The notes under the pieces are model-generated. The model made no database searches and was not told the DNA's origin. It saw nothing but the letters and a program-made list of their open reading frames with translations. A program made the translations under genes and the position numbers. This document shows, one piece after another, positions 1 to 64,000 of a DNA stretch of 64,000 nt. Numbering within the stretch: the stretch's first letter is position 1; every line of letters begins with the position of its first letter. The DNA lies in contig NZ_NBOE01000002.1 of NCBI RefSeq assembly GCF_002104515.1, positions 124,001-188,000 on the forward strand, given 5' to 3'. The stretch is from Colwellia polaris (lineage in GTDB: Bacteria; Pseudomonadota; Gammaproteobacteria; Enterobacterales; Alteromonadaceae).

Positions 1-338
1 TTGTGCCAGTACAAACTGAATTTTTGGCACTTAAAGGTTTAGACCGGATGATGAAAACATTAGATATCATGCAAGGGCAGCAACCCTCAGCGTTTAAATA
101 TACCATAGTACCAACCATGTTTGATAAACGCACAAAAGCATCTATATTAACTTATCAAAAACTCTTAAGAGCATACGGCGAAGCTGTTTGGACAGCTGTA
201 ATACCTATTGATACCAATTTTCGAAATGCCAGTAATGCGCAAAAAGTACCTTCAGACTTCGCGCCTAAGTCTCGTGGTATTCTCGCGTATCGAGATTTAT
301 TAACCTATCTAGTTAACTTAACTACACAGAGTAAGTAA
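1..338 (+). CDS. parC: ParC-like ParA-family ATPase, C-terminal part (5' end outside window)
   Basis: Only the last ~111 residues are inside the window; the reading frame is open to the first base, so the apparent GTG at position 3 is probably internal. The text matches the C-terminal third of ParA/MinD-type ATPases (a segment reading VPTMFD followed by KRTKAS, then the typical IPIDTNFRNA). The gene ends 4 bp before a CheW-like gene with a long linker, followed by cheW. That order (parC-parP-cheW) is known from Vibrio and relatives, where ParC recruits chemotaxis arrays to the cell pole. The Walker A region is not visible. The ParC name comes from context; a generic ParA-like chemotaxis protein is the fallback. 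Confidence 0.8.
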   Translation, partial: VPVQTEFLALKGLDRMMKTLDIMQGQQPSAFKYTIVPTMFDKRTKASILTYQKLLRAYGEAVWTAVIPIDTNFRNASNAQKVPSDFAPKSRGILAYRDLLTYLVNLTTQSK

Positions 339-342
339 GCAC

Positions 343-1239
343 ATGTCAAAATCTTTAGCAGCAAGTAAAAAATTAATGCAAAGCTATTTGTCAGAATTGC
401 TTAATGAAGACGTAGAGCCAAAACTTGCGCCTCAAGCTAAAGAAAGCTCAGTATTGCCAGTAAAAGAAAAACAAGCACAACCATTAGAAAGTTTGCTCAA
501 TAATGCTAGTTTGTTGCAAATTGCCCAAGAGGCTGAAGAAACAGTACAAATTAAACCTTTATCATCAGCAAAAGCTAGCAATAAAGACTTACTTGAAAAA
601 TCAAAGGCTGAAGAACCACAAGTTAAAATAGAGCACGCTAACACAATACACAACGACACTATTTCACCTAGTATAAAATCGAAAGTGGCGATTAAAGAGC
701 CCAACGTCGATGTTAATGTCAAAAATGCTGATGAAATTAAAACCCGTAAAAGCTTAGGTGGGTTCACAGAAAGCAAACCGCTAAGTTATCGCCAAGGCGA
801 TTTTCAAGCCATGTTCTTCGAAGTTGCTGGTTTAATCGTTGCAGTGCCACTTGTTGAGCTGGGTGGTATACATAGTAATAATAAAGCCACGCCACTGATG
901 GGCAAGCCTGATTGGTTTAAAGGCGTTATGCTACACCGAGACGAAAAAATTAATGTCGTTGATACCGCGCTTTGGGTAATGCCTGAGAAATGTGACCAAG
1001 CATTGCTATCGGCACTTAATTATCAATACATTATTATGCTGAACAATTCTGAATGGGGTTTATCGGCTGAAAAATTGATAGATACCGTAACGTTAAAGCA
1101 AGAAGACGTTAAATGGTTAGATACGCCAAACAAGCGTCCATGGCTTGCTGGACTGGTAAAAAACCGTATGTGTGCACTGTTAGATGTTGATTCCTTAATT
1201 AAGTTATTGGAAAAAGGTGCAAATATAAAGCAAGATTAA
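343..1239 (+). CDS. parP: ParP-like protein with C-terminal CheW-like domain
   Basis: 298 aa. Residues 1 to about 150 are low-complexity, rich in Lys, Ala, Glu and Ser, with no predicted fold; residues ~150-290 read as a CheW-like domain (VAGLIVAVPLVELGGI near its start). This architecture, a disordered linker plus a divergent CheW domain, is that of ParP, which in vibrios binds ParC and the CheA localisation domain and keeps arrays at the pole. The gene starts 4 bp after the ParA-like gene and precedes a canonical cheW, as in known parC-parP-cheW operons. The assignment combines domain pattern with position. Confidence 0.8.
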   Translation: MSKSLAASKKLMQSYLSELLNEDVEPKLAPQAKESSVLPVKEKQAQPLESLLNNASLLQIAQEAEETVQIKPLSSAKASNKDLLEKSKAEEPQVKIEHANTIHNDTISPSIKSKVAIKEPNVDVNVKNADEIKTRKSLGGFTESKPLSYRQGDFQAMFFEVAGLIVAVPLVELGGIHSNNKATPLMGKPDWFKGVMLHRDEKINVVDTALWVMPEKCDQALLSALNYQYIIMLNNSEWGLSAEKLIDTVTLKQEDVKWLDTPNKRPWLAGLVKNRMCALLDVDSLIKLLEKGANIKQD

Positions 1240-1315
1240 TTGATGAATTTAATCTTGCCAGTATACTTAGAGCATAAGAACTTTAGTTAAATAGAAATTT
1301 AAAGAGGTCAGCAGT

Positions 1316-1810
1316 ATGTCTGATGAAAGACGCAATGCAAGTGAACGTGTAGATATTAATGATGAAGTTCTCCAATGGGTAACGTTCAAACTTGATAGCG
1401 AAACCTATGGTATAAACGTAATGCAAGTCCAAGAAGTGTTACGTTATACAGAAATAGCCCCTGTTCCTGGCGCTCCTGTATACGTTATGGGTATTATTAA
1501 TCTTCGTGGCAATGTTGTTACCGTTATCGATACTCGCGCAAGATTTGGGCTTGAATCTGCAGGTATTACAGATAACACACGTATTGTGATCATTGAAGCT
1601 GACAGCCAAGTTATTGGTATTTTAGTTGATAGCGTTGCAGAAGTTGTTTATTTACGCGCTTCAGAAATAGACGTGGCACCCAATGTAGGTAACGATGAAA
1701 GTGCTAAGTTTATTCAAGGTGTATCTAATCGAGAAGGTGAACTGCTTATTTTAGTTGATTTAAATAAACTACTTTCAGATGACGAATGGGATGAATTAAA
1801 ACAATTCTAA
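1316..1810 (+). CDS. cheW: Chemotaxis coupling protein CheW
   Basis: 164 aa, the usual length for CheW, with one CheW domain over most of the chain. Recognisable stretches are VTFKLDSETYGINVMQVQEV near the N-terminus, MGIINLRGNVVTVID in the middle and VEGV-type replacement FIQGVSNREGELLILVDL near the end. CheW links chemoreceptors to the CheA kinase at the inner membrane. An AGAGG ribosome-binding site lies about 9 bases before the ATG. The gene follows parP and is the last standard chemotaxis gene here; a weak hairpin terminator follows. Confidence 0.95.
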   Translation: MSDERRNASERVDINDEVLQWVTFKLDSETYGINVMQVQEVLRYTEIAPVPGAPVYVMGIINLRGNVVTVIDTRARFGLESAGITDNTRIVIIEADSQVIGILVDSVAEVVYLRASEIDVAPNVGNDESAKFIQGVSNREGELLILVDLNKLLSDDEWDELKQF

Positions 1811-1822
1811 CCATAACCAATC

Positions 1823-1848
1823 AGCCTGCCTTAGCGGGCTTTTATTTC
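1823..1848 (+). terminator. Possible weak rho-independent terminator after cheW
   Basis: A 7-bp stem AGCCTGC/GCGGGCT (one G-U pair) with a CTTA loop is followed by TTTTATTT. It lies between cheW and the DUF2802 gene, so it may reduce rather than end transcription. Confidence 0.55.
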
Positions 1849-1867
1849 TAGCGAAGCCAATAGTACT

Positions 1868-2335
1868 ATGGAAAATATTCCTGCAAACTTAATCAGTTTA
1901 ATCGCATTTGCCATTGTTATGCTTGTTGCCATGCTTTTATTGGCACTTAAAAATCGTTTTGCTCAACAAATCTCAGCATTAAAACTTCAAATACAAAGCC
2001 AAGATCTACAATTAATAGAATTGCAAAATTTGCTCGCTAGTAGTGAATTACAATTAAAAGCCATTCAACAACAATGTAATGACTCGCAATTAGAAAATGA
2101 ACAAGTCAGTAAGCAGCTAGAACATCGTATCAAAGTAGCTCAAGAGCAGTTTACTAATCAATTTGAAACTATAAATCAGCTTTTACATCAACAACCTGAA
2201 GACAAGCTTTACTCACGTGCACAAAAATTAGTTGAACTCGGTGCCGATATAACCGAAATTATGCGTGAATGTGATATACCACGAGCAGAAGCAGAAATGC
2301 TCCTCGCAGTACATCGAAAAAATGTGGCTGAATAA
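1868..2335 (+). CDS. DUF2802 family membrane-anchored coiled-coil protein
   Basis: 155 aa. Residues ~8-28 form one hydrophobic transmembrane segment, residues ~30-105 are Gln/Leu/Glu-rich and look like a coiled coil, and the C-terminal ~45 residues (KLVELGADITEIMRECDIPR) match the DUF2802 module as I recall it. Members commonly end chemotaxis/flagellar operons in gammaproteobacteria; their molecular role is not known to me. It follows cheW by 57 bp, with a weak terminator between them. Confidence 0.75.
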   Translation: MENIPANLISLIAFAIVMLVAMLLLALKNRFAQQISALKLQIQSQDLQLIELQNLLASSELQLKAIQQQCNDSQLENEQVSKQLEHRIKVAQEQFTNQFETINQLLHQQPEDKLYSRAQKLVELGADITEIMRECDIPRAEAEMLLAVHRKNVAE

Positions 2336-2485
2336 TTAAAAGCATTACGATGTTTTGCTAAATTTGAACGCCAATTACATTTTTAAATTAAACTCCTCAA
2401 GCTCACATGATAAACTAATCGATATAACTTAAATTTATGCTTAACCGTGGCGTATGGCTATTGGTTAAATAACAAGGAACCTGTC

Positions 2486-3286
2486 GTGAACAGTTCAAAA
2501 AAGATTACAATAATAAAGCCGATAAAATTAAATTTGAAAATGTTGTTTGTAATCATATTTTCTATATTTGTCAGCGCATGTTCATCAACACCTTCTAACG
2601 AAAAATCTGTATCAGATCCCAAAGATCCACTCGAAGCAATAAATCGACCTTTTTGGACATTTACCTGGGACTATGCTGATAAATATGTCTTTAAACCTGC
2701 TTCAGAAGGTTATGTAGAATACGTACCAACAGACTTACGCGCAGGCGTATATAACATGGCATTAAACTTAAATGAGCCATCAACAATCATTAACCACTTG
2801 TTACAAGCAAAGTTTACTGAAGCCGCTAAATCTACCGGACGTTTTGTTTTAAACTCTACTATCGGTCTTTTAGGTTTTTTCGACCCAGCAAGTGATTTTG
2901 GTTGGAACCGCAAAGAAGAAGAGTTTGGCGAAGTACTTGGCAGCTACGGCGTTGGCGATGGGCCATTTTTAATGGTGCCTGCTTTAGGTCCTTCTTCAGT
3001 ACGTGAAGAAGTCGGCGACTTTGTTGATAGTTATTATTGGCCACTTGCCATTATAGACTTTTGGCCTAACTTAGTGCGTGCAGGTATTATCGGTTTAGAA
3101 ACCAGAGCATCGCTTGCTGATCAGGAAAGTATCATTAAAGATTCTATCGACCCGTACGAATTTGTTAAAAATGCTTACTTTCAAAATATGCAATTCAAAG
3201 TTTATGATGGCAACCCACCGATTGAAGTTGACCAAGCAGAAGAAGAAAACATTGACGCCTATCTAGAAGAGCTAGAAGGCATGTAA
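2486..3286 (+). CDS. mlaA: MlaA/VacJ outer-membrane lipoprotein
   Basis: The open frame begins at 2447, but a GTG at 2486 has AAGGAA about 8 bases upstream and gives a proper signal peptide, so I chose it (~266 aa). A positively charged N-terminus, a hydrophobic stretch and the lipobox VSAC mark it as a lipoprotein. The mature part begins with DPKDPLEAINRPFWTFTWDY, typical of MlaA, and contains the conserved FLNSTIG-like motif (VLNSTIGLLGFFDPAS). MlaA removes mislocalised phospholipids from the outer leaflet and passes them to the MlaC/MlaFEDB system. The gene stands alone here, as is common for mlaA. Confidence 0.92.
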   Translation: MNSSKKITIIKPIKLNLKMLFVIIFSIFVSACSSTPSNEKSVSDPKDPLEAINRPFWTFTWDYADKYVFKPASEGYVEYVPTDLRAGVYNMALNLNEPSTIINHLLQAKFTEAAKSTGRFVLNSTIGLLGFFDPASDFGWNRKEEEFGEVLGSYGVGDGPFLMVPALGPSSVREEVGDFVDSYYWPLAIIDFWPNLVRAGIIGLETRASLADQESIIKDSIDPYEFVKNAYFQNMQFKVYDGNPPIEVDQAEEENIDAYLEELEGM

Positions 3287-3318
3287 AGTTAACTTCCTAC
3301 AGTAAAGTTAGAAATAAG

Positions 3319-3342
3319 AAGCGAACTATTGTTCGCTTTTTT
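3319..3342. terminator. Terminator hairpin between convergent mlaA and membrane-protein gene
   Basis: Perfect 8-bp stem AAGCGAAC/GTTCGCTT with a TATT loop, followed by TTTT on the + strand. It overlaps the stop codon of the convergent gene on the - strand and best serves mlaA. Confidence 0.85.
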
Positions 3343-3634
3343 GATATTGAGCGATGGCTTTATCAAGGTATTTAACAGAGAAGTGAAGCATGATAGGTCT
3401 TAGCAGTATGAAGTACGCCGTTAATACAATCACTACCGATGCTGCTAGCGCTAATCCTTGCAAATTAGCAATAAATAGAAAGGGCGGGATCAGCAAGGCG
3501 AGTTTAATGATGTTTAATACGAACTTTTCAGGTGCAGAAAGCTTAGCCTGCGCTAAAGTTAAAATGGCTTGTCGTTGATGTAAACTAAACGCTTGTAGTG
3601 CCGGTATTTTGTTAGAAGAAAAATAAATAGTCAT
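3326..3634 (-). CDS. Small conserved inner-membrane protein (DUF6170-like)
   Basis: 102 aa with two close hydrophobic segments at about residues 40-58 and 62-82, and a basic N-terminus containing LHQRQAILTLAQAKLSAPEK. It resembles small Alteromonadales membrane proteins that I associate with DUF6170, but I cannot confirm this without a search. It is convergent with mlaA and divergent from ribH, and is a single-gene unit. No function can be inferred. Confidence 0.6.
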   Translation of the reverse strand: MTIYFSSNKIPALQAFSLHQRQAILTLAQAKLSAPEKFVLNIIKLALLIPPFLFIANLQGLALAASVVIVLTAYFILLRPIMLHFSVKYLDKAIAQYQKSEQ

Positions 3635-3822
3635 AAAGTTTCAATTCAGTATTCGCATAAAGCAAATATATCACTTTGATACAAAAATGACACTTAATGT
3701 GCCACGAGCAAATAAAATAGTTAACCTCATATTAAAGTGATACTCCCAAGCGTAAAACAAAGCCGTTCATTATTTAATTTTAGATAAATTTGTTAAAACG
3801 AGTTCCTCAGTGGCGTGCAATT

Positions 3823-3831
3823 TGCTAGAAT
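3823..3831 (+). promoter_or_regulatory. Candidate extended -10 promoter for ribH operon
   Basis: TGCTAGAAT fits the extended -10 pattern (TGn-TATAAT with one mismatch). The -35 region is poor, as expected for an extended -10 promoter. It lies about 33 bases before the ribH ATG. I see no FMN riboswitch between 3635 and 3863. Confidence 0.4.
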
Positions 3832-3863
3832 TGCCGAAAATTTTATCAGTAGGTGATTTTTAA

Positions 3864-4328
3864 ATGAATATCATAGAAGCTAACTTTGATGCAACCGGTA
3901 AGAAATTCGCAATTGTAGTATCTCGCTTTAACAGTTTTGTTGTTGAGAGTTTACTTGAAGGTGCAGTAGATGCACTTAAACGTCACGGAAATGTTGCAGA
4001 AAGCGATATTACCGTTATTCGTGTTCCAGGTGCATATGAGTTACCTGTAGCCGCTAAAAAAATCGCTGCTAAAGGCGGTTACGATGGCATAATTGCTATT
4101 GGCGCTGTTATTCGTGGTGGCACACCGCATTTTGATTTTGTTGCAGGCGAATGTAATAAAGGTTTAGCACAAGTTGCAATGGAGTACACATTACCCGTGG
4201 CATTTGGTGTTATTACTACAGACACTATTGAGCAAGCTATTGACCGTGCAGGCCTTAAAGTAGGTAATAAAGGCGCTGAAGCAGCGTTAAGTGCATTAGA
4301 AATGGTTAATGTGCTCGATAAGTTATAA
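3864..4328 (+). CDS. ribH: 6,7-dimethyl-8-ribityllumazine synthase
   Basis: 154 aa (family about 156). It condenses 5-amino-6-ribitylaminouracil with 3,4-dihydroxy-2-butanone 4-phosphate in riboflavin synthesis. Clear landmarks are [15 protein letters not shown], the [12 protein letters not shown] segment, [17 protein letters not shown] with the catalytic His, and [24 protein letters not shown] ribosome-binding site precedes the ATG. It heads a ribH-nusB-thiL-pgpA operon with gaps of 2-18 bp, a classic gammaproteobacterial order; ribBA and ribE are not in the window upstream. Confidence 0.97.
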
Positions 4329-4340
4329 CAGGAAACTATT

Positions 4341-4757
4341 GTGAAACCATCACCTAGAAGAAAAGCCAGAGAATTGGCAGTACAAGCGGTTTATTCTTGG
4401 CAGCTAAGCCAAAATAATGTTGCTGAAATCGAGTTAAACTTTTTAACTGATAACAGCGCTCGTCGTTTCGACATCCCATACTTTCAACAATTATTTAATG
4501 GTGTAACAACCAACGTTGGTAGTATTGATGACAAAATAGCCCCACATGTTGATCGTCCATTAGATGATGTTGACCATGTTGAAAAAGCTGTTCTTCGTGT
4601 TGCGGTTTATGAGCTAACAAACTGTTTAGATGTACCTTATCGTGTCATTATCAATGAAGCGATTGAACTAGCTAAATCGTTTGCGGCTGACGATAGTCAT
4701 AAATTTGTAAACGGCGTGTTAGATAAAGTCGTTAAGCTTGTTCGCCCGAACGAATAG
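4341..4757 (+). CDS. nusB: Transcription antitermination factor NusB
   Basis: 138 aa, standard length. The all-helical NusB fold is recognisable from [18 protein letters not shown] at the N-terminus and [18 protein letters not shown] plus [14 protein letters not shown] near the C-terminus. NusB with NusE binds boxA RNA and supports rRNA antitermination. It starts (GTG) 12 bp after ribH with AGGAAA upstream, the usual arrangement for this operon. Confidence 0.97.
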
Positions 4758-4775
4758 TATAAAACTGGTTGTAAT

Positions 4776-5747
4776 ATGAAAGAGTTTGAATTGATCAAAC
4801 GCTACTTTAGTGAGCAGATGATTAAACGCAAGGATGTTGTGCTTGGCATAGGAGATGACTGTGCAATAGTTACTCCTTCTGAGCGTCAGAATATTGCAAT
4901 TACTACCGACACCTTGGTCGCTGGCGTACACTTTCCGCATGAAACAAGTGCACGCGCGATCGGCCATAAGTCGATTGCTGTAAACCTATCCGATCTAGCT
5001 GCTATGGGCGCTGAGCCTACTTGGATTTCATTGGCCATTACATTACCAGAAGTTGATGTAAAGTGGGTTGAAGAATTTTGTAAAGGGGCATTTGAATTGT
5101 GCGAGTTTTATAACGTGCAATTAATTGGTGGCGATACCACACAAGGCCCTTTAAGCATTACACTTACCGCTCAAGGTTTAGTACCTCATAATACCCACCT
5201 TAAGCGCTCTGGTGCAAAAGCGGGTGATTGGATCTATGTTACCGGTGAAATTGGCGATGCGGCCTTAGCACTTAAACACATATTTAAAGAAGTTAATGTT
5301 GCGCCTGAATATCGAGAAAGTGTACAACGGAGTTTAGACTTTCCAACCCCTAGAATACTTGCTGGACAAGCCCTACGTGGCTATGCAAGTTCCGCTATAG
5401 ATCTTTCCGACGGTTTAATCGCAGACTTAGGCCATATTTGTACCGCGTCTAAAGTAGGTGCCAATATTGTACTTGACGATTTACCTATTTCTAATGCATT
5501 GCGTGATACTGTTGGATTAGATAAAGCCTATGAAATGACATTAGCGGGTGGCGATGACTACGAGTTATTGTTTACCGTATCTGAAGACAATAAAGTGGGT
5601 ATGGAAACAGCTTTAGCTAATACAAGTAATACTATTACATGCATTGGTCAGATTAACGGAAGTGAAAAAATCACAACCACTTTGAACAGTAAGCCTGTTT
5701 CTATTCACGCTAACAGCTTCGAACATTTCTCCGGTACTAAAACCTGA
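4776..5747 (+). CDS. thiL: Thiamine-monophosphate kinase
   Basis: 323 aa (family about 325). It phosphorylates thiamine monophosphate to the diphosphate cofactor. The ATP- and Mg-binding motif GIGDDCAIV is at residue ~24, TTDTLVAGVHFP at ~44, IGGDTTQGPLSIT at ~120, DLSDGLIADLGHI at ~210 and AGGDDYELLFT at ~258. It lies 18 bp after nusB and 2 bp before pgpA, so it is translationally linked within the operon. Confidence 0.97.
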   Translation: MKEFELIKRYFSEQMIKRKDVVLGIGDDCAIVTPSERQNIAITTDTLVAGVHFPHETSARAIGHKSIAVNLSDLAAMGAEPTWISLAITLPEVDVKWVEEFCKGAFELCEFYNVQLIGGDTTQGPLSITLTAQGLVPHNTHLKRSGAKAGDWIYVTGEIGDAALALKHIFKEVNVAPEYRESVQRSLDFPTPRILAGQALRGYASSAIDLSDGLIADLGHICTASKVGANIVLDDLPISNALRDTVGLDKAYEMTLAGGDDYELLFTVSEDNKVGMETALANTSNTITCIGQINGSEKITTTLNSKPVSIHANSFEHFSGTKT

Positions 5748-5749
5748 AC

Positions 5750-6220
5750 ATGAAAAAATCTACAGCAAATTTTCGCCTTTTAAATCCCGTGCATTTTCTA
5801 GCACTAGGTTTTGGTAGTGGATTAGCACCGAAAGCACCAGGCACTTTTGGAACGTTAGCAGCTGTACCCTTATTTTTATTAATGGCGCCACTGAGTAATA
5901 CTGTTTACTTGGCGCTTTTAGTCCTTATGAGTATCGCTGGTATTTATATTTGCGGTAAAGCGGCAGAAGATGCTGGTGTGCCAGATCATGGCGCCATCGT
6001 ATGGGACGAAATTGTAGGTTTATTAATCACCATGTTTTTAATGCCAGTAACATGGCAAACACTATTAGTAGGTTTTGTTCTATTTCGATTTTTCGATATT
6101 TTAAAACCTTGGCCTATTTCCTTTATCGATAAAAACTGTCATGGCGGTTTTGGCATTATGCTTGACGATATAGTGGCAGGTATTGCTGCTTGGGCGTGTA
6201 TGATGCTTATTTTTTATTAA
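5750..6220 (+). CDS. pgpA: Phosphatidylglycerophosphatase A
   Basis: 156 aa membrane protein. It dephosphorylates phosphatidylglycerol phosphate in the inner membrane. The PgpA signatures GFGSGLAPKAPGTFGTLAA (residues ~21-39), IVWDEIVGLLITMF (~83-96) and FRFFDILKPWPI (~119-130) are present, with Asp/Glu residues typical of its metal-dependent site. It begins 2 bp after thiL and ends the operon; a MITE-like repeat and a terminator hairpin follow. Confidence 0.96.
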   Translation: MKKSTANFRLLNPVHFLALGFGSGLAPKAPGTFGTLAAVPLFLLMAPLSNTVYLALLVLMSIAGIYICGKAAEDAGVPDHGAIVWDEIVGLLITMFLMPVTWQTLLVGFVLFRFFDILKPWPISFIDKNCHGGFGIMLDDIVAGIAAWACMMLIFY

Positions 6221-6236
6221 AAGCAAAGTATCAGTA

Positions 6237-6397
6237 ATACCAATTGAAATAAATAATCAATCATTTTAAGGCGGTCTAAATCGTCAATAACTGCGTTGTT
6301 TTCAATCCCAATAGCCCGCTATTGCTCAATCAAACGCCTTATTATTGAACAATTTATCCTCGCTTAAAATTGGTCAATAACTTATTACATTTGGTAT
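6237..6397. repeat. MITE-like intergenic element with 16-bp terminal inverted repeats
   Basis: 161 bp bounded by ATACCAATTGAAATAA (left) and TTATTACATTTGGTAT (right), inverted repeats matching at 14 of 16 positions. No ORF. The interior holds short palindromic words around CAATAGCCCGCTATTG. It resembles dispersed non-coding repeats I recall from Colwellia-type genomes. No second complete copy is visible in the window; a shorter TACCAA/TTGGTA inverted pair at 17218-17236 may be a remnant. No convincing target-site duplication. Confidence 0.7.
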
Positions 6398-6433
6398 CAA
6401 GTATTTATAAAGCGTTCAAATGTAATTAAAAAA

Positions 6434-6460
6434 GCCAAAGAAGTTATTCTTTGGCTTTTT
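6434..6460. terminator. Bidirectional terminator between pgpA and serA
   Basis: Perfect 9-bp stem GCCAAAGAA/TTCTTTGGC with a GTTA loop, T-rich on the + side and A-rich on the left, so it works for either strand. It lies 27 bp past the serA stop on the - strand. Confidence 0.88.
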
Positions 6461-6481
6461 CGTTTTTAGTTATTGGTTAAA

Positions 6482-7711
6482 TTAATTTAACAACCTAACT
6501 CTAATAGTCGCTTCAATTTGCTTTAACTCTTTAAGGGCTAATTCGCGGCTTTCAACTTCAATATCGATAACTACATAACCAATTTGATCAGCCGTTTGTA
6601 AATATTGTGCAGCAATGTTGATATTGTGCTTAGCAAACATTTGGTTAATTTGAGTTAATACGCCTGGCTTGTTGTGGTGAATATGTAATAAACGACTCGT
6701 ACCAACATGACCAGGTAGCGATACTTCAGGGAAGTTAACCGCAGACAAGGTTGAACCATTATCTGAATATTTCGCTAGTTTACTTGCTACTTCAAGACCA
6801 ATATTTTCTTGTGCTTCTTTAGTGCTACCTCCAATATGAGGCGTTAAAATAACATTGTCAAAAGCGCGCAATGGGCTAACAAACTCTTCTTCGTTACCCT
6901 TAGGTTCAATCGGAAATACATCGATTGCGGCACCGGCAACTTTTTTACTGATTAAAGCATCCGCTAACGCATCGATATCAACCACAGTACCGCGAGATGC
7001 ATTAATAAATATCACGCCGTCTTTCATCACTTCAAATTCAGCTGTACCCATCATGTTTTTAGTTTGAGGTGTTTCAGGCACATGCAAGCTTATAACGTCG
7101 GCTTCTTTTAATAATGCTGTCATTGTTGGTGCTTGGCTTGCGTTACCTAAAGGGAGCTTAGTTTCTATATCGAAAAAGCGAACTTTCATGCCTAACGTTT
7201 CCGCTAGAATGCCTAATTGCATGCCGATATGGCCATAACCAATAATACCTAGGGTTTTACCTCTAGCTTCAACTGAACCCGCAGCCGACTTATTCCAAAC
7301 GCCACGATGTGCTTGGGCACTTTTTTCAGGAATACCGCGCAGCAACAATAACGTTTCACCTAAAACTAACTCTGCAACTGAGCGAGTATTTGAAAATGGT
7401 GCGTTAAATACGGGAATACCTAATGATTGAGCTGCAGCTTTATCGACTTGGTTGGTCCCAATACAAAAACAACCAATAGCAACTAGCTTTTTCGCATGGC
7501 TTAGTACTTTTGCATTCAAGTCTGTGCGAGAGCGTATGCCAATAAAGTGTACATTAGCAATTTTCTTAATAAGCTCGGCTTCTGAAAGGGAAGTTTTAAG
7601 ATATTCAATATTTGAATAGCCTTTGTTTTTAAGCTCTTCAAGGGCGCTTTGATGAACCCCTTCTAAAAGTAATATCTTAATTTTATCTTTCGCTAGTGAA
7701 TTATTGCTCAT
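6482..7711 (-). CDS. serA: D-3-phosphoglycerate dehydrogenase
   Basis: First step of serine synthesis: NAD-dependent oxidation of 3-phosphoglycerate. I start at the ATG at 7711 (409 aa; E. coli 410) rather than the upstream in-frame TTG at 7735, because the ATG gives the family N-terminus (KDKIKILLLEGVH). Visible motifs are GCFCIGTNQVD, FNAPFSNTRSVAE, the Rossmann GYGHIGMQLGI, NASRGTVVDIDAL and TPHIGGSTKEAQENIG, then a C-terminal ACT domain from about residue 335 that binds serine for feedback control. It sits downstream of rpiA on the same strand, a frequent pairing. Confidence 0.97.
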   Translation of the reverse strand: MSNNSLAKDKIKILLLEGVHQSALEELKNKGYSNIEYLKTSLSEAELIKKIANVHFIGIRSRTDLNAKVLSHAKKLVAIGCFCIGTNQVDKAAAQSLGIPVFNAPFSNTRSVAELVLGETLLLLRGIPEKSAQAHRGVWNKSAAGSVEARGKTLGIIGYGHIGMQLGILAETLGMKVRFFDIETKLPLGNASQAPTMTALLKEADVISLHVPETPQTKNMMGTAEFEVMKDGVIFINASRGTVVDIDALADALISKKVAGAAIDVFPIEPKGNEEEFVSPLRAFDNVILTPHIGGSTKEAQENIGLEVASKLAKYSDNGSTLSAVNFPEVSLPGHVGTSRLLHIHHNKPGVLTQINQMFAKHNINIAAQYLQTADQIGYVVIDIEVESRELALKELKQIEATIRVRLLN

Positions 7712-7821
7712 GGTTGTTAATCTTCTCTGGATCAAAAATTTACGTGTGCTAAACCTTAATTAAATAAGCGTTTAGATGGCTAGATACCTAAACTATCATA
7801 TAGGGCATAAAATCTAAAGTG

Positions 7822-8478
7822 TTATTTTATTATTTTTGCACCGTCTTGTGTGCCGATAATTAATACATCAGCTGGACGATTAGCGAACAAACCATTAGTC
7901 ACAACTCCTGCAATTGCATTAATGCTGTTTTCAAGGGCTTTAGGGTCGAGTATTTCTAGATTATGCACATCAAGAATAACATTGCTATTGTCGGTTATAA
8001 CACCTTGACGATAAGCAGGATCACCGCCTAATTTAACTAATTCTCTCGCAACATAACTGCGCGCCATAGGAATAACTTCAACAGGTAATGGAAAGCGGCC
8101 TAATATAGGTACTTGTTTAGTATCGTCAGCAATACAAACAAAAGTTTTAGCAACTGCAGCAACAATTTTTTCACGAGTAAGTGCAGCACCGCCGCCTTTA
8201 ATCATATGCATATGTGGGTTAATTTCATCAGCGCCATCAACATAAACATCAATACCGTCAATATTGTTAAGTTCAAACACTTCTATGCCGTAAGACTTTA
8301 AGCGCTCTGTTGAAGCTTCTGAGCTCGACACCGCACCGACAATAGTTTCTTTAATGGTAGCAAGCGCATCAATAAAGTGATTTACCGTTGAGCCAGTTCC
8401 TACGCCAACAATGGTATCTGCTTTAATATATTCTAGCGCTTTTACTGCTGCTGCTTTTTTCATTTCATCTTGAGTCAT
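7822..8478 (-). CDS. rpiA: Ribose-5-phosphate isomerase A
   Basis: 218 aa (E. coli 219). It interconverts ribose 5-phosphate and ribulose 5-phosphate in the pentose phosphate pathway. Signatures are [16 protein letters not shown] (phosphate loop), [11 protein letters not shown] with catalytic Asp/Glu, and [15 protein letters not shown]. It starts with ATG after an AGG-containing leader, upstream of serA on the same strand. Confidence 0.97.
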
Positions 8479-8502
8479 AATAGGCCTGTTAAAATCAGTT
8501 TA

Positions 8503-8534
8503 AAGTTATTAGCTGTCAGTTTTTAGTTATTAGG
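8503..8534. repeat. Short AGCTGTCAG-type repeat relic upstream of rpiA
   Basis: The sequence around AGCTGTCAGTTTTTAG, flanked on both sides by AGTTATTAG, matches the core word of the repeat family that fills the sulfate region at 45-50 kb. It is a single short block just upstream of rpiA. The match may be partly fortuitous. Confidence 0.4.
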
Positions 8535-8637
8535 GGCCCGCTTTATGTTTTTGTCTTACTAAAGGCAGGCAACTCAAAACTAAAGATTACGCAAATATTA
8601 TAACAATAGTATTAATATTGGCTTAGTCTTTATTTAT

Positions 8638-9294
8638 CTAAATTGAGCTAAGGCCAAACACATATTGTCTACTTGGCGTTACTATTTCTGGTAGTGGAAT
8701 ATCCCAAAGCTGTGAAGGTACTTCGTCTATTAATTGAATATCATGTGCTAGGCCAATGGGGTAAGGCTTTAATGGTATTTTTTCATTAACATTTTTACCT
8801 TTCTGCTCACCGTTTTTGTTATTTTCAAGACAATATTTTTTGAACCATGTTGATAACGTTCTATCGTAAAATCCACCGCCCATACCTAAGCGATTTCCTG
8901 TTTGGTCAAAAGCCACTAAAGGTGTAAAAATAATATCTATTTCATTAATATTTTTAATCAGGCGCACATCGAGCTTTGGTTCTAAAATACCGTACTTATT
9001 TGTTTGCATAATACTGCTTGGCTGATAATGCAAAAAGAGTAAATGGCCAGTACTAAAAGGGTGTAGCACAGGTAAGTATACGTTTTTGTTATTTTGCCAA
9101 CACCATTTAATAAAAAGCAGTGGGTCAAGCTCTCCATCGTTGGCTAAATACAGTGCAATGTTTTCTGCCGATAGCACATCAGCTCTTGCGGTTAAATGGT
9201 TGAGTAACTCACTCGATAGCTGTTGCTGCTCAATATCATTTAAGCTTTTTCGCTTTGCTCTGATTAACGATCTTATTTGGTTTCTAGTAGGCAT
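8638..9294 (-). CDS. ygfA: 5-formyltetrahydrofolate cyclo-ligase family protein
   Basis: 218 aa. It converts 5-formyl-THF to 5,10-methenyl-THF with ATP. The N-terminal IRSLIRAKRKSL basic region and the substrate/ATP site GMGGGFYDRTL (residues ~136-146) are clear. Between that motif and the C-terminal YPIGLAHD segment lies a hydrophilic Lys/Asn/Glu-rich insert of about 20 residues that is uncommon in the family. The usual upstream companions zapA and 6S RNA are not seen; a different gene lies upstream. Confidence 0.93.
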   Translation of the reverse strand: MPTRNQIRSLIRAKRKSLNDIEQQQLSSELLNHLTARADVLSAENIALYLANDGELDPLLFIKWCWQNNKNVYLPVLHPFSTGHLLFLHYQPSSIMQTNKYGILEPKLDVRLIKNINEIDIIFTPLVAFDQTGNRLGMGGGFYDRTLSTWFKKYCLENNKNGEQKGKNVNEKIPLKPYPIGLAHDIQLIDEVPSQLWDIPLPEIVTPSRQYVFGLSSI

Positions 9295-9393
9295 AATTAA
9301 TAACGATTTTTAGTTAAGCTAATGAGTTAAGTTTTATTGTTTATACAAGAATTCTGTTAAAGCCCAACCTACAAGAAATCAACAAAAATTGAA

Positions 9394-9411
9394 ATACCTA
9401 GTTTTAGGTAT
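9394..9411. repeat. 18-bp palindrome upstream of cyclo-ligase gene
   Basis: ATACCTA, loop GTTT, TAGGTAT: a perfect 7-bp inverted repeat in the spacer between the cyclo-ligase gene (starts at 9294) and the end of the peptide transporter gene. It could be an operator or a weak hairpin; there is no flanking T tract. Confidence 0.4.
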
Positions 9412-9517
9412 GTGGTACTCGTGATAATTTCACTCAATAAAACTGTATTAGAGTAGAGCTGAATTAAGCTTTAGCTAAATAGAACAATGCTCCACACTAT
9501 TATTTTTAAGGCAAAAA

Positions 9518-9542
9518 AATAGCCAACACAATGTTGGCTATT
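9518..9542 (-). terminator. Terminator of the peptide transporter gene
   Basis: Perfect 11-bp stem AATAGCCAACA/TGTTGGCTATT with a 3-base loop. On the - strand it is followed by a run of seven T, and it lies about 40 bp past the transporter stop codon. Confidence 0.9.
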
Positions 9543-9579
9543 TATCTTGATAATTTAAACGCTAATACGTTATAAAAAA

Positions 9580-11109
9580 TTATGCAGTAGTTGTTGTACC
9601 GTTAGTGTTCGCAGCTGGTACTTCATCATCTTCTGTTTTAAGTGCTTCCCAGAATCTAGACTTTAAACCAACTAGCAAAATAACAATACCAATACCAATG
9701 CTGAACAAGCTAATTTGGATATATAACGCAGGTATTTGTTCAACGTTATTTGGATCATAGTTACCCGCAAGTAAACCAGAAATAATATTACCAATAGAAT
9801 AAGTTAGAACGAATACACCCATCATTTGGCCAGCAAATCTTCTAGGCGATAACTTACTTACCGCACTTAAAGCGATTGGGCTTAAACATAACTCACCAAC
9901 CGTATGTAAGAAGTAAGTGGTAATTAACCAACCTGGAGCCACTTGTAAGCCACTTGCCGCATATTGTGCAGCAAAGAACATAACAATAAAGCCACTTGCC
10001 ATGATAATTAAACCAGCAGCACATTTAATGCCGTAAGCAGGTGTTACCATTCTTTGACCTAATTTTATCCAAAAGGCAGCAAAGAAAGGCGAAAGTAAAA
10101 CGATAAACATTGAGTTAGAGAACTGAAACCATGCCGTTGGTACTTCAAAAGAGCCAATCATGCGGTCAGTGTAGTCACGTGCAAATAAGTTTAATGAAGA
10201 ACCTGCTTGCTCAAAACCAGACCAAAAACATGCTGAGGCAATACAAATTAATAACAACGCCCAAAGCTTTTTCTTTTCATTACCGGTTAAGCCACTACAA
10301 AAATAAATAACCGCGTAATAAATAACAAAAATTAGGGTAAATGCAATGGCAACATATTGTGCTAAGGCAATAGGGTCTATAACAATAACGCCTTGAAACG
10401 TTAATACAGTAATAACAGCAATAGAAACTAAACCAGCAATAATAACTGTCCAACTGTTACGTTGGCCTTTAGCTGATAAAGGTGCAACAGGTTTTGCTCC
10501 TACACCTTCTAACTTTGGTGCAGTCATTTTGTATTGAATAAGACCGGCAGCCATACCAATTGCAGCAGCACCAAAAGCATAATGCCAACCGAAATCAGAA
10601 GCTAAATAACCACAAATTAAATAACCAATGAAAGAGCCTAAGTTAATGCCCATATAATAAATAGCGTAACCACTGTCACGGCGTTTATCGCTTTCACTGT
10701 ATAATTGGCCAACCATAGCGCCAATGTTAGGCTTTAATAAACCTGTACCTAAAATAACTAAAATTAAACCGATGAAGAAAGTTTTGTCATTTGGAATAGC
10801 CAGAACAATGTGGCCAAGCATAATAATAATGCCGCCGTACCAAACAGCACGTTGCCCGCCTAGTAGTCTGTCTGCTATCCAACCACCAGGTAAGCCCATG
10901 AAATAAACGGTACCGGTATATAAACCATAAATAGCTGTTGCTGAAGCAATTGTTATTCCTAAACCGCCTTCTTGTAACGTTGCCGTCATAAAAAGAACAA
11001 GTAAAGCGCGCATGCCGTAATAACTCATGCGTTCCCACATTTCAGTAATGAAAAGTGTTTTCAACCCGCCCGGATGGCCATAAAAGGCCTCTGAATTCTG
11101 GGTACTCAT
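9580..11109 (-). CDS. POT-family proton-coupled di/tripeptide transporter
   Basis: 509 aa, polytopic, about 14 hydrophobic segments. The N-terminus carries the POT proton-coupling motif ExxER (EMWERMSYYGMRALLVLFM, residues ~23-41) and the family stretch GLLKPNIGAMVGQLY at ~124-138. Members import di- and tripeptides across the inner membrane with protons. A longer C-terminal tail ends in a Thr/Asn-rich stretch. It is a single-gene unit with its own terminator. DtpA/DtpB-type naming would be guesswork. Confidence 0.93.
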   Translation of the reverse strand: MSTQNSEAFYGHPGGLKTLFITEMWERMSYYGMRALLVLFMTATLQEGGLGITIASATAIYGLYTGTVYFMGLPGGWIADRLLGGQRAVWYGGIIIMLGHIVLAIPNDKTFFIGLILVILGTGLLKPNIGAMVGQLYSESDKRRDSGYAIYYMGINLGSFIGYLICGYLASDFGWHYAFGAAAIGMAAGLIQYKMTAPKLEGVGAKPVAPLSAKGQRNSWTVIIAGLVSIAVITVLTFQGVIVIDPIALAQYVAIAFTLIFVIYYAVIYFCSGLTGNEKKKLWALLLICIASACFWSGFEQAGSSLNLFARDYTDRMIGSFEVPTAWFQFSNSMFIVLLSPFFAAFWIKLGQRMVTPAYGIKCAAGLIIMASGFIVMFFAAQYAASGLQVAPGWLITTYFLHTVGELCLSPIALSAVSKLSPRRFAGQMMGVFVLTYSIGNIISGLLAGNYDPNNVEQIPALYIQISLFSIGIGIVILLVGLKSRFWEALKTEDDEVPAANTNGTTTTA

Positions 11110-11774
11110 ATAAAATCCTCAATAGGTAAGACTAAACACGGTTTAAAATTGTTTTTATTTCAACAGGCATAAATATCAGGTTGATTGTGTTTAGAAAAAT
11201 TACAAACTTTTAATAATCAGCCCGTTTTATACCTTTGCTAGCCTTGAAAGGCAAGTCTGGCAGGTTAATCTTTTGTTAATGACGTACAACTGCCTAATTT
11301 TTGTTAGGTTAGTTGATATTGTAGCCACGCACGCCTAAGTAATGTTGAATAAAATAGGTAATTAACTCAAGACATTATTAACAGCAATTGCATGAGAAGG
11401 TTTAATAGTTATTGGTTGAACACCGTTTTTAAATGTGTAGTGAACGCATATCAATTATTAAGAATGTGTACTTAAAGTAAATTATTGTAAACAAAGTTAT
11501 CCGTTACCTGTACTTCACCATATTACTTGTTACATTTTCTTCGCGATAAAAGGCGATTATTTAAGGACCTGCTATTTAACAATAGCTTTATATAAAAAAC
11601 TGAAAATTAAACTAATTCGCACGGTTAGCCCTGCAGATAATCTGCGAGTTTATTTTACGAAACAGGTTAATAAAAAGTTACTTTAATCAAAGTACACTTA
11701 CTGATAAACTCCACGCTGCTTTACTTTTAAATCTAAGTTCTGTCCCCCGTATATATAGGAAGAAATACGCGCCA
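11110..11774. other. 665-bp intergenic region upstream of polysaccharide locus
   Basis: Divergent control region between the peptide transporter gene (-) and the SLBB export gene (+). It is AT-rich with no credible ORF. I see a 13-bp palindrome GCAGATAATCTGC at 11633-11645, about 130 bp before the export gene. No JUMPstart/ops (GGCGGTAG) element was found by eye. A long leader of this kind is common before capsule and O-antigen loci. Confidence 0.5.
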
Positions 11775-14501
11775 ATGATTCATTTTATTCGTCTACTGAC
11801 AAGCCTTTTTGTTGTTTCAACACTCTCATTTAATGCACTTGCTGCACAAATTAGTCAACAACAAATAGCGCAATTTAAAAACTTACCTAAATCGCAGCAG
11901 CAAGCATTAGCGCAAAGCATGGGCGTTGATCTAAACGCTGTTATGGGGCAAATTTCTAGCGGGGGTCAACAAACGCAGTTATCTTCAACACCGGTAATGC
12001 CTAGACAATCTGCAACAAACAATGGCGAAGAGCAAGACTTAGCTGAAAGCACGACTTTTGACAACGATACCGAATTATTCAAACCGCTTGAAAGGTTTGG
12101 TATCGACGTTTTTGCTAATGCTCCAAGTACATTTACCCCCACTATGGATATTGCTATTCCTAATCATTATGTTTTAGGCGTAGGTGATCAGTTATCAATC
12201 CAAATTTACGGTAAAGAAAACGCAGAATATAATTTACCTATAACGCGTGAAGGCAATATTCTTATTCCTGATGTTGGACCTATTAAAATTGCGGGTTTAG
12301 CCTTTGCCGAAATGAAAAGCTTTCTAACAGAGAAAATTCAACAACGCATCATAGGTGTTAATGTTGTTGTTAGCTTAGCCGAACTGCGCTCAATGCGTAT
12401 TTTTGTTTTGGGCGATGCTTATAAACCTGGCCCATACACCTTAAGTTCACTTTCAAGTGTAACGCATGCCATTTTTGCAGCAGGCGGTGTTAGTGATATT
12501 GGCTCACTTCGTAACATTGAAGTAAAACGTGCGGGTAAAGTAGTGCAAACGGTTGATCTATACGACCTGTTAATAAAAGGTGACTCATCAAGCGATATAC
12601 TGTTGCAATCTGGCGATGTAGTTTTTATTCCTACTCAAAGCCAAAGTGTTTCTATATTAGGCGAAGTTAGAAGACCAGCTATATATGAATTAAAAAAAGG
12701 TGATAACTTTAACCAAGTTATAGAAATGGCTGGTGGCTTATTACCTTCAGCATATCCTCAATCAACTATGGTTGAACGTTACAACAAACAAAACTTACGC
12801 AGCATCGTTAACGTTGATTTAACGAATGTAGAAGCACGTAAACAAAAATTAAAAAGCGGTGATTACATACGCGTATTGAAAAGCTCAGGCATGTATGAAA
12901 AATCAATTACTGTTATTGGTGCCGTTTCACGTCCAGGTAAATACCAATGGCAAGAAAATATAAAAATTGCTGACTTATTACCCAGTTTAGACTCTCATAT
13001 TTTACCAAGTGCAGATTTAAGTTACGGCTTAGTTATTCGCCAAAAAGATGCCGCTAGAAATATCGAAGTTTTACAATTCAATTTAGCTAAAGCAATAAAT
13101 GACCATACTGACAATTCAACTGATAACTTAACCCTACAGCCAAGCGATAAAGTTTTAATATTTTCTAATGTAACCAAGTCTGTTGATGAAAAAATATCTT
13201 TAGACGAGTTAGCGTTTACCCAAGAGCAACTTTTTGCCAAAGAACGTCAAGAAGCTAAAACGTTACACAAAGAAGAAGCGTTTTGGAAAAAATACGGCGG
13301 AAATTCAACACAACGTGCATCAACCAGTGCCGAAGAAGATGAAGTAGAGCGTTTAATGAATCAATCATTAGTGCAAATTACTAATAATGCCGCTAATGGC
13401 CAAGTTGATATCCGCGAAATGGCTTTATTTTCTCGACCTCGCTTGTTAGCTCCTGTGTTAAGAAAACTTCGTCAACAAGGCGCTTCTGGGCAACCAATTC
13501 AATTGGTAGAAGTAGATGGACAAGTTAAATTTCCTGGGATTTACCCATTAGCTAAAAACGCTAAAGTAAGCGATTTACTGGCAGCCGCGGGCGGTGTAAA
13601 TGAGTCTGCCTATTTAGCACGTGCAGAAGTAACACGAAATGAACTAACGGTTGAAGGTGCTGAAAAAATCTCGCTAGACGTAGACTTAGGTTTAGCCCTT
13701 AAAGAAGATAAAAGCTTTGATATAGCTTTACAAAGTAAAGACAGACTAAACGTACATAAAATTCCATCGTGGAGCGAAAATCATGTGGTTGAGCTGCGTG
13801 GTGAATTTGTATTCCCAGGTAAATACACTATTCGACGTGGCGAAACCTTGGCTGACTTAGTCGCTAAAGCGGGTGGTTTAACACAATATGCTCATCCAGA
13901 CGGCTCAGTATTTACGCGAGAAAAACTGAAAGTACTTGAAAAGAAAAACCTAATAAAACTTGCGGGTGATTTACGTATTGAAATGGCGTCAAAATCATTA
14001 ACAGAGCAAGGTACTTCAGCATCATACGACGATGCTCAAAAACTACTTGCAGATATTACAGAGTTAGAGCCAGTAGGGCGTTTAGTTATTGACTTACCGC
14101 ACTTAATGGCTTCAGATAACAGTGAAGTTTTACTTGAAGGTGGCGATGTACTGTATGTACCAACTAAGAAGAACTCTATTAATGTTATTGGTCAGGTTCA
14201 AGTAGGCTCATCACACTTATACAGTAGCGTAATGTCAGCAGAAGATTATATCGCGCAAAGCGGTGGTATTAAAAAACGTGCAGACGAAGAACGTATTTAT
14301 GTTATCTCAGCCAGTGGTAGCATTAAAATACTAGAACAAAGTAATTGGTTTGCAGGTGCAGCAGATTCTTCACTTAAACCAGGCGATACCATAGTAGTGC
14401 CGTTAGATTCTGAGTACATGAACGACCTTACTTTATGGTCAACAGCAACGCAGATTATTTATAATGCAGCGGTAGCTGTTGCAGCGATTAATGGTATTTA
14501 A
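11775..14501 (+). CDS. Large SLBB-domain polysaccharide export protein (Wza/OPX-like)
   Basis: 908 aa, more than twice the length of E. coli Wza (379 aa). A signal peptide covers residues ~1-23 (ends NALA-AQ) with no lipobox Cys. A Gln/Ser-rich stretch precedes a Poly_export domain at ~130-205 (YVLGVGDQLSIQIYG). I count about six SLBB-like beta-grasp repeats, near residues 207, 290, 375, 575, 675 and 800, each marked by G-x-V-x-x-P-G-x-Y-like text. Such proteins form the outer-membrane exit channel for capsule or exopolysaccharide. It heads the locus, followed directly by nucleotide-sugar genes, with no wzb/wzc. Confidence 0.9.
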   Translation: MIHFIRLLTSLFVVSTLSFNALAAQISQQQIAQFKNLPKSQQQALAQSMGVDLNAVMGQISSGGQQTQLSSTPVMPRQSATNNGEEQDLAESTTFDNDTELFKPLERFGIDVFANAPSTFTPTMDIAIPNHYVLGVGDQLSIQIYGKENAEYNLPITREGNILIPDVGPIKIAGLAFAEMKSFLTEKIQQRIIGVNVVVSLAELRSMRIFVLGDAYKPGPYTLSSLSSVTHAIFAAGGVSDIGSLRNIEVKRAGKVVQTVDLYDLLIKGDSSSDILLQSGDVVFIPTQSQSVSILGEVRRPAIYELKKGDNFNQVIEMAGGLLPSAYPQSTMVERYNKQNLRSIVNVDLTNVEARKQKLKSGDYIRVLKSSGMYEKSITVIGAVSRPGKYQWQENIKIADLLPSLDSHILPSADLSYGLVIRQKDAARNIEVLQFNLAKAINDHTDNSTDNLTLQPSDKVLIFSNVTKSVDEKISLDELAFTQEQLFAKERQEAKTLHKEEAFWKKYGGNSTQRASTSAEEDEVERLMNQSLVQITNNAANGQVDIREMALFSRPRLLAPVLRKLRQQGASGQPIQLVEVDGQVKFPGIYPLAKNAKVSDLLAAAGGVNESAYLARAEVTRNELTVEGAEKISLDVDLGLALKEDKSFDIALQSKDRLNVHKIPSWSENHVVELRGEFVFPGKYTIRRGETLADLVAKAGGLTQYAHPDGSVFTREKLKVLEKKNLIKLAGDLRIEMASKSLTEQGTSASYDDAQKLLADITELEPVGRLVIDLPHLMASDNSEVLLEGGDVLYVPTKKNSINVIGQVQVGSSHLYSSVMSAEDYIAQSGGIKKRADEERIYVISASGSIKILEQSNWFAGAADSSLKPGDTIVVPLDSEYMNDLTLWSTATQIIYNAAVAVAAINGI

Positions 14502-14604
14502 GAGCACTTAAAGGTGGGGGTAATACTCAGCCTAACATTAAATTAAAGTGTGCTAAACATACACTAAAGTTAAAACTGATTAATAAGGGTAAAGGGTTGA
14601 CAAA

Positions 14605-15885
14605 ATGATACGTGATTTAAAAGATGTAAAAATAGCTATTATCGGCTTAGGTTATGTTGGTTTGCCGTTAGCCGTAGAGTTTGGTAAAAAATATCAAACG
14701 TTAGGCTTTGATATTAATCAAGCACGTATCAATGAATTAAATAATGGAAACGACAGTACCTTGGAAGTTAGCGACGAAGAACTCGCTGCAACAACTAATT
14801 TAAGCTATTCTTGCCAGCCTGAAGACTTAAGAAGTGCTAATGTTTATATCGTTACTGTTCCAACACCTATTGATCAGCATAAACAGCCGGATTTAACACC
14901 GTTAATTAAAGCGAGTGAAATGTTAGGTAAAATCGTCAGCAAAGACGATATTATTATTTATGAGTCAACTGTTTACCCAGGGGCCACAGAAGAAGCATGT
15001 ATCCCCGTTGTAGAAAAAGTGTCAGGCTTAGTATTCAATAAAGATTTTTACGCTGGCTATTCACCTGAGCGTATTAATCCGGGCGATAAAGAGCACAGAG
15101 TTACTAATATTTTAAAGGTTACTTCTGGCTCTACACCTGAAATAGCCACTATTGTTGATGATTTATATCATTCAATTATTACCGCAGGAACACACAAAGC
15201 CAGTTCAATTAAAGTTGCTGAGGCTGCCAAGGTAATTGAAAACACACAGCGCGACGTAAATATTGCGTTAATTAATGAACTTTCAATTATTTTCAACAAA
15301 TTAGGCATTGATACCTTGGAAGTTTTAGAAGCCGCAGGTACTAAATGGAATTTCTTACCGTTTCGCCCCGGCTTAGTTGGTGGTCATTGTATTGGTGTAG
15401 ATCCTTACTATTTAACTCATAAAGCGCAATTAGTCGGTTATCACCCTGAAATGATACTCGCTGGACGACGTTTAAATGACGGTATGGGAGCTTATGTAGT
15501 ATCGCAATTAGTTAAAAATATGCTCCATAAACGCATTCAGGTTGAAGGTGCCAACGTATTAATTATGGGACTTACTTTTAAAGAAAATTGCCCTGATTTA
15601 CGTAACACTAAAATTGTTGATATTGTTAGTGAACTTAAAGAATACAACATTAATGTAGATATTACCGACCCTTGGTGTTCTAGCGAACAAGCCGAACATG
15701 AATATAACTTAACGTTAACAGATAAACCTGAGGCTGGTAAGTACGACGCTATTATTCTCGCCGTAGCTCATAATGAGTTTAAGGTAATGGGCGTTGAAGA
15801 AATTCGCAAGTTAGGTAAGTCACAACATGTACTTTACGATTTAAAATACATTTTACCAAAAGAGTCGGTTGATATGCGTTTGTAA
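14605..15885 (+). CDS. tviB: UDP-N-acetyl-hexosamine 6-dehydrogenase (TviB/WbpO type)
   Basis: 426 aa UDP-glucose/GDP-mannose dehydrogenase family. It oxidises C6 of UDP-GlcNAc or UDP-GalNAc to the uronic acid using NAD. The Rossmann motif [14 protein letters not shown] lies at residues ~13-26 and [16 protein letters not shown] at ~124; the catalytic Cys is residue 262 in [11 protein letters not shown]. The text is closer to Vi-antigen TviB than to Ugd, and the next gene is the matching C4 epimerase, so UDP-GalNAcA is the likely product. Confidence 0.93.
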
Positions 15886-15941
15886 TACCACCAGAAAAAC
15901 AAATTAATAAGCCTTAAATACAACAAACAGTGGAAGTAATA

Positions 15942-16988
15942 ATGTCAAAATACGATGAAGTAAAAAAGCAACTTATTCAAACACCAAAAACTTGGCTCGT
16001 AACAGGTGTTGCGGGGTTCATCGGTTCAAACTTACTAGAAACTTTACTCTTGTTAAACCAAAAGGTTATTGGTTTAGACAACTTTGCTACCGGCCATCAA
16101 CATAATCTAGACGAAGTTAAAACAGCAGTATCTCTACAGCAGTGGGATAACTTTACCTTCATCAAAGGCGACATCAGAAACTTCGAAGACTGTGAAAAAG
16201 CACTATCAACTGAAAACCTAACTGTAGATTACATTTTACACCAAGCCGCTTTAGGCTCTGTTCCTCGTTCAATTGCAGATCCAATATTAACCAACTCGGC
16301 TAACATCACTGGTTTTGTAAATATGCTAACAGCAGCAAAAAACGCTAAAGTCTCAACTTTTGTGTACGCTGCTTCAAGCTCGACCTATGGCGATCATCCT
16401 GCATTACCTAAAGTTGAAGAGAACATTGGCAAACCTTTATCTCCTTATGCTGTAACTAAATATGTTAACGAGCTCTATGCCGATGTATTTAACAAAACTT
16501 ACGGTTTAAATACCACAGGCTTACGTTATTTTAATGTTTTTGGAAAGCGTCAAGATCCCGATGGCGCATACGCTGCTGTTATTCCTAAATGGACCGCAGC
16601 AATGATAGAAAACCAAGATCTATTTATTAACGGTGACGGTGAAACCAGCCGCGATTTCTGTTTTGTTGAAAATGCCGTGCAAGCTAACATATTAGCAGCG
16701 ACAGCTAATGAAGAAGGTAAAAACCAAGTTTATAATGTAGCACTGGGTGACAGAACAACATTAAACGAACTATTTTCAAGTTTAGTTTCTGCTTTAAAAA
16801 GCAATGAAGTTAATTACGCCAAACAAGCCATTTACCAAGAGTTCAGGGCAGGGGACGTTCGTCATTCACAGGCCGACATCTCTAAAGCTAAAAACTTAAT
16901 AGGCTACCAGCCAGAATTTAGAATTCAGCAAGGCATTAATAAAGCAATGCCTTGGTATATAGACTTTATAAACAAGCAAAAAACCTAA
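15942..16988 (+). CDS. tviC: UDP-N-acetylglucosamine C4-epimerase (TviC/WbpP type)
   Basis: About 348 aa from the ATG at 15942, chosen over the in-frame GTG at 15930 because GGAAG lies 5 bases before it. Extended SDR epimerase: [11 protein letters not shown] (NAD loop, ~residue 20), [13 protein letters not shown] and the YxxxK pair in [11 protein letters not shown]. The [11 protein letters not shown] and [13 protein letters not shown] segments are those of WbpP/TviC, which act on N-acetylated UDP-hexosamines. Together with the preceding dehydrogenase it would supply UDP-GalNAcA, as in Vi antigen. Confidence 0.92.
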
Positions 16989-17420
16989 TATCCAATACCT
17001 AATAATCAAATTAAACTCCGAGGGTAAATTTGTAAGCGCAAGTACCTATCATTTTGAAAGTATATTGGGGATATATGTTTAACGTATCCCCAAAACTTAT
17101 TATTTATATTAATAGCGTAATAACGAATTTAATATTAAATACATATCATCAAAAATAACGCGTATATTTAACGATAAATACAAGCATAAACCCGATTAAT
17201 TTATACTCACTGATAAATACCAAATAGAAATTGGTAATAAAAAAGTAATAAACTCCTATTAACAAGTACGAAGACATTGTTATAATGATTAATCAGTTGG
17301 GCTGTTAACACTCTATGTTAATTTAAATGCCACTAGGAATAGTTATTAAAATGAACTTAAATGCGAGTTATTGTGAAAAGTCATAAATTGCAAGGAAGTA
17401 CTTCAAACGAAGTCAAGGCA
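16989..17420. other. 432-bp intergenic region before wzz
   Basis: AT-rich with no ORF. It holds a hairpin TTGGGGATA/TATCCCCAA at 17065-17093 (9 bp, 11-base loop), which could end the tviBC transcript although its T tract is weak, a TACCAA/TTGGTA inverted pair at 17218-17236, and a plausible promoter near 17259-17286. This suggests wzz and what follows start a separate transcript. Confidence 0.5.
17259..17286 (+). promoter_or_regulatory. Candidate sigma-70 promoter for wzz
   Basis: TTAACA (-35) and TATAAT (-10) separated by 16 bp, about 135 bases before the chosen wzz start. Found by eye only. Confidence 0.4.
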
Positions 17421-18458
17421 ATGAATTCAAACGAATATCATCATCAGACTAACCTTCCCGAAGACGACGAAATAGATCTGGCAGAGCTTTGGCATGCTAT
17501 ATGGTCGGGTAAACTAATTATCATCATCATTAGTGCATTGTTTGCTATCTCATCGGTGTTATATGCGATAAATCAACCCAATATCTATAAAGCAACGACT
17601 TTGTTATCCCCAGCAGGAGAACAAAGCGGAGCCGGTGGCTTGGCTAAAATGGCTGGGCAGTTTGGCGGCTTAGCTAGTTTAGCAGGGATTAACCTTGGCG
17701 GTGGCGGAACTGACAAAACTGGCCTTGCGCTTGAAGTGTTAAAGTCACGTTTTTTTCTAGAGAATTTCATTGAAAAACACAATTTACTTGTGCCTTTGAT
17801 GGCTGTAAATAATTGGGATATAGCTACTAACACCTTAATCTATGATGAAGAAATTTATAATCCAGACAACAAAGCATGGATTAGAGAAGTTAAAGCACCT
17901 AAAAAACCTCAACCTTCTTCATGGGAAGCATTTCAAGAATTTAAAAAAATCTTATCAATAACTACCGATAAAGAAACGGGCATGGTCACAATTTCAATAG
18001 AACATTATTCGCCAGAAGTTGCGACTCAGTGGCTAAAGTTATTGGTTACAGATATAAACTCGACCATGAGAGAACAAGATAAAATTGAAGCACAAAACAG
18101 TATCGACTACTTAACAAAAAAATTACAAGAAACACAATTAGCTGACATGCAAACTGTATTTTATCAGTTAATTGAAGAACAAACTAAAACCATAATGTTG
18201 GCTGAAGTATCAAAAGAATATGTTCTAAAAACTATTGATCCTGCCAATGCACCCGAAGAAAAAGCCAAGCCTAAACGCGGCTTAATTGTTATGCTAGGTA
18301 CTATGCTTGGTGGTATTTTATCGGTGTTGATAGTATTAATACGCTATTTTACTAAAAAACAAACGCCAACTAAACTAAGTAACGATTCTTTGCATACAGA
18401 ACATTTAAATCAACAAAACCAAAAAAATCAAATGCTAGGTAAACAGGAGTATACTTAA
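17421..18458 (+). CDS. wzz: Wzz-type polysaccharide chain-length determinant
   Basis: About 345 aa from the ATG at 17421, chosen because AAGG lies close before it; the frame is open from 17361. Transmembrane segments lie at about residues 33-53 (after an acidic DDEIDLAELW stretch) and near 290-312, with a periplasmic domain containing coiled-coil text (IDYLTKKLQETQLADMQ). A Pro-rich end of the periplasmic part (DPANAPEEKAKPKR) precedes the second segment, as in the Wzz family. It sets the modal length of Wzy-polymerised chains. It lacks the cytoplasmic tyrosine kinase domain of Wzc. The stop codon directly abuts the wecA ATG. Confidence 0.93.
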   Translation: MNSNEYHHQTNLPEDDEIDLAELWHAIWSGKLIIIIISALFAISSVLYAINQPNIYKATTLLSPAGEQSGAGGLAKMAGQFGGLASLAGINLGGGGTDKTGLALEVLKSRFFLENFIEKHNLLVPLMAVNNWDIATNTLIYDEEIYNPDNKAWIREVKAPKKPQPSSWEAFQEFKKILSITTDKETGMVTISIEHYSPEVATQWLKLLVTDINSTMREQDKIEAQNSIDYLTKKLQETQLADMQTVFYQLIEEQTKTIMLAEVSKEYVLKTIDPANAPEEKAKPKRGLIVMLGTMLGGILSVLIVLIRYFTKKQTPTKLSNDSLHTEHLNQQNQKNQMLGKQEYT

Positions 18459-19496
18459 ATGATAGTTATTGCCTTAACAGCCTTAACTGCTTTTTGTTTT
18501 GCATTTTTAGCGATTAAATTATTTAAACCTATCGCAGTTGATGTTGGCTTAGTAGATAAACCCAATGCAAGAAAACATCATGAAGGTCAAATTCCCTTAA
18601 TCGGTGGTATTTCTATATTTGCTGCCGTATTAGCGGCAAGCTTACTTTGGTTGCCTGATACGTTAGAACTTCGCATGTACTTAATAGCTTCAGCTATGAT
18701 GGTGTTTATTGGAGCATTGGATGATAAATACGACCTTAAAGTGCGCATTCGTATAGTTGGACAAATTATCATTGCCAGTTTGATGATCTACGGCGTCGGT
18801 GGGTATATATCGAACTTAGGTGATTTATTCGCTTTCGGTGATATTGAGCTTGGCCCTATAGGTATTGTTTTTACTTATTTTGCCATTATTGTAGTTATAA
18901 ACGCCTATAACATGGTTGATGGTATTGATGGTTTAGTAGGCAGTTTAAGTTTAAACACTTTTACCGCCATTGCGCTATTGTTTTTAATGAGTGGGAATAC
19001 TAATTATTTAAGTTACCCTTTAATATTAGCCACAGCTACCTTGCCTTATTTAATGTTTAACTTAGGCTTTTTACAAAAACAAACTAAAAAAATATTTATG
19101 GGTGATGCCGGTAGTATGTTTATTGGTTTAAGTGTTATTTGGTTACTATCAATGGGTACTCAAGGTGAAAACGCTTCTTTTAGGCCTGTTACTGCATTGT
19201 GGATTTGTGCCGTACCTTTAATGGATATGTTAGCGATTGTTATGCGCCGTTACCGTAAAGGCAAATCTCCTTTCAAACCAGATCGTGATCATTTGCATCA
19301 CATATTGCAGCGTGCAGGTTTATCTTCACGTCAAACATTAATCGCGATTACAATATTTTCAGTATTTATGTCATCATTAGGTGTTTTAGGGGAGTATTTT
19401 CAGGTGCCTGAGAGTGTCGAGCTAGTGCTATTTGTGGTGATATTTATTCTTTATAATAAATATGCTCGGCATTTTAGTTGGAAGTATAATGAGTAG
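18459..19496 (+). CDS. wecA: Undecaprenyl-phosphate N-acetylglucosaminyl 1-phosphate transferase (WecA type)
   Basis: 345 aa, about 11 hydrophobic segments. It transfers a sugar 1-phosphate, usually GlcNAc, to undecaprenyl phosphate and so starts the repeat unit at the inner membrane. Family motifs are IPLIGGISI, GALDDKYDLKVR (the Asp pair), NAYNMVDGIDGL, FMGDAGSMFIG and the cytoplasmic HLHHIL loop. It begins immediately after wzz. Specificity for GlcNAc rather than another HexNAc is inferred from closeness to WecA. Confidence 0.93.
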   Translation: MIVIALTALTAFCFAFLAIKLFKPIAVDVGLVDKPNARKHHEGQIPLIGGISIFAAVLAASLLWLPDTLELRMYLIASAMMVFIGALDDKYDLKVRIRIVGQIIIASLMIYGVGGYISNLGDLFAFGDIELGPIGIVFTYFAIIVVINAYNMVDGIDGLVGSLSLNTFTAIALLFLMSGNTNYLSYPLILATATLPYLMFNLGFLQKQTKKIFMGDAGSMFIGLSVIWLLSMGTQGENASFRPVTALWICAVPLMDMLAIVMRRYRKGKSPFKPDRDHLHHILQRAGLSSRQTLIAITIFSVFMSSLGVLGEYFQVPESVELVLFVVIFILYNKYARHFSWKYNE

Positions 19497-19542
19497 CAAC
19501 ATTACTTATCTAATATAATTCGAATTAAAAAACTCAATATTG

Positions 19543-19557
19543 TATAGCATTGCTATA
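19543..19557. repeat. 15-bp palindrome between wecA and pseB
   Basis: TATAGCA-T-TGCTATA, a perfect inverted repeat in the 130-bp spacer before pseB. It could be an operator or part of a promoter; a TATAAT also lies at 19514-19519 without a good -35. Confidence 0.35.
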
Positions 19558-19626
19558 TATGTACACATTAAATCTTTAGCTATTCATGTTTTAGGTTTTA
19601 AAGTAAATAAATTTTAGGTAATAAAA

Positions 19627-20640
19627 ATGTTAAATAACAAAGTTGTTTTGATCACAGGCGGAACAGGCTCTTTTGGTAAAAAGTTTATTGAAACTATTTT
19701 AGATAGATATCCAGAAGTAAAAAAGATCATAATTTACTCGCGTGATGAATTGAAACAATCTGTAATCAAACAAAAGTATCCGTCTTTTGACTTTCCTCAG
19801 CTTCGTTTTTTTATTGGTGATGTTCGCGATAAAGATAGAATGACACAAGCTTGTGAAGGTGTTGACGTAATAATACATGCAGCAGCAATTAAACAAGTCG
19901 ATACAGCTGAATACAACCCTACAGAATGTATACGAACAAATATCGATGGTGCAGAAAATGTAATCCACGCTGCGCTTGCTTGTGGTGTTAAAGATGTTGT
20001 TGCATTATCTACCGATAAAGCTTGTGCGCCTATTAACTTATATGGAGCAACTAAACTAGCTTCAGATAAGTTATTCGCAGCGGCAAATAATATTCGTGGT
20101 TCTAAAGACATTAAATTTAGTGTCGTTCGTTACGGAAATGTAATGGGCTCACGTGGCTCGGTTATTCCATTCTTTATTGATAAAAAGAAAGAAGGAATGT
20201 TACCAATTACGCATGAAGAAATGACCCGCTTTAACATTTCACTTCAAGACGGTGTAAATATGGTGATGTATGCTATTGGTCACCATATTGGTGGTGAAAT
20301 ATTTGTACCTAAAATCCCATCTTATAAAATTACCGATATAGCTACAGCTATAGCACCAGAATGTGACACACGAGTTGTAGGTATTCGTCCTGGTGAAAAG
20401 CTTCATGAAGAAATGATAACAGATACTGATTCTTTGAATACTATAGATTTAGGTAAGTACTACGCTATATTACCTTCTGTTTCATTTACTTATACAGAAG
20501 AAGAATATATGAAACACCATAAAGCTGTAAAAGTACCTTTTGGCTTTAAATATAACTCGGGTACCAATACAGAATGGGAAACAGTTGAGTCATTAAGAGA
20601 CTTGATTGTTGAGCATGTTGACGCAAGTTTTTCAGTTTAA
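19627..20640 (+). CDS. pseB: UDP-N-acetylglucosamine 4,6-dehydratase (inverting), pseudaminic acid pathway
   Basis: 337 aa, extended SDR. First step of CMP-pseudaminic acid synthesis: UDP-GlcNAc to UDP-2-acetamido-2,6-dideoxy-beta-L-arabino-hexos-4-ulose. Motifs: GGTGSFGKKFIETIL (NAD loop), HAAAIKQVDTAEYNP, STDKACAPINLYGATK with the Asp-Lys and Tyr-Lys catalytic residues, and YGNVMGSRGSVIPFF. It heads a compact run pseB-pseC-pseF-pseG-formyltransferase-pseI, which supports this over the homologous FlaA1 naming. Confidence 0.95.
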   Translation: MLNNKVVLITGGTGSFGKKFIETILDRYPEVKKIIIYSRDELKQSVIKQKYPSFDFPQLRFFIGDVRDKDRMTQACEGVDVIIHAAAIKQVDTAEYNPTECIRTNIDGAENVIHAALACGVKDVVALSTDKACAPINLYGATKLASDKLFAAANNIRGSKDIKFSVVRYGNVMGSRGSVIPFFIDKKKEGMLPITHEEMTRFNISLQDGVNMVMYAIGHHIGGEIFVPKIPSYKITDIATAIAPECDTRVVGIRPGEKLHEEMITDTDSLNTIDLGKYYAILPSVSFTYTEEEYMKHHKAVKVPFGFKYNSGTNTEWETVESLRDLIVEHVDASFSV

Positions 20641-20660
20641 TTTTCGGTAAGAATAATTTT

Positions 20661-21821
20661 ATGATCCCATACGGTAAGCAAGAAATAACTCAACAAGACA
20701 TTGATGCAGTTGTTGATGTATTAAAATCAGATTTTTTAACACAAGGGCCACAGGTGCCTTTATTTGAACAATCTATAAAGTTTGCCGTAGATGCTGAACA
20801 TGCACTTGCTGTGAATTCAGCAACATCAGCATTGCATATAGCTTGTTTAGCATTAGGTGTTGGTAAAGGGGATGTTGTTTGGACAACCCCTATAACATTT
20901 GTTGCTTCTGCAAATTGTGCTTTATATTGTGAAGCTGATATAGACTTTGTTGATATTGACCCTTCAACTTATAACCTCAGTGCAGAAAATTTAAAGAAAA
21001 AATTACAGCATGCAAAAGAAAATAACTTATCATTGCCTAAAGTAGTTATACCTGTTCATTTATGTGGACAACCCTGTGAAATGGACAAAATCCATGCATT
21101 AGGGCAAGAGTATGGCTTTGCTATTATTGAAGATGCTTCACATGCCATTGGCGGCAAATATAAAGGCAATCCTATAGGGAACTGTGAATATAGTGATATT
21201 ACTGTTTTTAGTTTTCACCCAGTGAAAATAGTCACTACAGCAGAAGGTGGTGTAGCAACAACTAATAGTAAGGAATTAGCTGCTAAATTGGACTTACTTC
21301 GCAGTCATGGTATTACTCGAGACAGCTCGTTAATGGTAAATGATAGCCATGGTGGTTGGTATTACGAGCAGGTTGATCTAGGTTTTAATTATCGTATGAC
21401 AGAGATGCAAGCAGCTTTAGGTGTGAGCCAAATGTCACGATTACATGATTTTGTTGCGAAACGTAACGCTTTAGCTGCTCGTTATGATGAACTATTAAAA
21501 GGTTTACCTTTAATTACACCATATCAAATTGAAGACTCTTACTCTGGTCGACACTTATACGTTATTCGTCTAAAGATAAACGAAATTACAATAACGCACA
21601 AAGAGTGTTTTGAGCAACTTCGTGAAAAAGGTATCGGAGTTAACCTTCATTATATACCTGTTCATACTCAGCCGTATTATAAAGGGTTGGGATTAGTATT
21701 TAGTCAGCTTGATGAAGCTGAAAGTTACTATAAAGATGCTATTAGCATACCTTTATTTCATGCGATGACTGAAGCGCAGCAAGATGAAGTTATAAAAGTA
21801 ATTAAAGAAGTATTGGTTTAA
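20661..21821 (+). CDS. pseC: UDP-4-amino-4,6-dideoxy-N-acetyl-beta-L-altrosamine transaminase
   Basis: 386 aa, PLP-dependent DegT/DnrJ/EryC1 family. It aminates C4 of the PseB product using glutamate. The N-terminal MIPYGKQEITQQDIDAVVDVL is typical of PseC, and the PLP lysine sits in FSFHPVKIVTTAEGG (~residue 185). GFNYRMTEMQAALGVSQ and HLYVIRL-like text complete the fold. It starts 20 bp after pseB. Confidence 0.95.
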   Translation: MIPYGKQEITQQDIDAVVDVLKSDFLTQGPQVPLFEQSIKFAVDAEHALAVNSATSALHIACLALGVGKGDVVWTTPITFVASANCALYCEADIDFVDIDPSTYNLSAENLKKKLQHAKENNLSLPKVVIPVHLCGQPCEMDKIHALGQEYGFAIIEDASHAIGGKYKGNPIGNCEYSDITVFSFHPVKIVTTAEGGVATTNSKELAAKLDLLRSHGITRDSSLMVNDSHGGWYYEQVDLGFNYRMTEMQAALGVSQMSRLHDFVAKRNALAARYDELLKGLPLITPYQIEDSYSGRHLYVIRLKINEITITHKECFEQLREKGIGVNLHYIPVHTQPYYKGLGLVFSQLDEAESYYKDAISIPLFHAMTEAQQDEVIKVIKEVLV

Positions 21822-21826
21822 ATCTA

Positions 21827-22513
21827 ATGAATATCGCTATCATTCCTGCTCGAGGAGGCAGTAAAAGAATTCCTCGAAAAAATATAAAAAACTTTTATGG
21901 TAAACCTTTAATTGCATACTCCATTGAAGCTGCAAAAAAATCAGGTTGCTTTGATCGCATCATTGTTTCAACAGACGATAGTGAAATTGCAACAACGGCA
22001 CTCGAATATGGTGCTGAAGTACCTTTCATAAGACCTAATAACATATCTGATGATTTCGCTACTACCCTTGATGTAATTAATCATGCTGTAAAGTTTTGTA
22101 TAGAAAGCGAAATGGACGTAAATTATGTATGTTGTATATATGCTACAGCCCCTTTTCTTTTGCCTGAAGATTTAATTAAAGGCTTAACATACCTAAAAAA
22201 TGACCAATCTCTTAATTACGCATTTAGTGCAACTAATTTCTCTTTTCCTATCCAACGAGCAATTAAGTTAACTGATAATAAAGTAGAAATGTTTCAACCT
22301 GAACACCTAAATACGCGTTCTCAAGATTTAGAAGAAGCTTATCACGATGCAGGGCAGTTTTATTGGGGTAAAAAGGATGCATTCTTGGAAGCTAAACCTT
22401 TTTTTGATGAAAAATCAGTCATTGTTAAACTCCCAAGAGATAGAGTACAAGATATAGATACCCCTGAAGATTGGGACTTTGCTGAAAAATTGTACTCTGT
22501 AATTAACAAATAA
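21827..22513 (+). CDS. pseF: Pseudaminic acid cytidylyltransferase
   Basis: 228 aa, NeuA/KdsB-like nucleotidyltransferase. It activates pseudaminic acid to CMP-Pse. The nucleotide-binding IPARGGSKRIPRKNIK is at residues ~5-20, and STDDSEIATTALEYGAEVPF and AGQFYWG are typical of PseF. It follows pseC by 5 bp and precedes pseG by one base. Confidence 0.95.
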   Translation: MNIAIIPARGGSKRIPRKNIKNFYGKPLIAYSIEAAKKSGCFDRIIVSTDDSEIATTALEYGAEVPFIRPNNISDDFATTLDVINHAVKFCIESEMDVNYVCCIYATAPFLLPEDLIKGLTYLKNDQSLNYAFSATNFSFPIQRAIKLTDNKVEMFQPEHLNTRSQDLEEAYHDAGQFYWGKKDAFLEAKPFFDEKSVIVKLPRDRVQDIDTPEDWDFAEKLYSVINK

Positions 22514-22514
22514 A

Positions 22515-23576
22515 ATGAACATTCTTTTTAGGGCTGATGCATCTATTCATATTGGTAGCGGGCATGTTATGCGTTGCTTGGTATTAGCGAAAATACTTAG
22601 TAATAAAGGACATAAGGTTACTTTTGCTACGCGACCACAAAAAGGTGATTTTGTTGATTATATTCAACAACAAAACATCCAAATAATCGAACTCCAAAGA
22701 ACTAGCGAAAGTACTAGCCCTCAAAATGAAAATGATTACAATGCATGGCTTCAATTACCTTGGCTTGAAGATGCAAATGACTTTATTCAAAAGACGGGCG
22801 AAGTAGATTTAGTGATTGTTGATCACTACGGAATAAATAAAGAATGGGAAACATATGTTTCCCAATCTTTAAGTTGTAAGATTTTTGTAATCGATGACTT
22901 AGTAAGAGAGCATTGCGCTAGCTTAATTCTTGATCAAACTTTTGGCAGACAAGAACATGAATATATTACTGCTAACAAAGAAACTATAATACTTACAGGT
23001 AGTCAGTATTCATTATTGGCATCGCAGTATAGCGAGTTACGAATACAAGCAGAGCAAAAGAGAAGTATATCATCTGATTGTAAAGTATTAGTAACTATGG
23101 GCGCTATAGATACTCCTAACGTAACTTTAAAGGTACTTCAGGCATTATCAAAAATAGAGAATATAAACGTTACTGTGTTATTGAGCCCTAGAGCTCCACA
23201 TTATGAGAGTGTGTCATTGTTTTGCACAAATATGCCTTCAATAACACATATAGATTTCTCAGAAGACGTAGCGACTTTAATGCTTGAACACGATGTTGCT
23301 ATTGGAGCACCAGGTAGTACCTCATGGGAGCGAGCCTGTTTAGGTTTACCAAGTATCATTATACCGATAGCAGACAATCAAGCAGTCATCGCAGAAAATA
23401 TTGCTAATGCGGGCGCTGCTATAAAGCTAGCCATTGAAGATATAGAGCCTGGTTTTAAAGCAGCTTTTAAATTACTTACCTCTAATTGGTTAGAGTTCAG
23501 GCTCAACAATTTTAAGATTACTGACGGTTTAGGCGCATTTCGCGTAGTAGAACAAATAGAGAATTTAGAGCACTGA
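22515..23576 (+). CDS. pseG: UDP-2,4-diacetamido-2,4,6-trideoxy-beta-L-altropyranose hydrolase
   Basis: 353 aa, GT-B-fold hydrolase. It removes UDP from the diamino-sugar intermediate. RADASIHIGSGHVMRCL at the N-terminus carries the His known to be catalytic in the family, and GAPGSTSWERACLGLP lies in the C-terminal UDP-binding half. Its TGA overlaps the next ATG by one base (TGATG), so translation is coupled to the formyltransferase-like gene. The modification at N4 in the real substrate may be formyl rather than acetyl (see next gene). Confidence 0.94.
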   Translation: MNILFRADASIHIGSGHVMRCLVLAKILSNKGHKVTFATRPQKGDFVDYIQQQNIQIIELQRTSESTSPQNENDYNAWLQLPWLEDANDFIQKTGEVDLVIVDHYGINKEWETYVSQSLSCKIFVIDDLVREHCASLILDQTFGRQEHEYITANKETIILTGSQYSLLASQYSELRIQAEQKRSISSDCKVLVTMGAIDTPNVTLKVLQALSKIENINVTVLLSPRAPHYESVSLFCTNMPSITHIDFSEDVATLMLEHDVAIGAPGSTSWERACLGLPSIIIPIADNQAVIAENIANAGAAIKLAIEDIEPGFKAAFKLLTSNWLEFRLNNFKITDGLGAFRVVEQIENLEH

Positions 23577-24223
23577 TGACTTCAATAACTTTACTCTGTA
23601 GTGATATAAACCATCCTATTTTCCCACTTTTAAAAGTATGGAAAGAAAATAATAAAGATAAATATCAAATCAATCTTTTAAATAAAGTTGAAGATATTGT
23701 ACAAGGCGGAGAAATACTTTTCTTAATTTCTTGCAGCCAAATTATTACAGATAAAACTAAATTGTTATTCCAAAATACCTTAGTATTACATGCGAGCGAC
23801 TTACCTGTTGGTAGAGGTTGGAGCCCTCATGTTTGGGATGTTATATCTGGTAAAGATGACATTACGCTTTCATTATTGGAAGCAAAAGAGCCTGTTGATA
23901 CTGGAGATATCTGGAAAAAAGTAAAAATAAACTTAGATGGCACAGAACTTTTTGATGAAATAAACACTTTACTGTTCGATGCAGAACTAAATTTAATTGA
24001 ATGGGCTTGTGAAAATCATAATAATTGCCAGCCTATGCCTCAAAGCGGCCTAAAGTCGACTTACTATAGAAAAAGAGTTCCGCAAGATAGTGAGTTAGAT
24101 CTAGATAAAACATTAGATAGTCAATTTAATCTTTTGAGAGTATGTGATCCAAATAGATTCCCTGCATTTTTTTATAAAAATGGCCAAAGATATAATGTGA
24201 GAGTTGAAAAAGATGAAAACTAA
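23576..24223 (+). CDS. Formyltransferase-like protein in the pseH position of the Pse cluster
   Basis: 215 aa, formyl-transfer fold of the Met-tRNA/GAR formyltransferase superfamily. LHASDLPVGRGWSPHVWDV (residues ~83-101) supplies the conserved His, and PVDTGDIW carries the conserved Asp. The usual Asn two residues before the His is a Val here. No GNAT-type PseH is present in the cluster, and this gene is translationally coupled to pseG and overlaps pseI. I infer N-formylation (from formyl-THF) of the C4 amine of the UDP-sugar, leading to a 7-N-formyl pseudaminic acid. An alternative is a late modification of the finished sugar. Confidence 0.8.
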   Translation: MTSITLLCSDINHPIFPLLKVWKENNKDKYQINLLNKVEDIVQGGEILFLISCSQIITDKTKLLFQNTLVLHASDLPVGRGWSPHVWDVISGKDDITLSLLEAKEPVDTGDIWKKVKINLDGTELFDEINTLLFDAELNLIEWACENHNNCQPMPQSGLKSTYYRKRVPQDSELDLDKTLDSQFNLLRVCDPNRFPAFFYKNGQRYNVRVEKDEN

Positions 24224-25265
24224 ATTTGTTGAAATAGATAATAGAAAAATAGGCCCTGATTTTCCTCCTTATATTATTGCTGAATTATCAGCTAATCATA
24301 ACGGTGATATAAATAGAGCCTTTCAAATTTTAGAAATGGCTAAACGCTGTGGTGCGGATGCAATTAAGCTACAAACCTATACCCAAGATACGTTAACAAT
24401 TGATTGTGACAAACCAGATTTCAGAATTGAAGGTGGCCTTTGGGATGGAAGAACATTGTACGACCTTTACACTGAAGCGCACATGCCTTGGGATTGGCAT
24501 AAGCCACTTTTTGCGAAAGCAAAAGAATTAGGCATAACAATATTTAGTTCACCTTTTGATACGACTGCAGTTGACCTTCTTGAAGAGCTAGGTGCCCCAG
24601 CATATAAAATAGCGTCATTTGAGGCGATAGACTTGCCACTGATCGAATACGTTGCAAAAACAGGTAAACCTTTAATTATATCTACTGGTATGGCGAACAA
24701 AGAAGAAATACAAGAAGCTGTTGAAACTGCAAAAAATGCGGGTTGTAACGAGTTAGTTGTATTACATTGTGTAAGTGGCTATCCAGCGCCATCAGGGGAT
24801 TATAACCTAGCGACAATACCTGATATGGCCCAACGTTTTGATGTGCTTACTGGCTTATCAGATCATACTATTGATAATACTACAGCAATAGCATCGGTAG
24901 TTCTTGGTGCTTGTTTAATTGAAAAACATGTAACTTTAGATAGAAATGGTGGCGGCCCTGATGATAGCTTCTCACTAGAAGAGCCTGAGTTATTTCAACT
25001 ATGCCGAGATGCTAAAATTGCTTGGGAAGCGCTTGGTAAAGTTAATTATGAGCGTAAAGAAAGTGAAAAAGGTAACTTAGTTTTCCGTCGTTCTTTGTAT
25101 GTTGTTAAAGATGTTAAAGCAGGGGAAATATTTACACATGAAAATATCAGAAGTATAAGGCCTGGTTATGGTGTCCCACCTAAGAATATTGAACGCTTTC
25201 TTGGTAAAAAAGCAGAAAAAACAATAAAAATGGGCACGCCTTTAAGTAATGATCATATAGCTTAA
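24213..25265 (+). CDS. pseI: Pseudaminic acid synthase
   Basis: About 350 aa from the ATG at 24213 (the frame is also open from a TTG at 24204); it overlaps the preceding gene by 11 bases. It condenses the free 2,4-diamido-sugar with phosphoenolpyruvate to give pseudaminic acid. NeuB-type barrel: AELSANHNGDINRAFQI, IKLQTYTQDTLT, FSSPFDTTAVDLLEE, ISTGMANKEEI, GLSDHT and EKHVTLDRNGGGPDDSFS. A C-terminal SAF (antifreeze-like) domain starts near residue 290. NxHxG in the first motif favours PseI over sialic-acid NeuB, as does the cluster. Confidence 0.95.
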   Translation: MKTKFVEIDNRKIGPDFPPYIIAELSANHNGDINRAFQILEMAKRCGADAIKLQTYTQDTLTIDCDKPDFRIEGGLWDGRTLYDLYTEAHMPWDWHKPLFAKAKELGITIFSSPFDTTAVDLLEELGAPAYKIASFEAIDLPLIEYVAKTGKPLIISTGMANKEEIQEAVETAKNAGCNELVVLHCVSGYPAPSGDYNLATIPDMAQRFDVLTGLSDHTIDNTTAIASVVLGACLIEKHVTLDRNGGGPDDSFSLEEPELFQLCRDAKIAWEALGKVNYERKESEKGNLVFRRSLYVVKDVKAGEIFTHENIRSIRPGYGVPPKNIERFLGKKAEKTIKMGTPLSNDHIA

Positions 25266-25278
25266 TGTTTAAATTTAA

Positions 25279-26517
25279 ATGAATTCGGAAATTATAAAAA
25301 GGCTTATCAACTTAGGCCTTCGCGGACTGAGTATGGGTAGTAAGTTTGTACTCGTTATATTCCTAGCCAAATATCTTTCAGTAGAAGATATTGGACTATA
25401 TGGTTTAATCATTGCGACGGTAAGCTTTTCAGTTGTTCTTCTTGGAGGTGAGATTTATACCTACAGCCAACGAGAAATGTTGAGCGTAGACAAGTCGCAG
25501 TGGTTTTGGGTAATTCAACAACAAAGTATAGCAACATTAATGCTATATTTTATTGTTTTACCGCTTCAGCTTGTTATTTTTTATAACAACTGGCTGCCTA
25601 AGTCTTTGTTGCCAATATACGTTTTATTACTGATAAGTGAGCATATAGCTCAAGAAATTAACCGTATTTTAATCACCATGCAAAAGCAGCTTATAGCCAG
25701 TATTATTCTTTTTTTTAGGCTTGGTGCTTGGTGCTGGGTAGTTATTATTCTTTTTTTGTATAACGAATCATACCGACAAATCGATACTGTATTATGGTTA
25801 TGGCTAACAGGTAGTGTTATGTCAATTTTTATTGGCGTAACTTTTGTGGTAAATGAGCTACCGAGTTTATCTTTTAATAAAGTAGACAAAACTTGGATCA
25901 AAAAAGGCTATTCAGTTGCCTTTAAGTTTTTTTGCGCAACATTATGCTACAGAGCGATAATGACATCTGACCGATATATTATTGAATATGTTGGAGGTAA
26001 AGATATGCTCGCTGTTTATGTTGTATATGTAAGTATTGCAATGGCTATAAATAGTGTTCTTGTGCCTACTGTTTTTTCCTTTGTTTATCCCAAACTGGTT
26101 GCAAACTATAAACAAGGTAAATTTTCTGAATACCGAGGTAATCTTAAAGAATTAATTAAGTCTGTTGTAATTATTGGAGGCGGAGTTGCTGTATTAATAG
26201 GTGTATTCGCTCCATTTGTATTTGAATGGACTGATAAGGTCATTTTATTGGAAAATATTCATTTACTTTGGCTTTTGTTGCTAATGTCATTTTTATACTC
26301 AGTAAGTATGGTCCCACATTATGTGTTATACGCAAAAGGCCTTGATAAGAAAATATTATATAGCCATTTTTTTAGCTTATTATTCTTTACGGTTGGTTGC
26401 TTAGTGGCGATGAAATCCACAAATGTAAACATCGTGTTGTATTCATTAATTGGCTCAATGGTCTGTCTTTGTGCTACTAAGGCTTGGTTTGCTTTTAGTA
26501 ACAAACTTGAAAATTAA
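25279..26517 (+). CDS. wzx: Wzx-type flippase (MATE/MOP superfamily)
   Basis: 412 aa, about 12 hydrophobic segments and no catalytic motif. The N-terminal LRGLSMGSKFVLVIFLAKYL followed by SVEDIGLYGL is typical of polysaccharide exporters (RfbX/Wzx). It would flip the lipid-linked repeat unit to the periplasm. It follows pseI by 13 bp. Flippases of this group for Pse-containing units often travel with pse genes. Sequence alone does not give substrate specificity. Confidence 0.85.
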   Translation: MNSEIIKRLINLGLRGLSMGSKFVLVIFLAKYLSVEDIGLYGLIIATVSFSVVLLGGEIYTYSQREMLSVDKSQWFWVIQQQSIATLMLYFIVLPLQLVIFYNNWLPKSLLPIYVLLLISEHIAQEINRILITMQKQLIASIILFFRLGAWCWVVIILFLYNESYRQIDTVLWLWLTGSVMSIFIGVTFVVNELPSLSFNKVDKTWIKKGYSVAFKFFCATLCYRAIMTSDRYIIEYVGGKDMLAVYVVYVSIAMAINSVLVPTVFSFVYPKLVANYKQGKFSEYRGNLKELIKSVVIIGGGVAVLIGVFAPFVFEWTDKVILLENIHLLWLLLLMSFLYSVSMVPHYVLYAKGLDKKILYSHFFSLLFFTVGCLVAMKSTNVNIVLYSLIGSMVCLCATKAWFAFSNKLEN

Positions 26518-26524
26518 AACTACT

Positions 26525-28057
26525 ATGTTTGAAGAAAAATCTATGACTGAAAAAAACATCATATTTATTTGTTGTATAGCTAAACCTTGGATTAAGGTTA
26601 TGGATAAATTGACTCTAAACGGTCTAACGCCTAGCTATATTGTTCATTGGCGTGATGAGAGCGAGTTATATCAGAATTCAAATTTCACAGACTGTTTTTT
26701 CCAAACGGTCGAAGATGCTTGGGCTGGTAAAGGGTTTCCAGCGGATACTCGCCCAACAGCATTAGATGAAGAACAATTAAAGTCGATAGCCTGGTATGAA
26801 TCGCAAGCTTTAATAATGATGAATAGATTAGACCCAACAGAAGTCAAAATGAATACAGCTTCTAGACAGTATTATTTTAGAGATCTTGTTGGTTATTGGC
26901 TTAGCATTATAAAAGAAAAAAATATTGAACTTGTGGTTTCTCCATCTATACCTCATCGAGTTTTTGATTATGCCTTATATGTAGCTTGTAAAATTGAATC
27001 ACTAGACTATTTATCATTTCAATTAACGCCATTTGGTTCAAATAGTGTAATGATATCCGATATTGAGGGCATGCCTAAAATTAATGCAGACTATGGAAGC
27101 GGCTTGTTAGTTCCTAGTGCCCCAGTACTAAGCCGGGTTAATAAAATATTAGAGGATTATCAAGTAGCTATTCCTGATTATATGAAGGCTCATGCCAAGA
27201 ATAATAAGTCTATTCTGAAACCTATCAAAAAAACTTATAGCTCCTTATATAGGAATATTAAAGAGCGTAACTTTTATAAGATTAAGCAACCAAATACATA
27301 TTGGCTAACAGATGGATATTTGCCATATGAAAAGCAGATGGGTTGGTTGGAATACATTTCTGTAAAGTTCAAACATGCTTTTAAGGTAAAGCAATTAGAA
27401 AAGTCTTATAGTAAAATTGTTACTAAAACGCTTGATAAATCTACGCCTTATGTATTTGTGGCATTGCATTATCAACCAGAAGAAACTACGTGCCCAACTG
27501 GTGGCTCGTATGCAGATCAAATCTTGATGATACAATTACTTAATGAGGTTTTACCCTCGAATGTGAATATTATTGTCAAGGAGCACAAATCACAATTTTA
27601 CAGAGACCAAGAAGGCTCTGCCGGAAGAAGTCAACTCTATTACAATAGAATTTCATCTATAGCTCAACGTATTTACTTCGACAGTGTGGATAGTGATCCT
27701 TTTGCTTTAATTGATGATGCATTAGCTACTGTAACAGTTAGTGGCACTATTGGTTGGGAAAGTGCTATTCGAGGCACCCCAACACTAAATTTTGGGAGAG
27801 CCTGGTACGAAGGTATGCCCAGAGTCTTTAGAATAAAAAGCAAACTCGATTTAGAGACTGTTTTCCCTAAATTATGTTTATTGAAAAATCAAAACCTGCA
27901 CGGTGAAATTTTACATTTTCATAAGTTACTTGAAGATAGTTTTATCAAGGCAACCCACTATAAATCATTTATAGGTAAAGGTGATGTTAGTATGGACGAG
28001 TCAGTTCAGAATTTAACAGATGGTTTATTATCACATACAAGTGACAAGATAACTTAA
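26525..28057 (+). CDS. KpsC/KpsS-like capsule biosynthesis protein, possible nonulosonate transferase
   Basis: About 511 aa from the ATG at 26525 (7 bp after wzx); another ATG at 26543 is possible, and the frame runs back to 26450 inside wzx. The C-terminal half has IVKEHKSQF and, at about residue 400, TVSGTIGWESAIRGTPTLNF followed by GRAWYEG, a hallmark of the capsule polysaccharide synthesis family (KpsS/KpsC, Kdo transferases). No other candidate for adding the eight- or nine-carbon sugar is in the locus, so a pseudaminic-acid transferase role is plausible. That is inference. Confidence 0.65.
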   Translation: MFEEKSMTEKNIIFICCIAKPWIKVMDKLTLNGLTPSYIVHWRDESELYQNSNFTDCFFQTVEDAWAGKGFPADTRPTALDEEQLKSIAWYESQALIMMNRLDPTEVKMNTASRQYYFRDLVGYWLSIIKEKNIELVVSPSIPHRVFDYALYVACKIESLDYLSFQLTPFGSNSVMISDIEGMPKINADYGSGLLVPSAPVLSRVNKILEDYQVAIPDYMKAHAKNNKSILKPIKKTYSSLYRNIKERNFYKIKQPNTYWLTDGYLPYEKQMGWLEYISVKFKHAFKVKQLEKSYSKIVTKTLDKSTPYVFVALHYQPEETTCPTGGSYADQILMIQLLNEVLPSNVNIIVKEHKSQFYRDQEGSAGRSQLYYNRISSIAQRIYFDSVDSDPFALIDDALATVTVSGTIGWESAIRGTPTLNFGRAWYEGMPRVFRIKSKLDLETVFPKLCLLKNQNLHGEILHFHKLLEDSFIKATHYKSFIGKGDVSMDESVQNLTDGLLSHTSDKIT

Positions 28058-28072
28058 TAGGGAATAGTAACA

Positions 28073-29035
28073 GTGGTAGAAAATACTTTAAGGTATATTT
28101 TAAATAATATAGCAGCGCCAATAATAAATGTGATTGCTTCCCCATTTATTGAAAAAAAATGGACAAAGGATTGCAAAAGCCTTCCTTTAACGCAAAAACA
28201 TAAAGAATTATACATTATCATTCATCAGCATACAGCGAGGAAGCTTTTTAAATTTCCTGACCTTGTCAATTGCAATGATTTTAATGATAAAATTCAATGG
28301 TTAAAACTATTTGATCAAGACGAAATACAAATTCAATGTTCAGATAAGTTAAAAGTGCGTGATTATATTGAGCAAAAAGTTGGTGTAAAGTATTTAGTCC
28401 CTATGTATCAATCAGTTGAGTCGTTTAAACAAATTGATTTTGAAAAATTGCCTGGCTCATTTGTAATGAAAACTAACCATGACTCAGGAACTGTTGTCCT
28501 AGTAAAAGATAAAAATAAATTCGATAAATTGAAATCAAAAAGAGGGCTCGAAGCATCTCTAAAAAGAAAATATGGCTGGAGTGTTGGAGAGTGGGCTTAC
28601 AGCTTTGTTCCAGCTAGAATCATTATTGAACACTATATTGAACCTGAAAGTGATACACCACCTGCCGATTACAAGTTCTATTGTGTTAATGGGGAAGTTA
28701 AGTTTTGCCATTATATATATGATCGAGGTAATAACTCTAAAGAACAATTACTGTCGTCAGATGGTATAGACTTAAAAACACCATTACATGGGAAATTTGA
28801 ATTAGGAACTGGCTTTATAAAGCCATCTAATTGGGCTGAGATGCTAGAAGTAGCTAAAAAACTATCCGCTGAGTTCAAATGTGTAAGAGTTGATCTTTTT
28901 TCAAGTCAAGATAATATTTATGTCGGTGAAATGACATTTTGGCCCATGGCCGGCACTTATAGAGGCAATGGTCAAAAGTTTTTTGGTAAGTTTTTAGATT
29001 TTGAGCGTGACACGTTCAAGCAGCCAGTATTGTAA
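28073..29035 (+). CDS. TupA-like ATP-grasp protein
   Basis: 320 aa, starting with GTG after AGGGAA. NDFNDKIQWLKLFDQDE, SDKLKVRDYIEQKVG, FVMKTNHDSGTVVLVKDK and VGEMTFWPMAGTYRG are the conserved blocks of the TupA-like ATP-grasp family, and the Glu of the last block is a likely Mg ligand. Family members (teichuronopeptide type) are thought to attach amino acids to uronic acids. Two uronic-acid pathways are encoded nearby (GalNAcA and GlcA/GalA), so amidation of a uronic acid in the repeat unit is a reasonable inference. The GTG start and the first ~30 residues are less certain. Confidence 0.75.
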   Translation: MVENTLRYILNNIAAPIINVIASPFIEKKWTKDCKSLPLTQKHKELYIIIHQHTARKLFKFPDLVNCNDFNDKIQWLKLFDQDEIQIQCSDKLKVRDYIEQKVGVKYLVPMYQSVESFKQIDFEKLPGSFVMKTNHDSGTVVLVKDKNKFDKLKSKRGLEASLKRKYGWSVGEWAYSFVPARIIIEHYIEPESDTPPADYKFYCVNGEVKFCHYIYDRGNNSKEQLLSSDGIDLKTPLHGKFELGTGFIKPSNWAEMLEVAKKLSAEFKCVRVDLFSSQDNIYVGEMTFWPMAGTYRGNGQKFFGKFLDFERDTFKQPVL

Positions 29036-29059
29036 GTCAATAGAATGCAGAGTGTTTAA

Positions 29060-30181
29060 GTGTATTTCAAAATTTGTTTTTTTTGCTTTTTTATTTTAGG
29101 CATTCTCGGTTTTTCCAACTTTGGTAGAGCACATATTATTAATGTATCTACAGCATTTGATTTGCTATTAGTTATATCTATATTAGTTTACAAGCCTAAA
29201 TTTGCAGATAAAAAAGCTTTATTTGGTTTTATTAGTTTTTTTTCTTATTTTATAATATCACTAATTATTGCAATAAGCCTAAAGGGAAGCCACTTATTAG
29301 ATTTTTTATTAGCTTATAAAGCAATTTTTTACTTTGCATTATTATTTTATTTTGAAAATAAAAAAATAGGAGGTAAACGAAGGTTTTATCAGCTTTATAA
29401 ATGGTTGGTTATATTTTTCTTTATAAAATATTCAATATCAATATTATTTAGCTTAAATGATCGACCTTTACTTTTTAGAGAAAATAATTTTGAACTAATG
29501 TTTTTAGCCTTGCTATTTTATTTAAGATGTATTTTATTCGAAAAAATTAAAGGTTTTGAAATACTTATTATTGTTGTGATTTTTTTAATATCAGGCTCAA
29601 AGTCTGCTATTCCAATATTACTTTTGATTTTAGGTAGTTTCTACTTGAAGGAGTTGACATGGAAGAAAACTATTACTTTTTCTGTGTTAGGTCTAGTTCT
29701 GCTCAGCTTTTTATCTTTCTTAATATTATCAAAGTATGGTCTGTCTGGCTTAGGTAAAATAGATCGGATAGCTTTTCTAAGAGTATTTCTTGTTGAAATG
29801 TTCAATAGTTCAACTCTTGAGATTTTATTTGGTCATATGAGACTAACCGCACTGTCAGAGTCATCATGTAATTCATTATATTTTTATCCTGGCCTTTTTA
29901 GTTTTAAAGATGATGGCAGTTGTTACTCTTTAATACTGCATTCATTTATTTTGCGATCTATTTTTGATCATGGCGTAATTGGTACAATATTAATATTTTA
30001 TTGTTGCTACTTTCTTCTAATGAGAGCTGGGTACTCAAAACGTGTTGCTTATACCTTTTTAGGGGTTATGTTTTTGAACTCGTTATCAGTATCCGCTTTT
30101 AATAGCGTGTTTTTTGCTCTTAGTATGATTATGTTTATTGGCTTTTCTCCAATAAAAAAAATGAATAGGAGGTGGGGTTGA
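29060..30181 (+). CDS. wzy: Wzy-like O-antigen/capsule polymerase
   Basis: 373 aa, GTG start, about 10-11 hydrophobic segments, very Phe/Leu/Ile-rich and markedly AT-rich. A long loop at about residues 255-290 (MRLTALSESSCNSLYFYPG) lies between late segments, as in Wzy proteins. No sequence motif proves it; topology and position next to wzx and wzz decide. Its stop overlaps the next start by one base (TGATG). Base composition here is lower in GC than the flanking metabolic genes, as usual for strain-specific antigen genes. Confidence 0.7.
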   Translation: MYFKICFFCFFILGILGFSNFGRAHIINVSTAFDLLLVISILVYKPKFADKKALFGFISFFSYFIISLIIAISLKGSHLLDFLLAYKAIFYFALLFYFENKKIGGKRRFYQLYKWLVIFFFIKYSISILFSLNDRPLLFRENNFELMFLALLFYLRCILFEKIKGFEILIIVVIFLISGSKSAIPILLLILGSFYLKELTWKKTITFSVLGLVLLSFLSFLILSKYGLSGLGKIDRIAFLRVFLVEMFNSSTLEILFGHMRLTALSESSCNSLYFYPGLFSFKDDGSCYSLILHSFILRSIFDHGVIGTILIFYCCYFLLMRAGYSKRVAYTFLGVMFLNSLSVSAFNSVFFALSMIMFIGFSPIKKMNRRWG

Positions 30182-32112
30182 TGAGTTTTAAATATAGATC
30201 AGATATTGATGGTTTGAGAGCAATAGCTGTTTTACTTGTTATTTTTTACCATGCAGGCTTTAAGGTTATAAGCGGCGGCTTTATTGGTGTTGATGTTTTT
30301 TTTGTTATATCTGGTTTTTTAATTACTTCAATTATACAAAAGGAAATATTGAATAAAGAGTTTAAACTCTTTAATTTTTATATAAAAAGAATAAGGCGCA
30401 TTCTACCTGCGTTTTATGTTGTTATTTTTACAACAATTTTTTGTGGTTTTTTTATTCTTTTACCGTCGGACTTTACTCTTCTAGCTAAAAGTTTCTTAGC
30501 GTCGAGTATTTTTATCGCTAATATGTATTTTTGGAAAGCAACAGGGGGGTATTTCAACTCCAATACTGATGAATTGCCATTGTTACATATTTGGTCTTTA
30601 TCATTAGAAGAACAATTTTATTTTATTTGGCCATTTTTCCTTATTTTAGTTCTAGGAGCGAAGTTTAAAAAAATTATCATTCCTCTTCTTAGCGTTGTGG
30701 TTATTCTTTTGTTTGCCTTTTCTGAGTGGGCCGCTATAACTAAGCCAAATGCAGCATATTACTTTCTTCCAACAAGAGCCGGCGAGCTCTTAATTGGTGG
30801 ATTGCTTGCAATATTGGTGTCTTCAGGAGTTAAATTAAAACAGTTTGTAGCACAATTGTGTTCTATTTTTGGAGTTGTTTTACTTGTTTACTCAGCTTTT
30901 ATTTTATCTAAATCGTCCGTTTTTCCAGGGATAAATTCTTTATTACCATGCTTAGGCGCTGTGCTAATTATTTTATCTGGCACTGAAAATAGTACATTTG
31001 TGGGCCGTATGTTGTCTACTAAGTTATTGGTTTTTATAGGCCTAATTTCATATCCAATGTATCTGTGGCATTGGCCAATAATAGCTTATTTGAACTATTT
31101 GAACTATGAACTTGATTATATTGTTGGGTCTTCAGTTATCTTGATTACAATTATTCTAGCTATATTCACATGGCATTTTATTGAAGGTACATTAAAAAAA
31201 ATAAAATTGAAAAATAGTACTGTTTTTATAAATATGTTTGCAATTCCTACACTAATTGTAATATGTATTGCATATATGATTGTTAATAACGATGGTTACG
31301 AAAATCGATTTTCAAGTAATAATAAATATTTAGATATTAAAAGTGCGTTGGTTATGCCAACAGTATCAGAAGGGTGGTGTTATCAAGCCGAACTTCCAAA
31401 AAATATTGATAAAGCCCTCAATTGTACTCTTGGTGTTAAAGAGGGGAAATCTAATGCTATTTTTGTTGGTGATTCACATGCAGGGCATTACCAATACTTA
31501 GTAAACTCAATTGGTCAAAAAACTGATCTTAAAATCAAAACTATGATTACATCTAATTGTTTTCCAAGTCTGTATACTAAGGATAGTTCAAATTTAGGCG
31601 GTAACCCTAAATTGTGTATGGCTTTTCGGTCGGAATTAAGTGAGTACTCTGCAAATGAAGATTTAAGTATTGTTTTTTTTGCTGCTAGGTGGGATGCCAA
31701 TTCGGAATGGCTATTTGAAACTAAAGAAGCATTAGATACATTAACTAACCGAGCTAAAAAAATAATTATTTTTCCACAGGTTCCGAATTATAAAAATAAT
31801 GTTTCGCAAGAATATCTTAGAGCAATGGCATTACCCATTTTTAATCGTAATTATATTAATAAAATCGATAATACTTATGCATCTGCAAATAAGAAAGTTA
31901 AAATTCTTGCCGATAAATATGAAAATGTAACTTTTGTCGATATCAAAAGCTTTACTGAAAAAGAAGAGTTACTCCCTTTATTTAATTTAGAAAATATACC
32001 TTATTACTTTGACGATAACCATTTGAATATGCAAGGTTCAGAAATGCTAACTAATGCGTTTATGGGAAGTACAGAAGGTCAAATGTTGATAGATTCGATC
32101 ATTAAAAAATGA
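30181..32112 (+). CDS. OafA-type O-acyltransferase with C-terminal SGNH domain
   Basis: About 643 aa from the ATG at 30181, which follows a strong AGGAGG site; the frame is open from 30172. Residues ~1-350 are an acyltransferase-3 membrane domain (RSDIDGLRAIAVLLVIFYHAG, then GVDVFFVISGFLIT and HIWSLSLEEQFYFIWP). The C-terminal part has the SGNH block FVGDSHAGHY and a DDNHLN motif giving the catalytic Asp-His. Such proteins O-acetylate surface sugars in the periplasm. Which sugar is modified is not visible. Confidence 0.9.
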   Translation: MSFKYRSDIDGLRAIAVLLVIFYHAGFKVISGGFIGVDVFFVISGFLITSIIQKEILNKEFKLFNFYIKRIRRILPAFYVVIFTTIFCGFFILLPSDFTLLAKSFLASSIFIANMYFWKATGGYFNSNTDELPLLHIWSLSLEEQFYFIWPFFLILVLGAKFKKIIIPLLSVVVILLFAFSEWAAITKPNAAYYFLPTRAGELLIGGLLAILVSSGVKLKQFVAQLCSIFGVVLLVYSAFILSKSSVFPGINSLLPCLGAVLIILSGTENSTFVGRMLSTKLLVFIGLISYPMYLWHWPIIAYLNYLNYELDYIVGSSVILITIILAIFTWHFIEGTLKKIKLKNSTVFINMFAIPTLIVICIAYMIVNNDGYENRFSSNNKYLDIKSALVMPTVSEGWCYQAELPKNIDKALNCTLGVKEGKSNAIFVGDSHAGHYQYLVNSIGQKTDLKIKTMITSNCFPSLYTKDSSNLGGNPKLCMAFRSELSEYSANEDLSIVFFAARWDANSEWLFETKEALDTLTNRAKKIIIFPQVPNYKNNVSQEYLRAMALPIFNRNYINKIDNTYASANKKVKILADKYENVTFVDIKSFTEKEELLPLFNLENIPYYFDDNHLNMQGSEMLTNAFMGSTEGQMLIDSIIKK

Positions 32113-32168
32113 TGGTAGTATATTTTTTATATTAATATGCGAAATAAAATAGATAGAGATATTAGATA

Positions 32169-32879
32169 ATGTTTACTTTTATAAAAGAGAAAATTGTTGA
32201 TGTAGAGCAGCTGCTTATGGATAACAAGAAGGCTAGTGTTATTTACTTAAATCCATCTACTTATAATTATTTTCGAAAAAATATGGAATTGATTAAAAAT
32301 GTAGATGGAGTAAGGTTTGATGGTTTATTTATGTCATCATTCCTTAAGCTTTTTGGAATTAAAGTTCCCAAACGTCAAAGTTTTGATATGACGTCTTTAG
32401 CTCCAAAGGTCTTCGACAAAGCCGAAGAAGAAGGGCTAAAGGTTTTCATTTGTGGTGGGACAGATGATGATGTCGATAAATTTTGTAAAATTATAAAAAA
32501 TAGATATCCGCATTTACAAATTATCGGTCAAAGAAATGGTTACTTTTCTGATGCTGAATTTGAAAGTGTCAAAGATGAAATTACATTAAATAGACCAGAT
32601 GTCGTAATTTTAGGGCTTGGCGGGCAGAAACAAGAAGTAATAGCATCAAAGTTAACTCCATATGTTGATGGATATATTTTCACATGTGGTGCTTTTATTT
32701 CACAAACGACCAAAAAAATAGATTTCTATCCTAAGTATATAAATAAGTTTAATTTACGCTGGGCTTATAGATTTGTTGTTGAACCAAGGACGATTAAGAG
32801 AGTTTTAATTAGTTATCCATTGTTCATTGTATATCTATTACTGGACTTTACAAAGTACAAAAATAAAGGAATAAAATGA
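32169..32879 (+). CDS. WecG/TagA/CpsF family glycosyltransferase (GT26)
   Basis: 236 aa. Core motifs: [41 protein letters not shown] and [15 protein letters not shown], with a conserved Arg-rich end ([14 protein letters not shown]). GT26 enzymes add a ManNAc-type sugar or a uronic acid to polyprenyl-linked GlcNAc at the cytoplasmic face. It would be the natural second step after WecA. Donor not predictable. Its stop overlaps the ugd ATG (ATGA). Confidence 0.88.
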
Positions 32880-34042
32880 AAATAGCAATAGCCGGTACTG
32901 GCTACGTAGGCTTATCAAACGCAATGTTGTTAGCGCAGCACAATGAAGTGATTGCCGTTGATATAGTTAAGGAAAAAGTCGATTTATTAAATCAAAAAAA
33001 ATCACCAATTGTAGATGTTGAAATTGAAGATTTCTTAGCCAATAAAACTATCAACTTTAAAGCGACGCTTGATAAAAAGTTAGCCTATCGTGATGCTGAC
33101 TTTGTGATTATTGCCACGCCAACTGATTATGACGTAGCAACTAACTACTTTAATACATCGTCTGTTGAAGCGGTTATAAAAGATGTTTTAGCCGTTAACC
33201 CTGATGCAGTTATGATTATTAAATCAACTGTACCAGTAGGTTACACTGAAAATATTAAGCAAGAGCTTAACTGCGCAAATATCATGTTTTCACCCGAATT
33301 CTTGCGTGAAGGTAAAGCCTTACATGATAACCTTTATCCTTCTCGCATAATTGTTGGTGAACAAAGTGAACGTGCAAAGGTATTTGCTAACTTATTGGTA
33401 CAAGGTGCAGTAAAAGAAAATATTGACGTTTTATTTACTGACTCTACGGAAGCTGAAGCCGTTAAGCTGTTTTCAAATACTTATTTGGCTATGCGTGTAG
33501 CTTACTTTAACGAGTTAGACAGTTATGCTGAAGCCCATGGTTTAGATGCTAAGCATATTATTGAAGGTGTTGGTTTAGACCCGCGAATTGGTAATCATTA
33601 CAATAACCCTTCTTTTGGTTATGGTGGTTACTGTTTACCTAAAGATACTAAGCAGTTATTAGCCAACTACAATAACGTGCCTAACAATATTATTCGTGCA
33701 ATTGTTGATGCTAACACTACGCGTAAAGACTTTATCGCCGATTCTATTATTAGTAAAAAGCCTAAAGTCGTTGGGGTGTATCGCTTGATCATGAAAACTG
33801 GCTCCGATAATTTCAGAGCCTCTTCTATTCAAGGTATTATGAAGCGAATTAAAGCTAAAGGTATTGAAGTGGTAATTTATGAGCCGGTGCTTGAAGAGAA
33901 AGAGTTTTTTAACTCTACGGTATATAACGATCTAGAAGCTTTTAAGAAAATATCTGATGTTATTGTGTCAAATCGTATGGATATTGAATTAGCTGACGTA
34001 AAAGATAAAGTTTACACTCGAGATTTATTTGGCAGCGACTAA
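32876..34042 (+). CDS. ugd: UDP-glucose 6-dehydrogenase
   Basis: 388 aa. It oxidises UDP-glucose to UDP-glucuronate with [15 protein letters not shown] at the N-terminus binds [14 protein letters not shown] and the [16 protein letters not shown] segment are typical, and the catalytic Cys is residue 253 in [12 protein letters not shown]. This is the compact Ugd type, distinct from the TviB-type gene at 14.6 kb. The next gene is the UDP-GlcA epimerase. Confidence 0.95.
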
Positions 34043-34128
34043 CCTTGAAAAGTTTATGGTTTGTTATGTGATAGAACTTCGTTATCATATTTGGTAGAAA
34101 GTAGATTTAATAATTATATGGATTTTAA

Positions 34129-35163
34129 ATGAAATATTTAGTGACTGGTGCGGCAGGTTTTATTGGTTTTCATGTGTCAAAAAAACTATGTGAGCAAGGT
34201 CATGAGGTTGTTGGCATAGATAACCTTAACGACTATTACGATGTTAACCTTAAGCTAGCGCGCTTAGCTGAGTTAGATAAGTTTACATTAAATAATACTT
34301 CGGAAAATGCAGAATTATTTCGCTTTATAAAGCTAGACCTTACCGATCGCGAAAACATGGCGCAATTATTTGCCGAAGAGAAGTTTGATCGCGTAATTCA
34401 TTTAGCAGCTCAAGCGGGTGTTAGGTATTCAATTGAAAATCCGATGGCTTATGCTGACTCTAATTTAATTGGGCATTTAACTATTCTTGAAGGTTGTCGT
34501 AATAATAACGTTAAGCATTTAATTTATGCTTCTTCTAGCTCGGTTTATGGCTTAAATAATAAAACACCTTTTTCGACTAGTGACTCGGTTGATCATCCTG
34601 TTTCGTTATACGCAGCAACCAAAAAATCTAACGAGTTGATGGCGCATAGTTATTCTCATCTTTACGATATGCCAACCACAGGCTTACGATTTTTTACTGT
34701 GTATGGTTCATGGGGACGACCTGATATGGCGCCTTATATCTTTACTAAAAAGATTTTAGATGGTGAAACAATCGATATTAACAATAATGGTGATATGTGG
34801 CGTGATTTTACTCATGTAGATGACATTGTTGAAGGTGTTGTTCGTATTGCTGATGTTGTACCTGAAAGAGATTCAGCATGGAAAGTTGAAAGCGGCTCGC
34901 CAGCCTCAAGTTCAGCACCATACTCTATTTATAATATTGGCCACGGTTCGCCAATTAACCTGATGGGGTTTGTAAAGGCCATAGAAGATGAGCTAGGTAT
35001 TGAAGCTAAGAAAAACTTTCGCGAAATGCAGCCAGGCGATGTTTACCAAACCTATGCAGAAGTGAATGACTTATTTGAGGCTATTGATTACAAGTCAAAA
35101 GTTAGTGTTGAAAATGGCGTAGCTGAATTTGTGAAATGGTATAAAGCATTTTATAGAAAATAG
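34129..35163 (+). CDS. UDP-glucuronate 4-epimerase
   Basis: 344 aa extended SDR. TGAAGFIGFHVSKKL (NAD loop), the DNLNDYYDVNLKLARL block specific to UDP-GlcA 4-epimerases, HLAAQAGVRYSIENP, ASSSSVYG, YAATKKSNELMAHSYSHLY, and GRPDMAP. It converts UDP-GlcA to UDP-GalA. It stands 86 bp after ugd and is followed by a good terminator, so it likely closes the transcript of the polysaccharide core. It is a second uronic-acid supply besides GalNAcA. Confidence 0.93.
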   Translation: MKYLVTGAAGFIGFHVSKKLCEQGHEVVGIDNLNDYYDVNLKLARLAELDKFTLNNTSENAELFRFIKLDLTDRENMAQLFAEEKFDRVIHLAAQAGVRYSIENPMAYADSNLIGHLTILEGCRNNNVKHLIYASSSSVYGLNNKTPFSTSDSVDHPVSLYAATKKSNELMAHSYSHLYDMPTTGLRFFTVYGSWGRPDMAPYIFTKKILDGETIDINNNGDMWRDFTHVDDIVEGVVRIADVVPERDSAWKVESGSPASSSAPYSIYNIGHGSPINLMGFVKAIEDELGIEAKKNFREMQPGDVYQTYAEVNDLFEAIDYKSKVSVENGVAEFVKWYKAFYRK

Positions 35164-35508
35164 TTAATAGCTGTTGAAATGTAAAGCAAATAAAAAATGA
35201 TACTATTAAGTATCATTTTTTTGTTTAAAAGAACTAACCTTTCATTAATTTAAGTCGCTCTCTTTAAGGTGAACTATTGCTAAGTACCTATAAAATTAGT
35301 GCGAATTAAATATTTATAGCGCACGTTAATATAAAAAAAACTAGTAACAGGTTTCATATATCCATTGCTATTTGTTTTTTAATTTACTTTTGTTAACAGA
35401 GCTAGCAATATAATTTACACTTAGGTATTTGATAATCGATTTATGCACGTTACATTCGTTTATTATCAAAAAACAATTTGCTAATTTATTAAAATAGAGG
35501 TTTAGATA
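35164..35508. other. 345-bp intergenic region before rmlA
   Basis: It holds the terminator at 35192-35222, then AT-rich sequence without an ORF. A TATAAT lies at 35409-35414 with no well-spaced -35 (TTGTTA is only 13 bases upstream), so a promoter is likely but not placed with confidence. Confidence 0.4.
35192..35222 (+). terminator. Rho-independent terminator after UDP-GlcA epimerase gene
   Basis: Stem AATGATACT/AGTATCATT extended by A-T pairs, ATTA loop, then a run of T. It lies 28 bp past the stop. Confidence 0.88.
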
Positions 35509-36393
35509 GTGTATATGCATAAGGGAATAATACTAGCCGGCGGAAGTGGAACACGTCTTTACCCGCTAACAAAAGTTGTTAGTAAACAACTGATGCCTGT
35601 TTACGATAAACCTATGGTTTATTATCCGCTTGCAACGTTAATGCAGGCAGGCATTCAAGAAATTTTGATTATTTCAACACCCGAAGAAATTGATCGTTTT
35701 GAAGATCTTTTAGGTGATGGTGCAAATTTTGGTGTTTCCATTTCTTACAAAGTGCAACCTAGTCCTGATGGTTTAGCTCAAGCCTTTATTTTGGCAGAAG
35801 ATTTTTTGAACGGTGCTCCTGCTGCTTTAGTGTTAGGTGATAATATGTTCTATGGTCATGACTTAGTTAAATCACTTAAAGCGGCAAATGCACAACAAAG
35901 TGGTGGTACGGTATTTGGCTATCATGTGTCTAATCCTAAGTCATACGGTGTTGTAGAGTTTGATGATTCGGGTACAGCTATTTCTATTGAAGAGAAGCCT
36001 GTTGTACCTAAGTCAAACTATGCAGTACCTGGTTTGTATTTCTTTGATGAGCGTGTTGTTGACTTTGCTAAAAATGTTAAACCTTCAGCACGAGGAGAGT
36101 TAGAAATTACTGACGTTATTGATCAATATTTAAAAGCCGGTGAGTTAAAAGTAGAAATTATGGGTCGCGGTACGGCTTGGCTTGATACGGGTACGCATGA
36201 TGATTTACTTGCTGCAGCACAGTTTATTGCCACTATTGATAAGCGCCAAGGTTTAAAAGTTAATTGCCCTGAAGAAGTTGGTTATCGCAATGGTTGGTTG
36301 AGTGAAGCGAAGCTGCGTGAAATAGCACAACCTTTAATTAAAAGTGGTTACGGTGAGTATTTAATTAAGTTGATTGAAGAACGGGTTTTTTAA
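35509..36393 (+). CDS. rmlA: Glucose-1-phosphate thymidylyltransferase
   Basis: 294 aa (family about 292). First step of dTDP-L-rhamnose synthesis. The GTG start at 35509 gives [12 protein letters not shown], which mirrors the family N-terminus and has AGAGG 9 bases upstream; an ATG at 35515 is also possible. The nucleotide-binding [20 protein letters not shown] and [28 protein letters not shown] and [16 protein letters not shown] are clear. It should be followed by rmlC, but a GxxExxY gene lies between. Confidence 0.96.
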
Positions 36394-36408
36394 AGGGCTT
36401 TTCTTTTT

Positions 36409-36445
36409 ACAGGGAGAAAAGAATGAGAAAATCAAGAGTTGACTT
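36409..36445 (+). repeat. Degenerate left end of the 106-bp palindromic repeat (family A)
   Basis: ACAGGGAG followed a few bases later by GAATGAGAA matches the left arm of the intact repeats at 41-42 kb. No right arm is seen before the GxxExxY gene, so it is probably a truncated relic. Confidence 0.55.
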
Positions 36446-36494
36446 ATAAAGGGATGATTTTTATTTAATATTTATAACTTAAAGGATTAAGTGT

Positions 36495-36869
36495 ATGGAA
36501 ATGGATTTTACGGGTAAAGTCATAGGTTGCGCTATTGAGGTACATAAGCAATTAGGTCCTGGACTATTAGAGTCAACTTATGAGAAATGTTTGATGTATG
36601 AGCTGTATTTGAATGGTATAACAGCACAATCTCAAGTTATTTTGCCTATATGTTATAAGAATATAGATATTGAAGCAGGTTATCGGCTAGATATACTGCT
36701 ACCAAACAAGCTAGTGATTGAGCTTAAATCAGTTGATAAAATTATTCCTGTGTATTCAGCACAATTGTTAACTTATATGAAGTTAACTGATATAGATAAA
36801 GGTTTACTGATTAATTTCAATGTTAAAAAGTTAGCGGATGGTGTGAGAAGATTTAATTTGTCTTTTTAA
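36495..36869 (+). CDS. GxxExxY protein, PD-(D/E)XK nuclease-like (copy 1)
   Basis: 124 aa. It has the family-naming GxxExxY motif (GLLESTY, residues ~23-29), then Asp66 (YRLDI), Glu76-x-Lys78 (IELK) and Gln90-x3-Tyr94 (AQLLTY). E, D, ExK and QxxxY are the layout of RecB-type PD-(D/E)XK nucleases. The biological role of the family is not known to me. It is wedged between rmlA and rmlC on the same strand, with degenerate palindromic repeats on both sides. By my count about 100 of 122 residues match copy 2 at 41373. AAAGGA 8 bases before supports this ATG, though the start shared with copy 2 is the ATG at 36501. Confidence 0.88.
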   Translation: MEMDFTGKVIGCAIEVHKQLGPGLLESTYEKCLMYELYLNGITAQSQVILPICYKNIDIEAGYRLDILLPNKLVIELKSVDKIIPVYSAQLLTYMKLTDIDKGLLINFNVKKLADGVRRFNLSF

Positions 36870-37001
36870 CGTTTAGGCACAGGTCATTCTTGCAAGTGGA
36901 GGATAGGAGGAACTTTGCTTTAATAGAAAGAGAGTTTGATGTTTGAAACATTACTTCTCTTTCGGTTCTTATTCATTTATCGCTGTTAGCTGTTTAGTTT
37001 T

Positions 37002-37098
37002 ACAAGGAGGAATGAATGAAAAGGGAATGAGGAACTACTTTAGCCATATTCAAGTACTTTATGTTTATCTCCTGTAGTCCTCCTTCATTCCTCCTTGT
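37002..37098. repeat. Family A palindromic repeat, diverged copy before rmlC
   Basis: 97 bp ending in a perfect 15-bp inverted pair: ACAAGGAGGAATGAA at 37002-37016 and its complement at 37084-37098. The interior shares words with the 41-42 kb copies (ATGTTTA near the centre, CTGTAGTCCTCC on the right). It lies about 130 bp after GxxExxY copy 1 and directly before the rmlC leader. Confidence 0.85.
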
Positions 37099-37144
37099 GA
37101 AATATGAAGTTTATTTATTTTTTATGGGTTTTTATGGAGTTTTA

Positions 37145-37696
37145 GTGAATTATATAAACACAGATATACCAGATGTAAAAATTATTGAACCTAATGTGTT
37201 TGGTGATGACCGTGGTTTTTTTATGGAGACTTTTCGGGTAGATGAGTTTACCCGTGAATGTGCGCAGAAGAGCTTTGTGCAAGACAATCATAGTAAATCT
37301 AGCCATGGTATTTTGCGCGGTTTGCATTACCAATTAAAAAATACCCAAGGCAAGTTAGTACGTGTTACTTCGGGTGAAGTTTACGATGTTGCTGTAGATA
37401 TGCGGAAAGAGTCGCCAACCTATGGACAACATGTTGGTGTAGTGCTTTCGGGTGAAAATAAGCGTCAACTTTGGGTGCCAGAAGGTTTTGCTCACGGTTT
37501 TTATGTGATGAGTGAGTCGGCAGAGTTTGTTTATAAGTGTACAGACTATTACGCGCCAGAACATGAAGTGTCGTTATTGTGGAATGATCCAGCTTTAAAT
37601 ATTCAATGGCCGTTGGTTAATGGCAATGCTCCTTCGCTTTCTGCTAAAGATGAAGTGGGGTTGTTGTTTAATGATGCGCCTGCTTTTAGCGCTTAG
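37145..37696 (+). CDS. rmlC: dTDP-4-dehydrorhamnose 3,5-epimerase
   Basis: I start at the GTG at 37145 (183 aa, family length) because GGAG lies 5 bases upstream; the longer frame from 37061 would run through the repeat. Cupin enzyme: EPNVFGDDRGFFMETFR, QDNHSKSSHGILRGLHYQ with the catalytic His, GEVYDVAVDMRKESPTYGQ and VPEGFAHGFYV. Third step of dTDP-rhamnose synthesis. The region upstream in this frame is repeat-derived, showing how closely the insertion abuts the gene. Confidence 0.95.
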   Translation: MNYINTDIPDVKIIEPNVFGDDRGFFMETFRVDEFTRECAQKSFVQDNHSKSSHGILRGLHYQLKNTQGKLVRVTSGEVYDVAVDMRKESPTYGQHVGVVLSGENKRQLWVPEGFAHGFYVMSESAEFVYKCTDYYAPEHEVSLLWNDPALNIQWPLVNGNAPSLSAKDEVGLLFNDAPAFSA

Positions 37697-37754
37697 GTTG
37701 AAGCAAGATAAATAAAAATTTAATCGTACAATTACAATAAAGCTAACTTAAACC

Positions 37755-38630
37755 ATGAAAATAATCGTTATAGGTAAATCGGGGCAATTGGCCTGGGAGC
37801 TAAGCCAGCTTTCATCGAAAGAGCATGAAATAGTTTGTTTAGGGCGTAATGATATAGATTTGCAAGACGTATCAATTATTTCTGCACGTTTACAAGCGTA
37901 CCAAGCTTCAGGTGTTATTAACGCCTCTGCTTATACTGCCGTAGATAAAGCCGAGAGTGATGTTGATAATGCTTTTATGCTTAATGCGAAAGCGGCAGGC
38001 AACTTAGCAAGAGCTTGTAAAGCTTTAACGATCCCTTTTGTTCATATTTCAACTGACTTTGTTTTTCATGGTGATAAAGGCTCGCCTTATTTACCTACTG
38101 ATGAAATAAATCCATTAGGGGTTTATGGTGCGAGTAAAGCACAAGGTGAGCATTTTATTGCTGATGTTTATCCAGAAAGAAGTTGTATTATTCGAACGTC
38201 ATGGGTGTATTCAACACATGGTAATAATTTCGTAAAAACCATGTTGAACTTAATGAATACTAAACCAGAACTTGGCGTTATAAGTGACCAAATAGGTTCA
38301 CCTACATATGCTAAAGGCTTAGCTAAAGTTTGCATAGCAAGCCTAACTGACAATATTAATGGTATTCACCATTACACTGATACAGGCGTGGCGAGTTGGT
38401 TTGATTTTGCTGTTGCTATTCAACGCATGGGTTTGGAACTTGGCTTATTAGATAAAAAAATACCGATTAAACCTATAACTACTGCGCAATATCCTACACC
38501 GGCTAAACGCCCACATTATAGTGTGTTAGATAAAAGCAGCTTAGCTAGCGCTTTGCCTGAGTTTAAGTTTAGCCATTGGCAAGAGCAACTACATACTATG
38601 ATGACGGCTTTAAAAGCTGAACAGTCTTAG
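37755..38630 (+). CDS. rmlD: dTDP-4-dehydrorhamnose reductase
   Basis: 291 aa. It reduces dTDP-4-keto-L-rhamnose, the last step of the pathway. GKSGQLAWEL (nucleotide loop), NASAYTAVDKAE, STDFVFHGDKGSPY and GVYGASKAQGEH (YxxxK) are typical. It lies 58 bp after rmlC in the order rmlA-(insert)-rmlC-rmlD-rmlB. Confidence 0.95.
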   Translation: MKIIVIGKSGQLAWELSQLSSKEHEIVCLGRNDIDLQDVSIISARLQAYQASGVINASAYTAVDKAESDVDNAFMLNAKAAGNLARACKALTIPFVHISTDFVFHGDKGSPYLPTDEINPLGVYGASKAQGEHFIADVYPERSCIIRTSWVYSTHGNNFVKTMLNLMNTKPELGVISDQIGSPTYAKGLAKVCIASLTDNINGIHHYTDTGVASWFDFAVAIQRMGLELGLLDKKIPIKPITTAQYPTPAKRPHYSVLDKSSLASALPEFKFSHWQEQLHTMMTALKAEQS

Positions 38631-38699
38631 CTTATTGTTTACAGCGTAACTGTTTTATCGCTGCGAAATTATAAAGAATTATAAAAATTTTAGAGATAT

Positions 38700-39815
38700 A
38701 TGATGAAAAAATTATTAGTTACCGGTGGTGCTGGTTTTATTGGCGCTAACTTTGTTCATTATTGGATGAACAAATATTCAGCCGACAAAGTGGTTGTGCT
38801 TGATGCATTAACTTACGCAGGTAATATTGCCAATTTAGACTCTGTAAAAGATGAAGCTAACTTCACCTTTGTGCATGGTAACATTTGTGACCAAGTTTTA
38901 ATTGAAAAGTTATTGGTTGAACACGGTATTGATACCTTAGTACATTTTGCCGCTGAGTCGCATGTTGACCGTTCAATTACTGGTCCAGATGCTTTTATTG
39001 AAACTAATATTATGGGTACCTATAGCTTGCTTAAAGCCGCTAAAAAAGTATGGTTAGATGGGGCTTTTAATGATGGTAAAGTTCTTGAAGAACATCGTTT
39101 TCATCATGTGTCTACTGATGAAGTGTACGGCACGCTTTCACCAACAGACCCTGCATTTACAGAAGATACAGCTTACGCGCCTAATTCGCCTTATTCTGCG
39201 AGTAAAGCGGCAAGCGATCATTTAGTGCGCGCTTATCATCATACTTACGGTTTAAATGTTACTACGAGTAACTGCTCAAACAATTATGGTCCGTTTCATT
39301 TTCCTGAAAAGCTTATTCCTTTGGTTATCACCAATATATTGCATGATAAAGCCTTGCCAATTTACGGTGATGGCCAACAAATTCGTGACTGGTTATACGT
39401 TGAAGATCACGCTTACGGAATCGACTTAGTGTTACAAAACGGTAGAATTGGTGAGAACTACAATATTGGTGGTGATAACGAATGGGCTAATATAGATATA
39501 GTAAAAACTATTTCTAAACTTGTTGAGCAAGAGTTTGTTAAGAATAAAGACTTAGGCATTCGTTTTCCTACGGCAAAAGCAGCGATGGCACAAAACACAG
39601 AGTCACTCATTACTTATGTAAAAGACCGACTTGGTCATGATCGCAGATATGCTATTGATGCAACTAAAACCAATAATGAGTTAAATTATCAACCGAAAGA
39701 GTCGTTTGAAACCGGCATTGCTAAAACCGTTGCTTGGTATTTAAATAACGAAGAATGGTGGAAGAGTGTGATGGACGGTTCTTACCAAAACTGGATAGCT
39801 GAGCAGTACTCTTAA
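38700..39815 (+). CDS. rmlB: dTDP-glucose 4,6-dehydratase
   Basis: 371 aa; the start is at 38700 or the adjacent ATG at 38703. Second step of dTDP-rhamnose synthesis. GGAGFIGANFVHYW, FAAESHVDRSI, STDEVYGTL (catalytic Asp-Glu), YSASKAASDHLV and NCSNNYGPFHFPEKLIPLV mark it clearly. It ends the rml group and is followed by a terminator. Confidence 0.96.
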   Translation: MMKKLLVTGGAGFIGANFVHYWMNKYSADKVVVLDALTYAGNIANLDSVKDEANFTFVHGNICDQVLIEKLLVEHGIDTLVHFAAESHVDRSITGPDAFIETNIMGTYSLLKAAKKVWLDGAFNDGKVLEEHRFHHVSTDEVYGTLSPTDPAFTEDTAYAPNSPYSASKAASDHLVRAYHHTYGLNVTTSNCSNNYGPFHFPEKLIPLVITNILHDKALPIYGDGQQIRDWLYVEDHAYGIDLVLQNGRIGENYNIGGDNEWANIDIVKTISKLVEQEFVKNKDLGIRFPTAKAAMAQNTESLITYVKDRLGHDRRYAIDATKTNNELNYQPKESFETGIAKTVAWYLNNEEWWKSVMDGSYQNWIAEQYS

Positions 39816-39831
39816 TTAATATGAGTAATTT

Positions 39832-39855
39832 AAAGGTCGATATTCGGCCTTTTTT
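39832..39855 (+). terminator. Terminator after rmlB
   Basis: Stem AAAGGTC/GGCCTTT (one G-U pair) with loop GATATTC and a run of T, 17 bp after the rmlB stop. Confidence 0.85.
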
Positions 39856-39944
39856 AATGTCTTTAAGTTTGTGTTAGAACTCACTTTATTCCATTAATAA
39901 ATTACTCAAAAACCTATAAACGCAAACATTTCATCTATAAAGTC

Positions 39945-39973
39945 ATGACAAAAAGTTTAACAACCAATACAAT
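39945..39973 (+). promoter_or_regulatory. Candidate sigma-70 promoter for galU
   Basis: ATGACA, 17-bp spacer, TACAAT, about 29 bases before the galU ATG; five of six matches to each consensus. It follows the rmlB terminator, so galU is probably transcribed on its own. Confidence 0.5.
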
Positions 39974-40001
39974 AAAGAAAATACTGTAATTAGGGATAAA
40001 A

Positions 40002-40901
40002 ATGACAAGTAAAATCAAAAAAGCGGTAATACCTGTAGCGGGCTTAGGCACACGGATGTTACCAGCGACAAAAGCTATTCCAAAAGAGATGTTGCCGATT
40101 GTTGATAAGCCATTAATTCAATATATTGTGAATGAATGTATTTCAGCTGGTATTAAAGAAATCGTTTTAGTTACACACTCTTCTAAAAATGCGATTGAAA
40201 ACCATTTTGATAAGTCGTTTGAGCTTGAAACTACGTTAGAAAAGCGTGTTAAGCGCCAGTTACTTGATGAAATTCAAGCAATATGTCCGAAAGACGTTAC
40301 CATTTTACATGTGCGCCAAGGTGAAGCAAAAGGCTTGGGGCATGCGGTATTAAAAGCGCGTCCTATTATTGGTAACGAACCGTTTGTTGTAGTGTTACCT
40401 GATGTGATTCTAGATGATGCCACTGCCGATTTAAGAACTGAAAATTTAGCAGCAATGTTAACGCGTTATAACGAAGTAGGTGGTTATAGCCAAATTATGG
40501 TTGAACCTGTTCCTATGGAGCAAGTAAGTAGTTACGGTGTGGTTGATTGTGGCGGTGTTGAACTTGCACCAGGTGAGTCACAACCTATGACTGCTGTTGT
40601 AGAAAAGCCTGCCGTTGAAGATGCGCCGTCTAATTTAGCTGTAGTAGGTCGTTATGTATTGTCTGAAAAAATTTGGGACCTGTTGAAGCTAACTCCTCCT
40701 GGTGCTGGCGATGAAATTCAATTAACAGATGCTATTGCGATGTTAATGGAAAAAGAAACGGTAGAAGCATTCCACATGACAGGTAAATCGCATGACTGTG
40801 GTTCTAAGTTAGGCTACATGAAAGCCAATGTAGAATATGCTTTACGCCACCCAGAAATGGCTGATGAATTTAGAGCATACGTTACAGATTTAATAAAATA
40901 A
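40002..40901 (+). CDS. galU: UTP-glucose-1-phosphate uridylyltransferase
   Basis: 299 aa (E. coli 302). It makes UDP-glucose, the precursor for Ugd and GalE products. [58 protein letters not shown] and [14 protein letters not shown] are all present. It has its own candidate promoter. The next coding gene is a GxxExxY gene 471 bp away, with three palindromic repeats between. Confidence 0.96.
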
Positions 40902-40972
40902 AAATATAACTAGCTTTAAGTTCTAGTGCAATTGTCTTTGTTGTTATTCGTTTTCTCTGTAAGTTGTTTTTT

Positions 40973-41328
40973 ACAAGGAGGAATGAATAAGAAGTTAATG
41001 AGTTAGAGCTTTAGGTATTTTAGACCTTCTATGTTTATTGGTGTTTACCTCATGTAGTCCTCCTTGTTTTCTCCCTGTGAGATATTTTTATTTTTTTACA
41101 GGGAGGAGTGAATGAGAAGTTAATGAGGTAGGGCTTTAGGTATTTCAAACATTCTATGTTTATTAGTGTTTACCTCCTGTAGTCCTCCTTGTTTTCTCCC
41201 TGTGAGATATTTTTATTTTTTTACAGGGAGGAGTGAATGAGAAGGGAATGAGTTAGGGTTTTAGGTATTTTAAACTTTCTATATTTATTAGTGTTTACCT
41301 CCTGTAGTCCTCCTTGTTTTCTCCCTGT
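40973..41328. repeat. Three tandem 106-bp palindromic repeats (family A) upstream of GxxExxY copy 2
   Basis: Copies at 40973-41078, 41098-41203 and 41223-41328, each 106 bp, with an exact 125-bp period and a T-rich spacer. Units end in ACAGGGAG (ACAAGGAG in the first) and CTCCCTGT. Nested stems are visible inside: GAGGTA with TACCTC, and AAACAT with ATGTTT around the centre (41145-41160 in the second copy). Each unit carries a GGAGG followed by an ATG and a stop within a few codons. The rest of 40902-41372 holds no gene. Confidence 0.93.
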
Positions 41329-41372
41329 GATACATTATATTTAATAGCTTTAAAGGATTAAGGTGTATTGAA

Positions 41373-41741
41373 ATGGATTTAACAGGTGAGGTTATAGGTT
41401 GCGCAATTGAGGTACATAAGCAATTAGGTCCAGGGCTATTAGAGTCAACTTATGAGAAGTGTTTGATGTATGAGTTGTCTTTGAATAATATTAATGCATA
41501 TGCTCAAGTTGTATTACCTATCTGCTATAAAGGTATGAATATTGAAGCGGGTTATCGATTAGATATTATGTTACCCAGTGAATTAATTATAGAACTTAAA
41601 TCAGTCGATAAACTTATTCCCGTGTATTCAGCACAACTATTAACTTATATGAAATTAACTAATATAAATAAAGGTTTATTGATTAATTTTAATGTTAAGA
41701 AGTTAACGGATGGTTTACGCAGATTTAATTTGCCTTCTTAA
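41373..41741 (+). CDS. GxxExxY protein, PD-(D/E)XK nuclease-like (copy 2)
   Basis: 122 aa. GLLESTY (residues 21-27) names the family; Asp64, Glu74-x-Lys76 (IELK) and Gln88-x3-Tyr92 (AQLLTY) complete the RecB-like nuclease layout, so the active site looks intact. The codon upstream of the shared start is ATT GAA rather than ATG GAA, so translation must begin at 41373; TAAGG lies 9 bases before. It lies between galU and pgi, same strand, with three 106-bp palindromic repeats on each side. The close match to copy 1, including the leader TAAAGGATTAAG, points to recent duplication. Function unknown; a role in repeat movement is inference. Confidence 0.9.
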
Positions 41742-41786
41742 TTTTAGCATTTAACCTTTTTTATTTTCTGTGAATTATTACTTTTT

Positions 41787-42135
41787 ACAGGGAGGAATGA
41801 ATGAGAAGGGAATGAGTTAGGGCTTTAGGTATTTTAAACTTTCTATGTTTATTAGTGTTTACCTCCTTTAGTCCTCCTTGTTTTCTCCCTGTGAGATATT
41901 TTTATTTTTTTACAGGGAGGAGTGAATGAGAAGTTAATGAGGTAGGGCTTTAGGTATTTTAAACTTTCTATGTTTATTGGTGTTTACCTCATGTAGTCCT
42001 CCTTGTTTTCTCCCTGTGAGATTTTTTTTACAGGGAGGAGTGAATGAGAAGTTAATGAGGTAGGGCTTTAGGTATTTCAAACATTCTATGTTTATTAGTG
42101 TTTACCTCCTTTAGTCCACCTTATTTCCTCCTTGT
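41787..42135. repeat. Three more 106-bp palindromic repeats (family A) downstream of GxxExxY copy 2
   Basis: Copies at 41787-41892, 41912-42017 and 42030-42135, each 106 bp, same orientation as the upstream three; periods 125 and 118 bp. The last copy is slightly diverged at its right end (CTCCTTGT). The stretch 42136-42260 before pgi holds no ORF. Confidence 0.93.
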
Positions 42136-42260
42136 AATATTTGTTAGTTGTTTGGTTTTTGTTATCGCATCTAACTAAAGGCTAAGAACTGAAGCCAGGC
42201 TTTAAAGTTATTAGTGTGCATTAGCATAATTTTTATTTATCATTTTTTAAGTGCAGGAAT

Positions 42261-43907
42261 ATGGACGTTACCAATTTATCTCAATTTACAGAACAAGCCT
42301 TAACTCGTAGTATTTTTTCATTATTCGAAGATCGTACTCGAAGTGAAAACTATACTGTTTCGGCGGCAGGTTTATTCTTAGATTATGCTAAGCAAAATAT
42401 TATTGATAGTGAGCTTGCGCCATTATTTACCTTAGCTAAGCAAACCGGGCTTGCGGAGAAAATATCAGCGCAATTTTCCGGTGAGCAATTAAACTCTACC
42501 GAGCAGCGTGCTGTATTGCATACTGTATTACGCGCACCTGATAAAATCAAAGTAGATGTATTGGGTGAGCAAGCCGAAGAAGTTATTAATACTGAAGCTA
42601 AAATGGCGACGATTGTTGATGATATTCAATCAGGCAAGGTTTGTTCAGTGACTGGTGAGAAGTTTACCGATATTTTAGCCATAGGTATTGGCGGATCTTA
42701 TTACGGCGTTAAAGTGGCTTTGTCAGCACTGGTTCCTTATCATCAAAAAGGCTTGAAAGCTCATGTGTTAGCGAATGTTGACGGTGATGCTGCGCAAGAG
42801 AAGTTTGCTAAACTCAATGCCTCAACCACCCTTGTGGTGGTCATCTCTAAAACCTTCTCTACTCAAGAAACTTTGCTTAATGCCACCATAGTAAAAGCTT
42901 GGATGCTAGATGCTTTAGCTGATAGCGGTACATCACCTGCTGATATTATTGCTAACCATTGGTATGCGGTAAGTACCAATGTTAAAGCGGCAACTGAATT
43001 TGGTATTGATGAAAACAATATTCTTCCTATGTGGGATTGGGTTGGTGGTAGGTTCTCTTTATGGTCAGCGGTAGGTTTACCACTTGCTTTGATTATTGGT
43101 AATACGCATTTTAATGCCTTAAAAGCTGGCGCGCATGCGATGGACGAGCATTTTAAGCATGCCGACTTTGAGCAGAATATGCCGGTAATTATGGCCTTGT
43201 TGGGGATTTGGAATCGTAACGGCTTAGGCTACCCAAGTTTAGCTATTTTACCTTACAACCATGCACTTAGAGCTTTACCTGGTTATTTACAACAAACGGA
43301 TATGGAAAGTAATGGTAAGTCTGTTTCTATTGATGGGCAAACGCTGAATTACTTAACTGCTCCGGTTGTTTTCGGCCAGGAAGGTACCAATGGTCAACAT
43401 GCCTTTATGCAATTAATGCATCAAAGTGCTGATATTATTCCTACTGATTTTATTTTATCTTTAGCACCTACCAGTAAGCATTTGGCTAATCATGACGCTC
43501 TAGTGGCAAACTGTTTTGCGCAAAGTGAAGCATTAATGCAGGGTAAAACCTTAGCACAAGCAAAAACAGAGTTACTCAATGCCGGCGTAAATGAAGCTCA
43601 AGCCAATAGATTAGCCGCACATAAAACCATGAAAGGTAATACTCCAAGTAATACACTTTTAATGGAGCGATTAGACCCACATTCACTTGGTGCATTACTA
43701 GCGCTGTATGAGCATAAAATTTTTGTTCAAGGCGTAATATGGCAAGTTAATTCTTACGACCAGTGGGGCGTAGAATTAGGTAAGCAGCTAGGTAATGAAG
43801 TACTTAACGTTATGTCGCATCCTATGGCGGAAATTGAAAGTGAAAAGCTTTCTTCATCGTCGCTGGGGTTGATACGCCGTTATAAAGATAACCTGAATAA
43901 AGTTTAG
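42261..43907 (+). CDS. pgi: Glucose-6-phosphate isomerase
   Basis: 548 aa (family about 549). It interconverts glucose 6-phosphate and fructose 6-phosphate. Both PGI signatures are present: VGGRFSLWSAVGLPLAL (residues ~257-273) and YDQWGVELGKQLG (~507). GIGGSYYGVKVAL binds substrate phosphate; VVVISKTFSTQETL is typical. It is the first gene after the repeat array and feeds the sugar-nucleotide genes upstream. No clear terminator follows. Confidence 0.97.
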   Translation: MDVTNLSQFTEQALTRSIFSLFEDRTRSENYTVSAAGLFLDYAKQNIIDSELAPLFTLAKQTGLAEKISAQFSGEQLNSTEQRAVLHTVLRAPDKIKVDVLGEQAEEVINTEAKMATIVDDIQSGKVCSVTGEKFTDILAIGIGGSYYGVKVALSALVPYHQKGLKAHVLANVDGDAAQEKFAKLNASTTLVVVISKTFSTQETLLNATIVKAWMLDALADSGTSPADIIANHWYAVSTNVKAATEFGIDENNILPMWDWVGGRFSLWSAVGLPLALIIGNTHFNALKAGAHAMDEHFKHADFEQNMPVIMALLGIWNRNGLGYPSLAILPYNHALRALPGYLQQTDMESNGKSVSIDGQTLNYLTAPVVFGQEGTNGQHAFMQLMHQSADIIPTDFILSLAPTSKHLANHDALVANCFAQSEALMQGKTLAQAKTELLNAGVNEAQANRLAAHKTMKGNTPSNTLLMERLDPHSLGALLALYEHKIFVQGVIWQVNSYDQWGVELGKQLGNEVLNVMSHPMAEIESEKLSSSSLGLIRRYKDNLNKV

Positions 43908-43994
43908 TTCTGATCTTTACGGAATATCACGCAAGTGGTTATACTTTTTTGATATAAACAAGCTTTTACTTATATGGATAAGGCCGAAAGGCTG

Positions 43995-44025
43995 TGGCAT
44001 TATATTACTCAATAATATTATGCCA
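43995..44025. promoter_or_regulatory. Near-perfect 13-bp inverted repeat upstream of cysD
   Basis: TGGCATTATATTA and TAATATTATGCCA, one mismatch, 5-base loop CTCAA, ending 16 bp before the cysD ATG. It may be an operator for a sulfur regulator or an mRNA hairpin controlling translation; no CysB consensus was tested. Confidence 0.5.
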
Positions 44026-44041
44026 CCATTAGTGAACAGCA

Positions 44042-44941
44042 ATGCATTTAACCCATTTACAAAAGCTAGAAGCCGAATCTATTCACATTATTCGAGAAGT
44101 TGCCGCAGAGTTTGATAACCCTGTGATGCTTTACTCGGTTGGAAAAGACTCAGCCGTTCTTCTTCATCTTGCTCGAAAAGCCTTTGCACCTGGAAAAATA
44201 CCTTTTCCATTATTGCACGTTGATACCAATTGGAAATTCAAAGAAATGATCGCGTTTCGTGATCAAATGGCTAAAGAATATGGCTTTGACTTACTGGTAC
44301 ATAAAAATCCAGAAGGCATGGCAATGAATATTAGTCCTTTTGAACATGGTAGTGCAAAGCATACTGATGTAATGAAAACGCAAGGATTAAAACAAGCCCT
44401 TGACCAATATGGCTTTGATGCCGCATTTGGCGGTGCACGTCGTGACGAAGAAAAGTCTCGTGCTAAAGAGCGTGTGTATTCATTCCGCGATAAAAACCAT
44501 CGCTGGGATCCTAAGCGCCAACGTCCAGAACTGTGGAATATATATAACGGTAAAGTTAACAAAGGCGAAAGTATTCGTGTATTTCCTTTGTCGAACTGGA
44601 CTGAGCTTGATATTTGGCAATATATCTACCTTGAAGGTATTAAAATTGTACCACTATATTTAGCGGAAAAACGCCCTGTAGTTGAGCGCGATGGTAGCTT
44701 AATTATGGTTGATGACGAACGTATGCCAATTGGTGAAGATGAAGTAGTACAAATGAAAAGTGTACGCTTTAGAACCTTAGGTTGCTACCCATTAACCGGC
44801 GCTGTTGAGTCAACCGCAGCAACATTACCTGAAATTATTCAAGAAATGCTATTAACTAAAACTTCTGAGCGCCAAGGCCGTGTGATAGATCACGACTCTT
44901 CTGGCTCAATGGAGAAGAAAAAAATGGAAGGTTATTTTTAA
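44042..44941 (+). CDS. cysD: Sulfate adenylyltransferase subunit 2
   Basis: 299 aa (E. coli 302). ATP sulfurylase catalytic subunit: sulfate plus ATP to adenylylsulfate. It is a PP-loop enzyme with [18 protein letters not shown] (residues ~31-48), [28 protein letters not shown] and a C-terminal [16 protein letters not shown]. It works as a heterodimer with the CysN GTPase. Normally cysN follows within a few bases; here a repeat block and a four-helix-bundle gene intervene. Confidence 0.97.
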
Positions 44942-44949
44942 GACAACCT

Positions 44950-45242
44950 AGCTATCAGTTTTAAGCTATCAGTTTTAAGCTGTCAGTTTTAAGCTATCAG
45001 TTTTAAGCTATCAGTTTTAAGCTGTCAGCTGTCAGTAAAAACAAGTGCCATACTAATGTTTTTGATTTTACTGATAGCTATAATCTTAGAGCTATATTAA
45101 TGGTTTTGATTTTACTAATAGCTCTAAACTGAAAGCTTACAGCTATACTAATGGTTTTGATTTTACTGATAGCTCTAAACTGAAAGCTTACAGCTATGTT
45201 TTAAAGCTATGTTTTAAAGCTATGTTTTAAAGCTATGTTTTT
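44950..45242. repeat. Family B repeat block between cysD and the four-helix-bundle gene
   Basis: Structured block filling the gap. Five 14-bp units AGCTATCAGTTTTA (one has G for A) run from 44950 to 45019, then AGCTGTCAGCTGTCAG at 45020-45035. The right half is in reverse sense (TTTTACTGATAGCT): two 51-bp direct repeats at 45091-45141 and 45142-45192 after a diverged third, then three 13-bp units GCTATGTTTTAAA from 45193 and a partial fourth ending at 45242. Left forward and right reverse words could pair into a long hairpin. Confidence 0.92.
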
Positions 45243-45256
45243 AACAGGGATTTGTT

Positions 45257-45592
45257 ATGAACTTTGAAAAGTTAGAGGTATGGAAAAGAGCAGCTAGATT
45301 GTCGGCGGATATCTATAAGCAGACCAGTGCTTTGCGTGATTTTGGTTTTAGAGATCAAATAACCCGTTCAGGCTTATCTGTTCCAAGTAATATTGCAGAG
45401 GGAATGACTAGAGAGACGCCAAAAGATAAGCGTCACTTTATTACTATCTCTCGCTCTTCTTTGGCAGAGCTTAGAACACAAATTTATATTGGTATCGAGA
45501 TTGGCTATTTACCTAAAGTTAAAAGCCGATACTGGATTAAAGAAACAGAAGAGTTATCAGCCATGCTAACAGGACTGCGAAACTCGATTTAG
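45257..45592 (+). CDS. Four-helix-bundle protein (S23/IVP family)
   Basis: 111 aa (family usually 110-125). NFEKLEVWKRAARLSADIY, FGFRDQITRSGLSVPSNIAE plus GMTRE, and SRSSLAELRTQIYIG are the conserved text of the TIGR02436/S23 family. Members are known as ORFs in intervening sequences of 23S rRNA genes and are structural relatives of Avd from diversity-generating retroelements; their general function is unresolved. AACAGGGA precedes the ATG. It splits cysD from cysN in the operon sense, flanked by family B repeats on both sides. No reverse transcriptase or rRNA gene is nearby. Confidence 0.9.
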   Translation: MNFEKLEVWKRAARLSADIYKQTSALRDFGFRDQITRSGLSVPSNIAEGMTRETPKDKRHFITISRSSLAELRTQIYIGIEIGYLPKVKSRYWIKETEELSAMLTGLRNSI

Positions 45593-45595
45593 AGA

Positions 45596-45698
45596 AGCTA
45601 TCAGCTATCAGTACAAGAAAAGCGACTAGGTTGGTGTTTTTTGGGTTTTACTGACAGCTTAAAACTGACAGCTTACAGCTATTTTACTGGTAGCTTAT
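45596..45698. repeat. Family B repeat block between the four-helix-bundle gene and cysN
   Basis: It begins 3 bp after the stop with AGCTATCAGCTATCAG, passes through a unique centre and ends with reverse-sense words CTGACAGCTTAAAACTGACA and TTACAGCT, forming an imperfect hairpin of about 100 bp. It ends just before the cysN ribosome-binding site. Confidence 0.88.
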
Positions 45699-45716
45699 AC
45701 GTATTTAGGAATAAAG

Positions 45717-47141
45717 ATGATTGATTCACCTGAGAAAAATTTAGTAGAAAATGGCTTGTTAGAAACAGATATTGAAGCTTACTTAAAGCAGCATGAAAAC
45801 AAAGAGATGGTGCGCTTTTTTACTTGTGGTAGCGTTGATGACGGTAAAAGTACCTTAATTGGCCGTTTATTACATGATTCTAAAATGATCTTTGAAGATC
45901 AATTAGCCGCGATTAAAAACGACAGTAAAAAGTCAGGCACTACCGGTGAAGCTGTTGATTTAGCTTTACTTGTTGATGGTTTGCAGTCTGAGCGCGAGCA
46001 GGGCATTACCATTGATGTGGCTTATCGTTACTTTGCTACAGACAAACGTAAGTTTATTATTGCTGATACTCCAGGCCATGAAGAATATACCCGTAATATG
46101 GCTACCGGTGCTTCAACTTGTGATCTGGCTATAATTTTGATCGATGCTCGACATGGTGTGCAAGTGCAAACACGTCGTCATTCATTTATTTGTTCATTGT
46201 TAGGCATTAAGCATGTTTTAGTTGCTGTTAACAAAATGGATTTAGTTGATTACAGCCAAGACCGTTATCAAGAGATTAAAAAAGACTATCGTAATTTTGC
46301 CGATGATTTGGCATTTGAAGATGTACGCTTTGTACCAATTTCAGCTTTAAATGGCGATAATGTTGTTGAAGAAAGTAACAAGATGTCTTGGTACCCAGGT
46401 GCCACATTAATGAAGTTACTCAATACGATTCAGGTTGATGACAAAAAAGACTTCACGCAATTTAGATTCCAAGTTCAGTATGTTAATCGCCCTAACTTAA
46501 ACTTTAGAGGTTTTGCTGGCACTGTTGGCTCAGGTCATATTCGTGTTGGCGATGAAATAGTTGCTCTGCCTTCGGGTAAAGAAAGCAAGATAAAATCTAT
46601 TGTTACTTTTGAAGGCGATATTAAGCGTGCAGACCAAGGCATGGCGGTTACCTTAACGCTTGAAAATGAAATTGATATCAGCCGCGGCGAAATGATCGTT
46701 AAAAAAGGTAGTGTTCCTGCTTCTTCAAAAGAGCTTAGTGCCACTATTGTTTGGATGCATGAAAATGAACTTGAACCAGGTCGTGAGTATTACATTAAAC
46801 ATGGTAGTAAGTTAACGACTGGCCATGCTATAAAAATTGATCACCGTATTGACGTGAATACCTTAGAGAAATTTGATGTTGACCAATTAGCGCTAAACGA
46901 AATTGGTGTTGCTCACTTAGAAGTTTCAGAAGCCTTACATTTCGATGCATATGGTGATAACAAAGCAACAGGCGCATTTATTATTATTGATAGAATGAGT
47001 AATGTTACTGTTGGTGCTGGCATGATCAACGGCGCCCTTGAAGAGCAACAAGAGCACCAGTACTCAGAGTTTGAGAAAGAGTTGAATATTTTAGTTCGTA
47101 AACACTTTCCACACTGGGGCGCTCGCGACTTACTGAAGTAA
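45717..47141 (+). CDS. cysN: Sulfate adenylyltransferase subunit 1 (GTPase)
   Basis: 474 aa (E. coli 475). Elongation-factor-like GTPase that drives the CysD reaction. G motifs: [15 protein letters not shown] (P-loop, residues ~37-51), [31 protein letters not shown] and [10 protein letters not shown]-Tu-type beta domains follow. There is no fused CysC domain; cysC is separate at 49.4 kb. TAGGAATAA precedes the ATG. The stop codon lies inside the first unit of a 17-bp direct repeat. Confidence 0.97.
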
Positions 47142-47331
47142 CACAAAGCTGTCAGTAACACAAAGCTGTCAGTAACACAAAGCTGTAAGTTTTGAGCTGT
47201 CAGCTGTCAGTTAAAAGAAAAGCTGTCAGTTTCGAGCTGTCAGCTGTCAGTAAAAGAAGAAAGTAAAGTTATAAGTTTTAAGCTTACAGCTGTTTCCTGT
47301 TTTTTACTGACAGCTTAAAGCTCTGTCTTCT
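47138..47331. repeat. Family B repeat block between cysN and the SLC13-type permease gene
   Basis: A 17-bp unit GTAACACAAAGCTGTCA occurs at 47138-47154 and 47155-47171 with a partial third; the first unit includes the cysN TAA stop. More AGCTGTCAGCTGTCAG words follow at ~47195-47250, and reverse-sense CTTACAGCTG and ACTGACAGCTTAAAGCT close the block at ~47282-47322. Confidence 0.9.
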
Positions 47332-47342
47332 AGGTTTATATT

Positions 47343-49070
47343 ATGTTGTTTATGCAGTGGCTTTTGGTCGCAATATTTGTTTTAACACTTGTTGGGCTTG
47401 TTTTATTCCCTAATAAACCTGAACGTGTTTTTGGTAGTACAACGTTATTGTGTTTAGCTGCGTCATTTGTAAGTACTGACGACATTTTAAGTAACGCTGT
47501 TAATCCTGGTTTAGTTACATTGTTATTATTGGTGCTATGTTCTTTTGCTTATGAACGCACCAGCATTATCAGGCGAATTTCATCTTTAATGCTAAATGGC
47601 AAAGTAAAAACTGCAAGTTTACGCACCCTGAGTTTTACTGCCTTAAGTTCTGCATTAATTAGTAATACTGCCGTTGTTGCAACATTAATTTCAGTTGTTA
47701 AAAAAAATACGGTCGTTAATCCCGGTAAGTTATTATTACCCTTATCTTTTGCCGCTATTCTCGGTGGTACTTTAACTTTAATAGGCACTTCTACTAACTT
47801 AATTGTTAACTCTTTATGGCTTGAGCAAGGCCGAGAAAGTTTGGGCTTCTTCGATTTTACCTTGATTGGTGGTGCAGCACTTTTCGCGTGTTTACTGGTT
47901 ATATTATTGCGCCAAAATAGTTTGGCAGATATGCCTAATGATCAGTTAGAAGTAAAAGAGTACTTAGTTGAGGCACAAGTAAAACCCAACTCTAAACTTA
48001 TAGGTAAAAGTATAGAGGCAAATGGTTTAAGAAACTTAGACACACTATTTTTAGTTGAATTAGTGCGCGATGGCCGACTTATTTCTCCAGTAACACCAGA
48101 TGAGGTTATACAGCCACAAGATCGATTAATTTTCAGTGGTGATGTTAGCAAGGTCTTAGTGCTTCAACAATTTGATGGTTTAACTCTTTTTGCTGAGCTT
48201 GATGGCTTACTGCGTGAAAACTTAACAGAAGTATTAATTAAGCCCGATTCTGCCATTGTAGGTGAAACCTTAAAAACCGCAGGCTTTCGTGCAAGGTTTG
48301 ATGCTGCTGTGGTGGCAATTCGACGAGAAGGCACCTCACTTTCAGGTAAGTTAGGCGAAATTACCGTACAAGCGGGCGATTTTTTAGTCTTGGCTGCCGG
48401 CCCAGACTTTTGTGCTCGTACTAATTTAACCAAAAACTTTTATATTCTATCAGGCCATAAACCCGACAATATGTTGTCAGGTTGGCGCGACTCGTTGGCT
48501 ATTTTTGGCTTTATTATCGCCATTGCTATTACTATGTTTACTAGTATTAGCTTATTAGCGAGTTTAATGTTTTACCTTGCGGTGTTAATTTTATCTGACT
48601 GTTTAAGTGTTAATGAGATCAAACGTCGTTTTCCAATTGAAATATGGTTAATTGTTTTAGGGGCTTTAACTTTAGCGCAAGCATTTGAACATAGCGGTGT
48701 CGCGGCTATTTTTGCCAATGAAATTGAACAACTGCTTGAAGGAAAGAGCGCTTTAATTGCGCTAGTAGTGATATTTTTTATTACTTTATTATTAACTGAA
48801 GTGATCACCAATAGCGCTGCTGCTGCTTTAGTATTTCCAGTGGCGTATAATATTGCGATTGGTTTAGGTGTTGATCCCCTACCTTTAGTTATGGCGGTTG
48901 CCTTTGGTGCTAGCGGCAGTTTTATAAGCCCTTACGGTTATCAAACCAATATTATGGTATTTAATGCCGGAAATTATAAAGTAGCTGACTTTATTAAATT
49001 TGGTTGGCCAATAACACTGACTTATAGTGTTGTAGTGTTATTGTTATTACCGAATGTTTTTCCGTTTTAG
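47343..49070 (+). CDS. SLC13-family permease with two TrkA-C domains, probable sulfate transporter
   Basis: 575 aa. Hydrophobic segments at residues ~1-185 and ~375-575 flank two soluble RCK/TrkA-C modules at about 200-280 and 290-360 (GKSIEANGLRNLDTLFLVEL and VGETLKTAGFRARFDAAVVA). TLIGTSTNLIVNSLW and FGASGSFISPYGYQTNIMVF are the paired transporter signatures of this group. Its place between cysN and cysC points to sulfate uptake, replacing CysTWA, which is not in the window. Substrate is inferred from context. Confidence 0.85.
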   Translation: MLFMQWLLVAIFVLTLVGLVLFPNKPERVFGSTTLLCLAASFVSTDDILSNAVNPGLVTLLLLVLCSFAYERTSIIRRISSLMLNGKVKTASLRTLSFTALSSALISNTAVVATLISVVKKNTVVNPGKLLLPLSFAAILGGTLTLIGTSTNLIVNSLWLEQGRESLGFFDFTLIGGAALFACLLVILLRQNSLADMPNDQLEVKEYLVEAQVKPNSKLIGKSIEANGLRNLDTLFLVELVRDGRLISPVTPDEVIQPQDRLIFSGDVSKVLVLQQFDGLTLFAELDGLLRENLTEVLIKPDSAIVGETLKTAGFRARFDAAVVAIRREGTSLSGKLGEITVQAGDFLVLAAGPDFCARTNLTKNFYILSGHKPDNMLSGWRDSLAIFGFIIAIAITMFTSISLLASLMFYLAVLILSDCLSVNEIKRRFPIEIWLIVLGALTLAQAFEHSGVAAIFANEIEQLLEGKSALIALVVIFFITLLLTEVITNSAAAALVFPVAYNIAIGLGVDPLPLVMAVAFGASGSFISPYGYQTNIMVFNAGNYKVADFIKFGWPITLTYSVVVLLLLPNVFPF

Positions 49071-49080
49071 AGAAAAATAA

Positions 49081-49341
49081 GTTTAAGAGAAGTTTAAAGC
49101 TGTCAGCTGTCAGATAAAAGATAAAAGAAAAAAATAAAAATCAGTTGGGAGCTTGTTTGTTGTTTTACTGACAGCTTCGAACTGACAGCTATTGGTTTAA
49201 GAGAAGTTTAAAGCTGTCAGCTATCAGTTAAAAGATAAAAGAAAAAAGAAAAAAAATAAAAATCAGTTGGGTGTTTGTTTGTAGTTTTTACTGACAGCTT
49301 CGAACTGACAGCTTATAGCTATGTATTCTCTGACAGCTTTG
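49081..49341. repeat. Family B tandem hairpin units between permease gene and cysC
   Basis: Two direct repeats with a 114-bp period (49081-49194 and 49195-~49312). Each has AAAGCTGTCAGCT-type forward words, a purine-rich middle (AAAGATAAAAGAAAA), then TTTTACTGACAGCTTCGAAC and CTGACAGCT in reverse sense, so each unit can fold on itself. A third CTGACAGCTT lies at 49330-49339. The 305-bp gap holds nothing else apart from the cysC leader. Confidence 0.92.
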
Positions 49342-49375
49342 TTCTAATTTTTTCGATTCAATTATTAGGAATAAT

Positions 49376-49978
49376 ATGAAAACTGAAAACACTGTTTGGC
49401 ACACTCAACAAGTGAGCAAAACACAACGTGCTGAATTGAAGCAGCAAAAATCTTGTTTGTTATGGTATACCGGCCTTAGTGGTTCAGGTAAATCTACTAT
49501 TGCTAATGCGGTAGACGCTTTGTTGTTTCAGCGCCAATGTCATAGTTATTTACTTGATGGCGATAATGTTCGCCATGGTCTCAATGGCGACTTAGGCTTT
49601 AGTGATGAAGACAGAGTTGAAAATATTCGTCGTATTAGTGAAGTAGCGCAACTATTTGTTGATGCTGGATTAATTGTATCAACCGCGTTTATTTCGCCTT
49701 TTGCTGCTGATCGAGCAATGGCTGCAGCTAAGCTTAGTGCTGGCGAGTTTATTGAGGTATTTATTGATACCCCAATTGCCATTTGCGAACAACGTGATCC
49801 TAAAGGCTTATACAAAAAAGCGCGTGCTGGCGAAATTAAAGACTTCACCGGAATAGATTCAACCTACGAAGCACCTGAAAACCCCACGATTCATATAGAT
49901 ACTAGCGATAAAAGTATTGAACAATGTGCCCAGCAAGTCGTTGATTACCTGATTGAACATGGGTTTATTAAAAAATAA
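49376..49978 (+). CDS. cysC: Adenylylsulfate kinase
   Basis: 200 aa (E. coli 201). It phosphorylates adenylylsulfate to PAPS. Walker A GLSGSGKSTIANAV at residues ~33-46, LLDGDNVRHGLNGDLGFS, RISEVAQLFVDAGLIVSTAF and KGLYKKARAGEIKDFTGID are clear. ATTAGGAATAAT precedes the ATG. It completes the cysD-cysN-cysC set, separated from cysN by the permease gene. Confidence 0.96.
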   Translation: MKTENTVWHTQQVSKTQRAELKQQKSCLLWYTGLSGSGKSTIANAVDALLFQRQCHSYLLDGDNVRHGLNGDLGFSDEDRVENIRRISEVAQLFVDAGLIVSTAFISPFAADRAMAAAKLSAGEFIEVFIDTPIAICEQRDPKGLYKKARAGEIKDFTGIDSTYEAPENPTIHIDTSDKSIEQCAQQVVDYLIEHGFIKK

Positions 49979-50174
49979 CTATCAGTAAAAAAAGTGAAGC
50001 TATAAGTTTTAAGCTGTCAGTAAAAGAAAAAAAAAGCTATAAGTTTTAAGCTGTCAGCTGTCAGCTGTCAGTAACTGAAATGTTAGTTTAGAAGAAGTTT
50101 TATGTTCTTAGTTCGACTTTAGTTTTTGATTTTGGAGTTTTGCTTGGTTTTGCTTGGTTTTGATTAGCTGTATT
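49979..50174. repeat. Family B irregular block after cysC
   Basis: Forward words CTATCAGTAAAA, AAGCTGTCAGTAAAAGAAAA and three overlapping CTGTCAG units at 50050-50071, then a T/G-rich stretch containing TTTTGCTTGGTTTTGCTTGG. It passes into the 48-bp array on the right. No ORF. Confidence 0.85.
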
Positions 50175-50440
50175 GACAGCTAATAACTTACAGCTTTTCT
50201 TTGTTTGGCTTTACTGAAAGCTGACAGCTAATAACTGACAGCTTTTCTTTGTTTAGTTTTACTGAAAGCTGACAGCTAATAACTTACAGCTTTTCTTTGT
50301 TTAGTTTTACTGAAAGCTGACAGCTAATAACTTACAGCTTTTCTGTGTTTGGTTTTCCTGAAAGCTGACAGCTAATAACTTACAGCTTTTCTTTGTTTGA
50401 TTTTACTGAAAGCTGACAGCTTAAAACTTAAAACTTAAAG
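50175..50440. repeat. 48-bp tandem repeat array (family B), five full copies
   Basis: Units begin with GACAGCTAATAACTTACAGC at 50175, 50223, 50271, 50319 and 50367 with an exact 48-bp period, and a partial sixth begins at 50415. The unit ends in TTTTACTGAAAGCT. Copies differ at only a few positions. It abuts the ribosome-binding site of the DHH gene. Copies join directly without spacers, so this is not a CRISPR. Confidence 0.95.
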
Positions 50441-50469
50441 CTTCCCTTATATTTAAAGGAGATTTCTAA

Positions 50470-51426
50470 ATGCATTATGATGTGTTTAATGGTGATGCCG
50501 ATGGCATTATCGCTTTGTTACAATTACGTTTGGCTGAGCCTAGGGTTTCGAAGTTAATTACTGGCGTTAAACGTGATATTCAGTTATTGCAACAAGTGCC
50601 TGCTAACCTTGCTACTTCGGTTACTGTGTTAGATATATCGATGGAAAAAAACCTTGCAGCTTTAGCTGGCTTGCTGGCGCAAGAAATAGATGTTCTTTAT
50701 ATTGACCATCATCGCACGGGCTTAGTACCTAACTCTGAACATTTAACCGAAATTATTGATACCGACGCTAATACTTGTACAAGTTTATTGGTTAATCAAC
50801 ACCTTGCTGGTCAATATGCGCTTTGGGCGATTGTTGCTGCATTTGGCGATAACATGTTAAAGGCTGCTGAGCAGTTATCTCAGCAAGCGGGTTTGTCAGC
50901 GAAAGAGCAAGATCAATTGAAAGCTTTAGGCATATATATTAACTATAACGGTTACGGTCGCACGGTAGACGATTTACATATTGCGCCAGATGCTTTATTC
51001 ACTACCTTACTTAACTACCCTGATCCTTTCACTTTAATTAATGAAGCTAATTCAATATTTACCTTACTTGAAGAAGCTTACTTAAGTGATATGACACAAG
51101 CTAAACAAGCGAACATTTTACATGATGATGAAACCTTGCAGGTTATTGAGCTTGAAGATGCACCTTGGTCGCGCCGAGTGAGTGGTGTATATGGTAATGA
51201 ATTAGCGAATCAAAATCCTGATAAGGCCCATGCCGTATTTACGTTAAACTTAGATAACACTTATACGGTTAGCCTACGCGCTCCTATTAATAATAAAGTT
51301 GGTGCCGGCGAGCTTTGCGCTCAGTTTGAAACGGGCGGTGGCAGGGCTGCCGCGGCTGGAGTAAACCAATTGCCGAAAGAAAAACTTGGTAACTTCATTG
51401 CGTTAGTGTCAAAATATTATCAATAA
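50470..51426 (+). CDS. DHH-family phosphoesterase
   Basis: 318 aa. FNGDADGIIALLQL at the N-terminus and YIDHHRTG at about residues 77-84 are the metal-binding DHH motifs; FETGGGRAAAAGVNQL near the C-terminus is a DHHA1-type glycine motif. Such enzymes cleave short oligonucleotides or 3'-phosphoadenosine 5'-phosphate (NrnA-like), or other phosphodiesters. Next to cysC, which leads to PAP production, a PAP phosphatase role is attractive but only inferred. AAAGGAGA precedes the ATG. Confidence 0.8.
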   Translation: MHYDVFNGDADGIIALLQLRLAEPRVSKLITGVKRDIQLLQQVPANLATSVTVLDISMEKNLAALAGLLAQEIDVLYIDHHRTGLVPNSEHLTEIIDTDANTCTSLLVNQHLAGQYALWAIVAAFGDNMLKAAEQLSQQAGLSAKEQDQLKALGIYINYNGYGRTVDDLHIAPDALFTTLLNYPDPFTLINEANSIFTLLEEAYLSDMTQAKQANILHDDETLQVIELEDAPWSRRVSGVYGNELANQNPDKAHAVFTLNLDNTYTVSLRAPINNKVGAGELCAQFETGGGRAAAAGVNQLPKEKLGNFIALVSKYYQ

Positions 51427-51475
51427 ATGATGAATTTTTAAAATATTGACTGAATAAATTTATAAGGAATTAATA

Positions 51476-52486
51476 ATGAGTTTGTTGATCACCGGTGGTA
51501 CTGGTTTTATTGGCAGTCACACAGTTGTTGAATTACTGGCACTAGATAAAGATATTGTTATTGTAGATAACTTATCAAACTCTTCTACGTTAGTGCTTGA
51601 TAGAATTAAGCAAATTACAGGGAAAACCGTAACATTTATTCAAGCAGATATTTGTGATCGTGAAGCTTTAACTCAGGTGTTTGAGCAGCATAATATTGAA
51701 GCGGTTGTACACTTTGCGGGTTTAAAAGCGGTAGGTGAGTCGAGTGAAATACCATTAAGTTATTATCATAATAATGTTTCTGGTTCTGTAACTCTGTTGC
51801 AAGTAATGGCTGAGCAGAATGTTAAAAACTTAGTCTTTAGTTCATCAGCCACGGTTTACGGCGAAAACAACCCATCGCCACTTGATGAAACTATGCCAAC
51901 CTCTGCAACTAACCCTTATGGCCAAACTAAACTCATGATAGAAAATATTCTGTTTGATTTGGCACGTAGTGATGAGGAATGGTCTATTGCTTGTTTACGT
52001 TACTTTAACCCTATTGGTGCGCACAACTCTGGCCTGATTGGTGAAAATCCCAATGGTATTCCAAATAACTTATTACCTTATGTGTCACAAGTTGCTGTTG
52101 GTCGTTTAGCTAAGTTACAAATCTTTGGTGATGATTATCAAACCGTCGATGGTACCGGTGTTAGAGACTACATTCATGTGGTTGATTTAGCCCAAGGCCA
52201 TGTAAAGGCGCTTGAAAAGTTAACTGAGATTAAAGGCTGCGTTCCGATTAACTTAGGTACAGGTAACGGCACCTCGGTTTTAGAAATAGTGAACACTTTT
52301 AAAGAGATTTCTGGACAAGATATTCCATATAGCATTGCACCAAGGCGCGCCGGTGATATTGCCACGGTTTATGCCGATGCTACTGTTGCTAACACTTTAC
52401 TAAATTGGCATGCAGAACGTGATTTAGCTACCATGATAGCCGATACATGGCGCTGGCAGTCACAAAACCCGAATGGCTTTGAGTAA
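51476..52486 (+). CDS. galE: UDP-glucose 4-epimerase
   Basis: 336 aa (family about 338). It interconverts UDP-glucose and UDP-galactose. TGGTGFIGSHTVVELL (NAD loop), DNLSNSS, HFAGLKAVGES, SSSATVYG, NPYGQTKLMIENIL (YxxxK) and LRYFNPIGAHNSGLIGE are textbook. Followed by a strong bidirectional terminator. It could serve the polysaccharide locus upstream. Confidence 0.96.
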   Translation: MSLLITGGTGFIGSHTVVELLALDKDIVIVDNLSNSSTLVLDRIKQITGKTVTFIQADICDREALTQVFEQHNIEAVVHFAGLKAVGESSEIPLSYYHNNVSGSVTLLQVMAEQNVKNLVFSSSATVYGENNPSPLDETMPTSATNPYGQTKLMIENILFDLARSDEEWSIACLRYFNPIGAHNSGLIGENPNGIPNNLLPYVSQVAVGRLAKLQIFGDDYQTVDGTGVRDYIHVVDLAQGHVKALEKLTEIKGCVPINLGTGNGTSVLEIVNTFKEISGQDIPYSIAPRRAGDIATVYADATVANTLLNWHAERDLATMIADTWRWQSQNPNGFE

Positions 52487-52637
52487 CATAAAGCATTGGT
52501 CATTTGTTTATCATTTGTGCTCTGGCTTACTTTTGGTTGTTCGTTCGATTAAGTTTTAGCTTTATTGATGTTAATAACTTTATGTTATTAGTAACTTAAC
52601 AAATACGCTCGCATTAAATAACCGCTTTTATAAAATA

Positions 52638-52669
52638 AAAAAACCTAATATTTTCATATTAGGTTTTTT
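52638..52669. terminator. Bidirectional terminator between galE and HDOD/EAL gene
   Basis: Perfect 14-bp stem AAAAAACCTAATAT/ATATTAGGTTTTTT with a TTTC loop; the arms give T runs on both strands between convergent genes. Confidence 0.92.
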
Positions 52670-52728
52670 ATTGCCCTTTAATTAAGAGGCAGTACTACTT
52701 AACCAGAGTTCAGGTTATTTAGTATCGA

Positions 52729-53949
52729 CTAATCATTGGCTATGGTTTGTTCATCAGCCCAAGCAATGGCTTCATTATAGTGTTTAAGTACGCTTGCCTT
52801 TTCTAACCCAAGCCTTTTCATAATAACAGCGGTTTTAGACCATTCAGCGCGCTCAATAAATTCTAGCAGCATAATTAGCGCTGCCATATCGCCTTTGCGG
52901 GTTAATAAAGTGTCTTTAATTTCTTGGGCAAGAGGTAGTTTAGATAAAATACTTTCTAAGTCTTCATCGACTATGGCGTCTATTAACGAAAGCAAGCCGG
53001 TTAAAAAGGCTATGGCTTGATCTATTGGTGAATTAACTTCTTTAGCCATTAAATCACAAAATTTTGCCCGGGCCATAGCTGAGTTGATAAGCTCAGAGGG
53101 TTTTTCTGGGTTGATATTCGCCGCAAACATTAAACCTAGGAATCTTTTTAATTCAGCAGAGCCCAAAGTAACTAATGCTTGTTTTATGGTTGAAATTTCA
53201 GCTCTGCGTTTGAATATAGCTGAATTTGCGTAACGCAATAATTTATAAGATAAAGTGACATCATGTTCGAAAACTGCGGTTATATTGGCTAAATCTACTT
53301 CAGTTTTTGATGTTTCATAAAGTAATTCGGCCATGGCGATTTGCGATGGTGATAAATTTTTGGTTTTAACCATTTCAGGTTTAGCAAAGAAAAAGCCTTG
53401 AAATAGTTCAAAACCTAGTTCTAACGCTTGGTTATACTGCTCATAAGTTTCAACTTTCTCTGCCAATAATTTTATATGCGGAAAGTTTTCTATTGCCACT
53501 TTAATTTCTTTAATTGTTTCAACGCTAGTAGTTTGCCAATCGACTTTAATGATATGCACGAAAGGGTAAAAATGCTGCCAAACCGTTTGATGAATATAAT
53601 CATCTAATGCGATGGTATAGCCTTTTTGGTGTAAATCTTTACATATGGCTAATAGTTTTTTTCCAGGTTTAACCGTTTCTAATATTTCTACCACTAACTC
53701 GTCTGTGGTTAAGGTTTCAGGGTAACCTTTAATTAGGGTTTCTAAAGTGAAATTAATGAAAGCAGGTTTGTTACCTGTAAATTCACTGATGCCAAGGTTG
53801 AAATTACTGGCTTCGATCATTTTTGTTGTAGCTTCATCACCATCAATGCCAGGGAAGACATTTACTATGCTATCGCGAAAAAGAAGCTCATAGGCAAATA
53901 GATTTTTATCTCTATCTAGGATGGGTTGCCTAGCTGCATAAAAGTACAT
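52729..53949 (-). CDS. EAL-like/HDOD signalling protein (YuxH type)
   Basis: 406 aa. Residues 1 to ~200 form an EAL-like domain: ARQPILDRDKNLFAYELLFRD, VVEILETVKPG, IALDDYIHQ, IIKVDW, AEKVETYEQ and ELFQGFFFAKP. The first motif is ELL rather than EAL, while several acidic metal ligands remain. Residues ~200-395 are HDOD (LRYANSAIFKRRAEISTIKQ and LGSAELKRFLGL). Proteins of this layout usually act as signalling scaffolds, often without c-di-GMP hydrolysis. It is a single gene, divergent from putP. Confidence 0.88.
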   Translation of the reverse strand: MYFYAARQPILDRDKNLFAYELLFRDSIVNVFPGIDGDEATTKMIEASNFNLGISEFTGNKPAFINFTLETLIKGYPETLTTDELVVEILETVKPGKKLLAICKDLHQKGYTIALDDYIHQTVWQHFYPFVHIIKVDWQTTSVETIKEIKVAIENFPHIKLLAEKVETYEQYNQALELGFELFQGFFFAKPEMVKTKNLSPSQIAMAELLYETSKTEVDLANITAVFEHDVTLSYKLLRYANSAIFKRRAEISTIKQALVTLGSAELKRFLGLMFAANINPEKPSELINSAMARAKFCDLMAKEVNSPIDQAIAFLTGLLSLIDAIVDEDLESILSKLPLAQEIKDTLLTRKGDMAALIMLLEFIERAEWSKTAVIMKRLGLEKASVLKHYNEAIAWADEQTIAND

Positions 53950-54132
53950 ACAAATTCCTAATTAATCCGATGTTATAACAGATAATTTTATTATTTTAAC
54001 TTAGTATTACTGTTCGGCAAAATTGATTTGCACATTACCTTACTTATTTATAACACAAATAATTGTGAATACTCACGAAAAAACATGGAAACAGCTATTA
54101 AGTAAGCATATTATTGTTGTTCAGGTTTAATG

Positions 54133-54180
54133 CCAAACGTATTTTGAACCCTTAAATTAAAAATAGTTTAGTACGTTTGG
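54133..54180 (+). promoter_or_regulatory. 9-bp inverted repeat immediately upstream of putP
   Basis: CCAAACGTA at 54133-54141 and TACGTTTGG at 54172-54180, spaced by 30 AT-rich bases and followed within a few bases by TTTTTTGGAGG, the putP ribosome-binding site. It could be a split operator or an attenuator-like hairpin in the leader. Confidence 0.5.
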
Positions 54181-54202
54181 TAGCATGTTTTTTGGAGGTT
54201 AG

Positions 54203-55687
54203 ATGGCTGTAGGAACAATGATTTCATTGGCACTATATTTTGCTGTAATGTTAGGAATAGGTTTATACGCGTTTAAAAAATCTACCAGTGATGTTTCTGG
54301 TTTTATGCTAGGAGGGCGTAGTTTAGGCCCTGGGGTTACCGCGCTTTCTGCTGGAGCCTCTGATATGAGTGGTTGGATGCTGATGGGCGTGCCAGGACTT
54401 ATGTATACTGTAGGCTTAAGTAGTGTTTGGATTTCGCTTGGTTTAATTCTTGGTGCATATTTAAATTATCTTATTGTTGCCCCTAGATTAAGAACGTATA
54501 CCGAGGTAGCAAACGACTCTATAACTCTTCCCGATTTTTTTGAAAATCGCTTTGCTGATAAATCTCGCGCACTTCGTATTACTTCCTCTATTGTTATTAT
54601 ATTATTTTTTACCTTGTATACCTCTTCAGGTATTGTTGCTGGCGGTAAACTATTTGAAAGTTCTTTCGGATTAACGTATGAAGTTGGCCTTTATGTTACT
54701 GCAGGCGTTGTTGTTCTTTATACGCTATTTGGTGGTTTCTTAGCGGTAAGTATGACTGACTTTGTTCAGGGCTGTATTATGTTTGTAGCATTAGTGCTGG
54801 TGCCTTTTGTGGCGATATCAGACGTTGGTGGCACAGGCGAGATGTTAGCGACTATTGAGCAGTTAAACCCTGAATTTTTAGATGTTTTTAGTGGCGTAAG
54901 TTTTATTGCTATTGTTTCGGCTATGGCATGGGGACTCGGTTATTTTGGTCAACCCCATATTATTGTCCGTTTTATGGCTATTCGTTCGGTAGATGATTTA
55001 CCTACGGCTAGAAGAATAGGCATGAGTTGGATGATTGTCGCTTTATTTGGCGCCATGGCAACCGGTTTTGCTGGTGTAGCTTATGTTGCTAAAATAGGGC
55101 TCGCAGTTAATGATGCTGAAACTATATTTATTTTATTAGGGCAAGTGTTGTTTCATCCCCTTATTGCTGGTTTTTTATTGGCAGCGATTTTAGCGGCAAT
55201 TATGAGCACAATTTCTTCGCAACTATTGGTTACTTCTAGTTCATTGACTGGTGATTTTTATCAAGCGTTTTTAAATAAAAATGCCAGTGATAAACAGTTA
55301 GTGTTGGTGGGGCGTTTATCGGTAGCAGCAGTAGCACTTGTCGCTATATTTCTAGCCTACGACAGAGATAGCACAATATTAACTTTAGTGAGTAATGCTT
55401 GGGCTGGTTTTGGCGCAGCGTTCGGACCTTTAGTTATTATGAGCTTGTACTGGAAGAAAATGAATCGACATGGTGCGTTAGCCGGTATGTTAACAGGTGC
55501 TATTACCGTTTTAATATGGATTTATGCGCCAATAACAATTAACGGGCAACCTTTAAGTACTGTTATGTATGAAATTGTACCTGGCTTTATTATGGCCAGT
55601 ATTGCGATTGTATTGGTAAGTAAAATAACGTCCAAAGAGCAGCCTGAAATTGAAGCACAATTTGATGAGGTTGCTGCTAAGCATTAA
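54203..55687 (+). CDS. putP: Sodium/proline symporter
   Basis: 494 aa, about 13 hydrophobic segments, SSS family. FMLGGRSLGPGVTALSAGAS followed by DMSGWMLMGVPG (residues ~34-65) is the PutP sodium/proline site, and AWGLGYFGQPHIIVRFMAI is also family-typical. It imports proline with Na+, as nutrient or osmolyte. GGAGG precedes the ATG. putA is not in the window. An inverted repeat before the gene may mediate regulation. Confidence 0.93.
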   Translation: MAVGTMISLALYFAVMLGIGLYAFKKSTSDVSGFMLGGRSLGPGVTALSAGASDMSGWMLMGVPGLMYTVGLSSVWISLGLILGAYLNYLIVAPRLRTYTEVANDSITLPDFFENRFADKSRALRITSSIVIILFFTLYTSSGIVAGGKLFESSFGLTYEVGLYVTAGVVVLYTLFGGFLAVSMTDFVQGCIMFVALVLVPFVAISDVGGTGEMLATIEQLNPEFLDVFSGVSFIAIVSAMAWGLGYFGQPHIIVRFMAIRSVDDLPTARRIGMSWMIVALFGAMATGFAGVAYVAKIGLAVNDAETIFILLGQVLFHPLIAGFLLAAILAAIMSTISSQLLVTSSSLTGDFYQAFLNKNASDKQLVLVGRLSVAAVALVAIFLAYDRDSTILTLVSNAWAGFGAAFGPLVIMSLYWKKMNRHGALAGMLTGAITVLIWIYAPITINGQPLSTVMYEIVPGFIMASIAIVLVSKITSKEQPEIEAQFDEVAAKH

Positions 55688-55696
55688 TTTGGGACG

Positions 55697-55729
55697 AGCT
55701 GTAAGCTGTCAGTTTTAAGCTTTCAGTTT
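55697..55729. repeat. Short family B relic after putP
   Basis: AGCTGTAAGCTGTCAG followed by TTTTAAGCTTTCAG, the same words as in the sulfate-region repeats, between the putP stop and its terminator. Confidence 0.6.
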
Positions 55730-55734
55730 ATATT

Positions 55735-55767
55735 AAAAAGCCATGACATTGTTGTCATGGCTTTTTT
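55735..55767. terminator. Bidirectional terminator between putP and DUF3379-like gene
   Basis: Perfect 9-bp stem GCCATGACA/TGTCATGGC, TTGT loop, flanked by A5 and T6, so it works for both convergent genes. Confidence 0.92.
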
Positions 55768-55811
55768 GATTGCGCTAGATGTAAATAGTCTATGTTAACT
55801 TTATAATCTAA

Positions 55812-56525
55812 CTAAATTGACCAGGTAATACTTTTATTAACGCGTTCTTGCCATTGCGCTATTGGTTCGTCCTTATCGCCAACCACAATAATGTTAGAGT
55901 GGTTGAAGTGTAAAGAATTACCTTGAAGCTTGCTATTTTCAAAGTTAGCGACAAATTCAATGTCTTGATCATCAGGTAAAATGAAAACATTAACAGGACT
56001 CGACTTACCCTGAAAAACTAAATGTAGGCTTTTGTTGCCGTCAAAACGACAGTAATCAGCAAAAATTAGTGTGCCGAAAGTACTAGCAAAACTGCCCTTA
56101 AATGCAGACATTTTTTCGTTTAACGACGCTAATGTTACTTTTGGCTGGTCAGTATTAGAAAAGTGAGCAGCTTCGTGGTTAACATGCGCAATAGCATAAT
56201 CAGCTAAATTCTTATAAGTATTTGAAAATAGCATAAAGTTAGCCGTTAACCCCATCACAAGTGCAACAGAGGCAGCCATGGCTAAACGTACACGGGTTTT
56301 GCCTTTTTGTTGCTGATGGCTAGCTAAGGTTTGGCGTAAAATTAATTTGTTTGCTAAATCTTCAGGCACAGGAATATTCATTGCCTGTGCAATTTTACTG
56401 TCTAGGCTTTCAGTTTCTTGTACAAATTTTTGCTTTGCCGGATCACTTTTTAAGGCGGCATTAATAGCATCGTCACGAGTTTTGGGATCGGCTAAAATGC
56501 TACGTCTAAATTGCAAATCATCCAT
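55812..56525 (-). CDS. DUF3379-like probable anti-sigma factor
   Basis: 237 aa. A cytoplasmic N-terminus (DDLQFRRSILADPKTRDDAI, then MNIPVPEDLANKLILRQTL) precedes a single membrane segment at about residues 82-102 and a periplasmic C-terminal domain. I associate this with DUF3379. It overlaps the sigma-factor gene by 8 bases and follows it, the common arrangement for an ECF sigma factor and its membrane anti-sigma. The inhibitory role is inferred from context. Confidence 0.75.
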   Translation of the reverse strand: MDDLQFRRSILADPKTRDDAINAALKSDPAKQKFVQETESLDSKIAQAMNIPVPEDLANKLILRQTLASHQQQKGKTRVRLAMAASVALVMGLTANFMLFSNTYKNLADYAIAHVNHEAAHFSNTDQPKVTLASLNEKMSAFKGSFASTFGTLIFADYCRFDGNKSLHLVFQGKSSPVNVFILPDDQDIEFVANFENSKLQGNSLHFNHSNIIVVGDKDEPIAQWQERVNKSITWSI

Positions 56526-57060
56526 TGTGTAGACCTCTTAATTTTGGCTCGTCGTCTACGGCCTCTTTCAATTGATTGCGAGCACGAAATAATCGTGTCA
56601 TCACGGTATTTTTATTTAATGACAACAGGCTGGCAATTTCTTCACCACTAAAACCACCAATAACTTGTAAAACAAGCGGCTCACGGTACTCTTCAGGCAT
56701 TTGAGCTATTTTTTCTCGTAGCCAGTGATTTTCAATTTCCTGTTCGTTGCTTGTTGCACCTACATCGGTAATCGTCGCTTCTTCGTATTCACTCATCTCG
56801 AATCGTTTGCGCTCAAAACGACGGGCATTTTCTCTGCGCAGAATAGTAATTAACCATGACTTAGCTGCTTTCTCGTCTTTCAACGAGTCAAGCGCGCGCC
56901 ATGCACGTAAAAATGTTTCTTGCACTAGGTCTTCAGCAATGTGCTTATCGTGGCATAGCCAATAGGCATACCGATATAAATCTGCATGTAATGCTTTAAC
57001 GAGTGCTTCGTATCTAACTTGTTTTGTCGCCATGTTGTAAGAGACCTGAGGCTTTGTCAT
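56518..57060 (-). CDS. ECF-type RNA polymerase sigma factor
   Basis: 180 aa; the start could instead be the ATG at 57033, and neither has a clear ribosome-binding site. Region 2: LYRYAYWLCHDKHIAEDLVQ and ETFLRAWRAL; region 4: MPEEYREPLVLQVIGGFSGE followed by EIASLLSLNKNTVMTRLFRA. It would direct transcription of a stress regulon, with the overlapping downstream gene as likely anti-sigma factor. Its target promoters and signal are not visible. Confidence 0.9.
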   Translation of the reverse strand: MTKPQVSYNMATKQVRYEALVKALHADLYRYAYWLCHDKHIAEDLVQETFLRAWRALDSLKDEKAAKSWLITILRRENARRFERKRFEMSEYEEATITDVGATSNEQEIENHWLREKIAQMPEEYREPLVLQVIGGFSGEEIASLLSLNKNTVMTRLFRARNQLKEAVDDEPKLRGLHNG

Positions 57061-57158
57061 TTTATTTCACACGAATACATATTTTTTAGATAAATAGATT
57101 ATATCGTTAAAATACAAATTTAGTTAGTACTTAGGTTTGCAGAAAAATGACTATAAAA

Positions 57159-57185
57159 AAAGGAGTTATCGATGATAACTCCTTT
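57159..57185 (-). terminator. Terminator of the bat operon
   Basis: Perfect 12-bp stem AAAGGAGTTATC/GATAACTCCTTT with a GAT loop; T-rich on the - strand, 27 bp past the batD stop. Confidence 0.9.
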
Positions 57186-57211
57186 CTTAGCCGTGCATGT
57201 ATCTTGCAGGT

Positions 57212-58876
57212 TTAGGGGTTAAGGTTGAACTGAGCGCTTGTTGCCCCTGAGTTACCTTGCTTATTTATCTCTTGTATTGCATGCATTAAGTTTTTACCTG
57301 ACCATTGACTAGGGTTTTTTCCATAATAACTTTGTTGCAATTCAATAATCGCGTTAGAGAGTACGGTGCTGTTAAAGTGCTCATGTAATGAGTCAAGGGT
57401 TGTTAATGCTTCGTTGTTTGTCGCTCGAGTTTGCGCCCATGGTAATAAATTTGCTAATGCTTGTTCGCCATTGTTTTGTTTACATGCGGCTAATAACGTG
57501 AGGTAAGGGGGATTTACTTTCTCGTTGGATTTGTTATTTGTTTTATCTGATAAAGAAGAACGTTTAGCAGAGATAAACCAAGCGAATAAGGTTAATAACC
57601 AAAGGCCAAGGAATAACCATTGTAGAAAGTTATTTTGTTGAATGACTACTTTTTCTATTACCGCTGGTGTACTGGTGTGCTCAATATTTGTGTTTGGTGG
57701 TTGTGGTGTCGCCACAGGAGCAATGTCTGCATTGGGTAATACTGTGATTGTTTGTGCTGCAATTTTTGTAATTTCTGCTTTATTGGTTACCGTATTCCAC
57801 CATGGGATGGTTATTGCAGGTAACTGGTATTCGCCTGCTTGACTGGCAACAATGGCAAAGTTGATTACTTTTTGACTGACTAATCTTTCATTATTCAGGC
57901 CTGTATGAAGCTCAGCCTGATCAGGATAAACTTTTAATCCTTTTGGCACTTGCATGGTTATTTCAGGCAGTTGTTCTTCTGATAACCCCGCTGCGGTTAA
58001 TGTAACTGTTCGCGTGATCGGTTCACCCACTTTAAATTGATCAGCTTGAGGTTGCCATTCTTGATGTAAGGCTAATAATTCGCTTGGTAACCATGCTCCA
58101 GTAACTTGTGCTGGAATAGCCTTGACCGTTAGTGCAATGTCATCGCCAACCACACTCACTGGCTTAGTATCTGCAAAACTTAAAAAGTTAGATCGCCTGG
58201 TTGATGGCATCATTATTTCGCCAGAAAAAATTGGTGATTTTAATATTACGTCACCACTCTTTTGTGGGCTAATGGCATATATGCGCTCGATAATACGGTA
58301 ACGTTTGCCATTAATAATATTTTCTGACTCTTTATCTTTGCCAATTTGTAGAATATTGGCGCCTTCTAATGTGGGCTCCGTTAAACTGCCGCGCTTTAGC
58401 TCTGCTGCAAAGTGCAATTTAACGGTTAGGGTTATTTGCTGCTGCACAAAGAGTTCAGTAGAAGATACTTGTGCTGTAATAAATAAATCTTGTTGGTTGC
58501 TAGCCACTGATTTTTCAGCTGCTAATACGTTAATTTTAATCGCCTGACTTTTAACACCGTCAATGTCGAAGCTTGGTATAATTAATTCGCCGGTCTGTCG
58601 AGGTATTAATACTGTATTCCACGTTGTGGTGCGTGTGGTATTAAAATTCACCATGCTGGTTTGTGAGCTAACGGATGTGCGGCCAACAATAAAATCAGAC
58701 AACAATGCTGAAGTATCTAGAGCGTTTCTGTCGATGTCATCATCAGCAGTAATCGTAAGTACTAAAGATTCATTGGTGATCACTGGGTTTTTATCAACCG
58801 ATGCCGTGACTTTTGTTAACGCGTAGCTATGAAACGATAATAAAATAGCCATTAAAGAAATTATTACTCTTACCAC
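57212..58876 (-). CDS. batD: BatD family protein
   Basis: 554 aa. A signal peptide (residues ~1-19, ends HSYA) precedes Ig-like beta domains containing VTASVDKNPVITNESLVLTI, followed by a Pro/Thr-rich stretch, a membrane segment near residues 425-443 and a cytoplasmic tail. This is the BatD layout. Bat proteins form a membrane-associated aerotolerance/stress complex of uncertain mechanism. Last gene of the moxR-DUF58-DUF4381-batA-batBC-batD operon; it overlaps the preceding gene by 7 bases. Confidence 0.88.
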   Translation of the reverse strand: MVRVIISLMAILLSFHSYALTKVTASVDKNPVITNESLVLTITADDDIDRNALDTSALLSDFIVGRTSVSSQTSMVNFNTTRTTTWNTVLIPRQTGELIIPSFDIDGVKSQAIKINVLAAEKSVASNQQDLFITAQVSSTELFVQQQITLTVKLHFAAELKRGSLTEPTLEGANILQIGKDKESENIINGKRYRIIERIYAISPQKSGDVILKSPIFSGEIMMPSTRRSNFLSFADTKPVSVVGDDIALTVKAIPAQVTGAWLPSELLALHQEWQPQADQFKVGEPITRTVTLTAAGLSEEQLPEITMQVPKGLKVYPDQAELHTGLNNERLVSQKVINFAIVASQAGEYQLPAITIPWWNTVTNKAEITKIAAQTITVLPNADIAPVATPQPPNTNIEHTSTPAVIEKVVIQQNNFLQWLFLGLWLLTLFAWFISAKRSSLSDKTNNKSNEKVNPPYLTLLAACKQNNGEQALANLLPWAQTRATNNEALTTLDSLHEHFNSTVLSNAIIELQQSYYGKNPSQWSGKNLMHAIQEINKQGNSGATSAQFNLNP

Positions 58877-60744
58877 TTTTTCTTAACTCCTACATTTCGG
58901 CGATCTTGATTACGCTTTTGATATTCTAATTGCATTTTGTTTCTGAGTAACATGTATGGGTCATCAGTTACTTTATTCAATAATTGCTGATGTTTTTGTT
59001 CGGTTTCTTTGGCTAACTGTTCAGCCAGTTGTTGTGCTTCAGCGCTTTGTGCCTCTTCTGTTGGCTCACTTTCTTGTGCTTGTTTAGTTTGTTGTGCATT
59101 TTGCTCTGGTTGTTGTTCTGACTGCTCTTTTTGTTCGGCATCAGTTTGCTCATGCTCTTGTTTTTGTTGTTCAGTATTTTTTTGCTCTGAAGACGGTTCT
59201 GATTCAGATGGATCGGTTGGCTCTGAACTTTGTTGACCCTGTTGATCACTTTGTTGCTGATCACCTTCTTTGTTTTGGTCACTTTGGCTTTGGTTATTTT
59301 GGCTGTCACCGTCTTGATCATTTTGTTCTTGGTCTTTGTTTTGATCTTGTTGATCGTTATCAGACTCTTGATCTTGATTTTCTTGTTGTTTTTTTAATTG
59401 CTCTAAAAGTGCTTTATTGTTTTTGGCATCGGTTAAGTTTGGTTCAAGCGCTAAGGCTTCATTGTAGGCGGCTATCGCTTCGTCGAATCTTTGTAATTTT
59501 GCTAACGTATTACCTTGGTTATAGAAGGCATCAGCAGTTTTTTCTTGTTGAAATGCCGCCAAGGCTTGCTCGTAATCTCCAGCTTTGTAGAAAGAACTTC
59601 CTTGCCACGATGGATTTTTAAAGGCTTCTGCGGCTTGCTGGTATTGCTCGTTACTAAAATGAGTTTGGCCTTGCTGATCTTTAGTTTTAAAAAGGTCTTG
59701 CCAAATATCGGCATAGGCATTGTTATTAGGCATTAGCATTAAAGCAAATGGTAGTGTTAGCATCAGAGCACCACGTCTGAAGTAACTTAACAGCAGAGGT
59801 AAAACCAACAGTAATAAATAGGGACCAAATTCCTGCCATTGATCGCCAGTATTTTCACTTTCTTTGGTGTTGTCGGTGTCAGCCATTAATGGTTTAAAGG
59901 TAAGTCGCTCTATATCGTTATTGTCATGGGTGAGGGTGGTGTAATTTCCTCTGCCGCGATTAGCTAAACCACGTAATGCTTGTACTGTGAGTTTAGGCAC
60001 AATTATCGCGCCGTTATCGTCTTTCATTAACTCACCATTAGAGAGTTTGATAGGCGCACCTGTTTTTGTACCAACACCAAGAATATTGAGGCGATAAGGA
60101 TGTTCGCGTGACCATTGGGTTATATCTTGAATGTCTATATTATCGATGCCATCGGTAAACCAATAAATATCACCACTGTTGTGCCCAGCATTGACTAACA
60201 TTTCGTTAGCTAAAGCTAATGCTGCAAAAGGGTTGCTACCAAGCACGGGCATAAGCTCTGGGCTTAATGACGGTAAGAGTAGTTTTATATTATTACTGTC
60301 GTCTGTTAATGGGCTAATACTAAATGCGTCACCGGCATAAGCAATAAGTCCGATTTCGCCTTCTTTAATATTATCGAGCAAATCAATGGCTTTGTATCGT
60401 GCTCGTGTTAAACGATTTGGTGCAACGTCGGTCGAGTACATAGAGTAAGACATGTCCATGATCAACACCGAGCCTTGTGCAACTTGATAAACAGGTTGTG
60501 GCAATTTCTGCCAACTTGGTCCAGCCATGGCTATTATTGAGAGTAAGCCGATTAAAAAAGGCAGTACTAATGAGCTAGGTTTTGCTTTTGAGCTCCCTTG
60601 TACCAGCACTTTTGCTAAATGCGCTGGTAAAAATTGTTGCCAGCCAGATTGTCTAACACGTAGTTTTTTGAGCAAAAATAACATGAAAAATAATACGATA
60701 ATGGCTAATAACCAAAGCGGACGAATAAAATGGAAGTCTGCCAT
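58870..60744 (-). CDS. batB: BatB-BatC fusion: VWA domain plus TPR protein
   Basis: 624 aa. Membrane segments at ~10-25 and ~60-75, then a VWA domain with MIDAS DMSYS (residues ~97-101) and ITDG-type text (WFTDGIDNI), more membrane segments near 308-345, then TPR-like repeats at ~375-450 (FYNQGNTLAKLQRFDEAIAA). Residues ~455-585 are nearly all Gln, Glu, Asp, Asn and Ser. BatB and BatC are separate genes in some bacteria but fused here. The low-complexity tail produces spurious long ORFs on both strands. Confidence 0.9.
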   Translation of the reverse strand: MADFHFIRPLWLLAIIVLFFMLFLLKKLRVRQSGWQQFLPAHLAKVLVQGSSKAKPSSLVLPFLIGLLSIIAMAGPSWQKLPQPVYQVAQGSVLIMDMSYSMYSTDVAPNRLTRARYKAIDLLDNIKEGEIGLIAYAGDAFSISPLTDDSNNIKLLLPSLSPELMPVLGSNPFAALALANEMLVNAGHNSGDIYWFTDGIDNIDIQDITQWSREHPYRLNILGVGTKTGAPIKLSNGELMKDDNGAIIVPKLTVQALRGLANRGRGNYTTLTHDNNDIERLTFKPLMADTDNTKESENTGDQWQEFGPYLLLLVLPLLLSYFRRGALMLTLPFALMLMPNNNAYADIWQDLFKTKDQQGQTHFSNEQYQQAAEAFKNPSWQGSSFYKAGDYEQALAAFQQEKTADAFYNQGNTLAKLQRFDEAIAAYNEALALEPNLTDAKNNKALLEQLKKQQENQDQESDNDQQDQNKDQEQNDQDGDSQNNQSQSDQNKEGDQQQSDQQGQQSSEPTDPSESEPSSEQKNTEQQKQEHEQTDAEQKEQSEQQPEQNAQQTKQAQESEPTEEAQSAEAQQLAEQLAKETEQKHQQLLNKVTDDPYMLLRNKMQLEYQKRNQDRRNVGVKKKW

Positions 60745-60745
60745 A

Positions 60746-61765
60746 TTAGTGCTTCACTCCCGTAATTGCTTTGTTGCGTTTGAAAAATTGATTATTAACG
60801 CTGCTTTTAACCAGTAGCGTTAGCAAACTTATCAATAAAGCTAAACCTAAAGGCCACTGAAATAACGCGGTGAGTGGACGCATTTGTTGTTGCTCTTGTT
60901 CTACAGGCTCTAAATCATCTAACAGTTTATAAATTTTACTCATGTCTTCACTAGCGCGTGCTCTGAAATAATAACCACCGGTTTCATCAGCAAGGCGTTG
61001 TAATGATTCTTCATCAAGCTCACTTGATGGGTTAACTCGGCGAGTACCAAATAGTGAATTTTGGATCATTACATCAGCGCCAATGCCAATTGAGTAAATG
61101 GTAATATCTTTAGCCACAGCCAACTCTAGTGCTTGATCTGGTGTTATTTTACCAGCCGTATTCTGACCATCGGTTAATAATAACAATACGCGGTTTGAGT
61201 CTTTTTTCTCGTCGAAACGTTTAACGGCAAGGGCAATAGCGTCGCCAATAGCCGTTTGTTTACCTACTAAACCTAATACCGTTTCGTCGAGCATTTGTTG
61301 CACGGTTTTTCGATCAAAGGTCATTGGAGTTTGCATGTAAGCATCGTCACCAAACAATATTAAGCCCAACTTGTCGCCACTGCGTCGCTCGATGAATTCA
61401 CCTAATAATACTTTTAACATATCAAGGCGGTTTACTGTGCTGCCATTTAGCCTCATGTCTTCAACTTGCATACTGCCTGAAAGATCAACGGCGATCATCA
61501 TTTCTCGACCTTCAGTTGGCACATTTACAGCCTCACCTAGCCATTGTGGCTGTGTGCTAGCTAACACAACTAACAACCAAATAAGACTAAGGATAACCAA
61601 TGAGCTTTTTTTCTTTTCTGGCGCAAACTCTTCAGTTTGTACGCCTTTAATAATGGTTGGCATTTTCAGCGGTGCTGCTTGAATGTGTTTTTTTGCGGGT
61701 AACCAATAAATAATTAATGGAAGCGGTAGGGCGATTAATGCCCAGAGAAAATCAAAATGTATCAT
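60746..61765 (-). CDS. batA: BatA, VWA-domain membrane protein
   Basis: 339 aa. An N-terminal membrane segment, a second near residues 55-72, a VWA domain with an intact MIDAS (DLSGSMQ near residue 94, and LLTDGQNTAGK), and a C-terminal membrane segment near 300-320. It overlaps the DUF4381 gene by 4 bases and is 1 bp from batBC. It partners with BatB in the inner membrane. Confidence 0.92.
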   Translation of the reverse strand: MIHFDFLWALIALPLPLIIYWLPAKKHIQAAPLKMPTIIKGVQTEEFAPEKKKSSLVILSLIWLLVVLASTQPQWLGEAVNVPTEGREMMIAVDLSGSMQVEDMRLNGSTVNRLDMLKVLLGEFIERRSGDKLGLILFGDDAYMQTPMTFDRKTVQQMLDETVLGLVGKQTAIGDAIALAVKRFDEKKDSNRVLLLLTDGQNTAGKITPDQALELAVAKDITIYSIGIGADVMIQNSLFGTRRVNPSSELDEESLQRLADETGGYYFRARASEDMSKIYKLLDDLEPVEQEQQQMRPLTALFQWPLGLALLISLLTLLVKSSVNNQFFKRNKAITGVKH

Positions 61766-62304
61766 GATTTTACCTCTGATATTTGAGGTTTATTTTCAAG
61801 CGTTTGATTGTCGATTTCTGTTGTATTTAAATCGTTAGTTAACATAGTAAGTGTTTTTTTAGGTGGCAGAGCATGACTTAGCCATAATTTTGCCGCGGCA
61901 GAAAAGTTGTCTACATTGTGCTCGTTAACATTACTTTGATATGTCAAATTAAAATGTTCGCCGCTTAGCGTTGAAAAATTTTCTTGATGTTTAGCAGGTA
62001 AGCTTGCAATTAAAAAGTCTTTAAATTGATTACCTGTTAAATGTGCGACATGCATTCGAGGAAAATACTGTAAGGCAGCCCATTTTAATAATGTGACTAT
62101 GGCACGGGTATCAGACACCGCTGATAATTTTTTTAATGCCTGTTTTTGTACTTTTCGCGCTTTAAAATATTGGCGTAACTTTATTATGCTATAAACTAAT
62201 ATTGCCAAAGTTATAACGACTAATAGCCACCAACCCGGCGCTATCGGGTAGTTATGCACGTTGTCAGGTAAGTGAATATCACTAAGTTGCGCTAACGGAT
62301 CCAT
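61762..62304 (-). CDS. DUF4381 family membrane protein
   Basis: 180 aa with one membrane segment at about residues 27-45 (PGWWLLVVITLAILVYSII), preceded by PLAQLSDIHLPD. DUF4381 proteins are standard members of moxR/bat operons between the DUF58 and VWA genes. Function unknown. It overlaps the DUF58 gene by 13 bases. Confidence 0.85.
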   Translation of the reverse strand: MDPLAQLSDIHLPDNVHNYPIAPGWWLLVVITLAILVYSIIKLRQYFKARKVQKQALKKLSAVSDTRAIVTLLKWAALQYFPRMHVAHLTGNQFKDFLIASLPAKHQENFSTLSGEHFNLTYQSNVNEHNVDNFSAAAKLWLSHALPPKKTLTMLTNDLNTTEIDNQTLENKPQISEVKS

Positions 62305-63302
62305 GATGCTACTCCGCGATGTAATTGAGTTTCTAGCGTTTCACTCGCACATAAATGTAGTAAACGAGCTCCTGCTTTACTCAGCTGTTGCTCTATAGTG
62401 TTATTTAAGTTTAAGGCCTGCTGGTGGTATTTTTCAGCTAATGCTTTATCACCAAGCACAAATTGTTGACGTTCGCTTTCATCACCGTTAGTCATAGCTA
62501 CGCTAATTTTGTGTTCACTTTCGGGGAGTTGTTGCTCAAGTGGATCGCTGATCATACAAACAACTAATTCACAATGTCGACTAACATTAGCCAAATGACG
62601 AATAGCTTCATCAGAAAGGTTAAATGCGTCGGTGATCAAATAAACTAAACTGCCTGGTTTTGCGAGTTGTCTTAAACGTGCGCAATTTTGTTCGAAGGCT
62701 TCTGTTGCTTTCTTTCTATCTGCTTTTTCATCGGCACTGTGGAGTGAGTCTGCGTGAATTTTTACTAAACCATGCAAATAATGCAGCACACCTTGCTGTC
62801 GGCTACGAGGTTTTAATTCGGTGTGATTTGTTTGATTAAATACCACACCGCCGATACGATCGCCTCGTGATTTAGCATGCCAAGCAACCAGGGCGGCTAC
62901 ATGGGCAGCTTGCACAGATTTAAAAAGTAAACGACTGCCAAATAACATGCTGGTACTTAAATCGGTAGCGATAAGAACAGGGCGTTCAACCTCTTCACGA
63001 AATAATTTTGTGTGTGTTTTACCCGTACGGGCAGTAACACGCCAATCGATAGCACGAATGTCGTCGCCATTTTGGTAATGGCGAACTTCATCAAACTCCA
63101 TACCACGGCCTTTACTTCGAGCAAGATAATTCCCAGACATTTTACCGTGTGAGCTTTTGGCGGCAGCTAAATTAATTAGTGAACTTTTCGTTTGATAACG
63201 TATTAGTTCATCTATATTTAATTCAATACCATTACTAACCAATTCATCAAGCAAGGTTTGTGGGTTGTATTGTTCGGCTGATTTTTTTTGTTTAAACCAC
63301 AT
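62292..63302 (-). CDS. DUF58 domain protein
   Basis: 336 aa. The DUF58 core reads GRGMEFDEVRHYQNGDDIRA followed by IDWRVTARTGKTHTKLFREE, then a VWA-like fold with a DLSTSM motif. Such proteins accompany MoxR ATPases and are thought to be clients or adaptors. It lies 15 bp after moxR. Confidence 0.92.
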   Translation of the reverse strand: MWFKQKKSAEQYNPQTLLDELVSNGIELNIDELIRYQTKSSLINLAAAKSSHGKMSGNYLARSKGRGMEFDEVRHYQNGDDIRAIDWRVTARTGKTHTKLFREEVERPVLIATDLSTSMLFGSRLLFKSVQAAHVAALVAWHAKSRGDRIGGVVFNQTNHTELKPRSRQQGVLHYLHGLVKIHADSLHSADEKADRKKATEAFEQNCARLRQLAKPGSLVYLITDAFNLSDEAIRHLANVSRHCELVVCMISDPLEQQLPESEHKISVAMTNGDESERQQFVLGDKALAEKYHQQALNLNNTIEQQLSKAGARLLHLCASETLETQLHRGVASWIR

Positions 63303-63317
63303 AAGGGTAACTTGCGC

Positions 63318-64000
63318 TTAGGCAACTGCCACTAAACTGAGTAAGTGATCAAGCAGTTGATTACTACTAATACCTTCTGCTTCAGCTTGGTAAGTCATAA
63401 TTATGCGATGACGTAATACGTTATGAAAAACCGCTTGTACATCTTCAGGGCTAACGAAATCTCGGTTGTTTAACCAAGCTCTTGCGCGGGCACAGCGATC
63501 TAAAGCAATAGTAGCACGAGGACTAGCGCCGTATGCTAGCCACTGTTTTAATTTATCGTCATATTTTTCTGGGTTGCGTGTTGCCATAATTAAGTCGACG
63601 ATATAGTTTTCTACTGCAGGTGCCATGTGAATTTTCATCACTTGTTCCCGTGCAGCAAAAATATCAGCTTGAGTGATTTCTTTAACAGAGGTTTTATCTG
63701 ATTTTAATGCTTCACCACGGTTGAGTTTTAAAATTTCTAATTCGCTTGCTGCATCAGGGTAGCCAATTTCAACATGCATTAAAAAGCGATCGAGCTGTGC
63801 TTCGGGTAAAGGATATGTACCTTCTTGCTCTATCGGGTTTTGTGTTGCCATAACCAGAAATAATTCAGGTAATGGGTAAGTATTGCGGCCAACAGTAATT
63901 TGACCTTCTGCCATTGCTTCTAATAAAGCAGATTGAACTTTTGCAGGTGCACGGTTTATTTCGTCGGCTAAAACTAAGTTACGAAACAATGGGCCCGGTT
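63318..64000 (-). CDS. MoxR-family AAA+ ATPase (N-terminus outside window)
   Basis: Partial: the frame is open to the window end (…PGPLFRNLVLADEINRAP), so the Walker A motif lies beyond it and the TTG at 63989 is not the true start. The Walker B segment LVLADEINRAPAKVQSALLE, the pre-sensor ATQNPIEQEGTYPLPEAQLD (sensor 1) and the C-terminal lid with ASPRATIALDRCARA are visible. MoxR ATPases act as chaperones for VWA proteins. First visible gene of the bat operon. Confidence 0.93.
   Translation of the reverse strand, partial: PGPLFRNLVLADEINRAPAKVQSALLEAMAEGQITVGRNTYPLPELFLVMATQNPIEQEGTYPLPEAQLDRFLMHVEIGYPDAASELEILKLNRGEALKSDKTSVKEITQADIFAAREQVMKIHMAPAVENYIVDLIMATRNPEKYDDKLKQWLAYGASPRATIALDRCARARAWLNNRDFVSPEDVQAVFHNVLRHRIIMTYQAEAEGISSNQLLDHLLSLVAVA

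Follow-up and report, generated by a model that had tools for sequence, protein, structure and literature searches.

The galU-pgi region of Colwellia polaris raises the question of whether a gene for a small nuclease-like protein and the repeats that surround it belong together and, if so, what kind of element they form. The window analysed here is a stretch of 64,000 nucleotides, in which six 106-bp repeats lie on the + strand in a single orientation, three on either side of a gene of the GxxExxY family, between neighbours that we assigned to galU and pgi by reading the open reading frames (ORFs). Repeat comparison places units 1 to 3 at 40973..41078, 41098..41203 and 41223..41328, and units 4 to 6 at 41787..41892, 41912..42017 and 42030..42135; the spacings between successive starts are 125, 125, 564, 125 and 118 bp, which confirms the same-orientation array with a mostly 125-bp period given in the preliminary description. 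Pairwise identity among the six units is 84-96%. The 5' end motif matches the window 15 times, compared with a mean of 0.06 in 100 shuffles, and the 3' end motif 7 times, compared with 0 in shuffles; counts so far above those of the shuffled window exclude a chance origin of the repeats. Between unit 3 and the start of the gene, the galU copy has no private purine-rich left arm.

The gene within the array (copy 2; 41373..41741, + strand) encodes a 122-aa protein with a predicted PD-(D/E)XK nuclease fold, assigned from profiles, an alignment and a structural model. The protein matches PF13366 with an E-value of 1.1e-39 (135.8 bits, cut-off 22) and TIGR04256 with an E-value of 6.8e-41 (139.3 bits, cut-off 35). 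An alignment of 32 sequences shows no variation at E24, Y27, D64, K76, Q88 and Y92 and a conservation of at least 90% at E74, so that the E, D, ExK and QxxxY residues, which had been reported as intact in this gene between galU and pgi, are indeed present. These residues fit a nuclease of the RecB/Cas4-like PD-(D/E)XK group. The predicted structure (pLDDT 95.3) has 4ic1 (SSO0001, a Cas4 protein) as its best Foldseek match (E 1.2e-4, TM 0.51, rmsd 12), followed by lambda-type exonucleases with E above 0.02, and sequence searches with E up to 1 returned no solved relatives. Profile searches of four proteins of the family gave PF13366 only, along with sub-cut-off Cas4-like and DUF matches in distant members, and PF12784 (Rpn/YhgA, PDDEXK_2) is absent among these matches. 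The PADLOC and PHROGs profiles detect no anti-phage defence or phage gene in the window protein or in the protein of locus L042, and yield weak matches for that of L118 only. At two other loci (L291 and L292), from two genomes of family f12, arms of the kind described below are absent and the GxxExxY frame stays open for 624 aa; so long a frame may have arisen by chance in GC-rich DNA or belong to a domesticated copy.

Missing from the preliminary description is a second GxxExxY gene in the same window, 4.9 kb upstream of copy 2. This copy 1 (36501..36869, + strand; 122 aa; PF13366 E 2.0e-39; alternative in-frame ATG at 36495) has rfbA-like and rfbC-like neighbours and shares 83% nucleotide identity with copy 2. 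It is preceded by a left half-repeat, that is, a 5' arm (36407..36445, + strand, end motif with 0 mismatches), and followed by a whole repeat (37002..37098, + strand), which has a shorter core and is recognised as a member of the same family by its end motifs and by repeat comparison. The genome to which the window belongs contains these two GxxExxY genes and several further arrays without a gene; when the arrays are compared, both ends are conserved and the cores differ. Among the 43 end-motif sites of this genome, 8 are at the two genes and 35 elsewhere. Repeats lying mostly far from the gene had been named in the preliminary description as evidence against a link; taken literally, this is the situation here, and a REP- or MITE-like relation would produce just such a pattern. 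In one array of the genome (L028:4950-5450), the repeat core contains a second hairpin with CACCGAG- and CGAGG-like units, which looks as if one kind of element had been inserted into another.

A TIGR04256 search of 17 genomes of the genus identifies six genes in five genomes, all six of which adjoin the same repeat ends. The arrangement varies among these loci: at L029, the gene is set within a single unit, between its left and right ends; at L033, two half-repeats are located to the left of the gene and many whole repeats to the right; and the rfbA-side copy of the window is preceded by a half-repeat and followed by one repeat. The symmetry of three repeats on each side is therefore real at galU-pgi and is not a rule, so that, of the original interpretation, the association of gene and repeats stands and symmetry as a general feature does not. 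The end motif is present in 11 of the 17 genomes, and the reversed pattern in none; the five gene-bearing genomes hold 177 of the 218 sites, compared with the 12 others (Mann-Whitney p 0.0018), and one genome (G002) has 18 sites and no gene found. With every gene flanked and more motifs in gene-bearing genomes, the idea of a repeat family tied to its gene in a REP/RAYT-like relation is borne out within the genus.

The galU-pgi intergenic length is readable in 15 of the 17 genomes; in four of them, this space is empty and 48-67 bp long, and in another (G013), repeats are present and the gene is absent. The locus thus differs among relatives, and the empty site, the lack of which would have spoken against the earlier proposal, exists. 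In related genomes without the GxxExxY element (L130, L133, L139 and L140), the space between galU and pgi holds unrelated AGCTTTCAGTTT-like and GACTAAAGTCCGACC-like repeats and thus seems to be a general landing place. The Pgi query also retrieves, in the genomes of the genus, further full-length relatives with 43-53% identity (G000:C22:229825-231348 and similar places) as well as broken ones (G000:C12:316716-318260 and G010:C152).

In other genera, the flanking sequence differs and the plan is the same: three 7-bp units precede the gene and recur in reverse complement behind it, with units such as CACGAAG, CACAGAG and CACGGAG (CACRRAG and variants) spaced 8-10 bp apart. A scan of genome contigs yielded 80 GxxExxY loci from 20 taxon groups, defined by record titles, several of which are classes of one phylum. 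With 200-bp flanks, 34 of the 75 loci that could be scored (flanks were short at 5 of the 80) have inverted repeats above the 99th percentile of 1546 windows from the same loci. With 150-bp flanks, for which 155 of 159 loci in all were scored, including 76 of the 80, the median score of these 76 is 19 vs 10, and 35 exceed the 99th percentile of 1900 control windows. A score of at least 20 is attained by 36 of the 76 loci, spread over ten of the 20 taxon groups, vs 4 of 136 other ORFs of the same loci that are flanked on either side by 40 nt or more of non-coding DNA. For 60 loci from multi-copy genomes, which are the same genomes as in the first set with a few places repeated, the median is 21.5 vs 11, and 32 exceed the 99th percentile of 979 controls. 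Terminal inverted repeats are thus present in about half of the scored loci. The automatic gene start may fall inside an arm, as at the betaproteobacterial loci L079 and L080, which score 32 with 200-bp flanks and under 17 in the tally that uses automatic starts. The periodicity of the arms is apparent in the left arm, where the best self-match has a lag of 8-10 nt in 53 of 69 loci (69 of 72 arms were used) vs 15 of 72 control stretches.

Not all loci conform to this plan. Among 20 loci from other proteobacteria outside family f47 (18 of the 21 gene-bearing genomes there, with the window's own genome, G468 and G360 set aside), 11 have arms that score above every control of their own locus, several of them with units other than CACRRAG, and 9 have no clear arms, so that the earlier concern that such genes might generally lack repeats applies in part; copies that have become worn or domesticated may account for the loci that lack arms. 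The genus of the window, judged from its motifs, fits the plan in a derived form: by eye, one side reads CAGGGAG followed by two AATGAG-like units about ten apart, and the other side CAGGGAG, CAAGGAG and CAGGAG. These arms are asymmetric, and the inverted-repeat threshold is passed by none of the six loci.

The two arms of a locus match each other, and those of separate loci differ. In a set of 150 distinct loci, obtained after removal of 5 duplicates, the left arm finds its best partner among the 150 right arms at its own locus in 50 cases and ranks its own right arm in the top 5% in 77, and paralogs of one genome (G230) carry different arms. Protein identity is correlated with arm similarity (rho 0.145 for the left arm and 0.170 for the right, with neither value reached in 500 permutations), and the corresponding value for the distal flank, 300-370 bp away, is -0.016; this calculation covers 146 of the 150 proteins, with the observed values taken from pairs below 85% identity and the permutations from all pairs. 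This weak correlation might have arisen because gene and arms descend together, and need not signify recognition. We are confident that, in many bacteria, the gene and its arms constitute a single unit. Repeats do collect in intergenic regions, small intergenic genes are often found near unrelated repeats, and galU-pgi holds unrelated ones in other genomes, but the distant-locus control comparisons and the co-occurrence tests described below refute an explanation of the association by coincidence, which we find hardly credible.

A more substantial alternative is that MITE-like arms are moved by some other recombinase and that the GxxExxY gene is a passenger between two copies. This would account for the excess of gene-less copies over gene copies, for genomes that have copies and no gene, and for the galU copy, where the gene simply sits between two array units. 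Nevertheless, we consider it unlikely, given that the same gene family is found between arms in many distant groups, with other ORFs at a score of 20 in only the 4 of 136 cases noted above, and that the arms abut the start and the stop of the gene (median distances of 10 nt to the start and 9 nt to the stop in 85 loci) and correlate with the protein. Other cargo between arms was sought in the flanks of the 80 loci, and seven ORFs of at least 60 aa reach a score of 20; two of these are themselves GxxExxY genes, which again argues against a mere passenger, and the rest have no periodic CAC-type arms, except for a short-repeat run beside L103.

Because the arms can pair, the protein might instead act on a hairpin in the transcript, as in intervening sequences or RNA-based addiction. 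The preliminary description called the repeats palindromic, which holds in part: of three window units folded as + strand RNA, one has a z-score of -3.6, close to that of a unit from elsewhere in the genome (-3.5), the other two are unremarkable (-1.3 and -2.0), and in the window repeats the two arms' inner units complement each other poorly. Across 85 loci with scores of at least 15, there is no G-U signature, with 138 arm transitions wobble-tolerated on the coding strand vs 131 that are not (p 0.71), and Rfam gives no match at the gathering threshold and seven weak ones (E 0.09-0.7). An RNA-level element, unsupported by either test, appears quite improbable.

The dispersal of gene-less copies can be followed beyond the genus. 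In the family, the gene is present in 13 of 196 genomes and the strict triplet pattern in 13 of 192, with the reversed pattern never encountered; when the window's own genus is set aside, the triplet occurs in 9 of 10 gene-bearing vs 4 of 174 other genomes (p 1.3e-11). In a phylum sample of 397 genomes, the triplet occurs in 21 of 43 gene-bearing vs 17 of 354 other genomes (p 2.6e-13), with 2 reversed-pattern sites; this signal comes mostly from family f47, within which the comparison is not significant (18 of 22 vs 10 of 17, p 0.11), and outside f47, the triplet is found in 3 of 21 vs 7 of 337 (p 0.016). One genome, G381, has 78 triplet sites and no gene found.

The type of the arms was read at the first sites listed for each genome, at most 20. 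Gene-less copies are of the gene's arm type in five of the six genomes with one readable type (G076, G087, G100, G156 and G177); the gene's arm type differs from that of most gene-less copies in G127, and G109 has gene-less copies of both types. Three sites that are the arms of genes themselves (G127, G156) were left out of this typing, the only site of G190 is its gene's own arm, at least one G177 site lies near its gene, and the gene arms of G029 are unreadable. Copy numbers, counted in 42 genomes chosen as gene holders, reach 15 matches per genome, some of them broken. Carriage by phages or plasmids is ruled against by the records: GxxExxY occurs in 0 of 50,697 phage records, in 8 of 72,556 plasmid records, all predicted to be non-mobilizable, and at one locus in viral contigs.

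Signs of movement come from the comparison of individual sites. Between relA and mazG, genome G100 contains a 449-bp stretch that comprises the arms and the gene, with a PF13366 protein as its sole ORF; the flanks meet in G127, where a single base separates the two aligned pieces; and in G066, 104 other bases occupy this place. By eye, the joined G100 flanks equal the G127 empty site in length, without target duplication. This is the one clean filled/empty pair with the gene that was read, and an empty site that lacks exactly the element could also result from precise loss. No DDE, HUH, serine or tyrosine recombinase was found in the element. Three gene-less hairpins of G100, the third of which is weakly anchored, are in the same places in G127 and absent in G066, and G127 lacks a 331-bp hairpin-containing stretch that G100 has. 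We read these presence/absence patterns as signs of insertion and loss, the direction and mechanism of which we infer. At another place (L268:5520-5710), a gene-less hairpin and its surroundings are near-identical in G100 and G127, against a divergence of 12-15% in the adjoining sequence, which may point to recent conversion or transfer.

The same observations bear on the possibility that the arms are binding sites of a domesticated nuclease, employed in repair, recombination or control of its own gene, with mobility past or marginal. The protein is under strong purifying selection (dN/dS 0.04-0.10 in six in-register pairs; the 9 of 15 pairs that were out of register were left out), the gene has stayed long at galU in three genomes (L022, L031 and L032), and plasmid, phage and viral records are as few as given above, all of which such a host function would explain. 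It would be harder to reconcile with the patchy distribution across the family, with multiple matches per genome that include broken pieces, and with presence/absence between sister species, and we regard domestication as somewhat unlikely.

Our preferred reading, to which we assign a probability of roughly 0.6, is that of a small mobile element whose PD-(D/E)XK nuclease would act on its own arms and whose organisation would resemble that of REPIN/RAYT, assembled from unrelated parts. The locus would represent one lineage of a small chromosomal element that consists of a gene for a GxxExxY nuclease of about 120 aa and two inverted terminal arms, each built of roughly three 7-bp units at distances of 8-10 bp. 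Gene-less copies, which retain the arms and a short core, would be dispersed as hairpins and grow into tandem arrays, probably through recombination or slippage, and the six 106-bp repeats would be one such array. We envisage that nuclease protomers bind the arm units side by side, about one helical turn apart, and that the predicted nuclease cuts or nicks at the arms, as a consequence of which, we propose, the element and its gene-less derivatives would move or be copied into AT-rich intergenic DNA. Action of the nuclease itself on the arms, driving the spread, is the simplest mechanism and, in our view, a probable one. More tentatively, and with odds somewhat below even, the element would stand for a new class of transposable elements, found across many bacterial phyla. 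A lone PD-(D/E)XK nuclease of 120 aa would here recognise the iterated 7-bp units of both arms and promote its own spread as well as that of the gene-less hairpins, and the sequence of the units would co-evolve with the specificity of the protein.

Repeats of the CACGAAG-, CACAGAG- and CACAGATG-like families occur in environmental genomes, and such a class, if it exists, would explain them. Should our reading hold, it would assign a function to a protein family that so far has no more than a motif for a name, and an originator to a set of periodic intergenic repeats; it would also suggest that the REPIN/RAYT arrangement evolved twice, the second time around an unrelated nuclease. The variation of unit sequences across paralogs of one genome makes the putative recognition code directly testable.

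In the literature searched, which included no preprints and few subscription papers, GxxExxY appears, in the portions of text that were available, without any tie to repeats, and TIGR04256 is not mentioned. A word search of one further article (PMC10969869) gave no matches. Twelve arm strings were absent from the literature text accessible to the search, apart from work on fish eDNA (by title). Given this coverage, an earlier description of such an element is possible.

In REP/RAYT systems, a genome carries a nuclease gene, or a few of them, and numerous scattered hairpin repeats; the RAYT protein (TnpA-REP) is a Y1 HUH transposase, and a GTAG or CGTC tetranucleotide marks the foot of the REP hairpin. 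As in REP/REPIN-RAYT systems, the number of repeats of the GxxExxY element goes with the gene, more weakly in the phylum sample without f47. Unlike RAYT, the GxxExxY protein is a PD-(D/E)XK nuclease homolog (PF13366) with no Y1 HUH match, and unlike in REPs and REPINs, the arms consist of three spaced 7-bp units, with the gene itself between them. By eye, the arms start with CAGGGAG or CACRRAG type units, and neither GTAG nor CGTC marks the hairpin foot; some window units do contain a GTAG, which lies within their 3' part, away from the foot. Terminal inverted repeats, gene-less derivatives and intergenic insertion are shared with MITEs and their parent insertion sequences, from which the element differs in its periodic arms and in the lack of a known transposase in the 449-bp copy. 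Unlike many insertion sequences and MITEs, it also shows no target-site duplication at the single empty site (G100 vs G127); many mobile elements are known to insert without one. The fold and the motif set are like those of Cas4/RecB-like nucleases, as indicated by the 4ic1 match and by weak matches of Cas4 profiles to the protein of L118, whereas the window protein is much shorter than Cas4, matches no Cas4 profile and has galU and pgi as neighbours. A precedent for a MITE family linked to a PD-(D/E)XK nuclease gene comes from Thiomargarita, where, according to the accessible part of the report, the hupL MITEs, known from one organism and with a 10-bp direct repeat at their ends, were proposed to derive from YhgA-type elements with a PDDEXK_2 nuclease (PMC4853749). 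The PDDEXK_2 nuclease family (PF12784) is a different one from PF13366, and matched arms are not analysed in the same part of that report (PMC4853749). A PDDEXK_2-linked MITE family has thus been proposed before (PMC4853749), and the arrangement of the GxxExxY element resembles that of REPIN/RAYT; it shares no component with either.
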